64,000 bases of DNA from Subsaxibacter sp. CAU 1640 (GTDB taxonomy: Bacteria > Bacteroidota > Bacteroidia > Flavobacteriales > Flavobacteriaceae): NCBI RefSeq assembly GCF_023156585.1, contig NZ_JALNMI010000004.1, positions 1 through 64,000 of the forward strand. The letters run 5' to 3'. Position 1 is the first letter of the stretch. Each line of letters begins with the position of its first letter. Below, piece by piece: positions 1-64,000 of the stretch. The notes below the pieces were generated by a model that had not been told where the DNA came from, searched no databases, and worked only from the letters and a program-made list of their open reading frames with translations. The position numbers were made by a program, and so were the translations under genes.

Positions 1-1
1 C

Positions 2-1417
2 GTCTTGGTGCCTGGAGAATGTGAAGGTTCGTACACGGTTACCAGAACATGGACAGCTACTGATGACTGCGGCAACAGTTCGACTGCCTCACAGGTGATC
101 GAGGTCGAGGACAACACAGCGCCGGTATTAGTAGGTAGTTTACCACAAGGTGAATCTAATGTAAATGCATGTTACGCACAAATACCTGAAGGACCATCAG
201 TAGATGAAATAGCTGCTCTATTTGAGGATAGTTGTAGCGACGTTATCATTGAAAAATCTGAACAGACTTTTGGTGATGATTGTGGTTGGATTAAATTATA
301 CGTATATCAAATTCAAGATAGTTGTGGAAACATGGCTGAAGAAGTTAAAGTATACTATAATGGTAGCGACCAAACAGGTCCAGATATTGAATTACCTGAA
401 GTAGATACACTTTGCGGAACGTCATTCCCGAAAAGTTTAACTGCGAATTGGACAGATAATTGTTCTGGTAGTGGAACTGTAACAGCTCAATTTACCGAAT
501 CGGTAAGAGATGGCTGTATGGACTATGCTGATTATGTTTTTGAAGCCACAGATGCATGTGGAAATAAAACTATAGAAGTATTGAAAGTGATAAGAGAATT
601 CAATACATATGGAGAATGTGAGACTGCATTCGCAAAAGATCCAAATGATGATATAAGTACATGTTTTATACCTCAATTTAATAGATGGGGTTGGACTAAT
701 CATTATGATTCTGAAGGATTATATACGCTGGATCTATATGCCGGAGCAGATCATTGTGATGTTGATGATAGAACACCTGTTGGTAATGTAGTAGTAGATT
801 ATTCTAATGGATATGTTACATTAACATATAACATATTTGCGGGATATACTATGACTGAAGCTCAAGTTTATATTGGATGTGGTCCATATCCATTCAATAA
901 TAATACTCCAACAGTAGCTCCAGGTCAGTATCCATTCAATCTAGGATCTTTAGATCATGTAACCAACTACACTTTAGGTCCAATTCCTGCAAGTGGAAGT
1001 ATTGATGTTATAGCTCATGCTGTTACATGTACTGTTGAATGTGAATGTTCTAATAATCCTGTAAGTGGAGGTACTTATACTCCTACAATTAATACACCAG
1101 TGGGATGTGGTGAAGTACCTAGCAGAGAAGTTGCGGATAATATTAAATTAGATTTCACAGCTTATCCAGTACCATTTGACAATGAAGTGAATATCAAATA
1201 CAACTTCAAGTTTGATACTGAAGTTAGTATAGATGTTCATGATACTAAAGGATTACTTATCTTAAGTGAAACGAATCAAAATTACAGAAGAAACAAAGAT
1301 CATGTCGTTAAACTAGATCTGTCTAGAGGCGGTGATCAAATATTCTATGTAACTGTAACCACGAATAGAGGTGCAGTAACTAAAAAGATTGTGTCTTCTG
1401 GAGTGAAGAGATTCTGA
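2..1417 (+). CDS. Secreted HYR-repeat adhesin-like protein, C-terminal part, T9SS sorted (5' partial)
   Basis: The reading frame is open to the left edge, so this is the last ~471 residues of a larger protein. The first residues carry a cysteine-containing immunoglobulin-like unit (TWTATDDCGN, then VEDNTAPV) typical of HYR-like repeats in flavobacterial surface adhesins; degenerate related units with DxCG follow to about residue 200. A cysteine-rich stretch lies at about 200-370. The last ~85 residues (from about AYPVPFDNEVNI to the final KRF) look like a type A type IX secretion sorting domain, so the protein is expected to cross the outer membrane by the T9SS and to be anchored or released. 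The first ~125 bases are visibly richer in G and C than the rest. Function as an adhesin is inferred from the repeats. Confidence 0.85.
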   Translation, partial: VLVPGECEGSYTVTRTWTATDDCGNSSTASQVIEVEDNTAPVLVGSLPQGESNVNACYAQIPEGPSVDEIAALFEDSCSDVIIEKSEQTFGDDCGWIKLYVYQIQDSCGNMAEEVKVYYNGSDQTGPDIELPEVDTLCGTSFPKSLTANWTDNCSGSGTVTAQFTESVRDGCMDYADYVFEATDACGNKTIEVLKVIREFNTYGECETAFAKDPNDDISTCFIPQFNRWGWTNHYDSEGLYTLDLYAGADHCDVDDRTPVGNVVVDYSNGYVTLTYNIFAGYTMTEAQVYIGCGPYPFNNNTPTVAPGQYPFNLGSLDHVTNYTLGPIPASGSIDVIAHAVTCTVECECSNNPVSGGTYTPTINTPVGCGEVPSREVADNIKLDFTAYPVPFDNEVNIKYNFKFDTEVSIDVHDTKGLLILSETNQNYRRNKDHVVKLDLSRGGDQIFYVTVTTNRGAVTKKIVSSGVKRF

Positions 1418-1440
1418 TAATTTAGAAGTTAATCAATAAC

Positions 1441-1470
1441 AAAAAAGGCAGCTACATAGCTGCCTTTTTT
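1441..1470 (+). terminator. Rho-independent terminator of the adhesin gene
   Basis: An almost perfect hairpin (AAAAAAGGCAGCTA pairing with TAGCTGCCTTTTTT around a short loop) lies 23 bases after the stop and ends in a T-run. It is symmetrical, so it could act on both strands. Confidence 0.85.
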
Positions 1471-1619
1471 ATTTGGAGGTTACATTATAAAATTTCGACG
1501 ATAGATTGAAATTTAATTAATTTAATCAATCTGAAAACTTTTAAAGAAAATACGAGATCTAGAATTTTGAAATACAATTAAAATACGAGAGCACTGGTAG
1601 GTTGTCCTATTTAAGAAAA

Positions 1620-1985
1620 TCAAACTATAATCGTCTTTGCCCAAGTTACGGCCTCTTCCAGAGTATCAAAAACTTCAAATGGTTTGTTTAAGAACAATTT
1701 CTCAATTTCGGCATTGCTCTTTGCTTTAAAATCTTTAGAGACAACGGCAAAGCCTTCAAGATTTTCGATTTTTGAAGTTTCAAAATATACAGCTGGATCT
1801 ACGGAATATGAGTTAATCCGATGTGTAATATAGACAAATCTTTTGTTTTTGAAATAGGTGTCTACAACATTCAGTAGAACTTGGTTGTGTGATGGCATAA
1901 TAGTCACACCTTCCTTCATGACTACTATCAAATAATTGTCATAAATATACATATTACAAAAATCAAATATTAATTCATCCACCAT
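1620..1985 (-). CDS. Hypothetical protein, SpoIIAA/STAS-like fold suspected
   Basis: A 121-residue soluble protein with no signal peptide. It begins with alternating strand-like segments (IFDFCNMYIYDNYLIVVM), has a central region VYITHRINSYSVDPAVYFE, and ends in a helix (DTLEEAVTWAKTII). This order resembles flavobacterial proteins annotated as SpoIIAA-like or STAS/SEC14-like, often 120-130 residues long, whose role is unknown. I see no catalytic motif. It stands alone, downstream of clpC on the same strand but separated from it by a terminator. The ATG at 1985 is the first available start. Confidence is good that it is a gene and low for the fold. Confidence 0.7.
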   Translation of the reverse strand: MVDELIFDFCNMYIYDNYLIVVMKEGVTIMPSHNQVLLNVVDTYFKNKRFVYITHRINSYSVDPAVYFETSKIENLEGFAVVSKDFKAKSNAEIEKLFLNKPFEVFDTLEEAVTWAKTIIV

Positions 1986-2026
1986 ACTTTAAAGTTACAA
2001 AAAAAATAAGAAAATGAAATAATAGA

Positions 2027-2058
2027 AAAGGCCCCATAAATTAGTATGGAGCCTTTTT
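2027..2058 (-). terminator. Terminator downstream of clpC
   Basis: A hairpin with arms AAAAGGCnCCATA and TATGGaGCCTTTT lies just past the clpC stop. On the minus strand it ends in a T-run. Confidence 0.75.
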
Positions 2059-2074
2059 TCAATAGTCTAAAATA

Positions 2075-4621
2075 TCAAGATTCAGTATGCTCTTCAGATT
2101 TTTCTATTTTTATAGTTAATTCATCATTATTCGAATCAAGATCCATTAGTATTTTGTCTCCTTCGTGGATATTTGCTGTAATTATTTCTTCGGCCAACGC
2201 ATCTTCAATATACTTCTGAATCGCACGTTTTAAAGGTCTGGCACCATAGTCTTTATCAAATCCCTTTTCAGCAATGTAATCTTTTGCTTTAGGAGTTAAC
2301 TCCAAAGTATAACCTAGATCTTTTATCCGAACAATTAATTGAGCTAACTCGATATCGATGATCTTATTGATATCTTCTTTCTCAAGAGCATTAAATACCA
2401 TTACATCATCAATTCTGTTCAGAAATTCTGGTGCAAACGCTTTTTTCAACGCATTTTCAATGACACTTCTAGCATTATCATTGGCTTGAGCTTCTTTTGC
2501 AGCTGTACCAAAACCAACACCTTGTCCAAAATCTTTAAGCTTACGAGCTCCAATATTTGAAGTCATAATAATGATTGTATTCCTGAAATCAATTTTACGT
2601 CCTAGACTATCTGTCAGATAACCATCATCTAGAACCTGAAGGAGCATATTAAATACATCGGGATGTGCTTTTTCAATTTCATCCAATAATATCACCGCGT
2701 AAGGTTTACGTCTTACTTTTTCAGTCAGTTGACCACCTTCTTCATATCCAACATAGCCTGGAGGAGCACCAACCAATCGTGAAATTGAGAATTTCTCCAT
2801 ATACTCGCTCATATCTATTCTGACAAGCGCATCCTCGCTATCGAAAAGTTCTCTTGCCAAAACTTTAGCAAGCTGTGTTTTACCAACACCTGTTTGACCT
2901 AAAAAGATAAATGAGCCAATTGGTTTATTTGGATCTTTTAATCCAGCACGATTACGCTGAATAGCCTTAACTACCTTGGCTACGGCATCATCCTGACCAA
3001 TAACTTTTCCTTTGATGAGCTCTGGTAATTTTGCCAATTTATTGCTCTCTGTTTGAGCTATTCTGTTGACTGGGATACCTGTCATCATGGAAACTACATC
3101 GGCAACATTATCTTCAGTCACGATTTCTCGATGCATTTTGTTTTCTTCCTCCCATTTTTCTTGAGCCAGAGCCAACTCTTTTTCTAGACGTTTTTCGTCA
3201 TCACGTAGTTTAGCCGCTTCTTCATATTTTTGTTTCTTAACTACTGTGTTTTTGGTTTCTTTGACATCTTCTAGCTGTTTTTCAAGTTCTAAAATCTGTT
3301 TTGGAACCTCAATATTGGTTATATGAACTCTAGAACCAGCTTCATCCAACGCATCAATGGCTTTGTCCGGTAAAAAACGTTCGGTCATGTACCTATTTGT
3401 CAATTTAACACAAGCTTCAATTGCTTCAGGTGTATAATCAACATTATGATGCTCTTCATATTTTTCTTTGATATTATTCAAAATCTGAATTGTTTCCTCA
3501 ACCGAAGTCGGTTCAACAATTACCTTTTGAAAACGTCGTTCAAGGGCACCATCTTTTTCGATATACTGTCTGTACTCATCTAACGTTGTAGCGCCTATAC
3601 ACTGAATTTCACCTCTCGCTAGAGCCGGTTTGAACATATTTGAAGCATCCAAGCTTCCTGTCGCACCTCCAGCACCAACAATGGTGTGTATTTCGTCAAT
3701 GAACAAGATGATGTCGTCATTCTTTTCCAATTCATTCATAACGGCCTTCATACGCTCTTCAAACTGTCCACGATATTTAGTGCCAGCTACCAAACTTGCT
3801 AAATCTAAAGTGACGACTCTCTTATTAAAAAGAATTCGAGAAACTTTACGTTTTACAATCCGCAGTGCTAGACCTTCAGCAATAGCAGATTTACCAACAC
3901 CAGGCTCACCAATAAGTAGCGGATTATTTTTCTTGCGACGACTTAAGATTTGAGAAACACGCTGTATTTCTTTTTCTCTACCAACCACTGGGTCTAATTT
4001 GCCCTCTTCAGCAAGAATTGTTAAATCTCTACCGAAATTATCCAAAACAGGTGTTTTAGATTTTTTAGTTGATTTTGAAGTAGATTGGCTAAAAGGGTTC
4101 TGTTTATCGTCATCATCATTGGTGTCATCGTCAGAAAACGATTCTGCCTTTGGTGATTCTATATAATCGTCATCGTTTGTAATCATAGATTTGAATTGTT
4201 CTTTTACATTATCATAATCCACCTTCAACTTGTTCAAAAGCTTTGTGGTAGGATCATTTTCATTTCTTAAAATACATAACAATAAATGAGCAGTGTTGAT
4301 TGAAGTGCTCTGAAACAATTTTGCTTCCAAAAATGTGGTTTTCAATGCACGTTCCGCCTGTCTGGTTAAGTGTAAGTTCTTTTTTTCGTTAGATGTTGTT
4401 AATGTAGTAGGGTTTGCTGGGCTTAAAATTTCAACTTTTCTTCTCAAATGGTTCAAGTCGATCTCTAAGGCGCTCAAAATATCTATTGCTTTGCCGTTGC
4501 CATCACGCAACAAACCAAGCATTAAATGTTCTGTGCCTATAAAGTCATGACCCAAACGCAAAGCTTCTTCCTTACTGTACGCTATAACATCTTTGACTCT
4601 TGGGGAAAAATTATCATCCAT
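2075..4621 (-). CDS. clpC: ClpC-type AAA+ unfoldase, ATP-dependent Clp protease ATP-binding subunit
   Basis: A class I Hsp100 unfoldase of 848 residues that feeds substrates to ClpP. The N-domain occupies about residues 1-140 (two Clp_N repeats, beginning with an FSPRVKDVI motif). The first AAA module has Walker A GEPGVGKS near residue 238 and a DEIH box. A UVR-like coiled region rich in K and E lies around 420-480, and the second AAA module has GQTGVGKT near residue 577. An acidic linker (DDDTNDDDDK) follows the N-domain. The frame is open a little upstream, but the ATG at 4621 is preferred: it starts MDDNFSPRV as in the family and is preceded on the minus strand by an AAAGGA ribosome-binding-like sequence. 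It is divergent from gyrA. Confidence 0.96.
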   Translation of the reverse strand: MDDNFSPRVKDVIAYSKEEALRLGHDFIGTEHLMLGLLRDGNGKAIDILSALEIDLNHLRRKVEILSPANPTTLTTSNEKKNLHLTRQAERALKTTFLEAKLFQSTSINTAHLLLCILRNENDPTTKLLNKLKVDYDNVKEQFKSMITNDDDYIESPKAESFSDDDTNDDDDKQNPFSQSTSKSTKKSKTPVLDNFGRDLTILAEEGKLDPVVGREKEIQRVSQILSRRKKNNPLLIGEPGVGKSAIAEGLALRIVKRKVSRILFNKRVVTLDLASLVAGTKYRGQFEERMKAVMNELEKNDDIILFIDEIHTIVGAGGATGSLDASNMFKPALARGEIQCIGATTLDEYRQYIEKDGALERRFQKVIVEPTSVEETIQILNNIKEKYEEHHNVDYTPEAIEACVKLTNRYMTERFLPDKAIDALDEAGSRVHITNIEVPKQILELEKQLEDVKETKNTVVKKQKYEEAAKLRDDEKRLEKELALAQEKWEEENKMHREIVTEDNVADVVSMMTGIPVNRIAQTESNKLAKLPELIKGKVIGQDDAVAKVVKAIQRNRAGLKDPNKPIGSFIFLGQTGVGKTQLAKVLARELFDSEDALVRIDMSEYMEKFSISRLVGAPPGYVGYEEGGQLTEKVRRKPYAVILLDEIEKAHPDVFNMLLQVLDDGYLTDSLGRKIDFRNTIIIMTSNIGARKLKDFGQGVGFGTAAKEAQANDNARSVIENALKKAFAPEFLNRIDDVMVFNALEKEDINKIIDIELAQLIVRIKDLGYTLELTPKAKDYIAEKGFDKDYGARPLKRAIQKYIEDALAEEIITANIHEGDKILMDLDSNNDELTIKIEKSEEHTES

Positions 4622-4879
4622 AGTTATATCCTTTCTGTATAAAAATAATAAAAACAAGTGTATAAAGGCAAAAACTGTACCTTAAATGTTTTCATCTGTG
4701 CTAATAGACATAAAAACTTTCTCAATTCAAAGTAAATTATGGCTTACTTATTAAACAAATAAATTGAAATATTGTTAATAAAAAAAGCCAAAAAAATACT
4801 TTTTAAACTCGCATAAACTCTATATATGACGTATCTTAGCACGGTTTGAAAATATTCAAAAATTTAATTAAATTTATAT

Positions 4880-7450
4880 ATGGCAGAAGGAGAAAAACTG
4901 ATCCCAATTAATATTGAAGATGAAATGAAATCGGCCTACATCGATTACTCGATGTCGGTCATTGTGTCACGTGCATTACCAGATGTAAGAGATGGTTTAA
5001 AGCCTGTTCATAGAAGAGTACTCTATGGGATGCATGAATTGGGAGTAAGATCTAATACAGCACATAAAAAATCAGCGAGAATTGTTGGTGAAGTTTTGGG
5101 TAAATACCATCCACATGGAGATACATCTGTATATGATGCTATGGTGCGTATGGCTCAAGATTGGAGTTTGAGATACATGCTGGTCGATGGTCAAGGAAAC
5201 TTTGGTTCTATTGATGGTGATAGTCCTGCAGCGATGCGTTATACAGAAGCACGTATGCGCAAGATTTCTGAAGATATGTTGGCAGATATTGACAAAGAAA
5301 CTGTAGACCACCAATTGAATTTTGATGATACGCTCCAAGAACCAACAGTATTGCCTACTAGAATTCCTGGGTTGTTGGTGAATGGTGCCTCTGGTATAGC
5401 TGTAGGTATGGCGACCAATATGCCTCCTCATAATTTAAGTGAAGTTGTTGACGGAACCGTTGCCTACATTGACAATCCTGACATCGAAGTTGATGAGTTG
5501 ATCACGCACGTAAAAGCCCCAGATTTCCCAACGGGAGGAGTTGTTTATGGATATGATGGTGTTATTGAAGCCTTTAAGACTGGCCGTGGACGAATTGTTT
5601 TAAGGGGAAAAGCTTCATTTGAGGAAGTTCATGGTAGAGAGTCTATCATTGTGACTGAAATCCCTTATCAAGTAAACAAGGCAGATATGATCAAGAAAAC
5701 TGCCGACTTGATCAATGAGAAAAAGATTGATGGGATTTCGATGATTCGTGACGAATCGGACAGAAATGGAATGCGTATCGTTTATGTATTAAAGCGTGAT
5801 GCCATTCCTAACATCGTTTTAAACACCTTATATAAATATACTGCGCTTCAATCGTCTTTTAGTGTGAATAATATTGCACTCGTCAATGGAAGACCTCAAT
5901 TATTGAATCTGAAAGATCTGATTCATTATTTCGTTGAGCACAGGCACGAAGTGGTAGTTCGCAGAACAACTTATGAATTGCGCAAGGCGGAAGAGCGTGC
6001 GCATATATTAGAAGGTCTTATCATTGCTTCAGATAATATTGATGAAGTTATCGCTATTATTAGAGCTTCTGCAAATGCAGATGAAGCACGCGAAAAGTTG
6101 ATGACCCGTTTTGAATTGACTGAAATTCAAGCAAAAGCCATCGTTGAGATGCGTTTGCGTCAATTGACTGGACTGGAGCAAGACAAATTGCGTTCAGAGT
6201 ATGAAGAATTGATGAAGACCATCGAAGACTTGAAAGATATTCTTGATAAGAAAGAGCGTAGAATGCAGATCATCAAAGATGAATTGCTTACCGTGAAGGA
6301 TAAATATGGTGACGAGCGTCGTTCTGCCATAGAATATTCTGGAGGTGATTTGAGTATTGAAGATATGATTGCTGACGAGCAAGTTGTCATTACAATTTCT
6401 CATGCAGGTTATATCAAACGTACATCGCTTACCGAATACAAGACACAAAATAGAGGTGGAGTAGGGCAAAAAGCTTCAACAACGCGTAACGAAGATTTCT
6501 TGGAGCATTTGTTCGTAGGAACAAATCATCAATATATGTTGTTCTTTACTCAAAAAGGTAAATGTTTCTGGATGCGTGTTTATGAAATTCCCGAAGGAAG
6601 CAAAACTTCCAAAGGACGGGCGATTCAAAACCTTATCAATATTGAACAAGATGACAAAGTAAAGGCCTTTATCTGTACGCAAGATTTAAAGGATGAAGAC
6701 TATATTAATAGCCACTATGTCATTATGGCTACTAAAAAAGGTCAAGTCAAGAAGACATCTCTGGAACAGTATTCAAGACCAAGAACCAATGGTATCAACG
6801 CCATCACTATTAAGGAGGATGATGAATTGCTAGAGGCAAAACTAACAACTGGTAACAGCCAAGTGATGTTGGCATTAAAATCTGGTAAAGCTATCCGTTT
6901 TGAAGAAGCCAAAACCCGCCCGATGGGTCGAAATGCTTCAGGTGTAAGAGGTATCACGCTTGCAAACAGTAAAGATGAAGTCATAGGAATGGTGGCCGTT
7001 GAAAATCCGTTGGAAGAATCGGTTTTGGTAGTTTCTGAAAATGGTTACGGAAAACGTAGCTATATTGATGATCCTGAAGATGGTGAAGCGGTTTACAGAA
7101 TCACCAATCGAGGTGGAAAAGGTGTCAAAACTATTTCAATTACTGAAAAAACAGGTAGTCTGGTAGCAATTAAGACTGTTAGTGATGATGATGATTTGAT
7201 GATTATCAATAAATCTGGGATTGCCATTCGCATGGAGGTCAAAAACTTAAGGGTTATGGGCAGAGCAACACAAGGTGTGAAACTCATCAATCTAAAAGGT
7301 AATGACTCAATTGCTGCAGTTGCCAAGGTTATGAAAGAAGATGAAGAGGAGATTGAAGCCATTGAAAACGAATCTACATCTGCCGAAAATACTGGTGGAA
7401 CAGAAGATGGCACAACTCTTGATAATTCTGATGCAGAAAACAATAATTAA
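4880..7450 (+). CDS. gyrA: DNA gyrase subunit A
   Basis: The breakage-reunion subunit of gyrase, acting as A2B2 to introduce negative supercoils. The catalytic tyrosine is Y121 in RYTEARM. The quinolone region reads [10 protein letters not shown], so threonine T82 sits where E. coli has S83, and the acidic D86 is kept. The GyrA box of the C-terminal pinwheel is QNRGGVG at about residues 522-528, a variant of QRRGGKG. The final ~45 residues form a strongly acidic tail ([12 protein letters not shown] and onwards), known in E. coli GyrA to tune DNA wrapping. The 856-residue length is normal. It is probably co-transcribed with the TPR gene 24 bases downstream. Confidence 0.98.
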
Positions 7451-7474
7451 CACTAATAATTAAAATAACTAAAA

Positions 7475-8749
7475 ATGAAAAAACAAATAATTGTTGCTTT
7501 GGCGCTTTTGGTTTCATCGTTTTCTTTTTCTCAAAAAGATGAATTAAAAGATGCTGAAAAAGCTATAAAAAGTGGAAACTACGCTGATGCCAAGTCTGCT
7601 ATAAAGTCAGCTGAAGCATTAATAGGAAGCGCTGACGAAAAAACAAAAGCAAAATTCTATTTTTTAAAAGGACAGGCTTTCTACGCAAACGGAACTGCCA
7701 CCAATGACGATGTAAATGTTGCTATTGAAAGTTTTGATAAAGTTGTAGAGATTGAAAAGAAAGATGGAAAATCAAAATATACTGATGAAGTAAATGAGAC
7801 AAAGCAATTAATGTTGAATTCTATCTTGACAAAAGCTAATAAAGCTCTGGAAGACAAAAATTATTCGGCTTCAGCTATAGGCTTTGAAAAGGCCTATCGT
7901 ATGTCACCTAAAGATACTCTATATCTTTATGTAGCTGCATCGGCTGCTATCAATGCTCAAGATTATAAAACTTCATTGAAACATTATGAAGAGTTGAGAA
8001 GTTTAGGTTTCACCGGGCAAGAAATGGAATACGTAGCAACTAACAAAGAAACTAATGAAGTAGATGTTTTTGACAACAAAACGATGAGAGATTTATCCAT
8101 TAAATCAGGAACTCACGTGGCTCCAAAAGATAAAAAATCTGATTCTAAAGCGGCGGAAATTATAAAGAATATAGCACTGATTTATATTAATAATGGCGAG
8201 AATGAGAAGGGACTTTTGGCCATTAAAGAGGCTAGGGAGTCTAATCCTGACGATTTGAGTCTTCTCTTGTCGGAAGCAAATGTTCATTTGCAAATGGGTA
8301 ATAGGGATGAATTTAAGAAATTAATTGAGGTGGCTACTCTCAAAGATCCAAAAAACCCAGAACTTCAATACAATTTAGGAGTTGTTGCTGCGGAAGCTGG
8401 CGACGTAGAATCAGCTAAAAAGTATTATGAAAAAGCTATTGCATTAGATCCTGAATATGCAGATGCATATAACAATATGGCAGTATTGAGTTTGCAAGGA
8501 GAACAAGCAATAATAGAGGAAATGAATAAACTTGGAACATCAGCTGCAGACAATAAAAAATACGATGAATTAAGAGAAAAGCGCTCTCAGATTTATAGAG
8601 ATGCCATACCATATCTTGAAACAACCTTGAAATTCAGGCCCAAAAATATTGAGGCTGCCAAAACACTTATGAATATCTACAGTGCTTTGGGAGAAACAGC
8701 TAAATTCAAAGAAATGAAAGCAAAAGTTGATGCTCTTCAAGGTGAATAG
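7475..8749 (+). CDS. Secreted tetratricopeptide repeat protein
   Basis: A 424-residue protein with a classical signal peptide (MKKQIIVALALLVSSFSFSQ, cleavage probably before the Q), so likely periplasmic. TPR-like helical pairs occur from about residue 25 to 170 and again at 225-410. The clearest unit is around 298-335 with YNLGVVAAEAGDVESAKKYY and ALDPEYADAYNN. Such proteins usually scaffold protein complexes; no partner can be read from the sequence. It follows gyrA closely in many flavobacterial genomes as I recall, and here is followed by a strong terminator, consistent with a gyrA-TPR transcript. Confidence 0.88.
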   Translation: MKKQIIVALALLVSSFSFSQKDELKDAEKAIKSGNYADAKSAIKSAEALIGSADEKTKAKFYFLKGQAFYANGTATNDDVNVAIESFDKVVEIEKKDGKSKYTDEVNETKQLMLNSILTKANKALEDKNYSASAIGFEKAYRMSPKDTLYLYVAASAAINAQDYKTSLKHYEELRSLGFTGQEMEYVATNKETNEVDVFDNKTMRDLSIKSGTHVAPKDKKSDSKAAEIIKNIALIYINNGENEKGLLAIKEARESNPDDLSLLLSEANVHLQMGNRDEFKKLIEVATLKDPKNPELQYNLGVVAAEAGDVESAKKYYEKAIALDPEYADAYNNMAVLSLQGEQAIIEEMNKLGTSAADNKKYDELREKRSQIYRDAIPYLETTLKFRPKNIEAAKTLMNIYSALGETAKFKEMKAKVDALQGE

Positions 8750-8770
8750 AGGTACTTTTACATTTTAAAT

Positions 8771-8802
8771 AAAAAAGCAACTCAATTGAGTTGCTTTTTT
8801 TT
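8771..8802. terminator. Bidirectional terminator between convergent genes
   Basis: AAAAAAGCAACTCAA and TTGAGTTGCTTTTTT form a 15-bp perfect stem with A- and T-runs on either side. It lies between the TPR gene and the convergent peptidase gene and should serve both; its last two bases overlap the peptidase stop. Confidence 0.88.
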
Positions 8803-9550
8803 ATATAATCTTTTTTATAACCCTTAACTTGTGGGTATGTTGCCGTTTATCATTGTTATATATTCCTGTATGATCAAGGCGGTCGATACGCACTTTTCCG
8901 TGTGCATGTATGATATGATTATCCTCCATAATTATTCCAACATGCACTATTTTTCCCTCATCATTGTCAAAAAAAGCCAAATCTCCAGGCTCGCTTTCCT
9001 CAATAAAGCTCAAAGCACTACCTTGAGTTGCTTGTTGTGAAGCATCTCTTAAAAGCTTATATCCATTAAGTTTGTAAACCATTTGTGTTAAACCAGAACA
9101 ATCAATTCCAAACGGGGTTTTTCCTCCCCATAAATATGGCGCGTTTAAATAGTTGAAGGCAGTTTCTAGTAAGTTGTATTTTGGTTTTGTACCTTCAACA
9201 AAATTTCCATCATGTTGGTGTTTCAGAATATCTAAACCGTTCAATGTTGAGCCTAATGGAATTGTGTGCAATCGATCGTTCTCGTCTTGTACAAACTCAA
9301 CCAAATCTGTAGATAATTTTAAAATTGAATCATCTAGAGTGCAATAATCTTCTTCGGAAATAATAACGTATTGCTTATTGTCAATCCAGCCTTCATATTT
9401 ATCATATGCAAGTCGAATTTTACTCCAAGATTTGCGTTGCTCCAATACTTTAAAAAATTCACCATACAATACTTGAGAAACCATCTCTGAAGTATCGGCA
9501 GGATCTAATCTTAAAGGAACAATGCTTAAGCTACAGATTCCGTATTGCAT
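8801..9550 (-). CDS. NlpC/P60 family cysteine peptidase with SH3-like domain
   Basis: A probable cell-wall peptidase (C40 family), cutting gamma-D-Glu-diamino acid bonds in peptidoglycan peptides. The first ~90 residues form a bacterial SH3-like region (EFFKVLEQRKSWSKIRL, EGWIDNKQY). The catalytic half has the cysteine in GIDCSG, the histidine in VHVGII and a polar third residue in HIIHAHGK. No signal peptide is seen, so the protein may be cytosolic and act in recycling, as proposed for similar proteins. The ATG at 9550 is taken; a TTG one codon upstream is possible. It follows the thiolase gene by nine bases and is likely in its operon. Confidence 0.9.
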   Translation of the reverse strand: MQYGICSLSIVPLRLDPADTSEMVSQVLYGEFFKVLEQRKSWSKIRLAYDKYEGWIDNKQYVIISEEDYCTLDDSILKLSTDLVEFVQDENDRLHTIPLGSTLNGLDILKHQHDGNFVEGTKPKYNLLETAFNYLNAPYLWGGKTPFGIDCSGLTQMVYKLNGYKLLRDASQQATQGSALSFIEESEPGDLAFFDNDEGKIVHVGIIMEDNHIIHAHGKVRIDRLDHTGIYNNDKRQHTHKLRVIKKII

Positions 9551-9559
9551 CAAGAGTGT

Positions 9560-10738
9560 TTAATTGCGTTCAATGACAATTGCAGATGCACCACCACCAC
9601 CATTGCATATGGCGGCTGCACCCAGTTTTCCATTGTTTTGTTCTAATACATAGATAAGTGTAATGATGATTCTAACACCAGAACAACCCAGTGGATGGCC
9701 TAGAGAAACTGCTCCACCATTAACATTAACGTTTTTATCGGTAAGACCCAACAACTTCATATTGGCGAGTCCAACAACAGAAAATGCCTCATTGAATTCG
9801 AAGAAGTCAATATCATCCAAAGAAACACCAGCTTTGGCCAAAGCTTTTGGGAGTGCCTTTGCAGGAGCTGTGGTAAACCATTTTGGTTCTTGCGCTGCAT
9901 CAGCATAACTTTTTATGGTGACAAGAGGTTTTAATCCTAACTCATCTGCTTTCTCTTTGCTCATTAATACAACTGCACCAGCACCATCGTTGATAGTGGA
10001 TGCATTTGCAGCAGTAACGGTACCTTCTTTTGTAAAAGCAGGTCGAAGTGATGGAATCTTATCTAAAAATACATTGGTGTACTCTTCATCTTTTGATACA
10101 ATCTTTGGGTCACCCTTCCTTTGCGGAACTTCAACAGGAACTATTTCGTTATTGAATTTTCCTGAATCCCATGCCTCGGCTGAACGCTTGTAAGACTGAA
10201 TGGCAAAAGCATCCTGGTCTTCACGAGAAAAATTGTATTCGGTAGCACATGCATCTGCACATACACCCATGGCATTTTGATCATAGGCATCTACCAAGCC
10301 ATCTTTCTGCATACCATCTTCCAATGTACCTGGACCAAACTTTGTTCCAGTTCTTGCATGAAAATAATGTGGAATCAAACTCATGTTTTCCATTCCTCCA
10401 GCCACAATTATATCGGCATCACCAAGAGCAATTGCTTGGGCAGCTTGCATCACAGCTTTCATACCAGATGCACACACTTTGTTCACTGTAGTACAAGGAA
10501 CAGTATTTGGTATACCAGCATAAAGAGCGGCTTGCCTTGCAGGCGCTTGTCCTTCACCAGCTTGAACAACATTACCCATTAAAACCTCCTGAACCATCTC
10601 TGGTTTTAGATTGATTTTTTCCAATGCTCCTTTGATAGCGATTGCTCCTAATCGTGGCGCAGGAATGGTTGATAATGCTCCTAAAAAACTACCTATTGGT
10701 GTTCTTGCTGCTGATACAATGACGACCTCTTTACTCAT
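9560..10738 (-). CDS. Acetyl-CoA C-acyltransferase (thiolase)
   Basis: A thiolase of 392 residues that condenses or cleaves acyl-CoA with acetyl-CoA. The three signature regions are present: the nucleophilic cysteine in NKVCASGMKA, NEAFSV in the middle, and GHPLGCSG plus CNGGGGASA at the C-terminus. Length and the ATG start at 10738 (MSKEVVIVSAARTP) fit the biosynthetic type (acetoacetyl-CoA forming), but degradative use cannot be excluded. The ten residues upstream in frame are discarded because they are unlike the family. It is cytosolic, and divergent from the PgpH-type gene. Confidence 0.93.
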   Translation of the reverse strand: MSKEVVIVSAARTPIGSFLGALSTIPAPRLGAIAIKGALEKINLKPEMVQEVLMGNVVQAGEGQAPARQAALYAGIPNTVPCTTVNKVCASGMKAVMQAAQAIALGDADIIVAGGMENMSLIPHYFHARTGTKFGPGTLEDGMQKDGLVDAYDQNAMGVCADACATEYNFSREDQDAFAIQSYKRSAEAWDSGKFNNEIVPVEVPQRKGDPKIVSKDEEYTNVFLDKIPSLRPAFTKEGTVTAANASTINDGAGAVVLMSKEKADELGLKPLVTIKSYADAAQEPKWFTTAPAKALPKALAKAGVSLDDIDFFEFNEAFSVVGLANMKLLGLTDKNVNVNGGAVSLGHPLGCSGVRIIITLIYVLEQNNGKLGAAAICNGGGGASAIVIERN

Positions 10739-10838
10739 TTTTTTACTGTTTATTTTTAGTGACAGCAAAATTAATCAATTTTTGACAGAATTTGGAATGA
10801 AAACAAGATTATAACCTGACAGAAACCGTTATATTTAT

Positions 10839-10846
10839 TACATTTG
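10839..10846 (+). promoter_or_regulatory. Candidate -7 element (TACATTTG) of the PgpH-type gene
   Basis: An exact match to the Bacteroidota -7 consensus TAnnTTTG ends 21 bases before the ATG at 10868. It overlaps the alternative TTG start at 10844, which argues for the ATG. No clear -33 TTG is seen at the expected distance. Confidence 0.5.
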
Positions 10847-10867
10847 AAAGCCTATTCAACGTTTTTT

Positions 10868-12910
10868 ATGAAGGAATTAATCAATAAATGGTATAGAAAT
10901 CATGCACTTGTATATAAGGTGCTATTATTCATATCTACAACATTTTTGATTGTCTACTTATTTCCAAAAAGCGGAAAGTTTAAATACAGTTTTGATAGAG
11001 GTAAACCTTGGCAGTCGGAAAATTTATTGGCACCATTTGATTTTGCGATTAAAAAGTCTGATGATGAGCTTAAGAAAGAAAGAGATGAAATTACCAAAAA
11101 TAGTGCAGTCTATTTTTCTATCAAACCCGAAGTTGCCAATGATGCATTAGACAAGTATGACCAAAAATTTAAGGATGTATTTGAGGAAGTTGATGAAAAC
11201 AAACTGAAGCTTTACAACGCAGGCAAATCAATTTTAAATTCAATCTATGAATATGGTGTAATTGAAGAAACCTTTAATTATCCACCTAGTAAAAAGGTAA
11301 TTATACTTGAAGATCAAAAGCAGAAGGAAATAACATCGTACGAAAATTTGGTAAAAATTGAAAACCTTCGGATAGACTTAGAAAAGGCTATTGATAATAA
11401 GGGCTTCACACAATATAAAAACATATTTCTTTCTTTGTTTTTTGATGTTATCAATCCTAGTTTGACACTCAATAAATCAATTACCGAAAATGCGCTGCAA
11501 GAAGAATTGGGTAACATTTCTCCCACGCGCGGAAGTATTGAAAGTGGTACATTGATTATTTCTAAAGGTGAGTTGGTTGAGGGTAATAAATTTGATATTC
11601 TCAAATCTTTAGAATCCGAATACGAATCACAAGTTTGGAGTCAAAAGAACTATATTTGGGTAACAGTGGCTTATGTGATTTTAGTAGCATTATGTCTTTT
11701 AATGCTTTTATTATTCTTAAGAAAATATAGAAAGGAGGTATTTCTCGATAATACCAAAGTAACTTTTATATTTTTCAACGTTTTTTTGATGGTTTTACTG
11801 ACCACTCTAATAATCAGTTATAATTCAAAGTATGTTTATGTTGTTCCTTTGTGCGTTTTACCCTTGGTTTTAAAAGCTTTTTTTGATGCACGTTTGGGAC
11901 TTTTTACATTGGTATTGACCGTATTGCTACTTGGCTTTATTGTTCCCAATAGTTATGAATACATGTTCTTGCAAATCATAGCTGGTATTGTAACCATTTT
12001 GACAGTCTCCGAACTTTATAAACGTGCAAATTTATTTATATCTGTTGGGCAAATCACTTTGGTTTATATCATCGCATATTTTGCCTTTTTCGTAATTCAT
12101 GAAGGAAATATTTTTGAAATAAAAGTTGAAACATTTGGCTTGTTTATTCTATGTGGTTTGGCAACCTTGTTCGTACAGCCTTTAATATATGTTTATGAGA
12201 AATTGTTCGGATTAGTTTCAGATGTTTCTCTATTAGAGCTTTCTGATACCAATACCAAATTGCTCAAGGAGTTGTCCAATAAAGCGCCAGGAACATTTCA
12301 CCATTCATTAAATGTCGCGAATCTGGCTGAAGCTTCTGCCAATGAAATTGGAGCAAATGCTATGTTGGTTAGGGTAGGAGCGTTATACCACGACATTGGT
12401 AAAATGAAGAACCCAACATACTTCACCGAAAATCAATCTACAGGCATAAATCCTCATGAGGAATTATCTGCCAAGGAAAGTGCGGCAATTATTATCAATC
12501 ACGTCATCGATGGAATCGAAATTGCAAAAAAGAATAATCTTCCTGATAGAGTTATTGATTTTATAAGAACACATCATGGTACAAGTTTAGTTTATTACTT
12601 CTATATGAAGGAAAAAGAATTTCATGCTTTAGCTACTGAAGACGATTATCAATATCCAGGACCAAAACCATTCAGTAAAGAAACAGCAATATTGATGATG
12701 TGTGATAGTGTAGAAGCTGCTTCGAAAAGTTTAAAAGATCCTTCTTCAACTAAAATTAATCAGTTTGTAGAATCGATTATTAATAAACAAATGGAAACAG
12801 GCCAGTTTTTAAATGCCAATATTACTTTCAAAGAAATAGAATCCATTAAAAAAGTATTAAAAAATAAATTGGCTAACATATTCCATTTGAGGATAGAATA
12901 TCCGGAATGA
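10868..12910 (+). CDS. PgpH/YqfF-type 7TM HD phosphohydrolase (probable c-di-AMP phosphodiesterase)
   Basis: A 680-residue membrane protein. An N-terminal membrane helix is followed by an extracytoplasmic 7TMR-HDED-like domain (about residues 45-255), then about seven hydrophobic helices (about 260-450) and a cytoplasmic HD domain. The HD domain starts with HHSLNVANLAE near residue 476 and carries YHDIGK near 508, then INHVIDGIEIA and THHGT, giving the metal ligands of the family. In Firmicutes this architecture hydrolyses c-di-AMP; the same substrate here is inferred. The ATG at 10868 is preferred over TTG at 10844 because a promoter motif covers the latter. Confidence 0.92.
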   Translation: MKELINKWYRNHALVYKVLLFISTTFLIVYLFPKSGKFKYSFDRGKPWQSENLLAPFDFAIKKSDDELKKERDEITKNSAVYFSIKPEVANDALDKYDQKFKDVFEEVDENKLKLYNAGKSILNSIYEYGVIEETFNYPPSKKVIILEDQKQKEITSYENLVKIENLRIDLEKAIDNKGFTQYKNIFLSLFFDVINPSLTLNKSITENALQEELGNISPTRGSIESGTLIISKGELVEGNKFDILKSLESEYESQVWSQKNYIWVTVAYVILVALCLLMLLLFLRKYRKEVFLDNTKVTFIFFNVFLMVLLTTLIISYNSKYVYVVPLCVLPLVLKAFFDARLGLFTLVLTVLLLGFIVPNSYEYMFLQIIAGIVTILTVSELYKRANLFISVGQITLVYIIAYFAFFVIHEGNIFEIKVETFGLFILCGLATLFVQPLIYVYEKLFGLVSDVSLLELSDTNTKLLKELSNKAPGTFHHSLNVANLAEASANEIGANAMLVRVGALYHDIGKMKNPTYFTENQSTGINPHEELSAKESAAIIINHVIDGIEIAKKNNLPDRVIDFIRTHHGTSLVYYFYMKEKEFHALATEDDYQYPGPKPFSKETAILMMCDSVEAASKSLKDPSSTKINQFVESIINKQMETGQFLNANITFKEIESIKKVLKNKLANIFHLRIEYPE

Positions 12911-12938
12911 TTATATCTCCATAAAAAATTCGAAAAAA

Positions 12939-12972
12939 TTGTTGTGTTCTTTATAATGATAACTTACATTTG
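12939..12972 (+). promoter_or_regulatory. Promoter of the tRNA operon
   Basis: A TTG (12942-12944, with another just before) lies 20 bases upstream of an exact TAnnTTTG motif (TACATTTG, 12965-12972). This matches the Bacteroidota sigma-factor consensus. The first tRNA starts 40 bases later. Confidence 0.72.
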
Positions 12973-13011
12973 CATCCGCATTTGCGGCAACGTTCTTTAT
13001 AATAAAATTTA

Positions 13012-13095
13012 GGAGAGGTGCCAGAGTGGTAATGGAGCAGATTGCTAATCTGTCGACGGGAAACTGTCGCCGGGGTTCGAGTCCCCGTCTCTCCG
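13012..13095 (+). tRNA. tRNA-Ser (anticodon GCT)
   Basis: The acceptor arms GGAGAGG and TCTCTCC pair (one G-T), with a long variable arm as in serine tRNAs. The anticodon loop reads ATTGCTAAT with GCT, and the T arm is CGGGG-TTCGAGT-CCCCG. The discriminator is G; a complete CCA is not encoded. Confidence 0.95.
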
Positions 13096-13113
13096 CAATT
13101 TTTTATAATGTTT

Positions 13114-13188
13114 CGGGGTGTAGCGTAGCCCGGTTATCGCGCCACGTTTGGGACGTGGAGGCCGCAGGTTCGAATCCTGCCACCCCGA
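13114..13188 (+). tRNA. tRNA-Pro (anticodon TGG)
   Basis: The acceptor arms CGGGGTG and CACCCCG pair perfectly. The anticodon stem CCACG/CGTGG holds a loop with TGG, and the T arm is GCAGG-TTCGAAT-CCTGC. It lies 18 bases after tRNA-Ser. Confidence 0.95.
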
Positions 13189-13220
13189 CAATTATTCAGA
13201 GTTGTATACAATTCTTGAAG

Positions 13221-13294
<74 letters not shown>

Positions 13295-13295
13295 C

Positions 13296-13330
13296 AAAAA
13301 AAGCAAGACAATTAGTCTTGCTTTTTTTTT
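13296..13330. terminator. Bidirectional terminator between the tRNA operon and ferritin
   Basis: AAAAAAAGCAAGAC and GTCTTGCTTTTTTT form a long A/T-flanked hairpin directly after tRNA-Arg and 8 bases from the convergent ferritin stop. Confidence 0.87.
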
Positions 13331-13338
13331 AATATGTC

Positions 13339-13893
13339 TTATTCTGGATTGTCTTCAGTTGCTTCCCGAGCAAGAGGTACTTCATCAGGCATTTCTGCCA
13401 ATTCTTTATCCAAATTAAATAGTGATTCATTTGAAGCTTTAGGCCCACCTGCAATTTTCAGTTTGTCCAGTAAATCCATCACTAATTTTTCTTCTTCGAT
13501 CTGTTCTTTTACAAACCATTGTGCAAAATTATAAGTTGCCCAGTCTTTTTCTTCATTGGCCAAATTCACAATCTCATAAATTGAGTTTGAGTTGTCAACT
13601 TCGTGTTTAAATGTCTTTTCGAAACAATCCTGAAGGTTCTTTGGATTTGATGGAGGTGCTTTAATTGCTTCAATTTTTACAGATCCACCACGATCCATAA
13701 TATATCTCATAACTTTCATCATATGATTGCGTTCCTCGTTAGCGTGTCGAAACAAAAAGTTCGCAACCCCTCCATATCCTTCACCATCCGCCCAACATCC
13801 ATAAGACAAATATATCTGTGCAGCTTCAGCCTCCTTGGTAACTTGACGGTTCAATATTGCTTCAATTTTTTTTGATAATCTGTTGGTATCCAT
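13339..13893 (-). CDS. ftnA: Ferritin, non-heme iron storage protein
   Basis: A 184-residue ferritin-like protein. Ferroxidase-type ligands can be read: E in TKEAEAAQIYL, ExxH in HANEERNHM, and later a QWFVKEQIEEE segment with its EQxEEE pattern. The assembled 24-mer is expected to oxidise Fe(II) and store ferric mineral in the cytoplasm. The C-terminal ~20 residues after LKIAGG are an extra acidic tail (DKELAEMPDEV), not part of the four-helix bundle. The ATG at 13893 begins MDTNRLSKKIEAILNRQ; the frame runs 27 codons further up but is unlike the family. It is transcribed towards the tRNA operon. Confidence 0.93.
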   Translation of the reverse strand: MDTNRLSKKIEAILNRQVTKEAEAAQIYLSYGCWADGEGYGGVANFLFRHANEERNHMMKVMRYIMDRGGSVKIEAIKAPPSNPKNLQDCFEKTFKHEVDNSNSIYEIVNLANEEKDWATYNFAQWFVKEQIEEEKLVMDLLDKLKIAGGPKASNESLFNLDKELAEMPDEVPLAREATEDNPE

Positions 13894-13986
13894 ATATAAA
13901 CGTTTAGTCCATCTAAATAAGTTATAATAACTGTTTCTATTAGACTGTTTTCGGTCAAGTTTTAACTCATTCAAAAAGATAATGAT

Positions 13987-14892
13987 TTAAGGAATGGCTA
14001 CTCTTAATTGATGATCATAAATTGAGGCTTCCACCTTTAGAACTTTGTCCATTGGTTCTCCATCTATCTGTAGGGGAATTGGTGTATGAGACGATATAAC
14101 CACATTTTCTGTAGAATAGCACTCCGCAAATTCGGGATTTAAATTCGCTTCATCATATAAAGTCTTTAGTATTTCTAATGTGTCAAAAGTTTTAAAAATC
14201 AAAACTTCAAACTTTCCATCATCAATTCTACCTTGGGGATTTATGGTGGCTCCTGTACCATATCGCTTTGCATTGGCAATTGCCAGTAAAATTCCAGTTT
14301 GCTGAATCGTTTTTCCGCTAATCTCAATTGTAAACTCAAATGGAGAATCACTCTTAATGAGGGTAGGGATGCTTTGAAGTAAATAGCCAAATTTTCCACG
14401 AATATTGGAATTTTCGAAATTCTCAATCAATTCAGCATTCAAACCTAAATCTGAAATATGAAGACAGGTATGGCCATTGACTTTTAAATGGTCAATTTTT
14501 ATGAAATTTGATCCAAGGGCAACATCTACTTGAGCTTCAAGTTCATCAGGAAGTTCTAAATTGTGCGCCAAGCCATTAGCTGATCCTGCTGGAATGATAC
14601 CAATAGGGATGTCATAATCCTTTAAAATGTGAGCCACGAGATTAATGGTGCCATCTCCACCAGCAACCAAAATTCTGTCAGGAGTGATTGCCTTAATTTG
14701 ATCTTCAATTTTCCAAGCATCATTCTCTCCAGAAGTTTCAAAAGTATCTAATATCCAATCCTTTTCCTGAATTTTTTGACGAACCATATCAATCAAATCA
14801 GATTTATCATTTGATCCAGATTTCGGATTGACCACTAGTAAAATATGTTGCTTTGTATCCACTTGAAAAATATTCTTACTAAATTTAATCAT
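13987..14892 (-). CDS. Diacylglycerol kinase family lipid kinase
   Basis: About 301 residues with the DAGK catalytic signatures: VVNPKSGS near the N-terminus, VAGGDGTINLV (nucleotide loop) and GIIPAGSANGLAHNL. The C-terminal half carries the beta-sandwich expected for the YegS/DgkB/BmrU family, ending with PLQIDGEPM. It should phosphorylate diacylglycerol or a related lipid at the inner membrane face. The start is uncertain: ATGs at 14892 and 14901 and a GTG at 14922 are in frame; I take 14892. It is divergent from the App1-type phosphatase gene with only ~35 bases between them. Confidence 0.88.
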   Translation of the reverse strand: MIKFSKNIFQVDTKQHILLVVNPKSGSNDKSDLIDMVRQKIQEKDWILDTFETSGENDAWKIEDQIKAITPDRILVAGGDGTINLVAHILKDYDIPIGIIPAGSANGLAHNLELPDELEAQVDVALGSNFIKIDHLKVNGHTCLHISDLGLNAELIENFENSNIRGKFGYLLQSIPTLIKSDSPFEFTIEISGKTIQQTGILLAIANAKRYGTGATINPQGRIDDGKFEVLIFKTFDTLEILKTLYDEANLNPEFAECYSTENVVISSHTPIPLQIDGEPMDKVLKVEASIYDHQLRVAIP

Positions 14893-14927
14893 TAATAGCA
14901 TTTGAATTATTAAAGCATTCACAAATT

Positions 14928-15893
14928 TTGAAGATTGACTTAAAATTATATCGTGGTTATATGAATGATGAGGAACTCATCGTTTTTGGGCACGTTTTCA
15001 AATCTTGGGCTCCAGATAGTTATCGTATTGATAGACGAGGATTTAGGCACGCGGTTTCAGTCTTTAGAATGTTCACGATTTCTCCTTTGAGTAATGCAAA
15101 TATCACTCTTACTTTCAGAAACACTATTGTAAAAACCAAGACCTTGGATGATGGGTATTTTAGATTTACCATCCCATTTAATGATGAAGTTGAAAGTGGT
15201 TGGCACGAATACTCTGTCAGTTGCGAGTTTAATGGCTTCGGAATTATTGAACGTGGCGAATTATTAAAACCTTTTCAAAGTAAATATGGTATCATTTCTG
15301 ATATTGACGACACATTTTTGATATCGCATAGCAACAATTTTTTTATGAAATTGTATGTGTTGCTTTCCAAAAACATAAACAAGCGGAAAATTTTTAATGA
15401 CGTCGCCGATCATTATCGTGCATTGAGTACTTATGGACACACCAATAAAGTTGCATCAAATTCATTTTTTTATGTGTCGAGCAGTGAATGGAATCTGTAT
15501 GGATTTATCGATGAATTTGCACGGCTTCATAATCTACCAAAAGCAGTCATTAAACTAAAGAAAATCAAAACAGGAATTTCAGATTTCCTGTTTACAGGTC
15601 GTGGCAGCCACGATCATAAATTTGAGAAAATCAAGGACATAATTTCGTTTTATCCAACACTTACATATGTTTTATTCGGCGATGATACGCAGCAAGACCC
15701 ATTTCTTTATGAGAGAGTCTGCAAAGTGTTTCCAAAGAATATTCGTGTAGTTTATATTAGGCAAACATCAAAAAATAAAAAATCTGAAGTATCTAAAGTC
15801 CTTAATAATATTGAAGAGCTATCTGTTAAGACTCTTTATTATCGCGATAGTGGAGAAGCTATCAAACATTCCAAAGAAATAGGTTTGCTATAA
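14928..15893 (+). CDS. App1-like phosphatase (DUF2183), possible phosphatidate phosphatase
   Basis: A 321-residue protein with an N-terminal beta-rich domain (about 1-115) and a C-terminal HAD-like App1 catalytic domain. The DxDxT nucleophile motif is D125-I-D127-D-T129. Later come SSSEWN, the K-rich GRGSHDHKFEKI and FGDDTQQDP, which fit HAD motifs II-IV. Yeast App1 dephosphorylates phosphatidate; the bacterial substrate is not established. No ATG is at the 5' end: TTG at 14928 gives the full conserved start, while the first ATG (codon 12) would cut into it. The divergent neighbour makes phosphatidate from diacylglycerol, so the two may be opposing enzymes. Confidence 0.82.
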   Translation: MKIDLKLYRGYMNDEELIVFGHVFKSWAPDSYRIDRRGFRHAVSVFRMFTISPLSNANITLTFRNTIVKTKTLDDGYFRFTIPFNDEVESGWHEYSVSCEFNGFGIIERGELLKPFQSKYGIISDIDDTFLISHSNNFFMKLYVLLSKNINKRKIFNDVADHYRALSTYGHTNKVASNSFFYVSSSEWNLYGFIDEFARLHNLPKAVIKLKKIKTGISDFLFTGRGSHDHKFEKIKDIISFYPTLTYVLFGDDTQQDPFLYERVCKVFPKNIRVVYIRQTSKNKKSEVSKVLNNIEELSVKTLYYRDSGEAIKHSKEIGLL

Positions 15894-15984
15894 CTGCAAT
15901 GTAAATGCATCATTTATTTTTCTGATAACAGCAATGTCATTTTTTATTGTTGATTAGTTTTATTAAAACAAAAAAGCATAAACT

Positions 15985-16485
15985 ATGAGCAATAAAGATT
16001 TATATAACGCAGAGGCCAAAAAGAAAATTAAGGAAATGGCCGAGAATATTGATTTTGCTATGATGGCAACGAACCTTAAAGAGACACCTCTCCATATGAT
16101 TCCAATGAGCACCAAAAAAGTGGATGAGCAAGGAAATATCTGGTTTTTGAGCAACAAGAATAGCAATCATAATGAAAACCTTTTGAGTAATCCAAATTTG
16201 CATTTGATTTACTCAAACAAAGGCGATATGCAATTTTTGAATGTCTATGGAATGGCCACAATCACCACAGATCAAAAAATTATTGATGAGCTTTATGGAA
16301 AGGCTGATGATACTTGGTTTGAGGGCAAAGATGATCCAAATATTACTGCAATTTCAGTAAAGCCTACGGAGGCCTATTATTGGGACCCAAAAGACAATAA
16401 ATTGGTGACATTGGTCAAAATGGGTGTTGGAGCCATCACTGGCAATGAACCAGATTTAATGGATCAAGGCAAAATAAAGCTTTAA
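15985..16485 (+). CDS. PNPOx-like flavin-binding protein (general stress protein 26 type)
   Basis: A 166-residue single-domain protein of the pyridoxamine 5'-phosphate oxidase-like split-barrel fold. Recognisable stretches are IDFAMMATNL, the strand WFLSNKNSNHNENLLSN, and the C-terminal PTEAYYWDPKDN, which match the general stress protein 26 family that binds FMN or FAD. The physiological substrate is unknown and the name does not imply vitamin B6 synthesis. It is a single gene with its own terminator. Confidence 0.87.
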   Translation: MSNKDLYNAEAKKKIKEMAENIDFAMMATNLKETPLHMIPMSTKKVDEQGNIWFLSNKNSNHNENLLSNPNLHLIYSNKGDMQFLNVYGMATITTDQKIIDELYGKADDTWFEGKDDPNITAISVKPTEAYYWDPKDNKLVTLVKMGVGAITGNEPDLMDQGKIKL

Positions 16486-16486
16486 G

Positions 16487-16527
16487 AAAATAAGACTCGA
16501 ATCTCATTTTCGAGTCTTATTTTTTTC
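16487..16527 (+). terminator. Terminator of the PNPOx-like gene
   Basis: AAAATAAGACTCGAA and TTCGAGTCTTATTTT pair around a short loop, followed by T residues, directly after the stop codon. Confidence 0.85.
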
Positions 16528-16555
16528 ACTTATCTTATTTCAAAAATCATTCTGT

Positions 16556-17581
16556 TTGAAACTGGTCAAGTTCACAAAAAAGGGTATCTATTGTATTCCA
16601 GGGAAATTCTATTTGGACCCTTGGCTACCTGTAGATTATGCGGTCATTTCTCACGGACACGCCGACCACGCACGTTGGGGAATGAAGCATTATTTGTGTC
16701 AAACGGATTCAAAAGCCATCTTAAAGCATCGTATAGGGCCTGACATATCGATAGAAAGTTTGCCTTACAATGTTCAGAAGTCCATTAACGGAGTTTCGGT
16801 AAGTTTTCATCCTGCCGGTCACGTCATTGGTTCGGCACAAATTCGATTGGAGTATAAAGGTTTTGTTGTGGTTTTTACTGGCGATTATAAGGTGAAAGAT
16901 GACCATTTAACAATTCCTTTTGAACCCATCAAATGTCACGAATTCATCACAGAAAGCACCTTTGGATTGCCCATTTATAATTGGTTGAGTGAAGCTGAAA
17001 TCCAACAACAAATGCACGATTGGGTCAAGCTCAATAAGGCTCACAATCGTACAAGCGTCTTTATAGGCTATTCTTTAGGAAAAGCGCAACGCATTATGAA
17101 ATTGATGGAAGGTGTAGACCAACTGTTCGTTCATAGTGCTATTCATAATTTGAACAATGCCATTGAACGTTCGGGGATTCAACTGCCTGAATCTACATTA
17201 TTGGAGTACGATTTCAAGAAAGAGGTGCTTCAGAATAAAATCGTGATTTTGCCTCCAGCGCTGTTGGGTTCAAGATTATTGAAAAAAATACCAAACGCAG
17301 CCACAGCCATTTGTTCTGGCTGGATGCAAATTCGAGGAAACAGACGGTGGAAAGCTGTGGATGCTGGTTTTGCAGTAAGTGACCACGCTGATTGGAATGG
17401 TTTGCTTTCTGCCGTAAAAGCTACGGAAGCTGAAAAAGTCTACGTCACACATGGAAGTCAGGCAACATTTTCCAAATATTTGAACGAAATAGGCATAGAG
17501 TCCTACGAAGTCAAAACCGAATACGGCATCGAAGAGGAAGAAAAAGAAGATTCAAAAACCATCAAAACTGAAACAGAATGA
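16556..17581 (+). CDS. Ligase-associated DNA damage response exonuclease (MBL fold)
   Basis: A 341-residue metallo-beta-lactamase-fold nuclease. The metal motif HxHxDH is H33-G-H35-A-D37-H38; further ligands are HPAGH, the D of FTGDYK, SDHADW and the final VTHGS. Members of this family are manganese-dependent nucleases found next to an ATP-dependent ligase, and it is the first of four tightly coupled repair genes here. The gene opens with TTG at 16556, giving MKLVKFTKKGIYC, the expected N-terminus; no ATG lies nearby. Its stop overlaps the ligase start by four bases (ATGA). The C-terminal ~20 residues are charged and probably disordered. Confidence 0.92.
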   Translation: MKLVKFTKKGIYCIPGKFYLDPWLPVDYAVISHGHADHARWGMKHYLCQTDSKAILKHRIGPDISIESLPYNVQKSINGVSVSFHPAGHVIGSAQIRLEYKGFVVVFTGDYKVKDDHLTIPFEPIKCHEFITESTFGLPIYNWLSEAEIQQQMHDWVKLNKAHNRTSVFIGYSLGKAQRIMKLMEGVDQLFVHSAIHNLNNAIERSGIQLPESTLLEYDFKKEVLQNKIVILPPALLGSRLLKKIPNAATAICSGWMQIRGNRRWKAVDAGFAVSDHADWNGLLSAVKATEAEKVYVTHGSQATFSKYLNEIGIESYEVKTEYGIEEEEKEDSKTIKTETE

Positions 17582-19170
17582 AGCATTTTTCAGATTTGAT
17601 AAGTTCCATAGAAATCACCAATAAAACCAATGCAAAGATTGATGCGTTGGTAGACTATTTCAGTACAGCTTCTGATAAGGATAAACTTTGGGTGATTACG
17701 CTTTTTACAGGGAAACGTCCGCCACGACCGGTCAAAACCGCATTGATGCGACAATGGTGTATGGAGATTACTGGTTATCCTGAATGGTTGTTTTTGGAAA
17801 GTTATAGCAATGTTGGCGATTTGGCTGAAACGATTGCATTGATGTTGCCAGACCCAACACATCATATAGAGAAATCATTGGATGAGTGGATGAAAGAGCT
17901 CAAAAAATTGACTTCAAAAGCGGACGAAGAAAAAAAACAGTATGTCCTGAATGCTTGGTCGGGTTTGCAAATGCAGGAACGCTTTATATTCAATAAATTG
18001 ATTGGAGGAAGCTTCAGGATTGGAGTTTCAAAGAAAACACTGGTTAATGCTTTGGCTAAATATTCTGGGATTGATGCCAATCAATTGATGCATAGCATTA
18101 TCGGTAATTGGGATATGGGTTCCATTTCTTTTGATGAGTTGTTGCAGGGCGAACATATCAATTATGACAATTCTAAACCCTATCCATTCTGTTTGGCGTA
18201 TGCTTTAGAAAAAGAATTGCAGGATTTGGGACATCCGAAGGATTGGCAAGTGGAGTACAAATGGGATGGCATTCGTGGACAAATCGTTAAGCGTAATGAT
18301 GAAATTTTCATCTGGTCTCGTGGCGAGGAATTGGTGACGTCTCAATTTCCGGAATTGGTGGAGGCAATGGAAGTTTTTGATGATGATTTCGTCATTGATG
18401 GCGAAATTTTGGCACTAAAAGACAATGCTGTGCTCCTGTTCAATGATTTGCAAAAACGTTTGAATCGAAAAACCATCAGTAAAAAGCTATTGGAAGAAGT
18501 GCCTATCGGATTTTATGTCTATGATTTGATGGAATGGAATGGCGAAGATATTCGGGAAAAACCAATGAGTTTTCGACGTGATTTACTCGAAAGATTATTT
18601 TCCTTGGAAAAAAGAGCGCCACACACAGTTTTGTCAGAAATTATAGAATTTGACGAATGGAACGACTTAAACGACATCAGAGAAAAAGCTCGTGAATTCA
18701 ATAGTGAAGGTTTGATGCTCAAGCAGAAAAATTCACCGTATCACACCGGTAGAAAAAAAGGGGACTGGTGGAAATGGAAAGTCGAACCATTGACGATTGA
18801 TGCCGTAATGATTTACGCTCAAAAGGGTAGTGGTAGGCGAAGTTCAAAATACACAGATTACACCTTTGCAGTCAAAACAGATGATGGCTTGGTAACAGTT
18901 GCAAAAGCTTATTCTGGACTGACCGATAAGGAAATATCGGAAATTACACGTTTTGTCAATAAAAATGCCATTGAAAAATTTGGACCTGTACGAACAGTGA
19001 AGCCAGAATTGGTATTCGAAATTGCTTTTGAAGGCATCGCATTCAGCAATCGGCATAAATCTGGTGTAGCATTACGATTTCCACGGATTTCAAGATGGCG
19101 AAAAGATAAACCTGTGGATGAAATTGACACGATTGAAGATGTCAAAAAACTAATAACCGACCCAAGTTGA
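17578..19170 (+). CDS. ATP-dependent DNA ligase of the ligase-associated repair cluster
   Basis: A 530-residue ligase that seals nicks using ATP. The helical N-terminal DNA-binding domain covers about 1-200. The adenylation domain holds the KxDG motif with lysine K228 (YKWDGIRG), then motif III FYVYDLMEW, motif IV EGLMLKQ and motif V WWKWKVEP. The OB-fold domain ends with FPRISRWRKDKP, the usual motif VI region. It is not the NAD-dependent replicative LigA. It overlaps the upstream exonuclease by four bases and the downstream helicase by four, pointing to translational coupling and joint use of the four proteins in DNA repair. Confidence 0.95.
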   Translation: MKHFSDLISSIEITNKTNAKIDALVDYFSTASDKDKLWVITLFTGKRPPRPVKTALMRQWCMEITGYPEWLFLESYSNVGDLAETIALMLPDPTHHIEKSLDEWMKELKKLTSKADEEKKQYVLNAWSGLQMQERFIFNKLIGGSFRIGVSKKTLVNALAKYSGIDANQLMHSIIGNWDMGSISFDELLQGEHINYDNSKPYPFCLAYALEKELQDLGHPKDWQVEYKWDGIRGQIVKRNDEIFIWSRGEELVTSQFPELVEAMEVFDDDFVIDGEILALKDNAVLLFNDLQKRLNRKTISKKLLEEVPIGFYVYDLMEWNGEDIREKPMSFRRDLLERLFSLEKRAPHTVLSEIIEFDEWNDLNDIREKAREFNSEGLMLKQKNSPYHTGRKKGDWWKWKVEPLTIDAVMIYAQKGSGRRSSKYTDYTFAVKTDDGLVTVAKAYSGLTDKEISEITRFVNKNAIEKFGPVRTVKPELVFEIAFEGIAFSNRHKSGVALRFPRISRWRKDKPVDEIDTIEDVKKLITDPS

Positions 19171-21629
19171 AACAATTTCAAGAATCAGAAGGCTATAAAA
19201 TTATTGATGCGTGGATGTCCGAAAAAGGACAAAAACCATTCGATTTTCAGATGCAAACTTGGGAATATTATGGAAAAGGTTACAGCGGAATGGTGGTGGC
19301 ACCTACAGGCTTTGGCAAAACCTTTTCAGTGTTTTTGGCGGTTGTCATAGATTATTTAAATCATCCTGAAACTTACAAAAAGGGCTTGAAATTGCTTTGG
19401 ATAAGCCCGTTGCGCTCCTTGGCTAAAGACTTGGCAAAAGCGATGAACACTGCTGTTGAAGAGATTGGTTTGGATTGGACAGTCGAAGTGAGAAATGGCG
19501 ATACACCGCAAAAAGACCGTCGAAGGCAAGAACGCTTGATGCCTGATGTTTTATTGACAACTCCTGAAACGCTCCACATTTTATATTCGCAAAAAAACAA
19601 TTCCAGATTTTTTAAATCGGTGAGATGTATCGCTGTAGATGAATGGCACGAACTGTTGGGCAGCAAACGAGGTGTACTGACGGAATTAGCGTTGTCGCGC
19701 ATTTTAGCAATTTCAAAATCATTGCAGATTTTTGGAATTACAGCCACAATTGGCAATCTGGAAGAAGCCTTAAAAGTCTTGATTCCTTATGTTGGTTTCA
19801 AAACGAAAATGATAGTTGCCAAAGAGAAAAAAAAATTGAACATTATTTCAGTGTTGCCAGACGAAATTGAAGTCTTGCCATGGGCTGGTCATATGGGCGT
19901 CAAAATGACATCAAAAATCGTCCCGATTATCTATGAAAACAACACGACACTCATCTTCACAAATACTCGAAATCAATCAGAAGTTTGGTATCAACACATT
20001 CTTAAGCAGGCTCCAGATTTGGCTGGACAAATAGCCATTCATCACGGCTCCATCGATTTTGAATTGCGCAATTGGATAGAAGATTCTATTTCTGACGGCC
20101 ATTTAAAAGCAGTGGTGTGTACGTCATCCTTGGATTTGGGTGTCGATTTCAAGCCTGTAGATTGTGTTATTCAAATCGGTTCACCTAAAGGTATCGCAAG
20201 ATTTATGCAGCGTGCTGGACGTAGTGGACATTCGCCTTATGAAACCTCCAAAATCTATTTCGTACCAACACATTCGTTGGAATTGATTGAAGCATCGGCG
20301 TTGAAACAAGCGGTAAAAGACCGACGAATTGAAAACAGAGAACCAATGGTTTTAACGTTCGATGTGTTGATTCAATATATGGTGACCTTGGCGGTTGGCG
20401 AAGGATTTGACCAAAAAGAATTATTTCACAGTATCAGTAAAGTTCACGCCTTTCATTATATGACGGAAGAAGATTGGCAATGGGCTTTGAAATTCATTAC
20501 AGAAGGCGGAAACACCCTAAAATCTTACGAAGAATATCATAAAGTAGTTAAGGATGACGATGGTTTATATAAAGTAAAGAGTCGGCGTATCAGTATGTTG
20601 CATCGAATGAATATTGGTGCCATCGTCGGTGATGCCATGCTAAAAGTGAAATTTTTTTCTGGAGGTTATGTGGGAATGGTGGAAGAATATTTCGTTTCAA
20701 AATTAAATCCGGGAGACCATTTTATTTTGGCTGGACGTGTGTTGGAAATCGTGACGATTAAGGATATGACAGTTCTTGTAAAACGCAGCAAGAGAAAATC
20801 TGCCATTACACCCAGTTGGATGGGAGGAAGGCTGCCATTGTCTTCGTATTTGAGCCAATATCTTCGGGAAAAATTATCAGAATCTCTGCATCCTAAAACC
20901 ACTGAAAAAGAGTTACGTTTTTTGCATCCTTTGGTGAGTCGTCAAGAAGCACATTCACATATTCCAAAAAAAGATGAGTTTTTGGTCGAAATGATTGAAA
21001 CCAAAGATGGTCACCATTTGTTTATGTATCCATTTGAGGGCAGGTTGATTCACGAAGTGATGGCTGCACTCATCGCGTATCGCTTGAGTTTGTTGAAACC
21101 GCTCACGTTTACCATTGCTATGAATGATTACGGATTTGAACTATTGAGTGACCAGGAAATTCCGTTAAATGAGAAAAGTATTGAAGCTATTTTGTCAAAA
21201 GACAATTTGATGGATGATGTCATCGGAAGTATCAATGCTTCGGAAATGGCTTCGAGAAAATTCCGGGATATTGCCGTAATTTCTGGATTGGTGGTGCAAA
21301 GTCAGCCAGGAAATCGAAAGAACAATAAAAGTCTTCAGTCATCATCTGGACTCATTTTTCGTGTTTTGGAAGATTATGAACCTCAAAATTTATTGTTACG
21401 ACAAGCTTACACCGAAGTTTTTAATCAGCAGTTGGAAGAAGTTCGATTGAAGGAGGCTTTCGAGCGCATTTCAAAAAGTAAAATAATCATTAAATTCGCA
21501 AAATCATTCACACCTTTAAGCTTTCCGATAAAAGTTGATAGTTTGCGCGAATCCGTGACCAGCGAAGATTTGGACCAACGTATCAAACGCATTCGAGATG
21601 AAGTTTTGAGACAGACCCAAATTGATTAA
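19167..21629 (+). CDS. Ligase-associated DNA damage response DEXH-box helicase (Lhr-core type)
   Basis: An 820-residue superfamily 2 helicase. Motif I is VAPTGFGKT (lysine K51). Motif II is DEWHELLGSKRG, the DEWH form of the ligase-associated group, and motif III is TATIGN. In the second RecA domain come FTNTRNQSE, SSLDLGVDF and QRAGRSGHS (motif VI). The remaining ~400 residues match the Lhr-core C-terminal region with winged-helix and WH/barrel parts. It is expected to be an ATP-driven 3'-5' DNA translocase. The start is TTG at 19167, whose last two bases and the next A form the ligase TGA stop. Confidence 0.94.
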   Translation: MKQFQESEGYKIIDAWMSEKGQKPFDFQMQTWEYYGKGYSGMVVAPTGFGKTFSVFLAVVIDYLNHPETYKKGLKLLWISPLRSLAKDLAKAMNTAVEEIGLDWTVEVRNGDTPQKDRRRQERLMPDVLLTTPETLHILYSQKNNSRFFKSVRCIAVDEWHELLGSKRGVLTELALSRILAISKSLQIFGITATIGNLEEALKVLIPYVGFKTKMIVAKEKKKLNIISVLPDEIEVLPWAGHMGVKMTSKIVPIIYENNTTLIFTNTRNQSEVWYQHILKQAPDLAGQIAIHHGSIDFELRNWIEDSISDGHLKAVVCTSSLDLGVDFKPVDCVIQIGSPKGIARFMQRAGRSGHSPYETSKIYFVPTHSLELIEASALKQAVKDRRIENREPMVLTFDVLIQYMVTLAVGEGFDQKELFHSISKVHAFHYMTEEDWQWALKFITEGGNTLKSYEEYHKVVKDDDGLYKVKSRRISMLHRMNIGAIVGDAMLKVKFFSGGYVGMVEEYFVSKLNPGDHFILAGRVLEIVTIKDMTVLVKRSKRKSAITPSWMGGRLPLSSYLSQYLREKLSESLHPKTTEKELRFLHPLVSRQEAHSHIPKKDEFLVEMIETKDGHHLFMYPFEGRLIHEVMAALIAYRLSLLKPLTFTIAMNDYGFELLSDQEIPLNEKSIEAILSKDNLMDDVIGSINASEMASRKFRDIAVISGLVVQSQPGNRKNNKSLQSSSGLIFRVLEDYEPQNLLLRQAYTEVFNQQLEEVRLKEAFERISKSKIIIKFAKSFTPLSFPIKVDSLRESVTSEDLDQRIKRIRDEVLRQTQID

Positions 21630-22273
21630 TGGTTACCAAAGAGATTCTTTGCCGCGACGAGATTTTGACTTTGACCAATCAACGTGCCTTATTCTGGAAA
21701 CGTGAAAATATGTTGGTTTTATCAGATTTGCATATTGGTAAGACGGCTCATTTCAGAAAAGCTGGCATTGCTATTCCTTCGCAAATTCTTCAGAACGATT
21801 TAAAACGATTGGAATCATTGATTGGAAATTTTGATGTAGAAACGGTGTTGTTCGTCGGCGATTTGTTTCACGCAGAAATCAACAAGGATATGGATGAATT
21901 CATCAATTGGAAACAAAAATTCAGCAACATTAAATTCGAATTGATTAAAGGCAATCACGACCGATTAAAAGATTCCTTCTATCAAAATTTGGAAATTTCA
22001 ACCTTCAAAACCCATAAAGATGTGTTGCCTTTCCGTTTCGTACATGATGCAAACCATTGCAATGACGACACATTTTGCATTTCTGGGCATACTCATCCCG
22101 GAGTAGTTATTTATGGTCGTGGGAAAACGCGAATTAAGTTGCCATGTTTTGAACTATCAGAAAATCAATTGGTTTTGCCCGCCTTTAGTGAATTTACAGG
22201 ATTGAATACCATACGGTCCTTTGAAACTTCTGTATGTTATGGTTTCACGGAATCTTCATTATTTGAGTTATAA
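21629..22273 (+). CDS. pdeM: Ligase-associated DNA damage response endonuclease PdeM (metallophosphoesterase)
   Basis: A 214-residue calcineurin-like phosphoesterase. Its metal-binding motifs are DLHIG, GDLFHAE, KGNHDRL and SGHTHPG, with an HD pair (VHDAN) between the last two. The family has phosphodiesterase and DNA endonuclease activity with manganese. The start shares its A with the stop of the helicase gene (TAATG), completing a four-gene overlapping cluster: exonuclease, ligase, helicase, PdeM. A cluster of this kind has been studied biochemically in Pseudomonas putida. Confidence 0.92.
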   Translation: MVTKEILCRDEILTLTNQRALFWKRENMLVLSDLHIGKTAHFRKAGIAIPSQILQNDLKRLESLIGNFDVETVLFVGDLFHAEINKDMDEFINWKQKFSNIKFELIKGNHDRLKDSFYQNLEISTFKTHKDVLPFRFVHDANHCNDDTFCISGHTHPGVVIYGRGKTRIKLPCFELSENQLVLPAFSEFTGLNTIRSFETSVCYGFTESSLFEL

Positions 22274-22339
22274 AAACTTCGGATAGAAGCAACTATAATC
22301 TATGATAAGGAAGTATCTTTAAAGTCTAAATTTTAAATT

Positions 22340-22477
22340 ATGAAAAATCTATTGAGAGCTATTTTGGCTGGTTGGGGTGCAAAAAAAATAGGTGGAGGTG
22401 GATGCGGATGTATCGGTACAATCGTTGTTTTCTTAATCCTATATTGGCTTCTTGGTTATGTATTCAATGTGCTTTAA
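22340..22477 (+). CDS. 45-residue glycine/cysteine-rich single-pass membrane protein
   Basis: A short frame with an ATG at 22340 and TAA at 22477. The product has a basic amphipathic start (MKNLLRAILAGWGAKK), a flexible IGGGGCGCIG linker with two cysteines, and one hydrophobic helix (TIVVFLILYWLLGYVF). Codon use looks like that of its neighbours and a purine-poor AT-rich leader precedes it. I do not know its function. The layout suits a small membrane protein or a lipid- or metal-contacting peptide. It lies 66 bases after pdeM and could belong to that transcript or stand alone. Confidence 0.62.
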   Translation: MKNLLRAILAGWGAKKIGGGGCGCIGTIVVFLILYWLLGYVFNVL

Positions 22478-22602
22478 TCTAATATAGATCAATTCGTTTG
22501 ATAACTGGTTGATATTATGTGGTCTGCAAACAAAATGTAGTGTATTTCATCGATGATTATGTATTTTATCGAAATTATTTTACATTTTATCGAATTTTTT
22601 AG

Positions 22603-22632
22603 TTGTCAATAATTGATTTTGACATATATTTG
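22603..22632 (+). promoter_or_regulatory. Promoter of the lipoprotein gene
   Basis: TTG at 22603-22605 and TATATTTG at 22625-22632 are 19 bases apart and match the Bacteroidota TTG/TAnnTTTG promoter exactly. The ATG follows 32 bases later. Confidence 0.72.
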
Positions 22633-22664
22633 CTCCATAATAATTTCATTTAACCCCAAATCGA

Positions 22665-23081
22665 ATGAAAACCAACCTACTTAAAGCTGTTGCTTTTGCA
22701 ATGGTTATGACTCCACTTTACAACTGTTCTGTAGAACCAGTTGAACAAGAACTACAACTTGCAGAAATTGCAAATGAGCAAACACTTGACGATACACCAT
22801 GTAGTGGTGAAGATCCAAAAGCAAGGGTAACCAACGACAGCGATAACGTCGTGAATTTTGAAATTTTTGACGGCAATGGTGCACTGGTCAACTATGTTTA
22901 TGGATTAAATCCTGGTGAAACGTCTGATTGGAGAACGTTCCCTGTTGGAATAACCACATTTTCCATTAGTACATCAGAATCATCCAAACCTGTAAGAATT
23001 GATATGGGACTTTGCATGGCATATGATGTGACTATCAATGAGAACAATCAACTAGATACTGACGTTCCTATTCAACTTTAG
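22665..23081 (+). CDS. Putative small lipoprotein, unknown function
   Basis: A 138-residue exported protein. The N-terminal hydrophobic stretch ends in TPLYNCS, a relaxed lipobox with cysteine C21, so it may be lipid-anchored; the Bacteroidota are known to tolerate poor lipoboxes. After an acidic linker (EQELQLAEIANEQ), the domain from about residue 50 looks like a beta-sandwich with two further cysteines (TPCSGED, GLCMAYD). I recognise no family. It has its own promoter. The 3' end overlaps the convergent methyltransferase gene by 14 bases. Confidence 0.75.
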   Translation: MKTNLLKAVAFAMVMTPLYNCSVEPVEQELQLAEIANEQTLDDTPCSGEDPKARVTNDSDNVVNFEIFDGNGALVNYVYGLNPGETSDWRTFPVGITTFSISTSESSKPVRIDMGLCMAYDVTINENNQLDTDVPIQL

Positions 23082-24249
23082 TACATACAATTACAATCTT
23101 TTCATTTTTTAAGTTAGTTGTGAAAAACAAATAGGTATCACCTCCATCCTTAATTTTAGTGGTGTTCCTGATTTTTTGAACGCTTTCAGGAAAGTTACGT
23201 GTGGTAATATTAGCTTTTTTAATCGCCATGCTTTTGATTTCTTTTTTGTTGTAAGGGATTAAGGTGACTATGATAAAGCTTCTTCCTGGAAAAGACATAA
23301 ATTCATTGCTCGTATAGAGATGCGAATGTTTATGAAGTTTATGAATTCCTAATTGTGAAGCTAGCGACTTAAAGCCTCCAGCCTTTAGAATAGATGCGTT
23401 AGGTTCGTATAGGTAGGATAGAGGCTCATGGTAGTTAATTGCTAATTGCAATTCATCTTCAAAATTGAATTGAAATTGTTGAGTTTCCGAGGTTTTAATA
23501 TTTGCAGTATGAACAGTAATATTGCCAATGAATTCTTTTTCAAGAATCCAAAGTAGCTCTTTCACTTCATTGTCAACAGCCACGACATGAACGTACTTAA
23601 CAAACTTAAGTTCTATGATTCCTGCAGATATATCAAGTAAAGGAGACGTTTTTATTAAGATATTATTAGAAAACTCAAATAAGGAATCAAGTTCAGAAGG
23701 AACATCAGGCAAACAGTCATTCAAGAAGAATACTTTGCCTTTATTTTCATGCCTTCTCGATGGATCTATGTAAATCCAATCATAAAAGTCATCAGATTTT
23801 TTAAGATATTCTATTCCGTCAACTGCATGTGTAAAAACATTGGTAATTCCTAGTTCTTGATAATTGTGTTTGACAATTTCGGATAATTCTTCATTTATTT
23901 CACAATGATATACAGCGTCAAATTTTTTTGAAAAATAAAAACTATCGATTCCAAAACCTCCAGTAATATCAATTATGGATTTTCCATCTATAATTGAAGC
24001 CTTGTATTGAGCAGTGACCTCCGAAGATGTCTGTTCAATATTTAATTTGTTGGGATAATATACGTTTTCACTTTGAAACCATGTTGGAAGCTTCTTTTCA
24101 GATTTTTTTTTAGATTCAATCTGTTCTATCAATTCTTTGGTATCAACATTCTGAAAAGAAGTACCTTTGAAAGCAAGTGTTGAAATATCAGAGTTTAAAT
24201 TATTATTTATAAAGACCTGTATTTCATTATTTAATATAGATTTATTCAA
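23068..24249 (-). CDS. PG_1098-type class I SAM-dependent methyltransferase with THUMP-like domain
   Basis: A 393-residue protein. The N-terminal ~90 residues are a helical domain; the Rossmann methyltransferase core starts with the SAM-binding loop DITGGFGIDSFYFS (about residues 93-106), followed by HCEINEEL and IYIDPSRR, the latter a DPxR-type active-site segment. The C-terminal region (PNASILKAGGFKSL onwards) fits the THUMP-like and ferredoxin-like domains defined for Porphyromonas PG_1098. The substrate is unknown, probably RNA. The only plausible start is TTG at 24249. It heads towards the lipoprotein gene and shares 14 bases with it. Confidence 0.88.
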   Translation of the reverse strand: MNKSILNNEIQVFINNNLNSDISTLAFKGTSFQNVDTKELIEQIESKKKSEKKLPTWFQSENVYYPNKLNIEQTSSEVTAQYKASIIDGKSIIDITGGFGIDSFYFSKKFDAVYHCEINEELSEIVKHNYQELGITNVFTHAVDGIEYLKKSDDFYDWIYIDPSRRHENKGKVFFLNDCLPDVPSELDSLFEFSNNILIKTSPLLDISAGIIELKFVKYVHVVAVDNEVKELLWILEKEFIGNITVHTANIKTSETQQFQFNFEDELQLAINYHEPLSYLYEPNASILKAGGFKSLASQLGIHKLHKHSHLYTSNEFMSFPGRSFIIVTLIPYNKKEIKSMAIKKANITTRNFPESVQKIRNTTKIKDGGDTYLFFTTNLKNEKIVIVCTKVE

Positions 24250-24257
24250 ACTAAAAC

Positions 24258-25346
24258 TTAAAGATCTTTAGTCAAGTGTTTAACAATTTTGTATTCGGAT
24301 AAAAACTCTTTTGAAATGACCTTTAGAGTCGTATAAACAGGAACAGCAAGTATCATTCCTCCAATGTTGAACAGTAGTCCTCCTATGACAATAGCAATGA
24401 AAATCTCTAAAGGATGAGAGCGTACACTTCTTCCGAATATGATAGGTTGAGAAAGCAAATTATCAATTAATTGAACAATAGCGACACCAATCAAAACTTT
24501 TACTAAAAGGGGCAATAATTCACTTGAAAAGTCTGCACCAAGGTTATTGGAAACAACCACAAGCATGATAAGAGCAGCTCCTATGAGTGGACCTAAATAA
24601 GGAACGATGTTGAGAAAAGCACAAATAATTGCAATAGCTAATGCATTTTTCACGTCCAAGTATAGTAAAAGAAAAAGGTAAAGAACAACTGCTATCATTG
24701 TTTGCAACATAAGTCCTAGAAAGTAGCGCGACAGCAATAACTTTATTTTCGTAAAGACTACAACTGACCGACGTTCATTACCTCTATCGGCAAATGATGT
24801 AACGGCAGTAGTAATTAACCTATCATCTTTGAGTAAAAAGAAAGATATAAAAAGTACCGAAAACAGTCCGGCCACAATATCTCCAACATTTTGAAAGAAA
24901 ACCTGAATAACACTTGAGACGAACTCAGAATTAAAATTTTTGGCAAATTCAGTTCTTTTTAATGTTTCAACAATATTAATTTTATCCACTCCCAAATATT
25001 CACTGGCCTGAATGTTTAATTCATTCAAATCTGTTTTGACCACATCAAAATTAATCTCCGAAATGTTCTTGCTTTGTTCCAACACGATTGGCAGGAATAT
25101 GCGGAAAATCATGAAGAAAAATACTCCAATAAAGATCAATGTTGTAAATGAAGCCAATGTATTTCCAAATTTTAACTTAACCTTTAAAAAAGTTACCAAA
25201 GGCCTGCAGATCAAAGAAATAACACCAGCGATAAATATAAAAAGAACTAACGATTTTATCTTGTAAAGAATAAAAAGTAGAAGCGCAACACCTGCCACAA
25301 CAGCCAGGGTTTTCAAGTTTCCTTTTGCAATCGTTCTTGAATTCAT
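24258..25346 (-). CDS. AI-2E family transporter (TqsA/YdiK type permease)
   Basis: A 362-residue integral membrane protein with about seven or eight hydrophobic helices: an N-terminal pair (TLAVVAGVALLLFILYKI, LVLFIFIAGVISLI), a soluble helical insert (about 95-160), then several helices to the C-terminus. The conserved NIVPYLGPLIGA motif and the later LLSQPIIFGRSVRSHPLEIF segment place it in the AI-2E exporter family. Substrates differ among members (quorum signal, ions) and cannot be told here. It lies nine bases upstream of the methyltransferase gene on the same strand, so a two-gene operon is likely. Confidence 0.92.
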   Translation of the reverse strand: MNSRTIAKGNLKTLAVVAGVALLLFILYKIKSLVLFIFIAGVISLICRPLVTFLKVKLKFGNTLASFTTLIFIGVFFFMIFRIFLPIVLEQSKNISEINFDVVKTDLNELNIQASEYLGVDKINIVETLKRTEFAKNFNSEFVSSVIQVFFQNVGDIVAGLFSVLFISFFLLKDDRLITTAVTSFADRGNERRSVVVFTKIKLLLSRYFLGLMLQTMIAVVLYLFLLLYLDVKNALAIAIICAFLNIVPYLGPLIGAALIMLVVVSNNLGADFSSELLPLLVKVLIGVAIVQLIDNLLSQPIIFGRSVRSHPLEIFIAIVIGGLLFNIGGMILAVPVYTTLKVISKEFLSEYKIVKHLTKDL

Positions 25347-25393
25347 TTCGTAAATATAGTGTAATTTACAGTTCGAAAATAACCCAATTGCAA

Positions 25394-25897
25394 CTATTCG
25401 TTGTTCAATTGTTTGGTGATTTCATATAAAGCTATAGTTGCAGCTTGCACCACATTCATACTGCTATTGTATCCAAACATATCAATGTGAAGTATATCAT
25501 CACTTTGTATCAAAACATCTGCAGAAATACCATGATTTTCGTCACCAATGATCAACGCCAAAGGTGCTTGATGAAAATTATAAGCGTGAATTGGTTTGCT
25601 GTCTGTGGTGATTTCTAAAGATACAATTTTATAGCCTTCAGATTTCAATTTGGTAACTAATGGCACGATATCGTCGTGAGTTTCATAGTTCACGAATTTT
25701 TCTGTGGACCTTGAAGTCTTGGTCATTCGTCTTCCTATTGGAATGTATTGTCCACAAAAAATTAATTTCTCGACACCGAAAGCATCTGCCGTTCGAAATA
25801 AACTACCGATGTTTGGAGCCTTGGTGATGTTGTCGCAAACAAGAATTATTGGGAATTGTTTTGATGAAAATGAAGTGCTGTAATGGTCTTTTTGCAT
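25394..25897 (-). CDS. TrmH family (SpoU) RNA 2'-O-methyltransferase
   Basis: A 167-residue SPOUT enzyme. Motif 1 is NITKAPNIGSLFRTADAFG, motif 2 is LIIGDENHGIS and motif 3 is NSSMNVVQAATIALYEI, whose deep trefoil knot binds SAM. The target is a tRNA or rRNA ribose that cannot be named without a substrate-recognition domain; the protein is catalytic core only. An ATG at 25897 is chosen; a TTG nine bases upstream would overlap the DUF4159 stop. It is the last of four tightly packed minus-strand genes. Confidence 0.9.
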   Translation of the reverse strand: MQKDHYSTSFSSKQFPIILVCDNITKAPNIGSLFRTADAFGVEKLIFCGQYIPIGRRMTKTSRSTEKFVNYETHDDIVPLVTKLKSEGYKIVSLEITTDSKPIHAYNFHQAPLALIIGDENHGISADVLIQSDDILHIDMFGYNSSMNVVQAATIALYEITKQLNNE

Positions 25898-25902
25898 TGG
25901 TA

Positions 25903-26553
25903 TCAATGTTCAAAAACGTACTTTACGATATTAGCACCCATTTTTAATGCTTTTTCTCGCAACTCGATAGGGTCGTTGTGCACTTCGGCATCTTCCCAAC
26001 CATTGCCAAGATCGCTTTCATAGGTAAACAATACCAATAATCGTCCTTCGTGAAAAAGACCAAAGGCTTGCGGACGCTTATTATCGTGCTCGTGAATTTT
26101 CGGTAAACCTTCAGGAAATTTATAAACAGCGCTGAAAATCTCGTGCGTCTTTGGAAGCTCAATAAGTTCTTTGTCCGGAAATACTTTTTTGAGTTCTTTG
26201 GTGATGTAAGGCTGCAATCCATAGTTATCATCAATATGCAGAAAACCTCCTGAAATCAAGTAATTCCTCAAATTTTCAGCATCTTCATCACTGAAAAACA
26301 CATTTCCGTGACCTGTCATATGAAGCATTGGATATTGAAAGATATCAATGCTACCAGCTTCGACCACTTCTGGTTTTGAATTGATTTTGGTATTGATATT
26401 GGCGTTGCAATACGTTATCAAATTGGGCAACGAAGTAGGATTGCTATACCAATCGCCACCACCTTTGTACTTTAAAACCGCGATCTGCTGCGCCGATAAG
26501 TTCATCGAAACAATCAAAAAAGCTATGGCAATTACTATTCTCATTTTATTCAT
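25903..26553 (-). CDS. DUF4159 domain-containing exported protein
   Basis: A 216-residue protein with a signal peptide (MRIVIAIAFLIVSMNLSAQQ). It carries the DUF4159 pattern: KYKGGGDWYSNPTSLPNLI, MLHMTGHGNVFFSDEDAENLRNYL, then GGFLHIDDNYG, with a fold like a class I glutamine amidotransferase or ThuA domain. The role is unknown; members in other bacteria sit near gliding and envelope genes. It overlaps rsmE by eight bases and precedes the trmH-like gene by five, so it is translated from the same message. Confidence 0.88.
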   Translation of the reverse strand: MNKMRIVIAIAFLIVSMNLSAQQIAVLKYKGGGDWYSNPTSLPNLITYCNANINTKINSKPEVVEAGSIDIFQYPMLHMTGHGNVFFSDEDAENLRNYLISGGFLHIDDNYGLQPYITKELKKVFPDKELIELPKTHEIFSAVYKFPEGLPKIHEHDNKRPQAFGLFHEGRLLVLFTYESDLGNGWEDAEVHNDPIELREKALKMGANIVKYVFEH

Positions 26554-27250
26554 TCACAAATGCAACACTATGGCAGGCCACAATGGCAGCAGTTTCAGTG
26601 CGTAATCTGGTTTCTCCCAAAGTTACTGGAATAAACTTATGTTTTAAGGCAATTTCAATTTCTTTAACACTAAAATCTCCTTCCGGACCAATCAAAATCG
26701 TAATGTCTTGAGTCGCTTTTAACTCGTTTTTTAAGGATTTTCGCTGGGTTTCTTCACAATGCCCAATGAAAAGTGCTCCCTCAAAATCCTGTTTGATGAA
26801 ATCCTTAAACGAAACGGCATCATTCAATGTTGGTAGATAAAGCTGATTGGATTGCTTCATTGCAGACTGTATAATCTTCTCAAAACGGTCTGGCTTGATG
26901 ACTTTTCGTTCGCTATGGTCACAAATGATAGGAGTAATGGTATCAATGCCTATTTCAGTGGCTTTTTCCAAAAACCATTCGTATCGATCGTTCATTTTGG
27001 TTGGAGCAACAGCCAAATGCAATCGATAATTTCGCCTATCCTGAAAAGTTTTAGAACTAATGGTCGCAATGCAATTCCTGATGTCGGCAAGTGTTATTTG
27101 TGCCTTAAATAGCCACCCTTTCCCGTTGGTAATGTCTAATTCATCACCAACCGACTTTCGCAACACCTTCACAATATGCTTGCTTTCTTCATTGGAAAAC
27201 GTCAATTGCGGCGTGTGCTCATCAATATCAGGATTAAAGAAAAGTTGCAT
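26546..27250 (-). CDS. rsmE: 16S rRNA (uracil-1498-N3)-methyltransferase RsmE
   Basis: A 234-residue SPOUT methyltransferase that makes m3U1498 in 16S rRNA. The N-terminal PUA-like domain covers about 1-70 (HIVKVLRKSVGDEL). The knot region shows LIGPEGDFSVKEIE and LGETRLRTETAAI, the signature of this enzyme. Length is normal. The ATG at 27250 shares a base with the stop of the parvulin gene (TAATG), and the 3' end overlaps the DUF4159 gene by eight. Confidence 0.95.
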   Translation of the reverse strand: MQLFFNPDIDEHTPQLTFSNEESKHIVKVLRKSVGDELDITNGKGWLFKAQITLADIRNCIATISSKTFQDRRNYRLHLAVAPTKMNDRYEWFLEKATEIGIDTITPIICDHSERKVIKPDRFEKIIQSAMKQSNQLYLPTLNDAVSFKDFIKQDFEGALFIGHCEETQRKSLKNELKATQDITILIGPEGDFSVKEIEIALKHKFIPVTLGETRLRTETAAIVACHSVAFVNE

Positions 27251-27891
27251 TAATTCAGGGTTTCAGTCACTTCAAGCACCTTGATTTCCTCTATCAATTT
27301 GGTCGGATGTGTTTTAACAGCAACGTAAAACGAATTTTTCTCTGGCAAATCAAAAGCAAAAATCTCTTCAACATTATGATTGTCATTGGCAAGTATGGCT
27401 TCCAACTCTGAAGACTCATTTCCTGTTGTAATCCAGCCCAAATCGCCACCTCTATTGGCATTGGCATCCATAGAATACATTTTTGCCAAGTCTCCAAACC
27501 GAAATCCTTGTTGGTATTTGGAAATTATTCTGTTCTGTAAATCCTTGATTTCTTCCTTGCTTTTTTTGGAGCCATCGAAGTAAACGTAACTGTATCTGTA
27601 ATAAGGGATTTCGTATTTATCGATGATTTTATAATGCGTTTTTTGAATATCAGAAGCAATGACTTTACTGCTACCTTTTCCCATTTTAAAGAGGTCTTTA
27701 GCAAGTTGGGTTTTGTGTTTTTCTTTGTTGAAAACGTACAATTTCCCTTTATTGGACTTGTTTGTTTCAATAAATTTAGTGGCTTGTGTTTCATTTTGTA
27801 TGGAATCCAATTGCGATTGGATACCCTTTTTTTGAGCAGTTGCAGAAACAGTAAACACTAGGAAAGCGGTGTAGAGTAGGTGTCTAAACAT
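27250..27891 (-). CDS. Parvulin-type peptidyl-prolyl isomerase, exported
   Basis: A 213-residue protein with a signal peptide (MFRHLLYTAFLVFTVSATAQ). The parvulin domain spans about 95-195 (YYRYSYVYFDG, FGDLAKMYSMDANANRGGDLGW, EIFAFDLPEKNSFYVAVK), where the conserved RGGDLGW loop is intact. A K-rich N-terminal part precedes it. It is likely a periplasmic folding helper. ATG 27891 is used; a frame extension of nine codons lacks a good start. It begins a four-gene overlapping cluster (parvulin, rsmE, DUF4159, trmH-like). Confidence 0.9.
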   Translation of the reverse strand: MFRHLLYTAFLVFTVSATAQKKGIQSQLDSIQNETQATKFIETNKSNKGKLYVFNKEKHKTQLAKDLFKMGKGSSKVIASDIQKTHYKIIDKYEIPYYRYSYVYFDGSKKSKEEIKDLQNRIISKYQQGFRFGDLAKMYSMDANANRGGDLGWITTGNESSELEAILANDNHNVEEIFAFDLPEKNSFYVAVKTHPTKLIEEIKVLEVTETLN

Positions 27892-27984
27892 AGTTGGTTT
27901 TTTTAGATTTTGATTCAAATTTAAAATGAAAGGCTTTACCTCGAACAGATTTGTCCGTAAGTTTTTAAGAATCGATTGTTTATA

Positions 27985-28112
27985 ACCTTAATTTTCAATT
28001 CAAGGTGCAGGGTTCAAGATTCAAAGTTCAGGATTTAGGATTCAAGAATTAAGAACCAAATTCCAAAATAAAGTCCAGTGAACTGTCATCCGTCATCGGT
28101 CATCTATCCTTC
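27985..28112. repeat. Degenerate 7-9 nt quasi-tandem intergenic repeat
   Basis: The spacer between tsaD and the parvulin gene contains imperfect runs of related short words (TTCAAGATTCAAAGTTCAGG; then TCATCCGTCATCGGTCATC). No frame codes through it. Three similar-looking runs of different sequence occur in this window. The function is unknown. Confidence 0.6.
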
Positions 28113-28129
28113 AAGTTAAAAAGCCATCA

Positions 28130-29152
28130 TTAAATCTTCAATCGAGAGGAAGCCACAACATCATTCTTCGAAAAATCGCCTTCCAAATATTTCAAATACC
28201 CAACAATCGCAATCATCGCAGCATTATCTGTAGTAAATTCAAATTTAGGCACATAAGTGGTCCATCCAAACTTCTTCTCACCATCTTTCAAGGCTTGACG
28301 AATACCCGAATTTGCCGAAACACCACCACCTATGGCAATATGCTTAATGCAAGTTTGTTTGCTTGCCAGTTTAAGTTTGTCTATCAAAATTCCAATAATT
28401 GTATACTGAATAGAGGCACAAATGTCGTTCAGGTGTTCTTCGATAAACTTCGGATTATTTTCTGTTTCTTTTTGAATGAAATATAAAATGGCTGTTTTCA
28501 AACCTGAAAAACTGAAGTTGAGACCATCCACTTTTGGCTTTGTAAATTTGAAAGCTTTCGGGTTGCCCAGTTTGGCTCTTTTGTCTATTTCTGGTCCAGC
28601 AGGATAGCCTAAACCAAGCAACTTTCCACTTTTATCAAAGGCTTCACCTACAGCATCATCAATGGTTTCACCTATCACTTTCATATCAAAATAATTGTTG
28701 ACTTTAACTATCTGTGTGTGGCCACCAGAAATGGTCATTGCCAAAAAAGGAAAAGGTGGTTTGTTGAAGCCTTCTTCATCAATAAAATGTGCCAAAATAT
28801 GTGCCGACATATGATTGACATCTATCAAAGGAATGTCTAATCCGTAGGCCAAGGATTTTGCAAAGGATGTACCTACCAATAATGAACCCATCAATCCTGG
28901 TCCTCTGGTGAACGCGATGGCGCTCAATTGCGATTTGTCCACATTGGCCCTTTTCAACGCTTCGTGCACAACCGGAACGATGTTTTGTTGATGTGCCCGA
29001 GAGGCCAATTCTGGCACCACACCTCCATAAGCTTCGTGAATCGATTGGTTGGCGACAATATTGCTCAATATTTTTCCGTTGAGCATCACAGAAGCTGCTG
29101 TGTCATCGCAAGAGGATTCAATCCCTAATATATAAACATTTAGTGGCGACAT
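28130..29152 (-). CDS. tsaD: tRNA N6-adenosine threonylcarbamoyltransferase TsaD
   Basis: A 340-residue ASKHA-fold enzyme that transfers threonylcarbamoyl to A37 of ANN-decoding tRNAs together with TsaB and TsaE. The metal ligands are H114 and H118 in NHMSAH. Other family segments: GIESSCDDTAA at the start, AFTRGPGLMGSL, GGGVSANSG and the late FTTDNAAMIA with the DNA(A/M)M motif. Length and ATG at 29152 are normal. It is divergent from the TamB-like gene. Confidence 0.97.
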   Translation of the reverse strand: MSPLNVYILGIESSCDDTAASVMLNGKILSNIVANQSIHEAYGGVVPELASRAHQQNIVPVVHEALKRANVDKSQLSAIAFTRGPGLMGSLLVGTSFAKSLAYGLDIPLIDVNHMSAHILAHFIDEEGFNKPPFPFLAMTISGGHTQIVKVNNYFDMKVIGETIDDAVGEAFDKSGKLLGLGYPAGPEIDKRAKLGNPKAFKFTKPKVDGLNFSFSGLKTAILYFIQKETENNPKFIEEHLNDICASIQYTIIGILIDKLKLASKQTCIKHIAIGGGVSANSGIRQALKDGEKKFGWTTYVPKFEFTTDNAAMIAIVGYLKYLEGDFSKNDVVASSRLKI

Positions 29153-29257
29153 TAGTGAAATTTAGGCACAATAATTGTTAATTTTGGTGCAAAGTTATAA
29201 CTTTAAAAACGTATCAAAAAATTCTTCAAAATACTATCAAAATTAGCAGCAATCTTT

Positions 29258-32200
29258 TTGCTGCTTTTCATCATTTTGATGTTGGTGGTATCTATTCCCG
29301 CTGTTCAAACTTATCTTGGAAAAAAGGCCACACAGCGCATCAACAGCGACTTCGGAACAAATATCAATATTGAAAGAATCGGGTTAAAGTTTAACGGTGA
29401 TGTTGAGTTGAAAAGTGTTTATATTGAGGATTATAGAAAGGATACACTCATCAATATCAACGAACTCAACACGTCAATTTTAAGTTTCAGAAACATTTAT
29501 AACGGCAAACTCACGTTTGGCGATATCAATATCAATGGCTTAACGTTCAACATCAAAACGTATAAAGATGAGCCTCAAACCAATTTGGATGTTTTTATTC
29601 AAAAGTTTGAAGAAGACAATCCTCAAGAAGAAGTAAAAACGTTCCTGTTGTCTTCGAGTGATATCTCGATTTATGACGGAACGCTTCGGATGATCAACGA
29701 AAACAAAGAAAATCCGAAGATGCTAGAGTTCAAAAAATTGTATCTCAACGCCACCAACTTCGTCATTCACGATAGCGACATCAGCGCAAGGATCAACACT
29801 TTTGCGTTTTATGACACGCGCGGTTTGGTTATCAAAAATATGGTCGCCGATTTTGAATACACACCAGAGCATCTGTATTTTGATGATTTAAGTATCAACA
29901 CCACACATTCCATTTTAAAAGGGGATGTCAGGTTTACTTATGGTCCGGGCGATATGCAGGATTTCACCAATAAAGTTCAGGTAAAGGCAAACTTCAAGGA
30001 TTCAGAAGTGCTTTTAGACGAACTGAACACGTTTTATAACGAATTCGGAATCGACCAAAAAGCAACATTGAACGTCAATCTTTCGGGTACTTTGAATGAT
30101 TTGGATGCAGAAAATTTAAGATTGACCACCAATTCCAGAACACGAATTTTTGGTGACATTAACTTTAAAAATCTCTTCAACACCAAGGAAAATAATTTCG
30201 AATTAGATGGCAGGTTTGATAATCTATCCTCAAATTACTATGATTTAAGAGCCCTTCTGCCAAATCTTCTAGGTGAATCCATTCCTTCGGTGTTTTCTAA
30301 AGTGGGCAATTTCTACATCACAGGAACGACGAAGATCACACCAAGTTACATCGATTCCAATCTCGACATCCGCACAGACATTGGTCACATAGACACCAAT
30401 ATGTTGCTATCGGAAATTGAAAACATTGATAACGCTAGTTATAAAGGGAAGGTAGTTTTTGACCAATTTGACATCGGCAAACTCCTGAACGACCCGAAGG
30501 TAAAGGAAACATCCTTTGATTTGGATGTAGATGGCAAAGGTTTCACAATTGATAATCTAAAAACAGACGTCGTTGGAAAAGTATATTCCTTGAATTACAA
30601 TGGTTACACTTATATGGACGTAGATGTCAGTGGGCAAATAGGAAATAACATTTTTAATGGTGAATTGATTTCTGAAGATGAAAACTTTAAGTTTCAATTT
30701 GATGGTTTGGCCGATTTGTCAAAAAATATCAAAACGATGGACTTTACGGCCAACGTCGAATATGCCAACTTAAATGCGCTCAACTTTGTAAAAAAAGATA
30801 GCATTTCTGTGTTCAAAGGCAAAGTCATTATGTCTATGAAAGGTACCAATATCAATGATGCTTATGGTACGCTCAACTTTAGAAACACCACTTACATCAA
30901 TCAAAATGAAGAGTACTTTTTTGAGGATTTTGACATTACTTCAAAGTTTAACGATCAGGTTCGCACCATTGATATCAATTCTACAGATATCATCAAAGGA
31001 AAAGTAAGCGGTATTTTTAAGTTTGAAGACATTAGTAAATTGGTAGAAAATTCTGTAGGGAGTATTTATACCAATTATAGACCTCACACAATCAAAGATG
31101 AACAATATCTGGATTTTGATTTCACTATTTACAACAAAATTATTGAGGTATTTGTGCACGATTTGGAACTTGGACCGAACACATCCATTAAAGGTAGGAT
31201 TGAAAGTAACGAACGTGGTTTTAAGCTGGCATTCAAGTCACCACAGATTAAGTTGAATGAGTATTTTGCAAACAATGTCGATCTGAAAATTGACAATTCA
31301 AACCCATTGTTCAACACTTTTGTTGAGATAGATTCGGTGAACACTAATTTCTACAATGTCTCAAAATTCAATCTCATCAACGTTACACAACGTGATACCT
31401 TGTTCATCAAATCAGAGTTTCAAGGTGGTAAGTTCAATAAGGATAATTTTGATTTAAGCTTGTTTTACACCATTGACAAAGACAATAAATCGGTGGTCGG
31501 TTTCAAAAGGTCAGGCGTAAGATTTAAGGAAAATGATTGGGTCATCAATGAAAACAGAGACCGATTGAACAAAATTACCTTTGATAGGCAGTTTAAGCAA
31601 TTCAATATTGCCGAAATCATTATGAGCCACGACGATGAGGAAATTGAATTGGCGGGAGAAATTCGGGATTCTACGTATAAAGACATCAAACTTAACTTTA
31701 AGGATGTAGACCTTAATAAAATAACACCACGTCTCGATAGCATCCAGTTTGCAGGTAATGTTAATGGAGAGTTGCAAGTACTGCAACAAAATGGTACATA
31801 CCTCCCAAGTTCTAATGTGACCATCGACCGCTTAAAATTTAATAATTACGAATTGGGCAACTTGCAGGCAGACATCATCGGTAATGAATCTTTGACCAAT
31901 TATGAAGTTGATTTACTCTTGCAGAACGACAATCTCAAATCATTAATTGCAAAAGGATATATCGACGTCAGTCCACAAGTGTCCCGATTGAATGTAGATA
32001 TCGATTTTGATGAATTTCAATTGGCGCCACTCAATGCTTTTGGGGCTGGTGTCATTACCAATATTCGAGGTTTGGCGTCGGGTACGGCTCGAGTGACCGG
32101 TAGCCTTGACAAACCTGACATCAATGGTAATTTGGTTCTCAATAACGCTGGTTTGACCATTGCTGAACTGAATGTCGATTACGGTTTTGATTTCGATTCA

Positions 32201-33673
32201 GAGGTGCTTCTCGAAGAACAAAAATTCATCTTTCAAGATGTGGTGATGACTGATACAGAGTACTTCTCAAGGGCAACGCTCAACGGTTATATGAGCCATA
32301 ATAATTTCTCTGATTGGCGACTTGGGTTAGACATTGATACCAATCGTTTGCTCGTGCTCAATACCGAAGATTCTGAAGATGCCTTGTATTATGGTACGGC
32401 TTTCGTGAGGGGACAGGCAAGTATCGACGGACCTACTGAACAATTAGTCATTAGTGTAGATGGTAGCACAGCAGAAGGCACAGTCTTTAAAATACCGTTG
32501 AATGATACGCAAAGTTTTGGGGACAATTCCTATATTCATTTCTTAAGCCCTGAAGAAAAGGCTGCGAAATTGAGAGGAGAAGTGGTCACGGAAACAGAAG
32601 TGAAAGGTCTTGAATTGGATTTTGATTTGGATGTCAACCAAAATGCCGATATCGAAATTGTGATTGACAGAAAATCAGGAAGCACGATTCAAGGTAGTGG
32701 TGAAGGAAACTTACTCATCGAAATCAATACCAATGGTAAATTTAATATGTATGGCGACTTCGTTATTTATCGAGGAACCTACAATTTTGCCTATGGAGGT
32801 TTGGTACAGAAAAAGTTGGAAGTGGAGCGAGGCGGAAACCTTCAATGGAATGGCGACCCAATGAAGGCGCAGGTCAATTTGAGAGCCATTTATAAAACCA
32901 ATGCAAACCCATCGGTATTGTTAGATAATCCTATAAATCGAAGTATTCCTGTGAACGTGGAATTGAATCTTTCTGGTCAACTCGAACAACCAGATTTAGA
33001 TTTTACATTCGGTTTTCCTAATGTCAGTTCTACCATAAAGTCAGAGTTAGATTATCGTTTAGAAACTAAAGAAAGTCGAGATTATCAAGGTGTATTCTTA
33101 TTGGCAACAGGCTCTTTTGCCAGCGAATTAAGTCTTGGTCAGCAAGCGTATGGTACGGTAGAAGATAGGGTAAACAATCTTTTCAACAGTTTGTTTTCTG
33201 ATGAAAATGATAAGGTACAAGTGGGTGTGAATTTTGAATCAGGTGAGGTCACGCCAGAATACCAAACAGATGATAGATTAGGGTTGACCTTAAGTACTAA
33301 AATTAGTGACCGCGTATTGTTCAACGGTAAAGTGGGTGTACCTGTGGGTGGTGTTAATCAAACCGTAATTGCTGGTGATGCCGAAATAGAATTGTTGTTA
33401 AATGACGATGGCACGCTGTCTGCAAAATTCTTCAACCGAGAAAATAACATTCGTAATTTTGGTGAAGAAATAGGCTATGCACAAGGCCTTGGATTGTCTT
33501 ATAATGTAGAATTTGACACCTTTAAAGAGTTGCTGCAAATTATCTTTTCTGGTAAAAACAAAAAGGAAAAGGAACAAGAAAAAATTGACCAAGAGGCCAC
33601 TAGAAAAGAGGAGGAGCGTATGACGCCAGATTACATTACCGTAAAGCCGAGCTCCGAAAAGAAAGACAATTGA
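29258..33673 (+). CDS. TamB-like translocation/assembly module protein (AsmA/DUF490 type)
   Basis: A 1471-residue inner-membrane-anchored protein, one N-terminal helix (about 1-20) then a very long beta-rich body of AsmA/TamB type and a C-terminal DUF490/TamB domain from about residue 1000 (NGKFNMYGDFVIYRGTYNF, LDFTFGFPNVSSTIKSEL). Such proteins span the periplasm and move lipids or help assemble outer membrane proteins. The start is doubtful: TTG at 29258 lies within the hydrophobic helix, while a basic in-frame stretch (KRIKKFFKILSKLAAI) precedes it with no ATG, GTG or TTG, only ATC at 29213 or ATA at 29231. The C-terminus is a charged tail. It is convergent with the SulP gene, six bases apart. 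Confidence 0.9.
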   Translation: MLLFIILMLVVSIPAVQTYLGKKATQRINSDFGTNINIERIGLKFNGDVELKSVYIEDYRKDTLININELNTSILSFRNIYNGKLTFGDININGLTFNIKTYKDEPQTNLDVFIQKFEEDNPQEEVKTFLLSSSDISIYDGTLRMINENKENPKMLEFKKLYLNATNFVIHDSDISARINTFAFYDTRGLVIKNMVADFEYTPEHLYFDDLSINTTHSILKGDVRFTYGPGDMQDFTNKVQVKANFKDSEVLLDELNTFYNEFGIDQKATLNVNLSGTLNDLDAENLRLTTNSRTRIFGDINFKNLFNTKENNFELDGRFDNLSSNYYDLRALLPNLLGESIPSVFSKVGNFYITGTTKITPSYIDSNLDIRTDIGHIDTNMLLSEIENIDNASYKGKVVFDQFDIGKLLNDPKVKETSFDLDVDGKGFTIDNLKTDVVGKVYSLNYNGYTYMDVDVSGQIGNNIFNGELISEDENFKFQFDGLADLSKNIKTMDFTANVEYANLNALNFVKKDSISVFKGKVIMSMKGTNINDAYGTLNFRNTTYINQNEEYFFEDFDITSKFNDQVRTIDINSTDIIKGKVSGIFKFEDISKLVENSVGSIYTNYRPHTIKDEQYLDFDFTIYNKIIEVFVHDLELGPNTSIKGRIESNERGFKLAFKSPQIKLNEYFANNVDLKIDNSNPLFNTFVEIDSVNTNFYNVSKFNLINVTQRDTLFIKSEFQGGKFNKDNFDLSLFYTIDKDNKSVVGFKRSGVRFKENDWVINENRDRLNKITFDRQFKQFNIAEIIMSHDDEEIELAGEIRDSTYKDIKLNFKDVDLNKITPRLDSIQFAGNVNGELQVLQQNGTYLPSSNVTIDRLKFNNYELGNLQADIIGNESLTNYEVDLLLQNDNLKSLIAKGYIDVSPQVSRLNVDIDFDEFQLAPLNAFGAGVITNIRGLASGTARVTGSLDKPDINGNLVLNNAGLTIAELNVDYGFDFDSEVLLEEQKFIFQDVVMTDTEYFSRATLNGYMSHNNFSDWRLGLDIDTNRLLVLNTEDSEDALYYGTAFVRGQASIDGPTEQLVISVDGSTAEGTVFKIPLNDTQSFGDNSYIHFLSPEEKAAKLRGEVVTETEVKGLELDFDLDVNQNADIEIVIDRKSGSTIQGSGEGNLLIEINTNGKFNMYGDFVIYRGTYNFAYGGLVQKKLEVERGGNLQWNGDPMKAQVNLRAIYKTNANPSVLLDNPINRSIPVNVELNLSGQLEQPDLDFTFGFPNVSSTIKSELDYRLETKESRDYQGVFLLATGSFASELSLGQQAYGTVEDRVNNLFNSLFSDENDKVQVGVNFESGEVTPEYQTDDRLGLTLSTKISDRVLFNGKVGVPVGGVNQTVIAGDAEIELLLNDDGTLSAKFFNRENNIRNFGEEIGYAQGLGLSYNVEFDTFKELLQIIFSGKNKKEKEQEKIDQEATRKEEERMTPDYITVKPSSEKKDN

Positions 33674-33679
33674 TCTTCC

Positions 33680-35176
33680 TTATTCCACCACATTTACATT
33701 AATCATCTTATCTGCCTTAATCAATAGTTTATGACTGCTGCTCGATAGATTGGTAATGTACACCTTCTTGCCTGCGGTATGATAACGTTCGGTCAGTTTG
33801 TTTACCGCTTCAATGGCCGACATATCAACAATACGACTTTCCTTAAAGTCAATCATCACTTCTTCAGGGTCATCGGCAACGTCAAATTTATCATTGAACA
33901 TTTTAATCGACCCAAAAAACAAAGGTCCGTAGATTTCATAATGTTTCACGCCCTTATCATCAATATGTTTTCTGGCCCTGATGCGTTTGGCGCTATCCCA
34001 AGCAAATACCAGCGCAGCAATAATCACACCTACCAATACCGCCAAAGCAAGATTATGCAACAACACAGTAATCAACGCTACCACCATTCCTACCAAGATG
34101 TCTGACTTCGGATATTTATTAATGATTTTAAAGCTCACCCATTCAAACGTTCCGATAGAAACCATAATCATCAGCCCAGTCAAGGCAGCCATCGGCAATT
34201 GTTCTACCAATGATGAGCCAAACATAATAAACAGTAACAACACCACAGATGCCACAATGCCAGACAATCGAGCACGCGCACCATTGGAAATGTTGATAAG
34301 ACTTTGACCTATCATCGCACAGCCACCCATACCGGAAAAGAAACCAGATGTAATGTTCGCCACACCTTGCGCCATAGCTTCTTTGTTGGTGCGTCCTCGG
34401 GTCTCGGTAATTTCATCAATCAATTCCAACGTCAACAAGCTTTCAATCAATCCTACACCAGCCACAATACCAGCATAAGGCAAAATCAACAAGAATGTAT
34501 CAAGATTATAAGCAATATCAGGAATATTAAAAGGAGGGAAGCCACCATCTATAGAGGCCATATCACCGACGGTTTTGGTATCAATGCCAAACAAGGTCAC
34601 CACACCAAATACAATTAAAATCGCCGCCAAGGATGCTGGGAAAGCCTTTGTAAGTTTAGGAAGTCCCCAAATAATCAACATCGTCAGCAACACCAGTCCT
34701 AACAAGATCAATAACGTATTACCAGTTAACCAATTACCCGAAGCATCCTTGAATTGGTCCAATTGCGACATAAAGATGATGATGGCAAGACCATTCACAA
34801 AACCATACACCACTGGCAGTGGTACCAGTCGCATCAGTTTGCCAAGTTTCAAAGCACCTGCCAATACCTGTATAATTCCTGCCAACACTACGGTAGCAAA
34901 CACATATTCCACACCGCGACTTTTAGCAAGGGCCACAATCACCACAGCCACAGCACCTGTAGCACCCGAAATCATACCAGGACGTCCACCAAAAACCGAA
35001 GTCACCAAACCCATCACAAAGGCAGCATACAAACCTACCAACGGCGACAAGCCAGCAATAAAGGCAAAAGCCACCGCTTCGGGTACCAATGCAATAGCAA
35101 CCGTAAGCCCAGAAAGAATCTCGGTTTTATAATCTACTTTTTGAGAAAAATCGAATAAACGCAAATAAGGTTTCAT
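33680..35176 (-). CDS. SulP (SLC26) family anion transporter with STAS domain
   Basis: A 498-residue membrane protein. Residues about 1-390 hold the transporter core: SGLTVAIALVPEAVAFAF, SGATGAVAVVIV, a GGCAMIGQSLIN motif and many hydrophobic helices. The C-terminal ~95 residues are a STAS domain (VMIDFKESRIVDMSAIEAVNKL). Members carry sulfate, bicarbonate or other anions; none can be chosen from this sequence. The ATG at 35176 begins MKPYLRLFDFSQ. It is single-gene, with the TamB-like gene converging on its 3' end. Confidence 0.93.
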   Translation of the reverse strand: MKPYLRLFDFSQKVDYKTEILSGLTVAIALVPEAVAFAFIAGLSPLVGLYAAFVMGLVTSVFGGRPGMISGATGAVAVVIVALAKSRGVEYVFATVVLAGIIQVLAGALKLGKLMRLVPLPVVYGFVNGLAIIIFMSQLDQFKDASGNWLTGNTLLILLGLVLLTMLIIWGLPKLTKAFPASLAAILIVFGVVTLFGIDTKTVGDMASIDGGFPPFNIPDIAYNLDTFLLILPYAGIVAGVGLIESLLTLELIDEITETRGRTNKEAMAQGVANITSGFFSGMGGCAMIGQSLINISNGARARLSGIVASVVLLLFIMFGSSLVEQLPMAALTGLMIMVSIGTFEWVSFKIINKYPKSDILVGMVVALITVLLHNLALAVLVGVIIAALVFAWDSAKRIRARKHIDDKGVKHYEIYGPLFFGSIKMFNDKFDVADDPEEVMIDFKESRIVDMSAIEAVNKLTERYHTAGKKVYITNLSSSSHKLLIKADKMINVNVVE

Positions 35177-35292
35177 ATGTTTTGGTTTAGCAACAGATGT
35201 CTTTATTTTTTTGAAGCCGCAAAAGTAAGCATTGCATTGGGTTTTAACAGCATAAATTGCTTTTATATTCTGAATTCTGAAGGGATAAAGGT

Positions 35293-35300
35293 TATATTTG
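35293..35300 (+). promoter_or_regulatory. Candidate -7 element (TATATTTG)
   Basis: An exact TAnnTTTG motif lies 45 bases upstream of the 35346 ATG. No TTG at the ideal -33 distance is seen, so this is a moderate candidate. Confidence 0.42.
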
Positions 35301-35345
35301 TTTGAATAGATATAATCGTTAAACCCCTTTGTAAAAATACATTCA

Positions 35346-36182
35346 ATGAAATTTGTCCTTACCGCTTTGTGTCTTTTTTCACTTCAAATAGGGTATTCTC
35401 AACAGTATGATTCTGTAATAACGGAAAATGAGAATGTCGATTTGAATAATGACATTTATAAACCTGGAAATGTTTTTATTTATGATTATGAGATTATTTA
35501 CGGTGGAAAAAAGCATAAGCTGAAAAAGAACGGCAGTAAGTTTGACGAATCAAAACAAGAAAGGGTCATTGATTTTGAGTTCGCTTCATCTGACTTTGAT
35601 AGTTTAGCGGTTGAAAAGATTCATCTTTTGGTAAAGCCTGTTGCTGATGCAGACAGAACCAATGAAAACCAAACCCAAATTTCATACCTGCAAGGGCCTG
35701 TGTTTTCTTCACTTTCATCAACCGGAGCCGTCGAAAATAATGATAATGTATGGATTCATCCCATCAGAGACGGATTCTTTAGTGCTTTGGAAACAGCGCC
35801 TTTTCCGTTTATTAAGAAACCAATTAAAATTGGAATGGAATGGAATGACCAAATGAGCATTGGAGATGGTTGGGGAAATGAGTTATGGGGTGCTTGGGAA
35901 GGCGAATTACTTTTGACATACAACTATAAAATAATTCGTAAAGAGACTATTGCAACTCAAATAGGAGAGATGGATTGTTTTGTAATTGTAAGTACCGCCA
36001 CATCAGATATTGGGACATCAAAATTGACAAGTTATTTTTCCGAGACGTATGGTTTTGTAAAACTGGAATATGAGTTATTAAACGATTTGAAAGTAAATAT
36101 GTGGTTGATTGACTTTCATACTGGAAAGGAATTTAATGACACAAGAACCTTTTTTAAGACTAAAAAGTACATTAAAGAATAA
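35346..36182 (+). CDS. Exported protein of unknown function (DUF3108-like)
   Basis: A 278-residue protein with a signal peptide (MKFVLTALCLFSLQIGYSQQ). The remaining chain alternates strand-like segments: YKPGNVFIYDYEIIYGG, a long middle region, GEMDCFVIVSTATSDIGTSKLTSYFSETYGFVKLEY, resembling the barrel of DUF3108-type proteins, in which a threaded ligand or lipid binding has been suggested. I do not see a catalytic motif. The next gene (36196) starts 13 bases after the stop, so both may be one transcript. Confidence 0.75.
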   Translation: MKFVLTALCLFSLQIGYSQQYDSVITENENVDLNNDIYKPGNVFIYDYEIIYGGKKHKLKKNGSKFDESKQERVIDFEFASSDFDSLAVEKIHLLVKPVADADRTNENQTQISYLQGPVFSSLSSTGAVENNDNVWIHPIRDGFFSALETAPFPFIKKPIKIGMEWNDQMSIGDGWGNELWGAWEGELLLTYNYKIIRKETIATQIGEMDCFVIVSTATSDIGTSKLTSYFSETYGFVKLEYELLNDLKVNMWLIDFHTGKEFNDTRTFFKTKKYIKE

Positions 36183-36195
36183 AATTGTAAACATC

Positions 36196-36656
36196 TTGGA
36201 GAAAAAATCAATCATTCAAAAAACCTCAAAAACCGTTACGGACAGTTCTGAACAACTATTGGCGCAACTCAAAAACGGACTGTTTAAAATAGGAGATATC
36301 GGTACCGGCACAAAAAACAAATTTGTCAACTATGTCAAAGAAGTGTTCGACGTATTGCCACTCATAGAAAAGGCAGGTTTCAGAACCAACAGACTCATCG
36401 TAAGCGTATCAGTGCCGCCATCTATCGAAATACATTTCAGCAGATTTAAAGAATTGAGCCCCAAGGAAACAGAACAAATACTGACACAGTATTCAGACCG
36501 AAAAATGTTTAAATTGATATTCAAAGCAAACTGTCCTCCGAAGATTTGGTCTTTAGCGAAACCTGTATCGAAATCTCAATCCCGCCGAAAGTTAGCATTA
36601 AATACCTCAACAAAGACATCGCAAAACTCACCAAAATAGAAGCGGAGTTTGATTAA
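36196..36656 (+). pseudogene. Hypothetical gene with one frameshift
   Basis: Two adjacent frames read as one protein. From a TTG at 36196 to about 36513 the frame gives MEKKSIIQKTSKTVTDSSEQ and reaches QILTQYSDRKMFKL. It then degenerates into unlikely residues. A second frame picks up at 36516 (DIQSKLSSEDLVFSETCIEI) and ends in EAEFD at a TAA at 36654. Adding one T in AAATTGATATT would restore MFKFDIQSK. The joined protein would be ~153 residues, unrecognised. It is either a young pseudogene or a sequence error. Confidence 0.6.
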
Positions 36657-36681
36657 TAATAGAATTGGACTTTTTTAGAAT

Positions 36682-36768
36682 ATGGATTTAAAAGACATTA
36701 GAGAAAATTACAGAAGGTTTGACGATTATAAAATTGAAAAAATTACGACTCAAGAATCAACGTTTTAA
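36682..36768 (+). other. Short unexplained frame, possibly gene remnant
   Basis: An ATG at 36682 opens a 28-codon frame MDLKDIRENYRRFDDYKIEK ending at a TAA. The opening resembles the N-terminus of PdxH-type oxidases only vaguely, and nothing follows. It may be a remnant or chance. Confidence 0.2.
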
Positions 36769-36836
36769 AGACCAAGAGTGCTGTGTATACAAAGCTGAGG
36801 CATTCAGTAAACTGCTGTATCAAATCTAATTCCATT

Positions 36837-36941
36837 TTGTCAAAAGGTTCCGTCAACCTTTCAAAAGGTAACTCCAACTTGTCAAAAGGTTCCGTCAACC
36901 TTTCAAAAGCTAACTCCAACTTGTCAAAAGGCTGCGCCAAA
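36837..36941 (+). repeat. Array of five 21-bp repeats (two alternating variants)
   Basis: Units start at 36837, 36858, 36879, 36900 and 36921. Odd units read TTGTCAAAAGGTTCCGTCAA plus C, even units CTTTCAAAAGGTAACTCCAA plus C; unit 5 is drifted. Two units make a 42-bp higher-order repeat. A weak further copy seems to lie just upstream. Confidence 0.85.
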
Positions 36942-37225
36942 AAACGTCTCAAAACCCCAGTAAAACCTAAAAAACAGCCTAACAATGCCACCAAAAAGTC
37001 ATCCTTCAAGCTTCACGCGTCACGTTCAAACTTTTCAAAAAACATTCCTGAACTCGTGACAATACATTACCACTCTAAAATCTCCAAAATCCGCAACTTT
37101 TTCGCTAATTTATAGATAGTTATTAACGAAAACGTTTGAGATTTTAAGGTACTGTTAAATAATCTGCAATAGCTTTAAAAATCTAGTTTTTGTTTAGTAG
37201 TTTTACTTTTATTAACTAAACATAC

Positions 37226-38212
37226 ATGTCAAAAACGATTAAAAGAATAGGTGTCATGACCTCTGGTGGCGACTCGCCAGGAATGAATGCCGCCATACGT
37301 TCTGTAGTTCGTACTTGTGCCTACCATAATATAGAATGTGTAGGTATCTACAGAGGTTATGAAGGAATGATAGAAGGAGATTTTAAAGCCATGGACGCAC
37401 GTAGTGTCAAGGGCATCATCAATAAAGGCGGAACCGTCTTAAAATCTGCTCGCTCCAAAGAATTTAGAACAGAAGAAGGTCGCAAAACTGCACACCAAAA
37501 ACTCACAGAAGCAAACATAGATGCATTGGTGCTCATCGGTGGTGACGGTACCTTTACCGGTGGACTTATTTTCAATAAAGAATACGATTTTCCTATTATA
37601 GGCATTCCAGGTACTATTGATAACGATATTTATGGTACGTCCCATACCTTGGGCTTCGATACCGCATTAAATACAGTAGTAGAGTGTATCGATAAAATCA
37701 GAGATACAGCCAGTTCACACAACAGATTATTCTTTGTGGAAGTGATGGGCCGAGATGTAGGTCACATCGCTTTAAATGCAGGTGTTGGAGCAGGAGCAGA
37801 GGAAATCCTCATCCCTGAAGAAGATTTAGGTTTGGATCGTCTGTTGGAATCCTTACAGCGTAGTAAACAATCCGGTAAATCATCAAGTATTGTCGTGGTT
37901 GCTGAAGGTGACAAAATAGGAAAGAATGTCTTCGAATTGAAAGATTATGTAGAAGAAAATATGATTGAATATGATGTCAGGGTTTCTGTTCTTGGTCATA
38001 TGCAGCGTGGTGGTTCGCCATCGTGTTTCGATAGAGTGCTTGCAAGCCGTATGGGAGTAAAAGCTGTAGAAAGTCTTCTCGAAGGAAAAACCAACTATAT
38101 GGTGGGCCTTCTCAATGATGTGATGGCGTTGACGCCGTTAGAGCAAGCCGTAAAAGGAAAATCAAAAATCAATAAAGAATTATTGCGCGTGTCTGATATT
38201 ATGACGACGTAA
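37226..38212 (+). CDS. pfkA: 6-phosphofructokinase (ATP-dependent)
   Basis: A 328-residue enzyme that phosphorylates fructose 6-phosphate in glycolysis. Motifs: GVMTSGGDSPGMNAAIR at the start, IGGDGTFTGG, where the glycine after GGD marks the ATP type rather than the PPi type, GTIDNDIYGTSHTLGFDTA (catalytic aspartates) and EVMGRDVGH. It starts with ATG at 37226. It heads a sugar cluster with gapA 39 bases downstream, so the pair is likely co-transcribed. Confidence 0.97.
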   Translation: MSKTIKRIGVMTSGGDSPGMNAAIRSVVRTCAYHNIECVGIYRGYEGMIEGDFKAMDARSVKGIINKGGTVLKSARSKEFRTEEGRKTAHQKLTEANIDALVLIGGDGTFTGGLIFNKEYDFPIIGIPGTIDNDIYGTSHTLGFDTALNTVVECIDKIRDTASSHNRLFFVEVMGRDVGHIALNAGVGAGAEEILIPEEDLGLDRLLESLQRSKQSGKSSSIVVVAEGDKIGKNVFELKDYVEENMIEYDVRVSVLGHMQRGGSPSCFDRVLASRMGVKAVESLLEGKTNYMVGLLNDVMALTPLEQAVKGKSKINKELLRVSDIMTT

Positions 38213-38239
38213 CAGTATAAAATCAATAGCATTAAATAA

Positions 38240-39253
<1,014 letters not shown>

Positions 39254-39261
39254 TATTTAGT

Positions 39262-39319
39262 AAGATTCCGTATAAGTTCACTATATTTATATAGTTCCAA
39301 CTCGTACGGAATCTTTATT
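39262..39319 (+). terminator. Terminator-like nested hairpin after gapA
   Basis: AAGATTCCGTA (39262-39272) and TACGGAATCTT (39305-39315) are exact reverse complements, enclosing an inner ACTATA/TATAGT hairpin, and a T-rich run follows. The 32-base interior is longer than in a simple terminator, so it may be attenuating rather than absolute. Confidence 0.65.
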
Positions 39320-39331
39320 TAAAACACACAC

Positions 39332-40192
39332 ATGATTTTAATAGCTGATAGTGGTTCAACCAAATGTGATTGGATTGTTGTAGATAATAATGGAAAACAA
39401 CTCCAAGAAAAAATCCGCACCAGCGGATTGAATCCCGAAATTCTTAAAGAGAAAAAACTCTATAAAACCATACGCAAAAGCGAAGAACTCGCTGCCATCA
39501 AGAGAAATGTCACGCATGTTTTCTTTTACGGCGCAGGTTGTGGTACTGAAAATCCGAGATTGATGTTAAAAGGTATTTTGGAAGATGTTTTTCAGAATGC
39601 TGAGGTGGAAGTTACTGAAGATACCATGGCAGCCGTAAGAGCGACACTAAATAGTGATGATGAAGCTGCAGTGGTTTGTATACTTGGAACAGGTTCTAAT
39701 TGCAGTTATTATGATGGTACACGACTACATCAGAAAATAGTGTCTTTAGGATATACCTTGATGGATGACGCTTCCGGAAATTACTACGGAAAGCAATTAA
39801 TTCGCGATTATTACTTCCATCATATGCCAGAAGCCATCCGCGTATCATTTGGAGACAAATACAACATGGATGCGGATTATATTAAATACAATCTTTACAA
39901 ACAACCTAGCCCAAATGCCTATTTAGCCAACTTTGCAGAATTCATGTTCCTTAACAAAGACTCGGAATATATCCAAAATATGATTAAAGAAGGTGTGAGA
40001 GTTTTTGCTCGAAATATGATTCTTCAATTTAAGAATGAAATAGAGAAAGTTCCTGTGCATTTTGCTGGCTCTATTGCGTTCTTTTCTCAAGAAGAAATAC
40101 GAGCAGTAGGAGAGGAATTAGGATTTAAGGTAGGAAACTTTGTAAGGAGACCCATTGAAGGGCTTGTAGCATACCATACAAAACGGTTGTGA
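39332..40192 (+). CDS. BadF/BadG family sugar kinase, probable N-acetylglucosamine kinase
   Basis: A 286-residue ASKHA-fold kinase. The phosphate-1 motif is ILIADSGSTKCDW; GAGCGTE and the phosphate-2 motif CILGTGSN follow, and FAGSIAFF lies near the C-terminus. Homologous flavobacterial proteins are annotated as N-acetylglucosamine kinases of the BadF type, so phosphorylation of GlcNAc or a similar amino sugar is inferred. It lies between gapA and mgsA; the mgsA ATG begins on the last base of its stop. Confidence 0.8.
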   Translation: MILIADSGSTKCDWIVVDNNGKQLQEKIRTSGLNPEILKEKKLYKTIRKSEELAAIKRNVTHVFFYGAGCGTENPRLMLKGILEDVFQNAEVEVTEDTMAAVRATLNSDDEAAVVCILGTGSNCSYYDGTRLHQKIVSLGYTLMDDASGNYYGKQLIRDYYFHHMPEAIRVSFGDKYNMDADYIKYNLYKQPSPNAYLANFAEFMFLNKDSEYIQNMIKEGVRVFARNMILQFKNEIEKVPVHFAGSIAFFSQEEIRAVGEELGFKVGNFVRRPIEGLVAYHTKRL

Positions 40193-40554
40193 TGGAAATA
40201 GCAATCATTGCACATGATGGAAAGAAAACTGAAATGGTGCAATTTTTAAACGAGCATCGTTCTATTCTTGAACAAAAACAAATTACATTGGTTTCTACGG
40301 GAACTACAGGTAAAAAAGTAAGAAAAGCGGGGTTTGAAGTCACCCGTCTACTGTCTGGTCCTTTAGGTGGGGACGCTCAAATCGCTGCTAGAGTTGCTGA
40401 AGGAAAATGTCAAATGGTATTGTTTTTTAGAGACCCTCTTGAAAAACATCCACACGAGCCAGATGTTTTGATGTTGATGCGTCTTTGTGACGTGCATGAT
40501 GTACCACTAGCTACCAATCCAGCAACAGCAAATTTATTAATGAAAGGATTATAG
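40192..40554 (+). CDS. mgsA: Methylglyoxal synthase
   Basis: A 120-residue enzyme that converts dihydroxyacetone phosphate into methylglyoxal and phosphate, a bypass when sugar phosphates pile up. The active-site segments STGTTGKKV, LSGPLGGDAQIAA (catalytic Asp) and FFRDPLEKHPHEPD are all present. The ATG at 40192 overlaps the kinase stop by one base (TGATG); a GTG one codon earlier exists. Its location after pfkA, gapA and a sugar kinase fits a carbon overflow role. Its stop abuts the convergent guaC stop. Confidence 0.96.
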   Translation: MEIAIIAHDGKKTEMVQFLNEHRSILEQKQITLVSTGTTGKKVRKAGFEVTRLLSGPLGGDAQIAARVAEGKCQMVLFFRDPLEKHPHEPDVLMLMRLCDVHDVPLATNPATANLLMKGL

Positions 40555-41601
40555 TTAGTCCTTGCCAGTATAAACTCTATTTTCCTGCTCTTCCACTCGA
40601 ATAAAAGTGGTACGTTTGGTCAACTCCTTTAAGCGTTGTGCACCAACATAGGTACAAGTGCTTCTCACTCCTCCCAAAATGTCTTTAATAGTATCTTCCA
40701 CTTTACCACGATAAGGTACTTCAACGGTTTTGCCTTCACTGGCTCTATAATCAGCAACACCGCCTGCATGTTTGTCCATGGCAGTGGCTGAACTCATACC
40801 ATAAAATTGTTTGTAGGTTTTCTTTTTTCTGATAATGGTTTCTCCACCACTTTCGTCGTGACCGGCAAACATGCCTCCAAGCATCACAAAATCGGCTCCA
40901 GCTCCAAATGCTTTTGCAACATCTCCAGGTGTTGTACAACCACCATCGCTGATGATTTGGCCACCTAAACCGTGTGCGGCATCAGCACATTCAATAATTG
41001 CGGATAATTGAGGATACCCAACGCCAGTCTTAATACGCGTTGTACAAACAGAACCAGGACCAATACCTACTTTGATGATGTCTGCTCCAGCTAGCAGTAA
41101 TTCTTCTACCATTTCACCTGTAACGACATTTCCTGCGATGATTACTTTATCTGGGTATTGTGAGCGCGTTTCCTTCACAAAATTCACAAAATGTTCAGAG
41201 TAACCATTAGCAACATCAATGCAGATAAACTTCAAATCCTTATTCAATTCAGTAATAGCTTTCAGCTTTTCAGCATCTTGCTCACTGGTACCTGTACTGA
41301 TGGCAATAAAATTGGTAATATATTTTGGTGCTTTACTTAAAAACGTCTTCCATTTTTCAACTGAATAATGTTTATGAATGGCAGTAAAAAGTTGTTGCTT
41401 GCCCAATTCCAAAGCCATTTCAAATGTTCCAACAGTATCCATATTGGCAGCCATAACAGGTATGCCTGTCCAGTTGGAAGCACTATGCATAAATTTGAAT
41501 TGACGTTTTAAATTTACTTGAGAGCGACTATTTAAAGTAGAGCGTTTAGGACGTATCATAACATCCTTGAAGCCTAATTTGATATCGTATTCTATACGCA
41601 T
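40555..41601 (-). CDS. guaC: GMP reductase
   Basis: A 348-residue TIM-barrel enzyme that reduces GMP to IMP with NADPH. It has the IMPDH/GMPR catalytic loop [11 protein letters not shown] with the thioimidate cysteine, the [10 protein letters not shown] segment and [10 protein letters not shown]. There is no CBS domain insert, so it is GMPR rather than IMPDH. It begins with an ATG at 41601 ([20 protein letters not shown]). The gene ends directly against the mgsA stop with no spacer. Confidence 0.95.
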
Positions 41602-41688
41602 GTTTTGGTTGGATTAATGAATCTCTAAGTTAGGCATTTAGATTGATTGTGTTCAAATCAAATCTATGTTTTTTCTACAAGTAATCGT

Positions 41689-42069
41689 TTATTTTACAGC
41701 AATCATGCTGATTTCAACATTCACAAACTTTGGCAAGTTAGCCACTTCAACCGTTTCTCGAGCTGGAGCAGTTGCATTATCAAAATATGTTGTATAAACT
41801 TCATTTATCTGCCCAAAATTGTTCATGTCGCTAATGAAGATAGAGGTTTTGACAACGTTTCCAAAGGTCATATCAGCAGCCTCAAGCACAGCTTTCATAT
41901 TTTCCATGACTTGTTTGGTCTCGGTTTTAATGTCAGACATCACCAATTCACCAGTTTCTGGATGGATGGCAATTTGACCAGAAGTAAAAAGTATGTTTCC
42001 TGATAAAACAGCTTGGTTGTAAGGACCAATAGGTGCTGGTGCTTTTGGTGTATTGATGATTTTTTTCAT
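41689..42069 (-). CDS. ridA: RidA family enamine/imine deaminase
   Basis: A 126-residue trimeric protein that hydrolyses reactive enamines such as 2-aminoacrylate. Signatures are PAPIGPYNQAV, FTSGQIAIHPETGEL and ETVEVANLPKFVNVEI at the C-terminus, which holds the conserved arginine region (PARETVEV). It starts with ATG at 42069. It follows the LptD-like gene on the same strand with a 32-base spacer. Confidence 0.94.
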   Translation of the reverse strand: MKKIINTPKAPAPIGPYNQAVLSGNILFTSGQIAIHPETGELVMSDIKTETKQVMENMKAVLEAADMTFGNVVKTSIFISDMNNFGQINEVYTTYFDNATAPARETVEVANLPKFVNVEISMIAVK

Positions 42070-42101
42070 TTAAATTTCTTTATTGATTTATTAGATGAAA
42101 A

Positions 42102-44804
42102 TTATAACTGTCTGTCAGGACGTTTACGTTGATCGTATTTGAGATCTTTCAACAAGTTGGATTTGATTCCGATGAAAAAACTCCAAGAAGTTCTGGTGCT
42201 AAAAGGAATCCAACTGAAATTCATTCGCCAACTCAACAAATCACGTTCAAAACGCAATTGTGTATAGGTGAACCCTTGATTTTTGAAGTCATAACCAGAT
42301 GATGCCCCAAGTGTCCAACGCGGAGAAATTTCAACATCTCCAGAAAACATCAAGGAGTTTGATGATATTTCATTTTCTCGTGCATTGTTTGAATAGTTGA
42401 CTGCATAAGCTAACCGAAGACTCCATGGAATTTGATAATTATACAGTTCGCTTGGTGTCTTTTCTTCATCATCTTTATCGCTGTCCCTCAAACGTTGGTC
42501 TGCAAAATCCTGTGGTTTTCCAAACAAATCATCTGCGCGACCACCGCTTTGCAGCGATTCTTGCTCTTCCCGTCCATCGAGACCATCATTATCTTTATCT
42601 CCCGAGAAAGTGGAATTTGACAATGAATAGCTGATATTTAAATTAGCATTTGTCATACGGAAAAGACTTCCTCCATTATTGATATTAAATCTGTCAATTT
42701 TTCGGTTATTGTTGTCCAAAGCGTAAGGATCTAACACCATTCCGAAGTTAATATTCATTTTATTGTTAAGAATAGTTGTCCCTCCAGATACTCTTACGGG
42801 ACTCCATTGCAAAGAATCTCCAGCTAAATTATAAGAAGTAGAAAAATTCAAATTATCCAGCAATTTAATCTTTTTTGCTTCGGTTTCTGTGGAATCTTTC
42901 GGTCTAACTTTCATCTCAAAATTATTGGCTAATGAAAGCCCAATGGAACTTGAGAAGTTTTTATTAGGACTACCAAAAATAGAATTTTGAAAACGGGTAT
43001 ATTCCTCAACCGTTGTGCCCTCGGCGTTAATGACTTCAAAGGTGTCGTAATACTGGTCAAAAGCAGGATTGATATTATAGCTAATAGCAGGTCTCATCAC
43101 ATGTCGAATCGCCTGTATTTTTGCGTCTTTTTTAAACGGAAACATTCCATAAATGGTGGTACCTACACTTGTACTAAAATTATAGGTTCTAAAGCTGTCA
43201 AAACCTCTGACATCTTCATATAAAACTCTATCGGTTTCTTCATCATAATATGGTCTCACCGTATTAAAAGTCCAGTTCTCATCGAAATTGGTACTCGCGC
43301 TCACACTAAAGTACTTAAACATTTTAAAGTTTGTGGAAATTGGAATCGAATGTTTGACACCCATTAAAGCATCATCGAACATTTCTTTCTTAAAAAACAA
43401 GCTGTCTGTTGTTTGGATACGATTTTCTGCCCTTACGTTATATTGAAAATTGATATTTTGAAGAACACCTTTTTTGGTTCCGACAGAGGGTTCAAAAGGA
43501 AAAATACGACTAATGCTTCCTTGAAAAGTCGGCAATGTCATATTGATTTGCTGTGTTTGCGTATTCTGGGAATGTGTTGCTGTAATGCTATAATTGATGC
43601 TCGGTTCAGTATCATAGGTTTTTGAATAGGATACAGAAGATGATAAAGTATTATTCAAAAAGTTGGATTGATTGATTTGGTTGACGGATTCCTGATAGTA
43701 GCGACTGCTACCAAGGTTGACTGAAGCTGAAAAACGAGAACTGGGATTGGCTTTAGCATCTTGTGAATGAGTCCAACGTATATTATATATTGAACTCTTT
43801 GAATAATCTGGAAACCCGCGTTCGCTACTGATATTATTCTCATATCTAAACCCAACATTTCCATTAAAACGGTATCGTAGTGCATATTGAGACTCTAATC
43901 GTAGCCCATAGCTGCCATTTGTCCAATAATCACCCAAAACTGCCAAATCAACATAATCGCTTATGGCAAAATAATATCCACCGTTCTGGAGTCCATATCC
44001 TCGTTGACTCTCTTGACCGAATGTTGGGAAAATGATTCCGGAAGTTTGTTTATTGGTTAAAGGAAAATAGGCAAATGGTAGACCTATAGGTGTAGGTACA
44101 TTATAGATATACATATTTGTTAAACCAACGACTACTTTTTTTCCAGGAACTACTTTTGCTCTTCTCATCCTGAAATAGTATTCGGGATCTTCACGACTTT
44201 CAGAAGTCGTAAATTTTCCTTCTTTCAAAAAGTAAACGGAGTCATTTTCCTTTTTGGTAAGTTTAGCATCAATATAGCCATCCATTTGCTCTGTTCTTGA
44301 ATTGAATATGAGTGCCTTTTTTGTTTTAGTATTAAAGATGATCGAATCTGGTTCAACTACATTTTCTCCTTGCTTAAAAACGGGCGCTTGAGAATAAGTG
44401 CCCAAAGAATCCTTTAAACGGCCTGCATACACTAAATCTTTACTATAATCAATAACAATAATACCAGATTTGATTTCCATATCCTGGTATTTAACCTCGG
44501 CTTCATTATATAAATAAATTTTCTGCTGACGTTGGTTTATTGAAACATAATCTGTGGCTTTATACTTAACAATGCCATCTAAAAAATCTTTCTTTTTTGG
44601 CAGAATGGTGTCTGAAACTATCGAATCAGTCTCTTTTACAGCTAGTGGAAGAGTTTTCAAAGAATCTACCACCAAAACTACACTATCTCTTTCCGTTGAT
44701 TTTATCGGTTCGTTCGATTTTGGTAAATCTTGACCGAATCCAAATGTGTTAATAAGCACTGTAAAACTTAAGGCAAAAAGTATGTCGAAGATGTTTGTAC
44801 GCAA
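42102..44804 (-). CDS. LptD-like outer membrane LPS assembly protein
   Basis: A 900-residue outer membrane protein. A signal-like hydrophobic start (IFDILFALSFTVLINTFGFGQ) leads to an OstA/LptA-like N-domain (about 85-230, with YNEAEVKYQDMEIKSGIIVIDYS), then a long series of amphipathic strands to the C-terminus (NFSWIPFSTRTSWSFFIGIK), which is the LptD-type barrel. It is expected to insert lipopolysaccharide or lipooligosaccharide into the outer leaflet. The start is TTG at 44804. It is divergent from an amidase gene across a palindromic spacer. Confidence 0.88.
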   Translation of the reverse strand: MRTNIFDILFALSFTVLINTFGFGQDLPKSNEPIKSTERDSVVLVVDSLKTLPLAVKETDSIVSDTILPKKKDFLDGIVKYKATDYVSINQRQQKIYLYNEAEVKYQDMEIKSGIIVIDYSKDLVYAGRLKDSLGTYSQAPVFKQGENVVEPDSIIFNTKTKKALIFNSRTEQMDGYIDAKLTKKENDSVYFLKEGKFTTSESREDPEYYFRMRRAKVVPGKKVVVGLTNMYIYNVPTPIGLPFAYFPLTNKQTSGIIFPTFGQESQRGYGLQNGGYYFAISDYVDLAVLGDYWTNGSYGLRLESQYALRYRFNGNVGFRYENNISSERGFPDYSKSSIYNIRWTHSQDAKANPSSRFSASVNLGSSRYYQESVNQINQSNFLNNTLSSSVSYSKTYDTEPSINYSITATHSQNTQTQQINMTLPTFQGSISRIFPFEPSVGTKKGVLQNINFQYNVRAENRIQTTDSLFFKKEMFDDALMGVKHSIPISTNFKMFKYFSVSASTNFDENWTFNTVRPYYDEETDRVLYEDVRGFDSFRTYNFSTSVGTTIYGMFPFKKDAKIQAIRHVMRPAISYNINPAFDQYYDTFEVINAEGTTVEEYTRFQNSIFGSPNKNFSSSIGLSLANNFEMKVRPKDSTETEAKKIKLLDNLNFSTSYNLAGDSLQWSPVRVSGGTTILNNKMNINFGMVLDPYALDNNNRKIDRFNINNGGSLFRMTNANLNISYSLSNSTFSGDKDNDGLDGREEQESLQSGGRADDLFGKPQDFADQRLRDSDKDDEEKTPSELYNYQIPWSLRLAYAVNYSNNARENEISSNSLMFSGDVEISPRWTLGASSGYDFKNQGFTYTQLRFERDLLSWRMNFSWIPFSTRTSWSFFIGIKSNLLKDLKYDQRKRPDRQL

Positions 44805-44851
44805 TGCTTTTAGTGTATTTTTGTAAAAGTATGGCTCGGTTTTTGAAACCC

Positions 44852-44883
44852 CAAAATTACATATATTTTTTTGTGATTATCAA
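44852..44883 (-). promoter_or_regulatory. Promoter of the LptD-like gene
   Basis: On the minus strand TTG (44883-44881) and TAATTTTG (44859-44852) are 21 bases apart, matching the Bacteroidota promoter. The start codon lies ~48 bases downstream. The -33 element lies inside the palindrome described next. Confidence 0.62.
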
Positions 44884-44897
44884 TTTATAATCACAAA
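44870..44897. promoter_or_regulatory. Perfect 11-bp inverted repeat between divergent envelope genes
   Basis: TTTGTGATTAT and ATAATCACAAA are exact reverse complements with a six-base spacer. The site covers the predicted -33 of the LptD-like gene and sits ~38 bases before the amidase start. It suits an operator for a dimeric regulator, but no regulator can be named. Confidence 0.5.
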
Positions 44898-44934
44898 TTA
44901 AAATAAAGCAAGATTAATAGCCGTTAAAATCTTT

Positions 44935-46080
44935 ATGAGAACGAACACACTTTATACAATCGTATTAATAGCAATCATTTTTACATGTTTTTTAACATCT
45001 GCCCATGCATTTCAAAAACACACTGATAAATTTGTTGTAGTCCTTGATGCTGGACATGGAGGCCATGATCCCGGCAATATGGGAAATGGTTTTAAGGAAA
45101 AAGACATTGCTCTAAACATTGTTTTGTCTGTTGGGAAACAGTTGGAGAAAAATCCGAACATAGAAGTAGTTTATACCAGAAAAACCGATGTATTTGTTGA
45201 TTTGTTTGTAAGAGGTAAAATTGCCAATAAGGCAGATGCTGATTTATTTGTATCTGTGCATTGTAATTCTCATAATAGTGCAGCCAACGGTACTGAAACA
45301 TTTGTTTTGGGATTGCACGCCAATCAACGCAACTTTGAAGTAGCAAAAAAAGAAAATGAGGTAATTTTTCTAGAAAAAGATTATCAGAAACATTACGACG
45401 GTTTCGACCCAACCTCACCTGAATCTGTTATTGGCTTAACGCTCATGCAAGAGGATTATCTTGATCAAAGTATTCTTTTGGCAGATATGATCGAAGGCAA
45501 TTTCACTAATGATTTAAAAAGGAAAAGTAGAGGTGTTAAACAAGCAGGATTTATAGTGCTGCATCAAACATATATGCCAAGTGTTTTGGTTGAAACCGGT
45601 TTCTTGACTTACAAGCCAGAAGGAACTTATTTAAATTCTTCGTCGGGTCAATCAGAAATGTCAAGCGCCATTTACAAAGCTATCATGAGTTACAAGTCTA
45701 TTCTAGACCAGAATGTAGGTGAAAATATTTATTCAGAAAGTACAACACCCATGGTTGTCAAAGAAAATGTACCAATAGAGGAAGTTGAAGTTGAAAAGAC
45801 TGAAGTTGTTTATAACAACATCGTATTTAAGGTTCAGCTTGCCGCTAGTTCAAATAAGCTTGAACCGAAACCATTCAATTTTAATGGACTTTCTGAAATT
45901 TCAAGAGAAAAAGAAGGTAGGCTTTACAAATATTTCTATGGTTATACTTCTGATTATAACAAAGTAAAGGAATTACAAACCACTGCACAGAAGAAAGGTT
46001 ATCCAGAATGTTTCATCGTGGCATTTAAGGATGGAAAACGGATAGAGCTAAACGATGCGCTGAAAACGACAGCAAATTAA
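44935..46080 (+). CDS. N-acetylmuramoyl-L-alanine amidase (AmiC type) with SPOR-like C-terminus
   Basis: A 381-residue exported zinc amidase. The signal peptide is MRTNTLYTIVLIAIIFTCFL and on. The Amidase_3 domain (about 30-250) starts with VVVLDAGHGGHDPG (zinc ligand H41), has GFKEKDIAL (E55), SVHCN and SVLVETGFL. After a linker, about residues 290-375 hold a SPOR-like domain (YNNIVFKVQLAAS, TAQKKGYPECFIVAFKDGKR) that usually binds denuded glycan at the septum. It cleaves the amide between MurNAc and L-Ala, probably for cell separation. The MlaD-type gene follows. Confidence 0.94.
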   Translation: MRTNTLYTIVLIAIIFTCFLTSAHAFQKHTDKFVVVLDAGHGGHDPGNMGNGFKEKDIALNIVLSVGKQLEKNPNIEVVYTRKTDVFVDLFVRGKIANKADADLFVSVHCNSHNSAANGTETFVLGLHANQRNFEVAKKENEVIFLEKDYQKHYDGFDPTSPESVIGLTLMQEDYLDQSILLADMIEGNFTNDLKRKSRGVKQAGFIVLHQTYMPSVLVETGFLTYKPEGTYLNSSSGQSEMSSAIYKAIMSYKSILDQNVGENIYSESTTPMVVKENVPIEEVEVEKTEVVYNNIVFKVQLAASSNKLEPKPFNFNGLSEISREKEGRLYKYFYGYTSDYNKVKELQTTAQKKGYPECFIVAFKDGKRIELNDALKTTAN

Positions 46081-46104
46081 AATCATTCTTACTATATTTA
46101 TTGC

Positions 46105-46112
46105 TAATTTTG
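46105..46112 (+). promoter_or_regulatory. Candidate -7 element (TAATTTTG)
   Basis: An exact TAnnTTTG motif lies 23 bases before the TTG start of the MlaD-type gene. The -33 TTG is not evident, so transcription from the amidase gene is also possible. Confidence 0.4.
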
Positions 46113-46135
46113 TGAGCAACTAAATCGTCTGAGCA

Positions 46136-47107
46136 TTGAAAATTTCAAGAGAAGTCAAAACCGCAATATTAGTAATATCAGGAATCGTATTAATGATTTT
46201 CCTGTTCAATTACCTCAAAGGCATCAATCTTTTAGATAGCAATGCCGAATATCATACCACTTTCGATTATAATGCATTGGACAGCTCTGCTCCTGTGACA
46301 ATTAAAGGTAATAAAATAGGAAAAATTGCCAGTATCGAATACGATACAAAAACCGGTAAAACAAAAGTCACCATTTCCGTAAGAGATGATATTAAGTTTT
46401 CTAAAAACAGTAAAATCAAACTTTACGAAACGGGTTTAATGGGAGGGAATGGTCTTGCCATTGTTCCCGAACCAGGTACAGAATTGGCTGAAAGTGGCGA
46501 CTATCTGGAATCCACTGTAGAAGCTGGGCTCATCAGAAGTTTGACTGAAAATTTTTCGGGCATTAGTAGCAATCTAGGCAACACTATGCAATCTGCAGAT
46601 ACATTGCTTATTAATTTGAATAAGTTGGTGATCGATGATTCTGAAGAAGGATTGAAAAGAACGATTGCTGAATTGAATGCTACAATTATTTCCTTTAATA
46701 AATTATCTGGAAGTATAAACTCACTTGTTTCTAAAAATGATGAGCAATTGACTTCGGCCATTAAGAATTTCAATACTGTTACATCGGATCTAGCCGTCTT
46801 AAGCAATGATCTAAAAGATGTTAAATTATCAGAATCTATAGCAAAATTGGAGAACACTCTTGAAAGTGTTAATACGTTAATGGCCGATGTAAAGAATGGC
46901 AATGGTACACTTGGAAAATTGATGACTGATGATAAACTTTACGATAATCTCGAAGGTGCTTCAAAACAGTTGGAACAATTACTTCAAGACTTTAAACTGA
47001 ACCCTAAACGATATGTTCATTTTTCGGTATTCGGAAAGAAACCAGGAAAGTTTGATGCTGAAGAAAACATTATCGAAGACGAAAAGACACAACCAGAAAA
47101 CAACTAA
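46136..47107 (+). CDS. MlaD/MCE family lipid-transport protein
   Basis: A 323-residue protein with one N-terminal membrane helix (about residues 8-25, ILVISGIVLMIFLFNYL) and a periplasmic MCE domain (about 35-115, VTIKGNKIGKIASIEYD, IKLYETGLMGGNGLAIVP). The rest is a long helical region (about 120-300) typical of the tube-forming helices of MCE hexamers. The role is retrograde phospholipid transport, as in Mla, inferred from the family. The start is TTG at 46136, followed by a basic KISREVK stretch. It is preceded by the amidase gene, a common order in flavobacteria as I know it. Confidence 0.9.
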   Translation: MKISREVKTAILVISGIVLMIFLFNYLKGINLLDSNAEYHTTFDYNALDSSAPVTIKGNKIGKIASIEYDTKTGKTKVTISVRDDIKFSKNSKIKLYETGLMGGNGLAIVPEPGTELAESGDYLESTVEAGLIRSLTENFSGISSNLGNTMQSADTLLINLNKLVIDDSEEGLKRTIAELNATIISFNKLSGSINSLVSKNDEQLTSAIKNFNTVTSDLAVLSNDLKDVKLSESIAKLENTLESVNTLMADVKNGNGTLGKLMTDDKLYDNLEGASKQLEQLLQDFKLNPKRYVHFSVFGKKPGKFDAEENIIEDEKTQPENN

Positions 47108-47116
47108 TCCAATCAG

Positions 47117-48424
47117 ATGGAATACCTTCCAAACATTTTATTCGCAATTGCGCTAATTGCTGGAATCGGATATTTTGTAATGAATGTCAAAAAGCTCGTT
47201 CGCAATATCAAACTAGGTAAGGATGTAGATGTAAGCGACCATAAATCAAAACGATGGAACAATATGGCGATGATTGCTCTTGGGCAATCTAAAATGGTAA
47301 GACGTCCTATTTCAGGCATTCTTCACGTCATAGTTTACGTTGGTTTTGTTATCATCAATATTGAAGTTTTAGAGATCATTCTCGATGGTCTTTTTGGGAC
47401 GCATCGTATGTTTTCTGATGTATTGCCAACTTCAGTTTATGGTTTTTTGATTGGAAGTTTTGAACTATTGGCAGCACTTGTTTTTGTGTCTGTAATTGTG
47501 TTCTGGTTTCGCCGAAATGTCATTAAAATCAAGCGTTTTTGGGCGAATGAAATGACCAGTTGGCCAAAGAATGATGCCAATTTCATTCTTTACTTTGAAA
47601 TGGTGTTGATGACATTATTTTTGATAATGAATGCTTCGGATGTTCAATTTCAAGCAATGGATAGTGGCAACATCATAAGTCAGCATATTGCATCTTGGTT
47701 TGGAAATACTTCAACGGAAACCTTACATATTACTGAAAGAACGGCCTGGTGGCTGCATATTTTGGGAATTTTGGTGTTCCTGAACTATCTCTATTTTTCA
47801 AAACATTTACATATCCTTCTAGCATTTCCTAATACGTACTTTGGAAAAGTTCGTCCTAAAGGCCAATTTGATAATAACGAGGCTGTGACCAAGGAAGTGA
47901 AAATGATGATGGATCCAAACGTTGATCCTTTTGCAGCAGCTCCTGAAGGCGCAGAAACACCAGCAAAGTTTGGTGCCAGTGATGTGCAAGATTTGAGTTG
48001 GGTTCAGCTCCTCAACGCTTACACCTGTACGGAATGTGGTCGTTGCACGAGTGAATGTCCAGCCAATCAAACAGGGAAAAAATTATCGCCTCGTAAAATT
48101 ATGATGGACACTCGTGACCGTCTCGAAGAGGTTGGAAAAAATATCGATGCCAATAAAGGTGAATTTAAAGATGACGGCAAGCAATTGTTGGATGATTACA
48201 TTACACGCGAAGAATTATGGGCTTGCACGACTTGCAATGCTTGTGTTGAAGCCTGTCCTGTAAGTATTGATCCATTATCTATAATTATGGATATGAGACG
48301 TTATCTTGTGATGGAGCAAAGTGCAGCACCTATGGAGCTGAATAATATGATGACGAATGTTGAAAACAATGGTGCGCCTTGGCCTTATAACCAAATGGAC
48401 CGATTGAATTGGAAGAATGAATAA
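47117..48424 (+). CDS. Membrane-bound iron-sulfur oxidoreductase subunit (HdrC/NarI-like plus 4Fe-4S)
   Basis: A 435-residue protein. The N-terminal ~245 residues hold about five hydrophobic helices of a heme b/NarI-like type; a linker rich in P and A follows. The C-terminal part carries two CxxCxxCxxxCP clusters: CTECGRCTSECP near residue 303 and CTTCNACVEACP near 369, each binding a 4Fe-4S centre. This architecture matches membrane partners of CCG-domain proteins, moving electrons to or from the quinone pool. It is the first of three overlapping or abutting genes with the CCG protein at 48606. Confidence 0.9.
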   Translation: MEYLPNILFAIALIAGIGYFVMNVKKLVRNIKLGKDVDVSDHKSKRWNNMAMIALGQSKMVRRPISGILHVIVYVGFVIINIEVLEIILDGLFGTHRMFSDVLPTSVYGFLIGSFELLAALVFVSVIVFWFRRNVIKIKRFWANEMTSWPKNDANFILYFEMVLMTLFLIMNASDVQFQAMDSGNIISQHIASWFGNTSTETLHITERTAWWLHILGILVFLNYLYFSKHLHILLAFPNTYFGKVRPKGQFDNNEAVTKEVKMMMDPNVDPFAAAPEGAETPAKFGASDVQDLSWVQLLNAYTCTECGRCTSECPANQTGKKLSPRKIMMDTRDRLEEVGKNIDANKGEFKDDGKQLLDDYITREELWACTTCNACVEACPVSIDPLSIIMDMRRYLVMEQSAAPMELNNMMTNVENNGAPWPYNQMDRLNWKNE

Positions 48425-48605
48425 TAAACATTCCCTTTACGACAATCCAAAAAAACTAATCACTTATGGTGTGATATTTATGTTGATTGGGATTGTGCTA
48501 CCTTTTGTTTGGAGCGGTAGACTGGATTTTGCTTTTGGAATATGTTTCGGTTCTGGAGTGGCGCATTTTGGAATGGGAATGCATAAAAGATATAACAACA
48601 AGTAG
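48417..48605 (+). CDS. 62-residue two-helix membrane protein of the Fe-S operon
   Basis: A small protein beginning eight bases inside the previous gene and ending directly at the next start. Two hydrophobic helices, KKLITYGVIFMLIGIVLPFVW and FAFGICFGSGVAHFGMGM, are joined by a short SGRLD turn, with charged ends (MHKRYNNK). No cysteine ligands for Fe-S are seen; its one Cys and two His could support heme but this is speculation. The overlaps on both sides suggest a small subunit of the electron-transfer complex. Confidence 0.75.
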   Translation: MNNKHSLYDNPKKLITYGVIFMLIGIVLPFVWSGRLDFAFGICFGSGVAHFGMGMHKRYNNK

Positions 48606-49394
48606 ATGGAAAATTTGAAAGTGCCTACAATGGCAGAATTTATGGCAGAAGGCAAACAACCTGAAGTGTTGTTTTGGGTAGGCTGTGCCGGAAGTTTTGA
48701 CGATAGGGCAAAAAAAATAACCAAAGCCTTTGTAAAATTGCTTAACAAAGCCAATGTTGAGTTTGCAGTTCTTGGTACAGAAGAAAGTTGTACTGGTGAC
48801 CCAGCGAAGCGATCTGGCAATGAATTCCTGTTTCAAATGCAGGCTGTCACTAATATCGAAGTGCTGAATGCTTACGAAGTTAAAAAGATCGTGACTGCTT
48901 GTCCGCATTGTTTCAATACTATTAAAAATGAATATCCAGGATTGGGCGGCAACTATGAGGTGATGCATCATACCCAATTTTTAAAAACACTTTTAGATGA
49001 AGGTCGATTGACAGTTGAAGGTGGCCAATTTAAAGGAAAACGTATTACATTTCACGACCCTTGCTATTTGGGACGAGCCAATAATGTATATGAAGCGCCA
49101 AGAGATTTGATTCTGAAACTCGAAGCAGAATTGGTAGAAATGAAAAAGTGTCGACGCAACGGACTATGTTGTGGAGCAGGAGGTGCGCAAATGTTCAAAG
49201 AGCCCGAAAAAGGGAATAAAGATGTGAACGTGGAGCGTACCGAGCAGGCGATCGAAGTAAAACCTGAAATCATTGCTGCTGGATGTCCATTTTGCAATAC
49301 TATGATGACTGATGGTGTGAAAGCAACCAACAAAGAAGCAGAGATTGCTGTGATGGATGTTGCCGAGTTGATTGCAAATGCTCAAGACCTATAA
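48606..49394 (+). CDS. CCG-domain Fe-S protein (HdrB/LutA/GlpC type)
   Basis: A 262-residue soluble subunit. Two CCG-type repeats can be read: a first with VGCAGSF then ACPHCFNTIKNEY, and a second with HDPCYLGRANNVYEAPR, NGLCCGAGGAQMF and GCPFCNTMM. Such domains bind a noncubane cluster in HdrB and act as the redox subunit in several flavin- and disulfide-linked enzymes. The substrate here is unknown. It starts one base after the small membrane gene and ends in a TAATG overlap with serB. Confidence 0.9.
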   Translation: MENLKVPTMAEFMAEGKQPEVLFWVGCAGSFDDRAKKITKAFVKLLNKANVEFAVLGTEESCTGDPAKRSGNEFLFQMQAVTNIEVLNAYEVKKIVTACPHCFNTIKNEYPGLGGNYEVMHHTQFLKTLLDEGRLTVEGGQFKGKRITFHDPCYLGRANNVYEAPRDLILKLEAELVEMKKCRRNGLCCGAGGAQMFKEPEKGNKDVNVERTEQAIEVKPEIIAAGCPFCNTMMTDGVKATNKEAEIAVMDVAELIANAQDL

Positions 49395-50617
49395 TGGCCA
49401 CTGAAATATTTCTACTTAACATTTCTGGACAAGATAAACCTGGCTTAACGTCTGGCTTGACCAATGTCTTGGCACACTACGACGCCAAAGTATTGGATAT
49501 CGGTCAGGCAAATATTCACGATACATTGTCACTTGGCTTTCTATTTGAAATTGAATCTGGCGTAAAATCGGCGGCAGTTTTAAAGGATTTGCTTTTTAAA
49601 GCTTACGAACTTGGTGTGAAGGCTAAATTCACACCTATTTCTTCTGAAGATTATGAAAAATGGGTGAGCAACCAAGGAAAAGACCGTTATATTGTTACAA
49701 TTCTTGGCGAAAAATTGACCGCTGAACAAATCTCGAAAGTCACCAGGGTCATTTCAGAAAAAAACCTGAACATCGACGCCATCAAGCGCTTGACAGGTCG
49801 ATTGTCTTTGGTAAAGAAAGATGAGTATCCACGAGCGTCCATCCAATTATCCATAAGAGGTAAAATCGATAATAAAGCGGAATTCACGGAGAAGTTTCTT
49901 CAAATTTCGCACGATTTGGATGTCGATATTGCGTTTCAAGAAGATAATATTTACAGACGTAACAGACGTTTGGTTTGTTTCGATATGGATTCTACCTTGA
50001 TTCAAGCAGAAGTCATTGATAAGTTGGCAGAATTGGCTGGTGTGGGTGATGAAGTGAAAGCCATCACCGAATCTGCGATGAATGGAGAAATTGATTTCAA
50101 GGAAAGTTTTAAGCAGCGAATGGCACTTTTAAAAGGCTTGAGCGAAGAAGTTTTGCAGGATGTGGCTGTCAATCTTCCCATTACCAAAGGAGCCAAGCGT
50201 CTCATTGATGCCTTGAAGAAATATGGTTTTAAAACCGCTATTCTTTCAGGAGGCTTCACCTATTTCGGTCATTATTTACAGAAAGAACTTGGTATCGACT
50301 ATGTCTATGCCAACGAACTTGAAATTAAAGAAGGTTTACTCACGGGAAATTACGTCGGCGAAATTGTTGATGGCGATAAAAAGGCCGAATATTTAAAAGA
50401 AATAGCTCAAAAAGAAGGCATCGATATTGCGCAAACAATTGCAGTAGGCGATGGTGCCAATGATTTGCCAATGCTCAACCTGGCAGGTCTTGGAATTGCT
50501 TTCCACGCAAAACCGACTGTTAAAAACAATGCGCAAAGCGCCATTTCAAGTATCGGATTGGATGGTATTTTGTATCTTTTGGGATATCATGACCGTCATA
50601 TCGATTTGTTTGAATAA
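49394..50617 (+). CDS. serB: Phosphoserine phosphatase with N-terminal ACT domains
   Basis: A 407-residue enzyme for the last step of serine synthesis. The N-terminal ~170 residues hold two ACT-like domains (FLLNISGQDKPGLTSGL; DRYIVTILGEKLTAEQ). The HAD phosphatase domain starts with VCFDMDSTLIQAEVIDKLAEL (nucleophile Asp of DMDST), then LSGGFTYF, and VGDGANDLPML. Length is usual for the ACT-fused form. Its start overlaps the CCG gene by one base. Serine feedback through ACT is likely. Confidence 0.95.
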   Translation: MATEIFLLNISGQDKPGLTSGLTNVLAHYDAKVLDIGQANIHDTLSLGFLFEIESGVKSAAVLKDLLFKAYELGVKAKFTPISSEDYEKWVSNQGKDRYIVTILGEKLTAEQISKVTRVISEKNLNIDAIKRLTGRLSLVKKDEYPRASIQLSIRGKIDNKAEFTEKFLQISHDLDVDIAFQEDNIYRRNRRLVCFDMDSTLIQAEVIDKLAELAGVGDEVKAITESAMNGEIDFKESFKQRMALLKGLSEEVLQDVAVNLPITKGAKRLIDALKKYGFKTAILSGGFTYFGHYLQKELGIDYVYANELEIKEGLLTGNYVGEIVDGDKKAEYLKEIAQKEGIDIAQTIAVGDGANDLPMLNLAGLGIAFHAKPTVKNNAQSAISSIGLDGILYLLGYHDRHIDLFE

Positions 50618-50662
50618 ATTGTCGATTACAAACCTTTTTTTAACTACAGCAATTGAAACATT

Positions 50663-51328
50663 ATGAAGAAACTTATACTCTTTGCATTATTTTGTTCCTC
50701 TTTACAGCTCTTTTCTCAAGACAAAACGATGGACGAGGCCATAAACATGATGGCTGAAGATACGTGTGAGTGTATTAAAAATGACCCAGAGTCCTTCAAG
50801 CCTGAAATATCTATGGACAAGAAAAAAATGTCTTTAGGCTTATGTCTATTGAAAAGTTATAATGTTCGGAAAAATGAATCAACAGCATTGGCTAAAAATG
50901 GTTTAAATAATTTTGAGCAAATCGGGGAACAAGTAGGGTTGAAACTGGTTGAGATTTGCATGGAAAATTTCATGGGACTTTTTTCATCAAATGATTTGGA
51001 AGAATTTGTGAATGATGATGACGATGATTCTTATGGTACAATGCCACCACCTCCGCCACCGCCTGCTCTTAAAAATGAGAACGACTTACAGATGGAGGGA
51101 GATTTAATTTCATTAAATAATGACGCCATTTCTTACATTCAAATTAAAGATGCTTATAATAAAACGCACCTGTTTTTGATTTGTGAACAGTTTGAAGGCT
51201 TCGAGCTTCTAAAGAAATCAAATTATCAGAAATCCTTTAAGGTTTATTACAAAGAGTCTTATTATTTTGATTTGAGTGAACGTAAGTATGTCAAAAAGAA
51301 AGTGGTCAAACACATCGAATTTCTTTAA
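50663..51328 (+). CDS. Secreted cysteine-motif protein with proline-rich linker
   Basis: A 221-residue protein with a signal peptide (MKKLILFALFCSSLQLFSQ). The mature N-terminal domain has CxC (DTCECIKND), LGLCLL and EICMENF, four cysteines arranged as in the smaller protein at 59048. A poly-acidic stretch (NDDDDDS) and a PPPPPPPA linker separate it from a C-terminal domain (KNENDLQMEGDLISL and a K-rich RKYVKKKVVKHIEF). No known function. Members of this cysteine family are common in flavobacteria, and may chelate metal or form disulfides. Confidence 0.72.
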   Translation: MKKLILFALFCSSLQLFSQDKTMDEAINMMAEDTCECIKNDPESFKPEISMDKKKMSLGLCLLKSYNVRKNESTALAKNGLNNFEQIGEQVGLKLVEICMENFMGLFSSNDLEEFVNDDDDDSYGTMPPPPPPPALKNENDLQMEGDLISLNNDAISYIQIKDAYNKTHLFLICEQFEGFELLKKSNYQKSFKVYYKESYYFDLSERKYVKKKVVKHIEFL

Positions 51329-51369
51329 TAAATAAGCCTCTCAATTCGATATCAAAAATCTGAATTCAT

Positions 51370-51888
51370 ATGAACTTTACAAATTCACAAATTGAAGATT
51401 TTACGATACCTTCTTTGGAAGAAGTACATCTGAAACCAATCTCAAAAAACTATTTCAAAATTATTGTCATCAATAAGATAGTGGTTTATGGTATTTTCTT
51501 TTTGATTCTTTTGATGTTGAATCGATTTGTTGATGATGTCGCTTTTCAGGATAATTTTTGGGTATTGTTCGGTGTACTTTGCATCTTTTGTTTTATTGAT
51601 TTTACAACGTCTTATATTGCCTTCAAGAATAGAAAATATGCCATTCGTGAGCACGATGTTATTTATGCCAAAGGTTTTTTAACGCGTTCCATCACAACGG
51701 TTCCGATTTCTAGAATTCAGCATATTGAAGAATCCAGAAGTTGGCTGGCAAGACAATTACATCTATCGACATTGAACATTTTTACTGCTGGAGAGTCTGG
51801 AAGTGACTTAACTATCAAAGGCTTGCCTAAAGACGAAGCAAAGCAAATCAATGATTTCTTAAGTTCAAAGGTCAATGGAAGAATTTGA
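51370..51888 (+). CDS. PH-domain membrane protein (bPH2, YdbS-like)
   Basis: A 172-residue protein with two hydrophobic helices (about 33-60 VYGIFFLILLMLNRF; 65-85 FWVLFGVLCIFCF) followed by a bacterial PH-like domain (RKYAIREHDVIYAKGFLTRSITTVPISRIQHIEESRS in parts, ending TLNIFTAGESGSDLTI). YdbS-like proteins act as pairs with a longer YdbT-like partner, here the next gene, which overlaps by 14 bases. Function is unknown; in Bacillus the pair affects antimicrobial resistance. Confidence 0.88.
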   Translation: MNFTNSQIEDFTIPSLEEVHLKPISKNYFKIIVINKIVVYGIFFLILLMLNRFVDDVAFQDNFWVLFGVLCIFCFIDFTTSYIAFKNRKYAIREHDVIYAKGFLTRSITTVPISRIQHIEESRSWLARQLHLSTLNIFTAGESGSDLTIKGLPKDEAKQINDFLSSKVNGRI

Positions 51889-53374
51889 CTTTTCACAACC
51901 GAGCAGGCAATCATCAAAAGGTATCATTGTCATTTTTGCGGTCAATGCGGTAAAGTGGTTAAGGGCGTTATTTCCCGCTTTGGTGGCACTGGGTTTTGGA
52001 TTGTTCCGAAAGAATTCTTTTTTGACGTGGTCGCCTTGGATGATTGCACTTATCATTTTCGTTCTTCTTCTGCTTATGCTAGGTGTTGCCGTTCTAAAAT
52101 ATCTGAACTTTAAGTTTCACGTAGCTGATGACGATTTTCATTTGGATACAGGGATCATTGAAAAAGACAAAACCATCATTCCGAAATCAAAGATTCAGAA
52201 TGTTTATATCCAACAGAATTTCCTTCAGCAAATTATAAACGTGGTCTCCTTAAAGGTTGAATCGGCAGGTGATAAAAAATCGGAAATTGAAATCAATGCC
52301 TTGAGCAGACCGATGGCGCTTCAATTGAAAAAAGCGCTGTTTGACCGCAAATCTGCGACTGTTGAAACAAATGACATTTTTCAGGACGAAGTGGAGGCCA
52401 ATGTGTTCTTTAAAATATCAATCAAACGCTTGTTTCTTGAAGGCTTGTTACATAATCATCTCAAGAGTTTTGCAATCATCACATCGTTTGCTTTCGGTAT
52501 TTATTACGAATTTAAAAGCATTATCGAGGACTTGCAGATCAATGACAATTTAGACCAATTGACCACTTATGAAGATGGCTTGGCGCAAGTGTTATACTTG
52601 AACTTGCTTTTAGGGTTTATCGTACTGATAATTTCAATTGTGTATTCTGTGGTACGGATTGTGATTGGTAATTTCAACTTGGAAGTCATTGAGAACAACA
52701 AAACCATCGAAATCAGCAAAGGCTTGCTTAACAAGGTATCGTTGACTTTGACTCCTGATAAAATCCAGAATGTGATTGTAAAAACCAATGCGCTCAAAAG
52801 AAGATTGAATCTACACTCGCTATACGTGAAGCAGGCAATGACCAACGAAAAACAAAGCAAGAATTTCGGGATTATTGCTTTGGAAGATGTGCATATTCAG
52901 CATTTGTTGGATAAACTTCTTCAAAACTATCACACATCTGATGAAAAACGAAAGCCATCTAGTTATTACAAACGCATTATGGCGTTTTATTCTCTATTGT
53001 TTCTAGTGCTGATTAACCTCATTGCTGTAGTATTGTTTGATTATAATGCCTTGTTTGTGAATCTGTTTCTCGTACCATTTATGGCACTGTCCGTTCATTA
53101 TCGCTATAAAAAGGCTTATTATAACATTACAGAGCCGTTCTTGACGGTTGGCAGTGGCTTTATTGATACCAAAAAAGAAATCATCAATATTCATAAACTT
53201 CAGGCAGTGAAATTGGTGCAAAACATTTTTCAAAAGAGAAGAGGCGTGGCGTCAGTGATTGTTTATACGGCTTCAAAATCTGTGACCATTCCTTATGTAA
53301 ACGAGAAACAGGCCAAATCTATCTATGATTTTTTATTGTTCAAGGTGGAATCTGAAGGTAAAAATTGGATGTAA
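51875..53374 (+). CDS. PH-domain membrane protein (YdbT-like)
   Basis: A 499-residue partner of the preceding gene. Several membrane helices (about 15-75, 180-275, 370-400) alternate with PH-like repeats, each with a KDKTIIPKSKIQNVYIQQ-type strand (also NNKTIEISKGLL and KEIINIHKLQAVKLVQN). Three PH-like repeats are visible. The start is ATG at 51875, inside the previous gene. Function is not known; a tandem pair is standard for this family. Confidence 0.88.
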   Translation: MEEFDFSQPSRQSSKGIIVIFAVNAVKWLRALFPALVALGFGLFRKNSFLTWSPWMIALIIFVLLLLMLGVAVLKYLNFKFHVADDDFHLDTGIIEKDKTIIPKSKIQNVYIQQNFLQQIINVVSLKVESAGDKKSEIEINALSRPMALQLKKALFDRKSATVETNDIFQDEVEANVFFKISIKRLFLEGLLHNHLKSFAIITSFAFGIYYEFKSIIEDLQINDNLDQLTTYEDGLAQVLYLNLLLGFIVLIISIVYSVVRIVIGNFNLEVIENNKTIEISKGLLNKVSLTLTPDKIQNVIVKTNALKRRLNLHSLYVKQAMTNEKQSKNFGIIALEDVHIQHLLDKLLQNYHTSDEKRKPSSYYKRIMAFYSLLFLVLINLIAVVLFDYNALFVNLFLVPFMALSVHYRYKKAYYNITEPFLTVGSGFIDTKKEIINIHKLQAVKLVQNIFQKRRGVASVIVYTASKSVTIPYVNEKQAKSIYDFLLFKVESEGKNWM

Positions 53375-53432
53375 AGATGTACTTTTGAAGTTCAAAACTT
53401 AATCTTATATTTTCATTTATAGTATAAGTTCA

Positions 53433-54206
53433 ATGCAATTAAGAGCGGTCGTAATACTTTTTATATCTATTTTACTTGGAAACACCATACAAGCACAAAT
53501 AGTTAAAGACACATTGCTCTCTGACCCAACCGAGTTTCACCTTAAACAAATCATTATTCCAACTTCATTAATAACAATAGGTGTTATAGGCTTGGAAAGT
53601 CATACTTTAAAGGATATCAGTGAAAGTATCAATAATGAAAGGGATGAGCACATAGATGACAAGTTTACCATTGATGATTTTTCTCAATATTCTCCTATTG
53701 CGGCTGTCTATGCACTTAATGCCTTTGGTGTGCAAGGAAAAAGAAATTTCGGAGATAGAACTTTAGTAATTGCTACTGCACATTTGATAATGACGTCTTC
53801 CGTGCACATTATAAAAACCACATCAAACCTACAACGACCGGACGGAAGTGCTTTTAATTCCTTTCCATCAGGACATACCGCAACAGCTTTTATGGGTGCA
53901 GAATTTTTATGGCAAGAATACAAACATCAATCCGTTTGGTATGGGATTTCGGGGTATGCGGTGGCAACCCTAACAGGAGCTTTTAGGATGTATAATGACC
54001 GTCATTGGTTCAATGATGTGGTCACTGGCGCAGGTATAGGGATTATAAGCACTAAAATCGCTTATTGGCTATTACCAACTTTTCAATCAATTTTTAAGAA
54101 AAAAAACACTAAAAATTTTAATAATGAAGTATCCAATTTCAAACCAATTGTTTTACCTTGTATAGGAAATGATTTCGTAGGAATTGGATTATCAGCAACA
54201 TTTTGA
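53433..54206 (+). CDS. PAP2 superfamily phosphatase, exported
   Basis: A 257-residue protein with a signal peptide-like start (MQLRAVVILFISILLGNTIQAQ). The PAP2 motifs are KTTSNLQRPDG (C1), PSGHT (C2) and RMYNDRHWFNDVVTG (C3, catalytic His). Substrates may be undecaprenyl pyrophosphate or lipid phosphates such as phosphatidate. Location is the periplasm or outer membrane side. It lies just downstream of the PH-domain pair. The stop is four bases before the next gene's ATG. Confidence 0.9.
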   Translation: MQLRAVVILFISILLGNTIQAQIVKDTLLSDPTEFHLKQIIIPTSLITIGVIGLESHTLKDISESINNERDEHIDDKFTIDDFSQYSPIAAVYALNAFGVQGKRNFGDRTLVIATAHLIMTSSVHIIKTTSNLQRPDGSAFNSFPSGHTATAFMGAEFLWQEYKHQSVWYGISGYAVATLTGAFRMYNDRHWFNDVVTGAGIGIISTKIAYWLLPTFQSIFKKKNTKNFNNEVSNFKPIVLPCIGNDFVGIGLSATF

Positions 54207-54210
54207 TATT

Positions 54211-54693
54211 ATGCTAGTCGATTTTAATATATTACCAGAAGAGTCCAGAGTTTGGATTTACCAAGCTAACCGATCTTTTACTGATGAAGAACTCTCTGAA
54301 CTTCAAACCAAATTAGATACTTTCATTGAAAACTGGACAGCCCACGGAAGTGATTTGAAAGCTGGCTATACCATTAAATACAAACGTTTTATAGTTATAG
54401 GCTTGAATCAGAACTTAAACAAAGCTACTGGCTGTTCTATAGATGCATCCGTACATTTTATTCAACAACTTGAGAACGATTACAACGTCGATTTAATGGA
54501 CAAAATGAACGTGTCTTACAAGCAAGGTGAGTTCATTGCTTACAAATCTTTATTGGACTTTAAGAAGATGGCAAAGGACAAAGCCGTCTCAAAAAATACG
54601 ATTGTCTTCAATAATTTGGTGACCAACGTTGCCGAATTCAATGAAAATTGGGAAGTGCCTGCAAGTGAGAGTTGGCATAGTCGCTTTTTGTAA
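54211..54693 (+). CDS. Conserved hypothetical protein (often mislabelled ABC transporter ATPase)
   Basis: A 160-residue soluble protein. It begins with LPEESRVWIYQANRSFTDEE and continues with TFIENWTAHGSDLKAGYTIKY, IDASVHFIQQLENDYNVDL, ending with an SESWHSRF tail. Homologues are frequent in Bacteroidota and appear in databases as ABC transporter ATPase, but no Walker A, Walker B or signature motif is present, so I reject that. The ATG at 54211 is preferred over the TTG at 54184 which would overlap the PAP2 gene. Confidence 0.8.
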   Translation: MLVDFNILPEESRVWIYQANRSFTDEELSELQTKLDTFIENWTAHGSDLKAGYTIKYKRFIVIGLNQNLNKATGCSIDASVHFIQQLENDYNVDLMDKMNVSYKQGEFIAYKSLLDFKKMAKDKAVSKNTIVFNNLVTNVAEFNENWEVPASESWHSRFL

Positions 54694-54790
54694 ATTCAGT
54701 GTTCAGTGATCAGTATTCAGTATTCGGTCCTATATAATCTGTCAACTGCTACTGGCCACTGCCAACTTTCTTAATAACCTTCTTGATAAA
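54694..54790. repeat. Degenerate short quasi-tandem intergenic repeat
   Basis: Runs of ATTCAGTGTTCAGTGATCAG type followed by CTGTCAACTGCTACTGGCCA type. Format is like the repeat at 27985-28112 but with different words. Confidence 0.6.
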
Positions 54791-54883
54791 ACTATCTTAA
54801 AATACTATACTCTTCTTGCCAAATATACTATTTTGGCATAGTTTTTAGTTTTATTCGAAAGTATATAGAAAGCCCGAGATTTT

Positions 54884-57799
54884 ATGCGATTGATTTTCCC
54901 CCTCATCACTATTCTTTTAGTCACTTTAAACTCTTTTTCACAAGGGAATGATAACCCTTTAGCCACAAATGATGCTGCCAAACAAACCAAATGGGTCGAT
55001 AGCATCTACAACAGTATGAGCCTTGAGGAAAAGGTGGGCCAACTGTTTATGGTACAGGTGTATTCTCAAAAGAAAAACCTCGATAAAAATAAGATAGTCA
55101 ATCAGATACTCAACCAAAAAATTGGGGGCATCATTTACACGGTTGGCGACCCCGAAAGTCAAGCATTGTTGAACAATGAGTTGCAAGCCGCATCAAAAAT
55201 TCCCTTACTGATTGGTATGGATGCCGAATGGGGTTTGAGTATGCGTTTAGAATCGACTTATGCGTTTCCTTGGAATATGACGCTCGGTGCCATTAGCGAC
55301 AATAAATTGGTTGAAGAAACAGGGCGTTACATTGGCGAGCACTGCAAAAGGTTAGGAGTGCATTTTAACTTTGCGCCAGATGTGGATATCAATACCAATC
55401 CGAAAAATCCTATCATTGGTAATCGATCGTTTGGGGAAGATAGAGATAACGTCACTGAAAAAGCTTCGGCTTTTATGAAAGGTATGCAGTCTGCTGGAGT
55501 GTTGGCAAGTGCAAAGCATTTTCCTGGTCACGGCGATACGGATAGTGATTCTCACAAATCCTTGCCGACAATTAATTTCAATGAAAAACGTATTGACTCC
55601 ATTGAGTTATATCCTTACAAACGTCTCATTAAAGAAGGACTTTCCAGTGTGATGGTAGCGCATCTCAATGTACCAAGTTTAGAGCCGCGTAATGGTGTGC
55701 CTTCATCGTTGTCAAAAACCATCATTCAAGATATTTTGAAACAACGTCTTCAATTTAAAGGCTTGATTTTTACTGATGCTTTGGGAATGAAAGGTGTTTC
55801 TACTTATAGCAGTTCGGCAGATGTTGATTTGGCTGCGTTTTTGGCTGGTAATGACGTGTTGCTGATGTCTGAAGATCCAGAAAAAGGTGTTGCAAAGTTA
55901 ATTGAGGCTTACAATGCCAAAGAAATTACTGAAGAGCGTCTGGCACATTCTGTCAAAAAAATATTGATGGCGAAGTATAAAGTTGGCCTGAATAAGTACA
56001 GTCCAATTGGTACTGCCAACTTGGTTAAAGATTTGAATCGTTTAAAAGATGATTTGCTGTACGAAGAATTGATGGAAAACGCCATCACTGTGACACGCAA
56101 CAAAAAAGAAATTCTACCATTGCGTCATTTGGAAACAAAAAAGATAGCATACGTAAAGTTTGGAGACGATACTGGTTCGGCGTTTTATGACGAGTTAAAA
56201 AAATATACAAAAGTTCACGAGATTTCTGGTAGTTCATTGGAAGAACTTCTTTCAAAGCTAGAAAACTATAATACGGTTATCATTGGCTTGCACAAATCGA
56301 ATGCAAATCCTTGGAAAGACTATAAGTTTACAGATCAAGAATTGGTTTGGTTGTATGAAATTGCAAGAACCAACACAGTCATTCTAGATGTCTTTGCAAG
56401 ACCTTATGCGTTGAACGATTTAAAAAGCATCGAAAATATTGAAGGTATCGTGATGAGCTATCAAAACAGTGAGATTGCGCAACGCAAGTCGGCACAATTG
56501 ATTTTTGGTGCCATTGCAGCCAAAGGTCATTTGCCTGTTTCAACCGGAGAGAATTTTAAGGTGAAAGATGGTATCACTTATAATGCCATTCAATCGTTGA
56601 GTTATGGGTTGCCAGAGCGCGTGGGTATGAGTTCTGAAAAACTGAAGAAACTCGATTCAATGGCATTGTTGGCTATCGACCATAAAACCACGCCAGGATT
56701 GCAATTGTTGGTCGCTCGTAAGGGTAAAGTAGTTTACAATAAAACCTTCGGAAAACACACTTATGATGACAAAGAACCTGTAAAGCCTGAAGATATTTAT
56801 GACGTCGCATCACTGACCAAAATCTTGGCAACCTTACCATTATTGATGGAATTGGAAGAGAAAAATGCTGTGACACTCGACACTAAATTGTCCAAGATGC
56901 TTCCGGAGTACGCTACTTCAAACAAAAAGAATATCACCATAAAAGAGATGTTATCTCATTATGCGCGACTACGTCCTTGGGAGCCTTTTTATGTAAAAAC
57001 TTTAGATTCAGCAAAAAAGCCAAGTGCTAAATATTATCGACGCAAGTCAAGCCCAATGTACAGTGTTAAAGTGGCTGATGAAATTTACTTAAGACACGAT
57101 TATCCCGACACCATTCAAAAAATCATTAGGGATAGCGATCTCCTTCCGACGCTTCGTTATAAATACAGTGATTTCCCTTATTTCATTTTGAAGAAATATA
57201 TTGAGGAGTATTATGACAAAACCTTGGACGAATTGGTGCAAGACCGTTTTTATCAATCGCTTGGCGCCAATCATACAATGTACAATCCTGCGCCGACCTT
57301 TAGTGATGAAAACATTGTTCCTACTGAAGTGGACAATTATTACCGTTATCAAACCATCAGAGGGTATGTGCACGATATGGGTGCAGCGATGCAAAATGGT
57401 GTAGGAGGGCACGCTGGTATTTTCAGTAATGCCAATGATGTCGCGAAGATTATGCAAATGTATCTACAAAAAGGCTATTATGGTGGCAAACGCTATCTAA
57501 AGACGGAAACAATTGATAAGTTCAATACGTGCTACTATTGTAGTAAAGGAGTAAGGCGAGGCATTGGTTTTGATAAGCCCCAACCTAGTGGCGATGGCCC
57601 AACTTGTGGCTGTGTTTCGATGGACAGCTTTGGTCATACGGGCTTTACAGGAACGATGGCTTGGGCTGATCCTGATAAGGAAATTGTGTATGTCTTTTTA
57701 TCCAACAGAACTTATCCTGATGCCAATAACAATGCCTTGTTAAAAGAAGGCATAAGAACTGAAATTCAACGTCTGATTTACGAAGCGATTATCGAGTAA
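54884..57799 (+). CDS. GH3 beta-N-acetylglucosaminidase fused to a serine beta-lactamase-like hydrolase
   Basis: A 971-residue exported protein (signal MRLIFPLITILLVTLNSFSQ). Residues about 30-400 are a GH3 catalytic domain: KHFPGHGDTDSDSH near 211, as in NagZ, and the nucleophile aspartate in FTDALGMKG near 297. A GH3 C-terminal domain runs to about 570. Residues about 590-960 form a class C/serine hydrolase domain with S643-L-T-K646, a YSD motif near 760 and HTGFTGT near 919. Fusion of a muropeptide glycosidase with a D,D-peptidase-like domain suggests peptidoglycan turnover. This fusion is common in Bacteroidota as I know it. Confidence 0.93.
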   Translation: MRLIFPLITILLVTLNSFSQGNDNPLATNDAAKQTKWVDSIYNSMSLEEKVGQLFMVQVYSQKKNLDKNKIVNQILNQKIGGIIYTVGDPESQALLNNELQAASKIPLLIGMDAEWGLSMRLESTYAFPWNMTLGAISDNKLVEETGRYIGEHCKRLGVHFNFAPDVDINTNPKNPIIGNRSFGEDRDNVTEKASAFMKGMQSAGVLASAKHFPGHGDTDSDSHKSLPTINFNEKRIDSIELYPYKRLIKEGLSSVMVAHLNVPSLEPRNGVPSSLSKTIIQDILKQRLQFKGLIFTDALGMKGVSTYSSSADVDLAAFLAGNDVLLMSEDPEKGVAKLIEAYNAKEITEERLAHSVKKILMAKYKVGLNKYSPIGTANLVKDLNRLKDDLLYEELMENAITVTRNKKEILPLRHLETKKIAYVKFGDDTGSAFYDELKKYTKVHEISGSSLEELLSKLENYNTVIIGLHKSNANPWKDYKFTDQELVWLYEIARTNTVILDVFARPYALNDLKSIENIEGIVMSYQNSEIAQRKSAQLIFGAIAAKGHLPVSTGENFKVKDGITYNAIQSLSYGLPERVGMSSEKLKKLDSMALLAIDHKTTPGLQLLVARKGKVVYNKTFGKHTYDDKEPVKPEDIYDVASLTKILATLPLLMELEEKNAVTLDTKLSKMLPEYATSNKKNITIKEMLSHYARLRPWEPFYVKTLDSAKKPSAKYYRRKSSPMYSVKVADEIYLRHDYPDTIQKIIRDSDLLPTLRYKYSDFPYFILKKYIEEYYDKTLDELVQDRFYQSLGANHTMYNPAPTFSDENIVPTEVDNYYRYQTIRGYVHDMGAAMQNGVGGHAGIFSNANDVAKIMQMYLQKGYYGGKRYLKTETIDKFNTCYYCSKGVRRGIGFDKPQPSGDGPTCGCVSMDSFGHTGFTGTMAWADPDKEIVYVFLSNRTYPDANNNALLKEGIRTEIQRLIYEAIIE

Positions 57800-57811
57800 G
57801 TACTTTTACAA

Positions 57812-57846
57812 TCTAACGTCTAACAACTAACATCTAACCACTAAAA
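57812..57846. repeat. Short quasi-tandem CTAACN repeat upstream of bshA
   Basis: Five imperfect repetitions of an ATCTAACGTCTAACAACTAA-type motif lie just before the bshA start. It may be junction debris rather than a regulatory element. Confidence 0.5.
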
Positions 57847-57847
57847 C

Positions 57848-58987
57848 ATGAAAATAGGAATCGTATGTTACCCAACCTTTGGAGGCAGTGGCGTCGTCGC
57901 TACCGAACTTGGTTTGGCACTCTCAAAACGAGGTCATGAAATCCATTTTATTACCTACAGCCAGCCGGTGCGCTTGGATTTATTGGGCAATAACGTACAT
58001 TACCACGAAGTCAACGTACCAGAATATCCACTGTTTCTTTACCAGCCGTATGAGTTGGCTTTGAGTAGTAAGTTGGTAGATATGGTAAAGCTGCACGGCA
58101 TTGAGATTTTACATGTGCATTACGCTATTCCGCATGCCTATGCGGCCTATATGGCAAAAAAGATGTTGCAGGAAGAAGGTATTTATGTGCCGATTGTCAC
58201 CACCTTGCACGGTACGGACATAACCCTTGTAGGTAGCCATCCATTTTACAAACCTGCGGTGACCTTTAGCATCAACAAATCGGATGCGGTGACGTCTGTT
58301 TCTGAAAGTTTAAAGGAGGATACTTTACGTTTATTCGATATCAAAAATCAAATAGATGTCATTCCTAATTTCATTGATTTGAGCAAATACAAAACGCATT
58401 TCACCGACTGCCAACGCGAACTTATGGCAAGGGAAAGTGAAAAAATCATCACACACATCAGTAACTTCAGAAAGGTAAAACAAATACCAGATGTTGTGAA
58501 TGTGTTTTACGAAATACAAAAACAAATGCCAGCCAAACTGATGATGGTAGGTGAGGGCCCAGAAAAGGCAGGGGCAGAGCAACTGTGCAAAAAGCTCGGC
58601 ATTGCAGATAAAGTAGTCTTCTTTGGTAACAGTAATGAGATTGATAAAATTTTATGCTTTAGTGATTTGTTCTTGTTGCCATCACTCACTGAAAGTTTTG
58701 GTTTGGCAGCCTTGGAAGCTATGGCATCTGGCGTACCAGTGATTTCAAGCAATACAGGAGGCATCCCTGAAGTAAATATTGAGGGCGTTTCAGGATTCTT
58801 AAGCGATGTAAATGATGTGGAAGATATGGCCAAAAATGCCATCCATATCTTATCAGACAATGAACGTTTGAAAGAATTCAAGGCCAATGCCAAACAGGAA
58901 GCTAAAAAGTTTGACATCCATAACATCGTGCCGCAGTACGAAGCTTTGTATGAAAGGACGTTGAAGTCTTGTAGTAAGTTTGTGTAA
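57848..58987 (+). CDS. bshA: N-acetyl-alpha-D-glucosaminyl L-malate synthase
   Basis: A 379-residue GT4-type glycosyltransferase that joins UDP-GlcNAc and L-malate in the first step of bacillithiol synthesis. The N-terminal domain starts with IGIVCYPTFGGSGVVATELG. The C-terminal donor site shows VGEGPEKAGAEQL and LLPSLTESFGLAALEAMASGVPVISSNTGG (the E-x7-E type element). Length is standard. The 57800-57847 spacer contains a short repeat. It is downstream of the GH3 gene, possibly by chance. Confidence 0.96.
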   Translation: MKIGIVCYPTFGGSGVVATELGLALSKRGHEIHFITYSQPVRLDLLGNNVHYHEVNVPEYPLFLYQPYELALSSKLVDMVKLHGIEILHVHYAIPHAYAAYMAKKMLQEEGIYVPIVTTLHGTDITLVGSHPFYKPAVTFSINKSDAVTSVSESLKEDTLRLFDIKNQIDVIPNFIDLSKYKTHFTDCQRELMARESEKIITHISNFRKVKQIPDVVNVFYEIQKQMPAKLMMVGEGPEKAGAEQLCKKLGIADKVVFFGNSNEIDKILCFSDLFLLPSLTESFGLAALEAMASGVPVISSNTGGIPEVNIEGVSGFLSDVNDVEDMAKNAIHILSDNERLKEFKANAKQEAKKFDIHNIVPQYEALYERTLKSCSKFV

Positions 58988-59047
58988 TTTTTGGTGCTCC
59001 ATATAAAAAGATAACACCTATCTTTAAAGTCAATTGAACCATCAACA

Positions 59048-59431
59048 ATGAATCACATCCTCACCCTTCTTATCACTCTCTTAAGCATCAGTAGCTTTGC
59101 TCAAGAGCAGGAGTACAGTCTTGAGTATGTTACTGCCGTGCTAGATTCCATAAAGATTGCCGACATCAAAGAACCTTGCGACTGCTCTGACGGTATGGAA
59201 AAAATTGCCGATATCATGGTCAAAAGTATGGAGGGTTACACCTCTCGGCAACAGATTATGAGTGATACTCTTGGCGTCAAAATTGTAAACATCACCACCA
59301 TAAAAACCCAACAGGTGGCCAAGCGTTGCCAAGGCGAACTGCGCCTAACAGACAACGATATCTACGACTGCGAGAGCTTTAAACTATTGGAAGAAAAATC
59401 CAAAGTGCTTAATAGGAAGTTTGGTAATTAA
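59048..59431 (+). CDS. Small secreted cysteine-motif protein
   Basis: A 127-residue protein with a signal peptide (MNHILTLLITLLSISSFAQ). After cleavage it has a CDCSDGM motif, then KRCQGELR and YDCESF, four cysteines in an order like that of the N-domain of the 50663 protein (CxC ... C ... C). No known role. The two are plausibly distant paralogues. Confidence 0.72.
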   Translation: MNHILTLLITLLSISSFAQEQEYSLEYVTAVLDSIKIADIKEPCDCSDGMEKIADIMVKSMEGYTSRQQIMSDTLGVKIVNITTIKTQQVAKRCQGELRLTDNDIYDCESFKLLEEKSKVLNRKFGN

Positions 59432-59547
59432 ATCATCCCCAACTACTGTCGTCATTATTTTCCCATCAATCTTCTTGACTCATAAGGATATACTCAAAAA
59501 AAACCTTACATTGTACATCAATCAACCTGATTAAGTTAAGATACCTT

Positions 59548-60609
59548 ATGAGAAATCTATCAACTCTAGTTGCGCTATGTTTGTGTGTTGTAAAAGGCAT
59601 AAGTCAAGAAAATGTCATCATCAATGGCTTAAATAACCCTTTGGGTATTGCTGTGAATGGTGATGAACTGTTCATCTGCGAACATCACACCACAGCGAGT
59701 ATGGGTTCCATATCAAAAATAAATCTTACAGACGCTAGCCCTGTAGCCGCACAATTGATAACAGGTCTCACTTACCCTCGCGCTGTGGCAATGGTAGGAG
59801 ATGAGTTGTACTACGCAACAAATTATCTATCAAAATTCAATATTAATGATGCAACACCCACACCTCAACAAATAATGCCTGTCTACCCACCGCGTGCCTT
59901 GTTTTTGGTGGGTAATTATTTATATGTATCGGGCGAAACCAGCATCCATAGACTAGATGTTACGGCCAGTACACCTGTGCTTACCACAGTGATAAGTGGC
60001 TTAACCTCTCGCACATTGGCATTTGCTTTAGATGGTGACGAACTTTATTTTGCCTATTCTAATAGGGTATCAAAGTTTAATGTCACAGATGCCAATCCAG
60101 TGGAAGAAGTCGTAATTTCTAATCTAGAAGGTAACGTTTATGCTCTAGCCATTTATGATCAGAAATTATTTATTGGCATGTCTTTGATACCAAAGATTGT
60201 AACACTAGATGTGGAGAATGGTGCATCGCAGGTAGAATTTTTTATGACACCCACTGTGGGCAACACAGTAAATTTCCTGGTCATTGGTGATGATCTTTAT
60301 GTGGCAGGCGGTACAGGTAACAGTATCTATAAAATTGAAGATTTGCCAACCCTATTAAGTGTAGAAGAATCGCAACCTTTTATGGCAACCAAAGTGTATC
60401 CCAACCCTACAGACGATATAGTTCAGTTAATGGGATTGACAGAAAGTTGCAACTATGACATTGTAAATACCCTTGGCACCAAGGTAAAGCAAGGTCTCCT
60501 AGATAGAAATGGTACACTCGATATCAATCAGCTCTCGGCAGGCATTTATTATTTAAGACTAAAGGGTGCCTCACTCAAAGCACAGACCTTTAAAATAGTA
60601 AAGAAGTAG
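59548..60609 (+). CDS. T9SS-sorted beta-propeller-like secreted protein
   Basis: A 353-residue protein with a signal peptide (MRNLSTLVALCLCVVKGISQ). Residues about 20-265 hold repeated strand patterns (GDELFICEHH, GDELYYATNYL, GNYLYVSGET, GDELYFAYSN, GDDLYVAGGTG), an NHL/Kelch-like propeller with a repeated G[DN]xLY core. The last ~75 residues are a T9SS type A sorting domain: KVYPNPTDDIVQLMG, and the final SLKAQTFKIVKK. It is probably secreted or surface-bound. Ligand unknown. Confidence 0.88.
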   Translation: MRNLSTLVALCLCVVKGISQENVIINGLNNPLGIAVNGDELFICEHHTTASMGSISKINLTDASPVAAQLITGLTYPRAVAMVGDELYYATNYLSKFNINDATPTPQQIMPVYPPRALFLVGNYLYVSGETSIHRLDVTASTPVLTTVISGLTSRTLAFALDGDELYFAYSNRVSKFNVTDANPVEEVVISNLEGNVYALAIYDQKLFIGMSLIPKIVTLDVENGASQVEFFMTPTVGNTVNFLVIGDDLYVAGGTGNSIYKIEDLPTLLSVEESQPFMATKVYPNPTDDIVQLMGLTESCNYDIVNTLGTKVKQGLLDRNGTLDINQLSAGIYYLRLKGASLKAQTFKIVKK

Positions 60610-60684
60610 AATTTGTGAAGCTATTCAAATAGATTCCTATCCACAATAGCGATACTCTTTACTATCGCTCATATATTAACAGCT

Positions 60685-60954
60685 ATGAAAGACGGATTTT
60701 TTAAAATGGAATGGTTGATAGAATTGATTCAAAAACAAGAGTCTGAAAGAACGGATTGGATTGAGCAATTGAAAGCGACTGAACCACAACATAGGGTGAA
60801 GCAAGCCTATATATCGTTTATAAAATTTACCTCCGATGATTTTGATGAGAATATAGAACTATCACATTCTACAGAAGGAACTATTGTTTTAGATGTTTTA
60901 AAAGATGGGCGAATAGGAGGTATCGAATTTTTAAAATACGTTCCCCATTATTAA
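60685..60954 (+). CDS. 89-residue protein with DUF2283-like C-terminus
   Basis: A small soluble protein. The start MKDGFFKMEWLIELIQKQES is helical; the C-terminal ~45 residues (KQAYISFIKFTSDDF, STEGTIVLDVLKDGRIGGIE) match the DUF2283 pattern, a short domain whose two short strands and a GxxxGIE motif are typical. Function unknown. No operon neighbours. Reasonable but not certain. Confidence 0.6.
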   Translation: MKDGFFKMEWLIELIQKQESERTDWIEQLKATEPQHRVKQAYISFIKFTSDDFDENIELSHSTEGTIVLDVLKDGRIGGIEFLKYVPHY

Positions 60955-61321
60955 CTATCAACCATCAACTATCCACTAAAAACCACTTCCTCGCGTTTTT
61001 CCCTCTTTCCAACCCTGCCTTTTTCCATCAATTTCGCCCTTAAAAAGGTATCTTACTGGGAAAAATGACACTACAAATGTTAAATTTTTAAGCATTTCAA
61101 CGATTATATTTTAAGGAACTGAAGATGCTTCAACAGGCAGATTCTTCAATCCTGTCGTGGGGTTTGTCATCATTTTTGATACACTTTATCGTCATAATTT
61201 GCATATAATCGGATATATCTGCACTTTATCCGATGTTTTTCGTATTTCCCAACTCGCTATATTTACCAAAAAATCGGACCACGAAAAACCGGTTTAAAAA
61301 ATTAACCTAAATCTAAAAAAG
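60955..61321. other. 367-base gene-free region upstream of 61322
   Basis: There is no coding frame. It starts with a short CAACTATC-type repeat, then AT-rich sequence with two CACTTTATC copies (61182-61190, 61222-61230), an 8-bp inverted repeat (61208-61234) and a weak -7-like TATATTTA (61258-61265). Confidence 0.6.
61208..61234. promoter_or_regulatory. Inverted repeat upstream of 61322 holding an ATATCTGCAC motif
   Basis: ATCGGATA (61208-61215) and TATCCGAT (61227-61234) are exact reverse complements. The spacer contains ATATCTGCAC, whose reverse complement recurs twice downstream of the gene at 62373 and 62415. Confidence 0.55.
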
Positions 61322-62206
61322 ATGAAAACCAAAAAAACATCAGAAGCAACAGAAACCTCTTTCGAGGACATCAAACAAGGAATTAATATTACTAATGAAG
61401 CTGCGTTGGCTGCTATAGCAGAACGGAACAATGCTGCTGAAAAACGACCTGCAACACGCCTAGGCGAGAATGATGAACAACCTATTAAGTCTGCAAAGAA
61501 AGACCGCAGCATTGCGGCTACGGTGGACAATGGTAAAAAGTTTAATGCGAATATTGCCACCTTTGTACCACAATGGTTGTCCAATAATGCGTTGATAGTG
61601 TTGGAGAGTCTGCTAGCGATAGTTGTACTGGCAGGAGAGTTGGTAACCAATGTGAATGATAAAGTTGTAATGCACGGTAACCTTTTGAAGGTGCGTTTTA
61701 TGCTTTTTAATAACATTGATGCGTTTGGAACGCGAGTTTTAAATGAGTTGAAGGCGAGTGGTGCGCCAAGCACTACCATAGTGCGTGCCAACCATATCAT
61801 CTTAAAGATGCGTGGGAAACGTATTATTGCCATTGACCCTAATGAGACTGATGAAAAACACATCAGTGCGTGCCAAACGACGTTTGTAAACCAACTGGAA
61901 CATTTTAATGAGCTGATAACGCTAGTGAGCACTGTACCGAGCTATAACCCTGTGGTTGCTGAATTGCAGTTGGCCGCTTTAAAATTACGTGCTACAGAAA
62001 TGCTAGAAGCCCTTGAGAATGCGGAAGTGAGCCAAGCGGAACTGACTGCTGCAAGACGTGAGCGCAACAAATGTTTTAATGAGGAAACCGTAGGACTGGT
62101 AGATCGTTTTCAAACGGCGAAAGCTTCGGCGAAGGCGGTGTATGGTACAACGAGTGCGGAGTTTAAGTCTATTAAAGGATTGGAGTTTAGAAGGATTGAG
62201 GAGTAA
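61322..62206 (+). CDS. Unrecognised 294-residue protein, helical, disordered N-terminus
   Basis: The first ~75 residues are polar and probably disordered (KKTSEATETSFEDIK, ERNNAAEKRPATRLGENDEQ), ending with a basic SAKKDRSIAATVDN. The rest is predicted helical with many A, L, E and K residues, and a conserved-looking end (CFNEETVGLVDRFQTAKASA, EFKSIKGLEFRRIEE). I recall that similar proteins occur as multiple copies in flavobacteria with unknown function. It is flanked by inverted copies of a GTGCAGATAT motif (see findings), unlike the surrounding genes, and has a terminator ~55 bases past its stop. Confidence 0.6.
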   Translation: MKTKKTSEATETSFEDIKQGINITNEAALAAIAERNNAAEKRPATRLGENDEQPIKSAKKDRSIAATVDNGKKFNANIATFVPQWLSNNALIVLESLLAIVVLAGELVTNVNDKVVMHGNLLKVRFMLFNNIDAFGTRVLNELKASGAPSTTIVRANHIILKMRGKRIIAIDPNETDEKHISACQTTFVNQLEHFNELITLVSTVPSYNPVVAELQLAALKLRATEMLEALENAEVSQAELTAARRERNKCFNEETVGLVDRFQTAKASAKAVYGTTSAEFKSIKGLEFRRIEE

Positions 62207-62207
62207 A

Positions 62208-62240
62208 AGCCCCCTCTAACTTCCCCAAAGGGGGAGGATT
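62208..62240. repeat. Palindromic GCCCCCTCTAAC...GGGGGAGG element
   Basis: GCCCCCTCTAACTTCCCCAA then AGGGGGAGGA. CCCCC pairs with GGGGG. Elements of this form are seen in many Bacteroidota genomes as intergenic dispersed repeats, which I know from general acquaintance; the copy number here is unknown. Confidence 0.65.
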
Positions 62241-62259
62241 AAATTGAAGTTGAAATTGA

Positions 62260-62297
62260 AACCACAGCTCTTTAAAAAGGGTTGTGGTTTTTTTGTT
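62260..62297 (+). terminator. Terminator of the 61322 gene
   Basis: AACCACA (62260-62266) pairs with TGTGGTT (62283-62289); inner CTCTTT/AAAGGG extends it, followed by a T-run. Confidence 0.75.
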
Positions 62298-62371
62298 TTT
62301 TTGTCTTGCTGAATTTAATTTGGCGTTCAGGCTCACTGGCGAATAACAAAACCCTAAAAACAACACCAAAA

Positions 62372-62424
62372 AGTGCAGATATCCCGACAATGAAAGGTTA
62401 AAAACACTATTTTAGTGCAGATAT
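62372..62424. repeat. Paired AGTGCAGATAT direct repeats
   Basis: AGTGCAGATAT occurs at 62372-62382 and 62414-62424, 42 bases apart. The second ends six bases before the inverted repeat that opens the first cassette-like unit. Confidence 0.7.
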
Positions 62425-62429
62425 AACAA

Positions 62430-62439
62430 GTTACCCAAC
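62430..62439 (+). repeat. 5' flank GTTACCCAAC of cassette-like unit 1
   Basis: The reverse complement GTTGGGTAAC recurs at 63022-63031 just after the gene. GTTACC is shared with unit 2 (63150) while the next bases differ. Confidence 0.7.
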
Positions 62440-62445
62440 ATTTGA

Positions 62446-63015
62446 ATGAAAGCCCGAAAAAGAATTGAAAATACTGAAGTACTTGAGTTTCTAAAACCTG
62501 ATTTACTCGCTGAAATAAAACCATATTTTGGACTTGGAGGTTTTAACTTTAATCAAAATATTAAGGACTTTGAACAAAATTGGACTTACTCATATTTTGA
62601 AAAAGAAATACCAAACGGATTGAATTTTAAACTTGACGAAAATTACTTTTACTTAAGTGTTAACACCAGAAATAATGAGATTCACTTTGATATAGATTTG
62701 TTTACTGGAAAATTAAGCTCTATAATTTGTGGTAAAGGTTATAAAGGCAAATTAGATATTGGAGTCGGAATTGGAAGTTCAGTTAAAGAAGCATTAAAAA
62801 AGGACAAAAGTTTAGGATATAACTTGGATACTGATTGGATTGACAGAACTCCTTTCGATGGTTTAATAATTCATGTTCCACAGAAATTGCAAGCGGAATG
62901 TTGGGATTGTGCTTCCAGAGGAATTGAACTACCTGATTTCGAAATTGAACATATTGAATTAATTGATTTAGATTTCGCTAAAAAATTCTACGAAGGAGAA
63001 CTTTATTTTGAATAA
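62446..63015 (+). CDS. Hypothetical protein of cassette-like unit 1
   Basis: A 189-residue soluble protein (MKARKRIENTEVLEFLKPDL to ELYFE). No recognised domain: N-terminal helix, then beta-rich segments with aromatic residues, YLSVNTRNNEIHFDIDLFTG, and a cysteine pair near the end (ECWDCAS). The acidic, single-domain, orphan character resembles immunity-type or small accessory proteins, but that is speculation. It is flanked by a matched inverted repeat, GTTACCCAAC at 62430 and GTTGGGTAAC at 63022, and its TAA lies seven bases before the latter. Confidence 0.72.
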   Translation: MKARKRIENTEVLEFLKPDLLAEIKPYFGLGGFNFNQNIKDFEQNWTYSYFEKEIPNGLNFKLDENYFYLSVNTRNNEIHFDIDLFTGKLSSIICGKGYKGKLDIGVGIGSSVKEALKKDKSLGYNLDTDWIDRTPFDGLIIHVPQKLQAECWDCASRGIELPDFEIEHIELIDLDFAKKFYEGELYFE

Positions 63016-63021
63016 AAAAAC

Positions 63022-63158
63022 GTTGGGTAACACCGTGTATAATTCATTGCTTCGGATTTTTCCTCTGGAAAATCCTCGCCTTCCCTTAATTTGTTTCTTT
63101 TTTCCATATCTTTTCTCTAATTTAACGCAACGAAATCATGCACAAACACGTTACCTGC
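63022..63158 (+). repeat. Attachment-like imperfect palindrome between two cassette-like genes
   Basis: Outer arms GGTAAC (63026-63031) and GTTACC (63150-63155) pair fully. Next inward GTGTAT (63035-63040) pairs with ATGCAC (63138-63143) with one G-T. ATTCATTGC (63042-63050) pairs with GCAACGAAAT (63127-63136) with a mismatch and bulge. An inner hairpin GGATTTTTCC/GGAAAATCC lies at about 63054-63075. Total 137 bp. This two-arm, mismatched layout is that of integron attC sites; the core sequence is not canonical. Confidence 0.55.
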
Positions 63159-63164
63159 AATTGA

Positions 63165-63572
63165 ATGAAAAGCGGAATAATCATATTAACTATACTTCTT
63201 TGCGGATTGACGCAAAATTTTCAATCGGATTCTAAAAAGGAAACCAAGTATATACTGAAAGGCAAATTAATAAACGGTTTTGACGGACTTACACCTCTGT
63301 GCGGAATTTCGGCTTGGGCTACGGTTCTTGAATTTGAGATAATTGAATTTTCTGATTCGGAATATATAGACAAAACAATACCTATTATTTTTACTTGTCC
63401 AAATTCAAAAAGCAACAAACAATTTAAAGTCGGAAAAACTTATGAGTTGATTTTGACTGACAAAAATCCGTCTAAATTTGAATGGACAATGCTTGAATCA
63501 AAAAGAGAGATTCTGAATCAATATGAATTGAATAAAGAGTATTGGTTTGTAGAAAATAAAAACAGCAGGTAA
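63165..63572 (+). CDS. Hypothetical exported protein of cassette-like unit 2
   Basis: A 135-residue protein with an N-terminal hydrophobic segment (SGIIILTILLCGLTQNF) that suits a signal peptide or a lipoprotein; LLCG is a plausible relaxed lipobox. The mature part has two cysteines (TPLCGISAW, FTCPNSK) and strand-like sequence with an ending of YWFVENKNSR. No family is recognised. Its TAA stop lies inside the 3' GGTAAC repeat. The matched pair is GTTACCTGC at 63150 and GCAGGTAAC at 63565. Confidence 0.68.
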   Translation: MKSGIIILTILLCGLTQNFQSDSKKETKYILKGKLINGFDGLTPLCGISAWATVLEFEIIEFSDSEYIDKTIPIIFTCPNSKSNKQFKVGKTYELILTDKNPSKFEWTMLESKREILNQYELNKEYWFVENKNSR

Positions 63573-63842
63573 CACCGTATATAAGCTATGGCTTGGTCAG
63601 TCCATACATGGAAAATCCTTGAGGTTTTTATCTGCAACTGAACCGAAGATTTTACGAGGCTAATTTCTTCATTGGTTTCATTTTTTCTTTTTAACGAATA
63701 AACACTCCTTTTGTCGGTTTTGTAAAAGGGTGGTGTAGGAGTGGTTGAAATATTTGGTATGTTTGAGATACTCTCCCTAGTAATTTTAATAGAATAGCGC
63801 ATAGCATTTCAATATGGTTGTTTCATTGGAAGTGTTACAGTG
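63565..63842 (+). repeat. Second attachment-like region after unit 2 (3' partner uncertain)
   Basis: The left half is like the first site: GGTAACACCGT then A then TATAA, 51-52 bases to TGGAAAATCCT. Right-hand partners are weaker: GCTATG (63585-63590) with CATAGC (63800-63805), and a GTTAC core at 63834-63838 followed by AGTG. The spacing is about double that of the first site. Confidence 0.35.
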
Positions 63843-63868
63843 AATAATAAACTAATTAGCTATAATTT

Positions 63869-64000
63869 ATGAAGTCCAAACTTACCATTAAGAAATTCAA
63901 ACGAATTTATGACGAAATACAATTCACAAATTTTGCTTTTATCAATTATTTTACTGGTGAAAATAGTAGTGGTAAAACTAGTGTTTTGAATGCAATTTCA
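63869..64000 (+). CDS. AAA-type ATPase, 5' part (cut by window end)
   Basis: An ATG at 63869 opens a frame that runs off the window: MKSKLTIKKFKRIYDEIQFT, then INYFTGENSSGKTSVLNAIS. GENSSGKTS is a Walker A motif, and a short strand ahead of it is the layout of AAA15/AAA21 or OLD-type ATPases, many of which act in defence systems or as SMC-like DNA binders. Only 44 codons are visible, so no subfamily can be named. It seems to be the third gene of the cassette-like series. Confidence 0.75.
   Translation, partial: MKSKLTIKKFKRIYDEIQFTNFAFINYFTGENSSGKTSVLNAIS

Follow-up and report, generated by a model that had tools for sequence, protein, structure and literature searches.

In integrons, the ends that adjoin in a circular gene cassette are parted again on integration, and attC sites span 57-141 bp, as set out in passages of PMC3053210. 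The integrases of these systems are recognised by an IntI-specific domain, which passages of PMC9668308 and PMC2426708 treat as their marker. For the Bacteroidetes, passages of PMC9024848 report only lone integrases at first and then one complete integron, in Salinibacter.

Here, a cassette array is described from Subsaxibacter sp. CAU 1640; the window, meaning the whole stretch of DNA analysed, comprises positions 1-64,000 of NZ_JALNMI010000004.1, forward strand. Judging from sequence, 63022-63159 is very probably an attC-like cassette site of an integron-like system in the Bacteroidia, served by a dedicated recombinase of about 390 aa. No description of this system was recognised in searches of an open-access library that excludes preprints and most subscription papers.

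A two-cassette array in Subsaxibacter

An initial annotation had placed an attC-like imperfect palindrome between two cassette-like genes, and a letter-by-letter check finds its boxes within 63022-63159. The array comprises the following features, the parts of the first site being listed below it.

62380-62432, plus strand: attI-like sequence, TATCCCG ... GATATAACAA/GTT (slash at the boundary), directly ahead of cassette 1, by matrix match
62431-63150, plus strand: cassette 1, from TT to the G of its own site; start ACCCAAC and end GTTGGGT complementary at 7/7
62446-63015, plus strand: gene of cassette 1 (189 aa), unmatched in Pfam and PADLOC
63022-63159, plus strand: attC-like site of cassette 1, R'' to R' (the palindrome of the initial annotation), by letters and covariance model
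63022-63031: R'', GTTGGGTAAC
63032-63034: spacer ACC after R''
63035-63040: L'', GTGTAT
63042-63050: stretch ATTCATTGC beyond L''
63127-63136: stretch GCAACGAAAT ahead of L'
63138-63143: L', ATGCAC
63144-63149: spacer AAACAC between L' and R'
63150-63159: R', GTTACCTGCA
63151-63660, plus strand: cassette 2, to the remainder of its site; start ACCTGCA and end AGCAGGT complementary at 6/7
63165-63572, plus strand: gene of cassette 2 (135 aa), unmatched in Pfam and PADLOC
63564-63660, plus strand: attC-like site of cassette 2, weak and probably decayed, with a clear 5' half and no clear 3' end (25.8 bits, E 0.0038)

The inner hairpin first proposed, GGATTTTTCC/GGAAAATCC, appears in single-strand folds of both strands. 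Set against dinucleotide shuffles, a test that the initial annotation had itself named, the real site folds no better on either strand: the top strand gives -6.2 kcal/mol (z 0.53; 139/200 shuffles as good or better) and the bottom strand -9.9 kcal/mol (z -0.29; 72/200). The palindrome of the window copy is by itself no evidence, since its fold is matched by shuffles, and relatives are therefore needed. Joined to its own cassette start, as in a circular form, the same site gives -14.8 on the bottom strand (z -2.1) and -10.7 on the top strand (z -1.6). A covariance model of 80 sites matches 63022-63159 over its full length with 88.8 bits; the window site is one of the 80, and a member matches by construction. 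Around the window site the sole Rfam match is at chance level (an unrelated sRNA; 22 bits where the gathering score is 50, E 0.11), and three loci with arrays gave nothing at the gathering score.

A relative of the cassette 1 gene was found in one of 396 other Flavobacteriaceae genomes, and in neither of the two congeners that these include. In that genome, G248, it begins right after a GTT behind a site-like 3' end, and no R'' matching that start was seen behind the gene, both judged by eye. Upstream of the attI-like sequence, at 61322-62206, lies an unrelated gene of 294 aa with no Pfam match; seven of its relatives occur in the congener G097, and loci L007 and L129 also have relatives close to sites. 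Behind cassette 2, a 477 aa AAA ATPase gene (L005, 3869-5299) has PADLOC similarity to AriA, GajA and PtuA and is possibly a defence gene carried near the array.

The site family and its inner stem

A pattern for the 5' half of the site is present in 157 of 249 Flavobacteriaceae genomes, often in long one-stranded runs (in G014, one strand has 40 and the other 1), and a reversed control pattern gave at most two hits per strand in every one of these genomes. For the window's genome the covariance model gives 26 matches at E <= 1e-5, and for G014 and G163 it gives 97 (98 candidates scored) and 40, respectively. Under stricter filters 64 of 345 Bacteroidia genomes have a match; the multi-genome searches scored part of the candidates, nine per genome in this case and up to 98 in the comparison with IntI-bearing genomes below. 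To be detected, a site had to show CGTT at its 3' end together with conserved 5' letters, which biases the set to well-kept sites. From R box to R box the sites have a median length of 139 bp (5-95%, 137-202; 240 sites), which lies within the attC range of 57-141 bp, a minority being longer.

The inner stem, formed by L''/L' and the stretch beyond, is 96.7% paired over 80 sites, and both sides have changed in 8 of its 13 pairs. Its covariation is 0.341 against 0.093 +/- 0.009 when shuffled, none of 500 shuffles being as high, and RNAalifold unaided predicted nine of the 13 pairs. Slid controls gave 0.019 to 0.103, lower values being expected because the structure was drawn from these same 80 sequences. 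An imperfect palindrome kept by compensatory changes, a hallmark of integron sites, is thus found in the inner stem. Of the compensatory changes that the initial annotation looked to in related sites, those of the inner stem are strongly evident, while the outer boxes do not covary within one site: the seven variable outer bases are paired in 43.6% of cases, against 45.3% when shuffled (80 sites). The outer GGTAAC/GTTACC, read as a pair in the initial annotation, is accordingly not the pairing under selection, and the partner of R'' is instead the start of its own cassette at 62430, with 7/7 bases.

The core is GTTRRRY in 11 of 185 sites and RYYYAAC in 10 of 185, GTT and AAC having been conditions of detection in this count, so that the core of integron sites is seldom encountered; the fourth core position is a purine in 185/185, though this was not a detection condition. 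These counts bear on the least unlikely alternative, namely that these are ordinary integron cassettes (CALIN), with classical attC sites moved by a classical IntI and the recombinase at the head of the arrays irrelevant. The architecture is indeed the same as that of attC, and Polaribacter phage P12002L, which carries seven covariance-model matches at E below 1e-5 (for example 39116-39251 and a short one at 38029-38096), is reported in passages of PMC9892861 to hold one attC that IntI1 recombined with attI1 and another that failed, although the assayed attC1 and attC2 may not be the sites matched here. Besides the core, the distribution of IntI itself argues against ordinary integron cassettes: IntI (TIGR02249) is found in 84 of 296 Bacteroidota genomes, none of the 84 belonging to the Flavobacteriaceae, and among 30 IntI-bearing Bacteroidota genomes the same covariance model has one match each in 5 and none in 25, against the 26, 97 and 40 of the three Flavobacteriaceae above. 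A classical IntI is thus an improbable agent for these arrays.

Cassette ends and strand folding

Once sites lacking both ends and cassettes above 2,500 bases had been set aside, the removal of exact duplicates took the set from 154 to 140 distinct cassettes. In these 140, the variable bases of R'' match the opposite end of the same cassette at an average of 5.5 out of eight positions; the hairpin of the site itself gives 2.9 and shuffled (random) partners give 2.6. At least six of seven variable bases match in 73% of these cassettes, compared with 9% for the own hairpin and 4% for shuffled partners, and the eighth end position matches in 1.4%. In the genome of the window six cassettes were checked, and every one has 6 or 7 of its 7 end bases matching. 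Matching ends are expected if, in a circle, the G of the site stands next to the TT of the cassette and the seven bases after it, and the two are parted on integration; the matching within the same cassette therefore suggests the G/TT boundary with a circular intermediate by which integrons are known. The longest ORF (at least 50 aa) runs in the array direction in 82 of 99 cassettes with matching ends and in the opposite direction in 3, with none in 14. Cassette sharing between arrays was sought in 99 cassettes and gave one homologous pair, both members in G014.

Folding was compared between strands in 104 circular forms with at least 5/7 matching end bases and short sites, a selection that favours a strong outer stem, and in 101 of them the bottom strand has the more stable fold. 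For the 40 of these that were folded against shuffles, the mean z is -5.3 on the bottom and -4.3 on the top strand, and -3.5 and -2.9, respectively, when the same sites are taken as arranged in the array. Two A/C mismatches are conserved, in 76/80 and 77/80 sites, and would be T/G on the bottom strand. Together, the folding asymmetry and these mismatches are consistent with a folded bottom strand as the substrate.

Recombinases at the head of the arrays

The gene at the head of large arrays encodes a tyrosine recombinase of about 390 aa. When eight of these enzymes were used to scan genomes, at least 527 relatives came up, of which the best 80 were kept; these come mostly from Flavobacteriaceae genera such as Lutibacter, Polaribacter, Formosa and Tamlana. 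Around these best 80 of at least 527, strict-pattern sites on the strand of the recombinase number 72 downstream and 1 upstream, with 0 on the other strand, over 322,621 bases downstream and about twice as much (702,069) upstream. Among the same 80, a strict-pattern site is seen in 35 of the 47 loci with more than 1,500 bases downstream and in none of the other 12; in 33 of the 80 loci L078-L157 the contig leaves at most 1,500 bases, and the arrays are undercounted because repeated sites probably break assemblies. Relatives of the array enzyme occur in 159 of 249 Flavobacteriaceae genomes, and some genomes with the enzyme, for example G007-G009, have no strict-pattern hit.

This polarity, together with the cassette ends, makes it highly unlikely that the sites are dispersed palindromic repeats between genes (REP-, MITE- or terminator-like) with no recombination system. 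Such elements would explain why the sites stand behind genes and why some contain a strong inner hairpin; they would not give matching of both ends specific to each unit, nor would they lie almost exclusively downstream of one recombinase family and on one strand.

All six catalytic residues are kept in 39/39 array enzymes and the IntI-specific additional domain around patch III is absent from all 39, the catalytic Lys and His being 64 residues apart in each. Counted from motif to motif, this distance is 65 in the 13 readable array enzymes, 71-73 in 23 Xer and 107 in 11 IntI. TIGR02249 scores 187.7-210.7 bits in 8/8 array enzymes, below its cut-off of 265, with a best E of 1e-65 among the 39, and NF040815 matches 39/39 at E <= 1e-10, its cut-off of 220 bits being passed by 3/8. 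A structure predicted for one enzyme (mean pLDDT 83.8, pTM 0.57) has a putative strand-helix N-terminal domain of about 80 residues followed by the two usual domains, and its best fold matches are XerA, an archaeal Xer and IntI4.

A quick tree of 73 rows, with SH-aLRT as its sole support measure, has three groups, made up of the Xer rows (99), the IntI rows (100) and 34 of the array enzymes (99), while four further array enzymes form a separate group and the long-branched L075 joins IntI without strong support; because of these five, the array enzymes are not established as one clade, nor placed relative to IntI. A second branch of array-head recombinases (L067, L068, L071 and L074) is 33-36% identical to L062 and accompanies the same site type. 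The least credible alternative, movement of the cassettes by chromosomal XerC/XerD at dif-like sites, can draw on two Xer-like recombinases in the window's genome (frames of 319 and 311 aa, neither the array enzyme), and founders on the separate branching of the Xer of these genomes from the array enzymes (23 Xer, SH-aLRT 99; the window is judged here through its relatives) and on the sites, which as folded units measure about 139 bp and have arms specific to each cassette, in contrast to the short dif site.

Between the recombinase and the first site, a cassette start matching the R'' of that site at 9 or 10 of 10 bases lies in 42 of 44 loci (46 tried, 44 with a first site; best position per interval taken; the 44 represent 42 distinct loci, as L065/L122 and L069/L116 share contigs). 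In 20 loci this start lies 27-134 bases past the recombinase stop codon and is preceded by a shared sequence, typically TATCCCG, about 33 bases and then ATATAACYA/GTT, which probably corresponds to the attI found beside the integrase gene in integrons. With a 17-position matrix from 20 sequences behind recombinase genes (members score 11.3-24.1 bits), the window's attI-like sequence scores 16.1 bits, the best in the 64 kb on both strands (next best 11.0), and TATCCCG stands at the same spacing, though outside the matrix.

In the window's genome, which is 99.93% complete, the array enzyme had no match at E <= 1e-55 (7 of 10 candidates scored); a congener has two. A Pfam catalytic-domain search, in which all five tyrosine recombinase candidates of the genome were scored, gave four matches: two Xer-like proteins, a weak frame of 403 aa and a fragment. 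Against the array-enzyme model, members of which score at least 434 bits, the two Xer-like proteins score 170 and 121, and the 403 aa frame, at the end of the contig, does not match. A tblastn search for integrase remnants around the window array gave eight hits at E 0.22-0.92 only, and the window's flanking genes had no hit beside the congener's two recombinases (L072 and L073) among the loci compared. The simplest reading is that the recombinase has been lost from this genome.

Mobile elements at the sites

Elements that carry or enter the sites were also encountered. Chryseobacterium plasmid NZ_CP041688 encodes a related enzyme (39.6% identity), and the genes that follow it have four same-strand model matches (E 7e-6 to 1e-3). 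On the same plasmid (L202, 12217-13595 and 14680-16664), two sites are probably interrupted, one by a transposase annotated as IS110-family and one by a group II intron reverse transcriptase, each insert lying between the likely 5' end and the remainder of the site. Group IIC-attC introns likewise split attC sites in integrons. In L005 (contig C4 of the window's genome, G000, just past the window), an IS110-type transposase gene, assigned to this family by eye (7809-8798, minus strand), sits between an R'' at 7771-7780, which matches the cassette start at 7319, and the remainder of a site, a model match at 8973-9110 (E 2e-10). This arrangement suggests insertion of the element into the site, the behaviour of IS1111-attC elements in integrons. 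In the lytic phage P12002L, two short sites of about 70 bp (L203, 38029-38096 and 38873-38942) flank a methyltransferase gene on the opposite strand.

A model for the arrays

The initial proposal of an attC-like site between two cassettes is upheld by the compensatory changes of the inner stem, the cassette-specific matching ends, the attI-like sequence ahead and the recombinase-headed arrays of relatives. On the other side weigh the weak fold of the window copy, the 12 loci and the enzyme-bearing genomes that lack a strict-pattern site, the scarcity of shared cassettes and the bias of site detection. What can be read from the letters is the site family, its covariation, the matching ends, the polarity, the attI-like sequence and the lack of an enzyme match in the window's genome; the recombination that we infer would run as follows. 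Cassettes would leave as circles, and a dedicated tyrosine recombinase (about 390 aa), a relative of Xer and IntI that lacks the IntI-specific insertion, would reinsert them by joining the G/TT of the circular cassette to the attI-like sequence just behind its own gene or, as an alternative target, to the site of another cassette, which would give one-directional arrays. The TT plus seven bases would thereby be transferred to the opposite end of the linear cassette, for which reason the match of R'' is with the beginning of its own cassette, the neighbouring cassette showing none. By analogy with integrons, a folded bottom strand is the likely substrate. The window would then hold an orphan array, an attI-like sequence and two cassettes, movable only by an enzyme acting in trans, and we read it as what is left, without its enzyme, of an integron-like system that is widespread and uses an integrase other than IntI.

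Two defining features of the IntI/attC family, the IntI domain and the GTTRRRY/RYYYAAC core, were looked for and are absent and rare, respectively, which places the site set outside that family. The chances are about even that this is a second kind of integron across the Bacteroidia, capturing genes through folded sites without the IntI domain, which arose apart from IntI or before its insertion, the domain being thus dispensable for integron-type recombination. If active, the system would amount to a large reservoir of mobile genes that have gone unread (a single genome can have 97 model matches, and enzyme relatives occur in 159/249 genomes) and would allow a direct test of whether the IntI-specific domain is needed to recombine folded single strands.

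Comparison with known systems

XerA and archaeal Xer are the best sequence and fold matches of the array enzyme, in keeping with the NF040815 matches in 39/39, but array enzymes have about 90 extra N-terminal residues and are located at cassette arrays. In an integron-like subgroup of tyrosine recombinases the IntI insertion is, as here, not fully conserved, and the passages of PMC8138268 that deal with it describe no cassette arrays for insertion-less enzymes. Phage P12002L has seven matches to the present model; passages of PMC9892861 treat sites of this phage as attC and test them with IntI1.

A CALIN is defined by at least two nearby attC sites and no integrase. The window resembles one in having cassettes and sites in a genome with 26 model matches and no array enzyme found; it differs in keeping an attI-like sequence and in the non-classical family of its sites, the second of which is weak. 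Like integrons in general, the arrays run in a single direction, their sites fold and have R and L boxes with unpaired spacers of unequal length, the boundary is G/TT with a travelling R' box, and an attI-like site stands beside the integrase gene. Unlike integrons, they have an enzyme that lacks the IntI insertion and carries an extra N-terminal domain, and a core of GTTR followed by variable bases, rarely GTTRRRY. Furthermore, the enzyme gene is co-directional with the cassettes, whereas class 1 intI is divergent from them.
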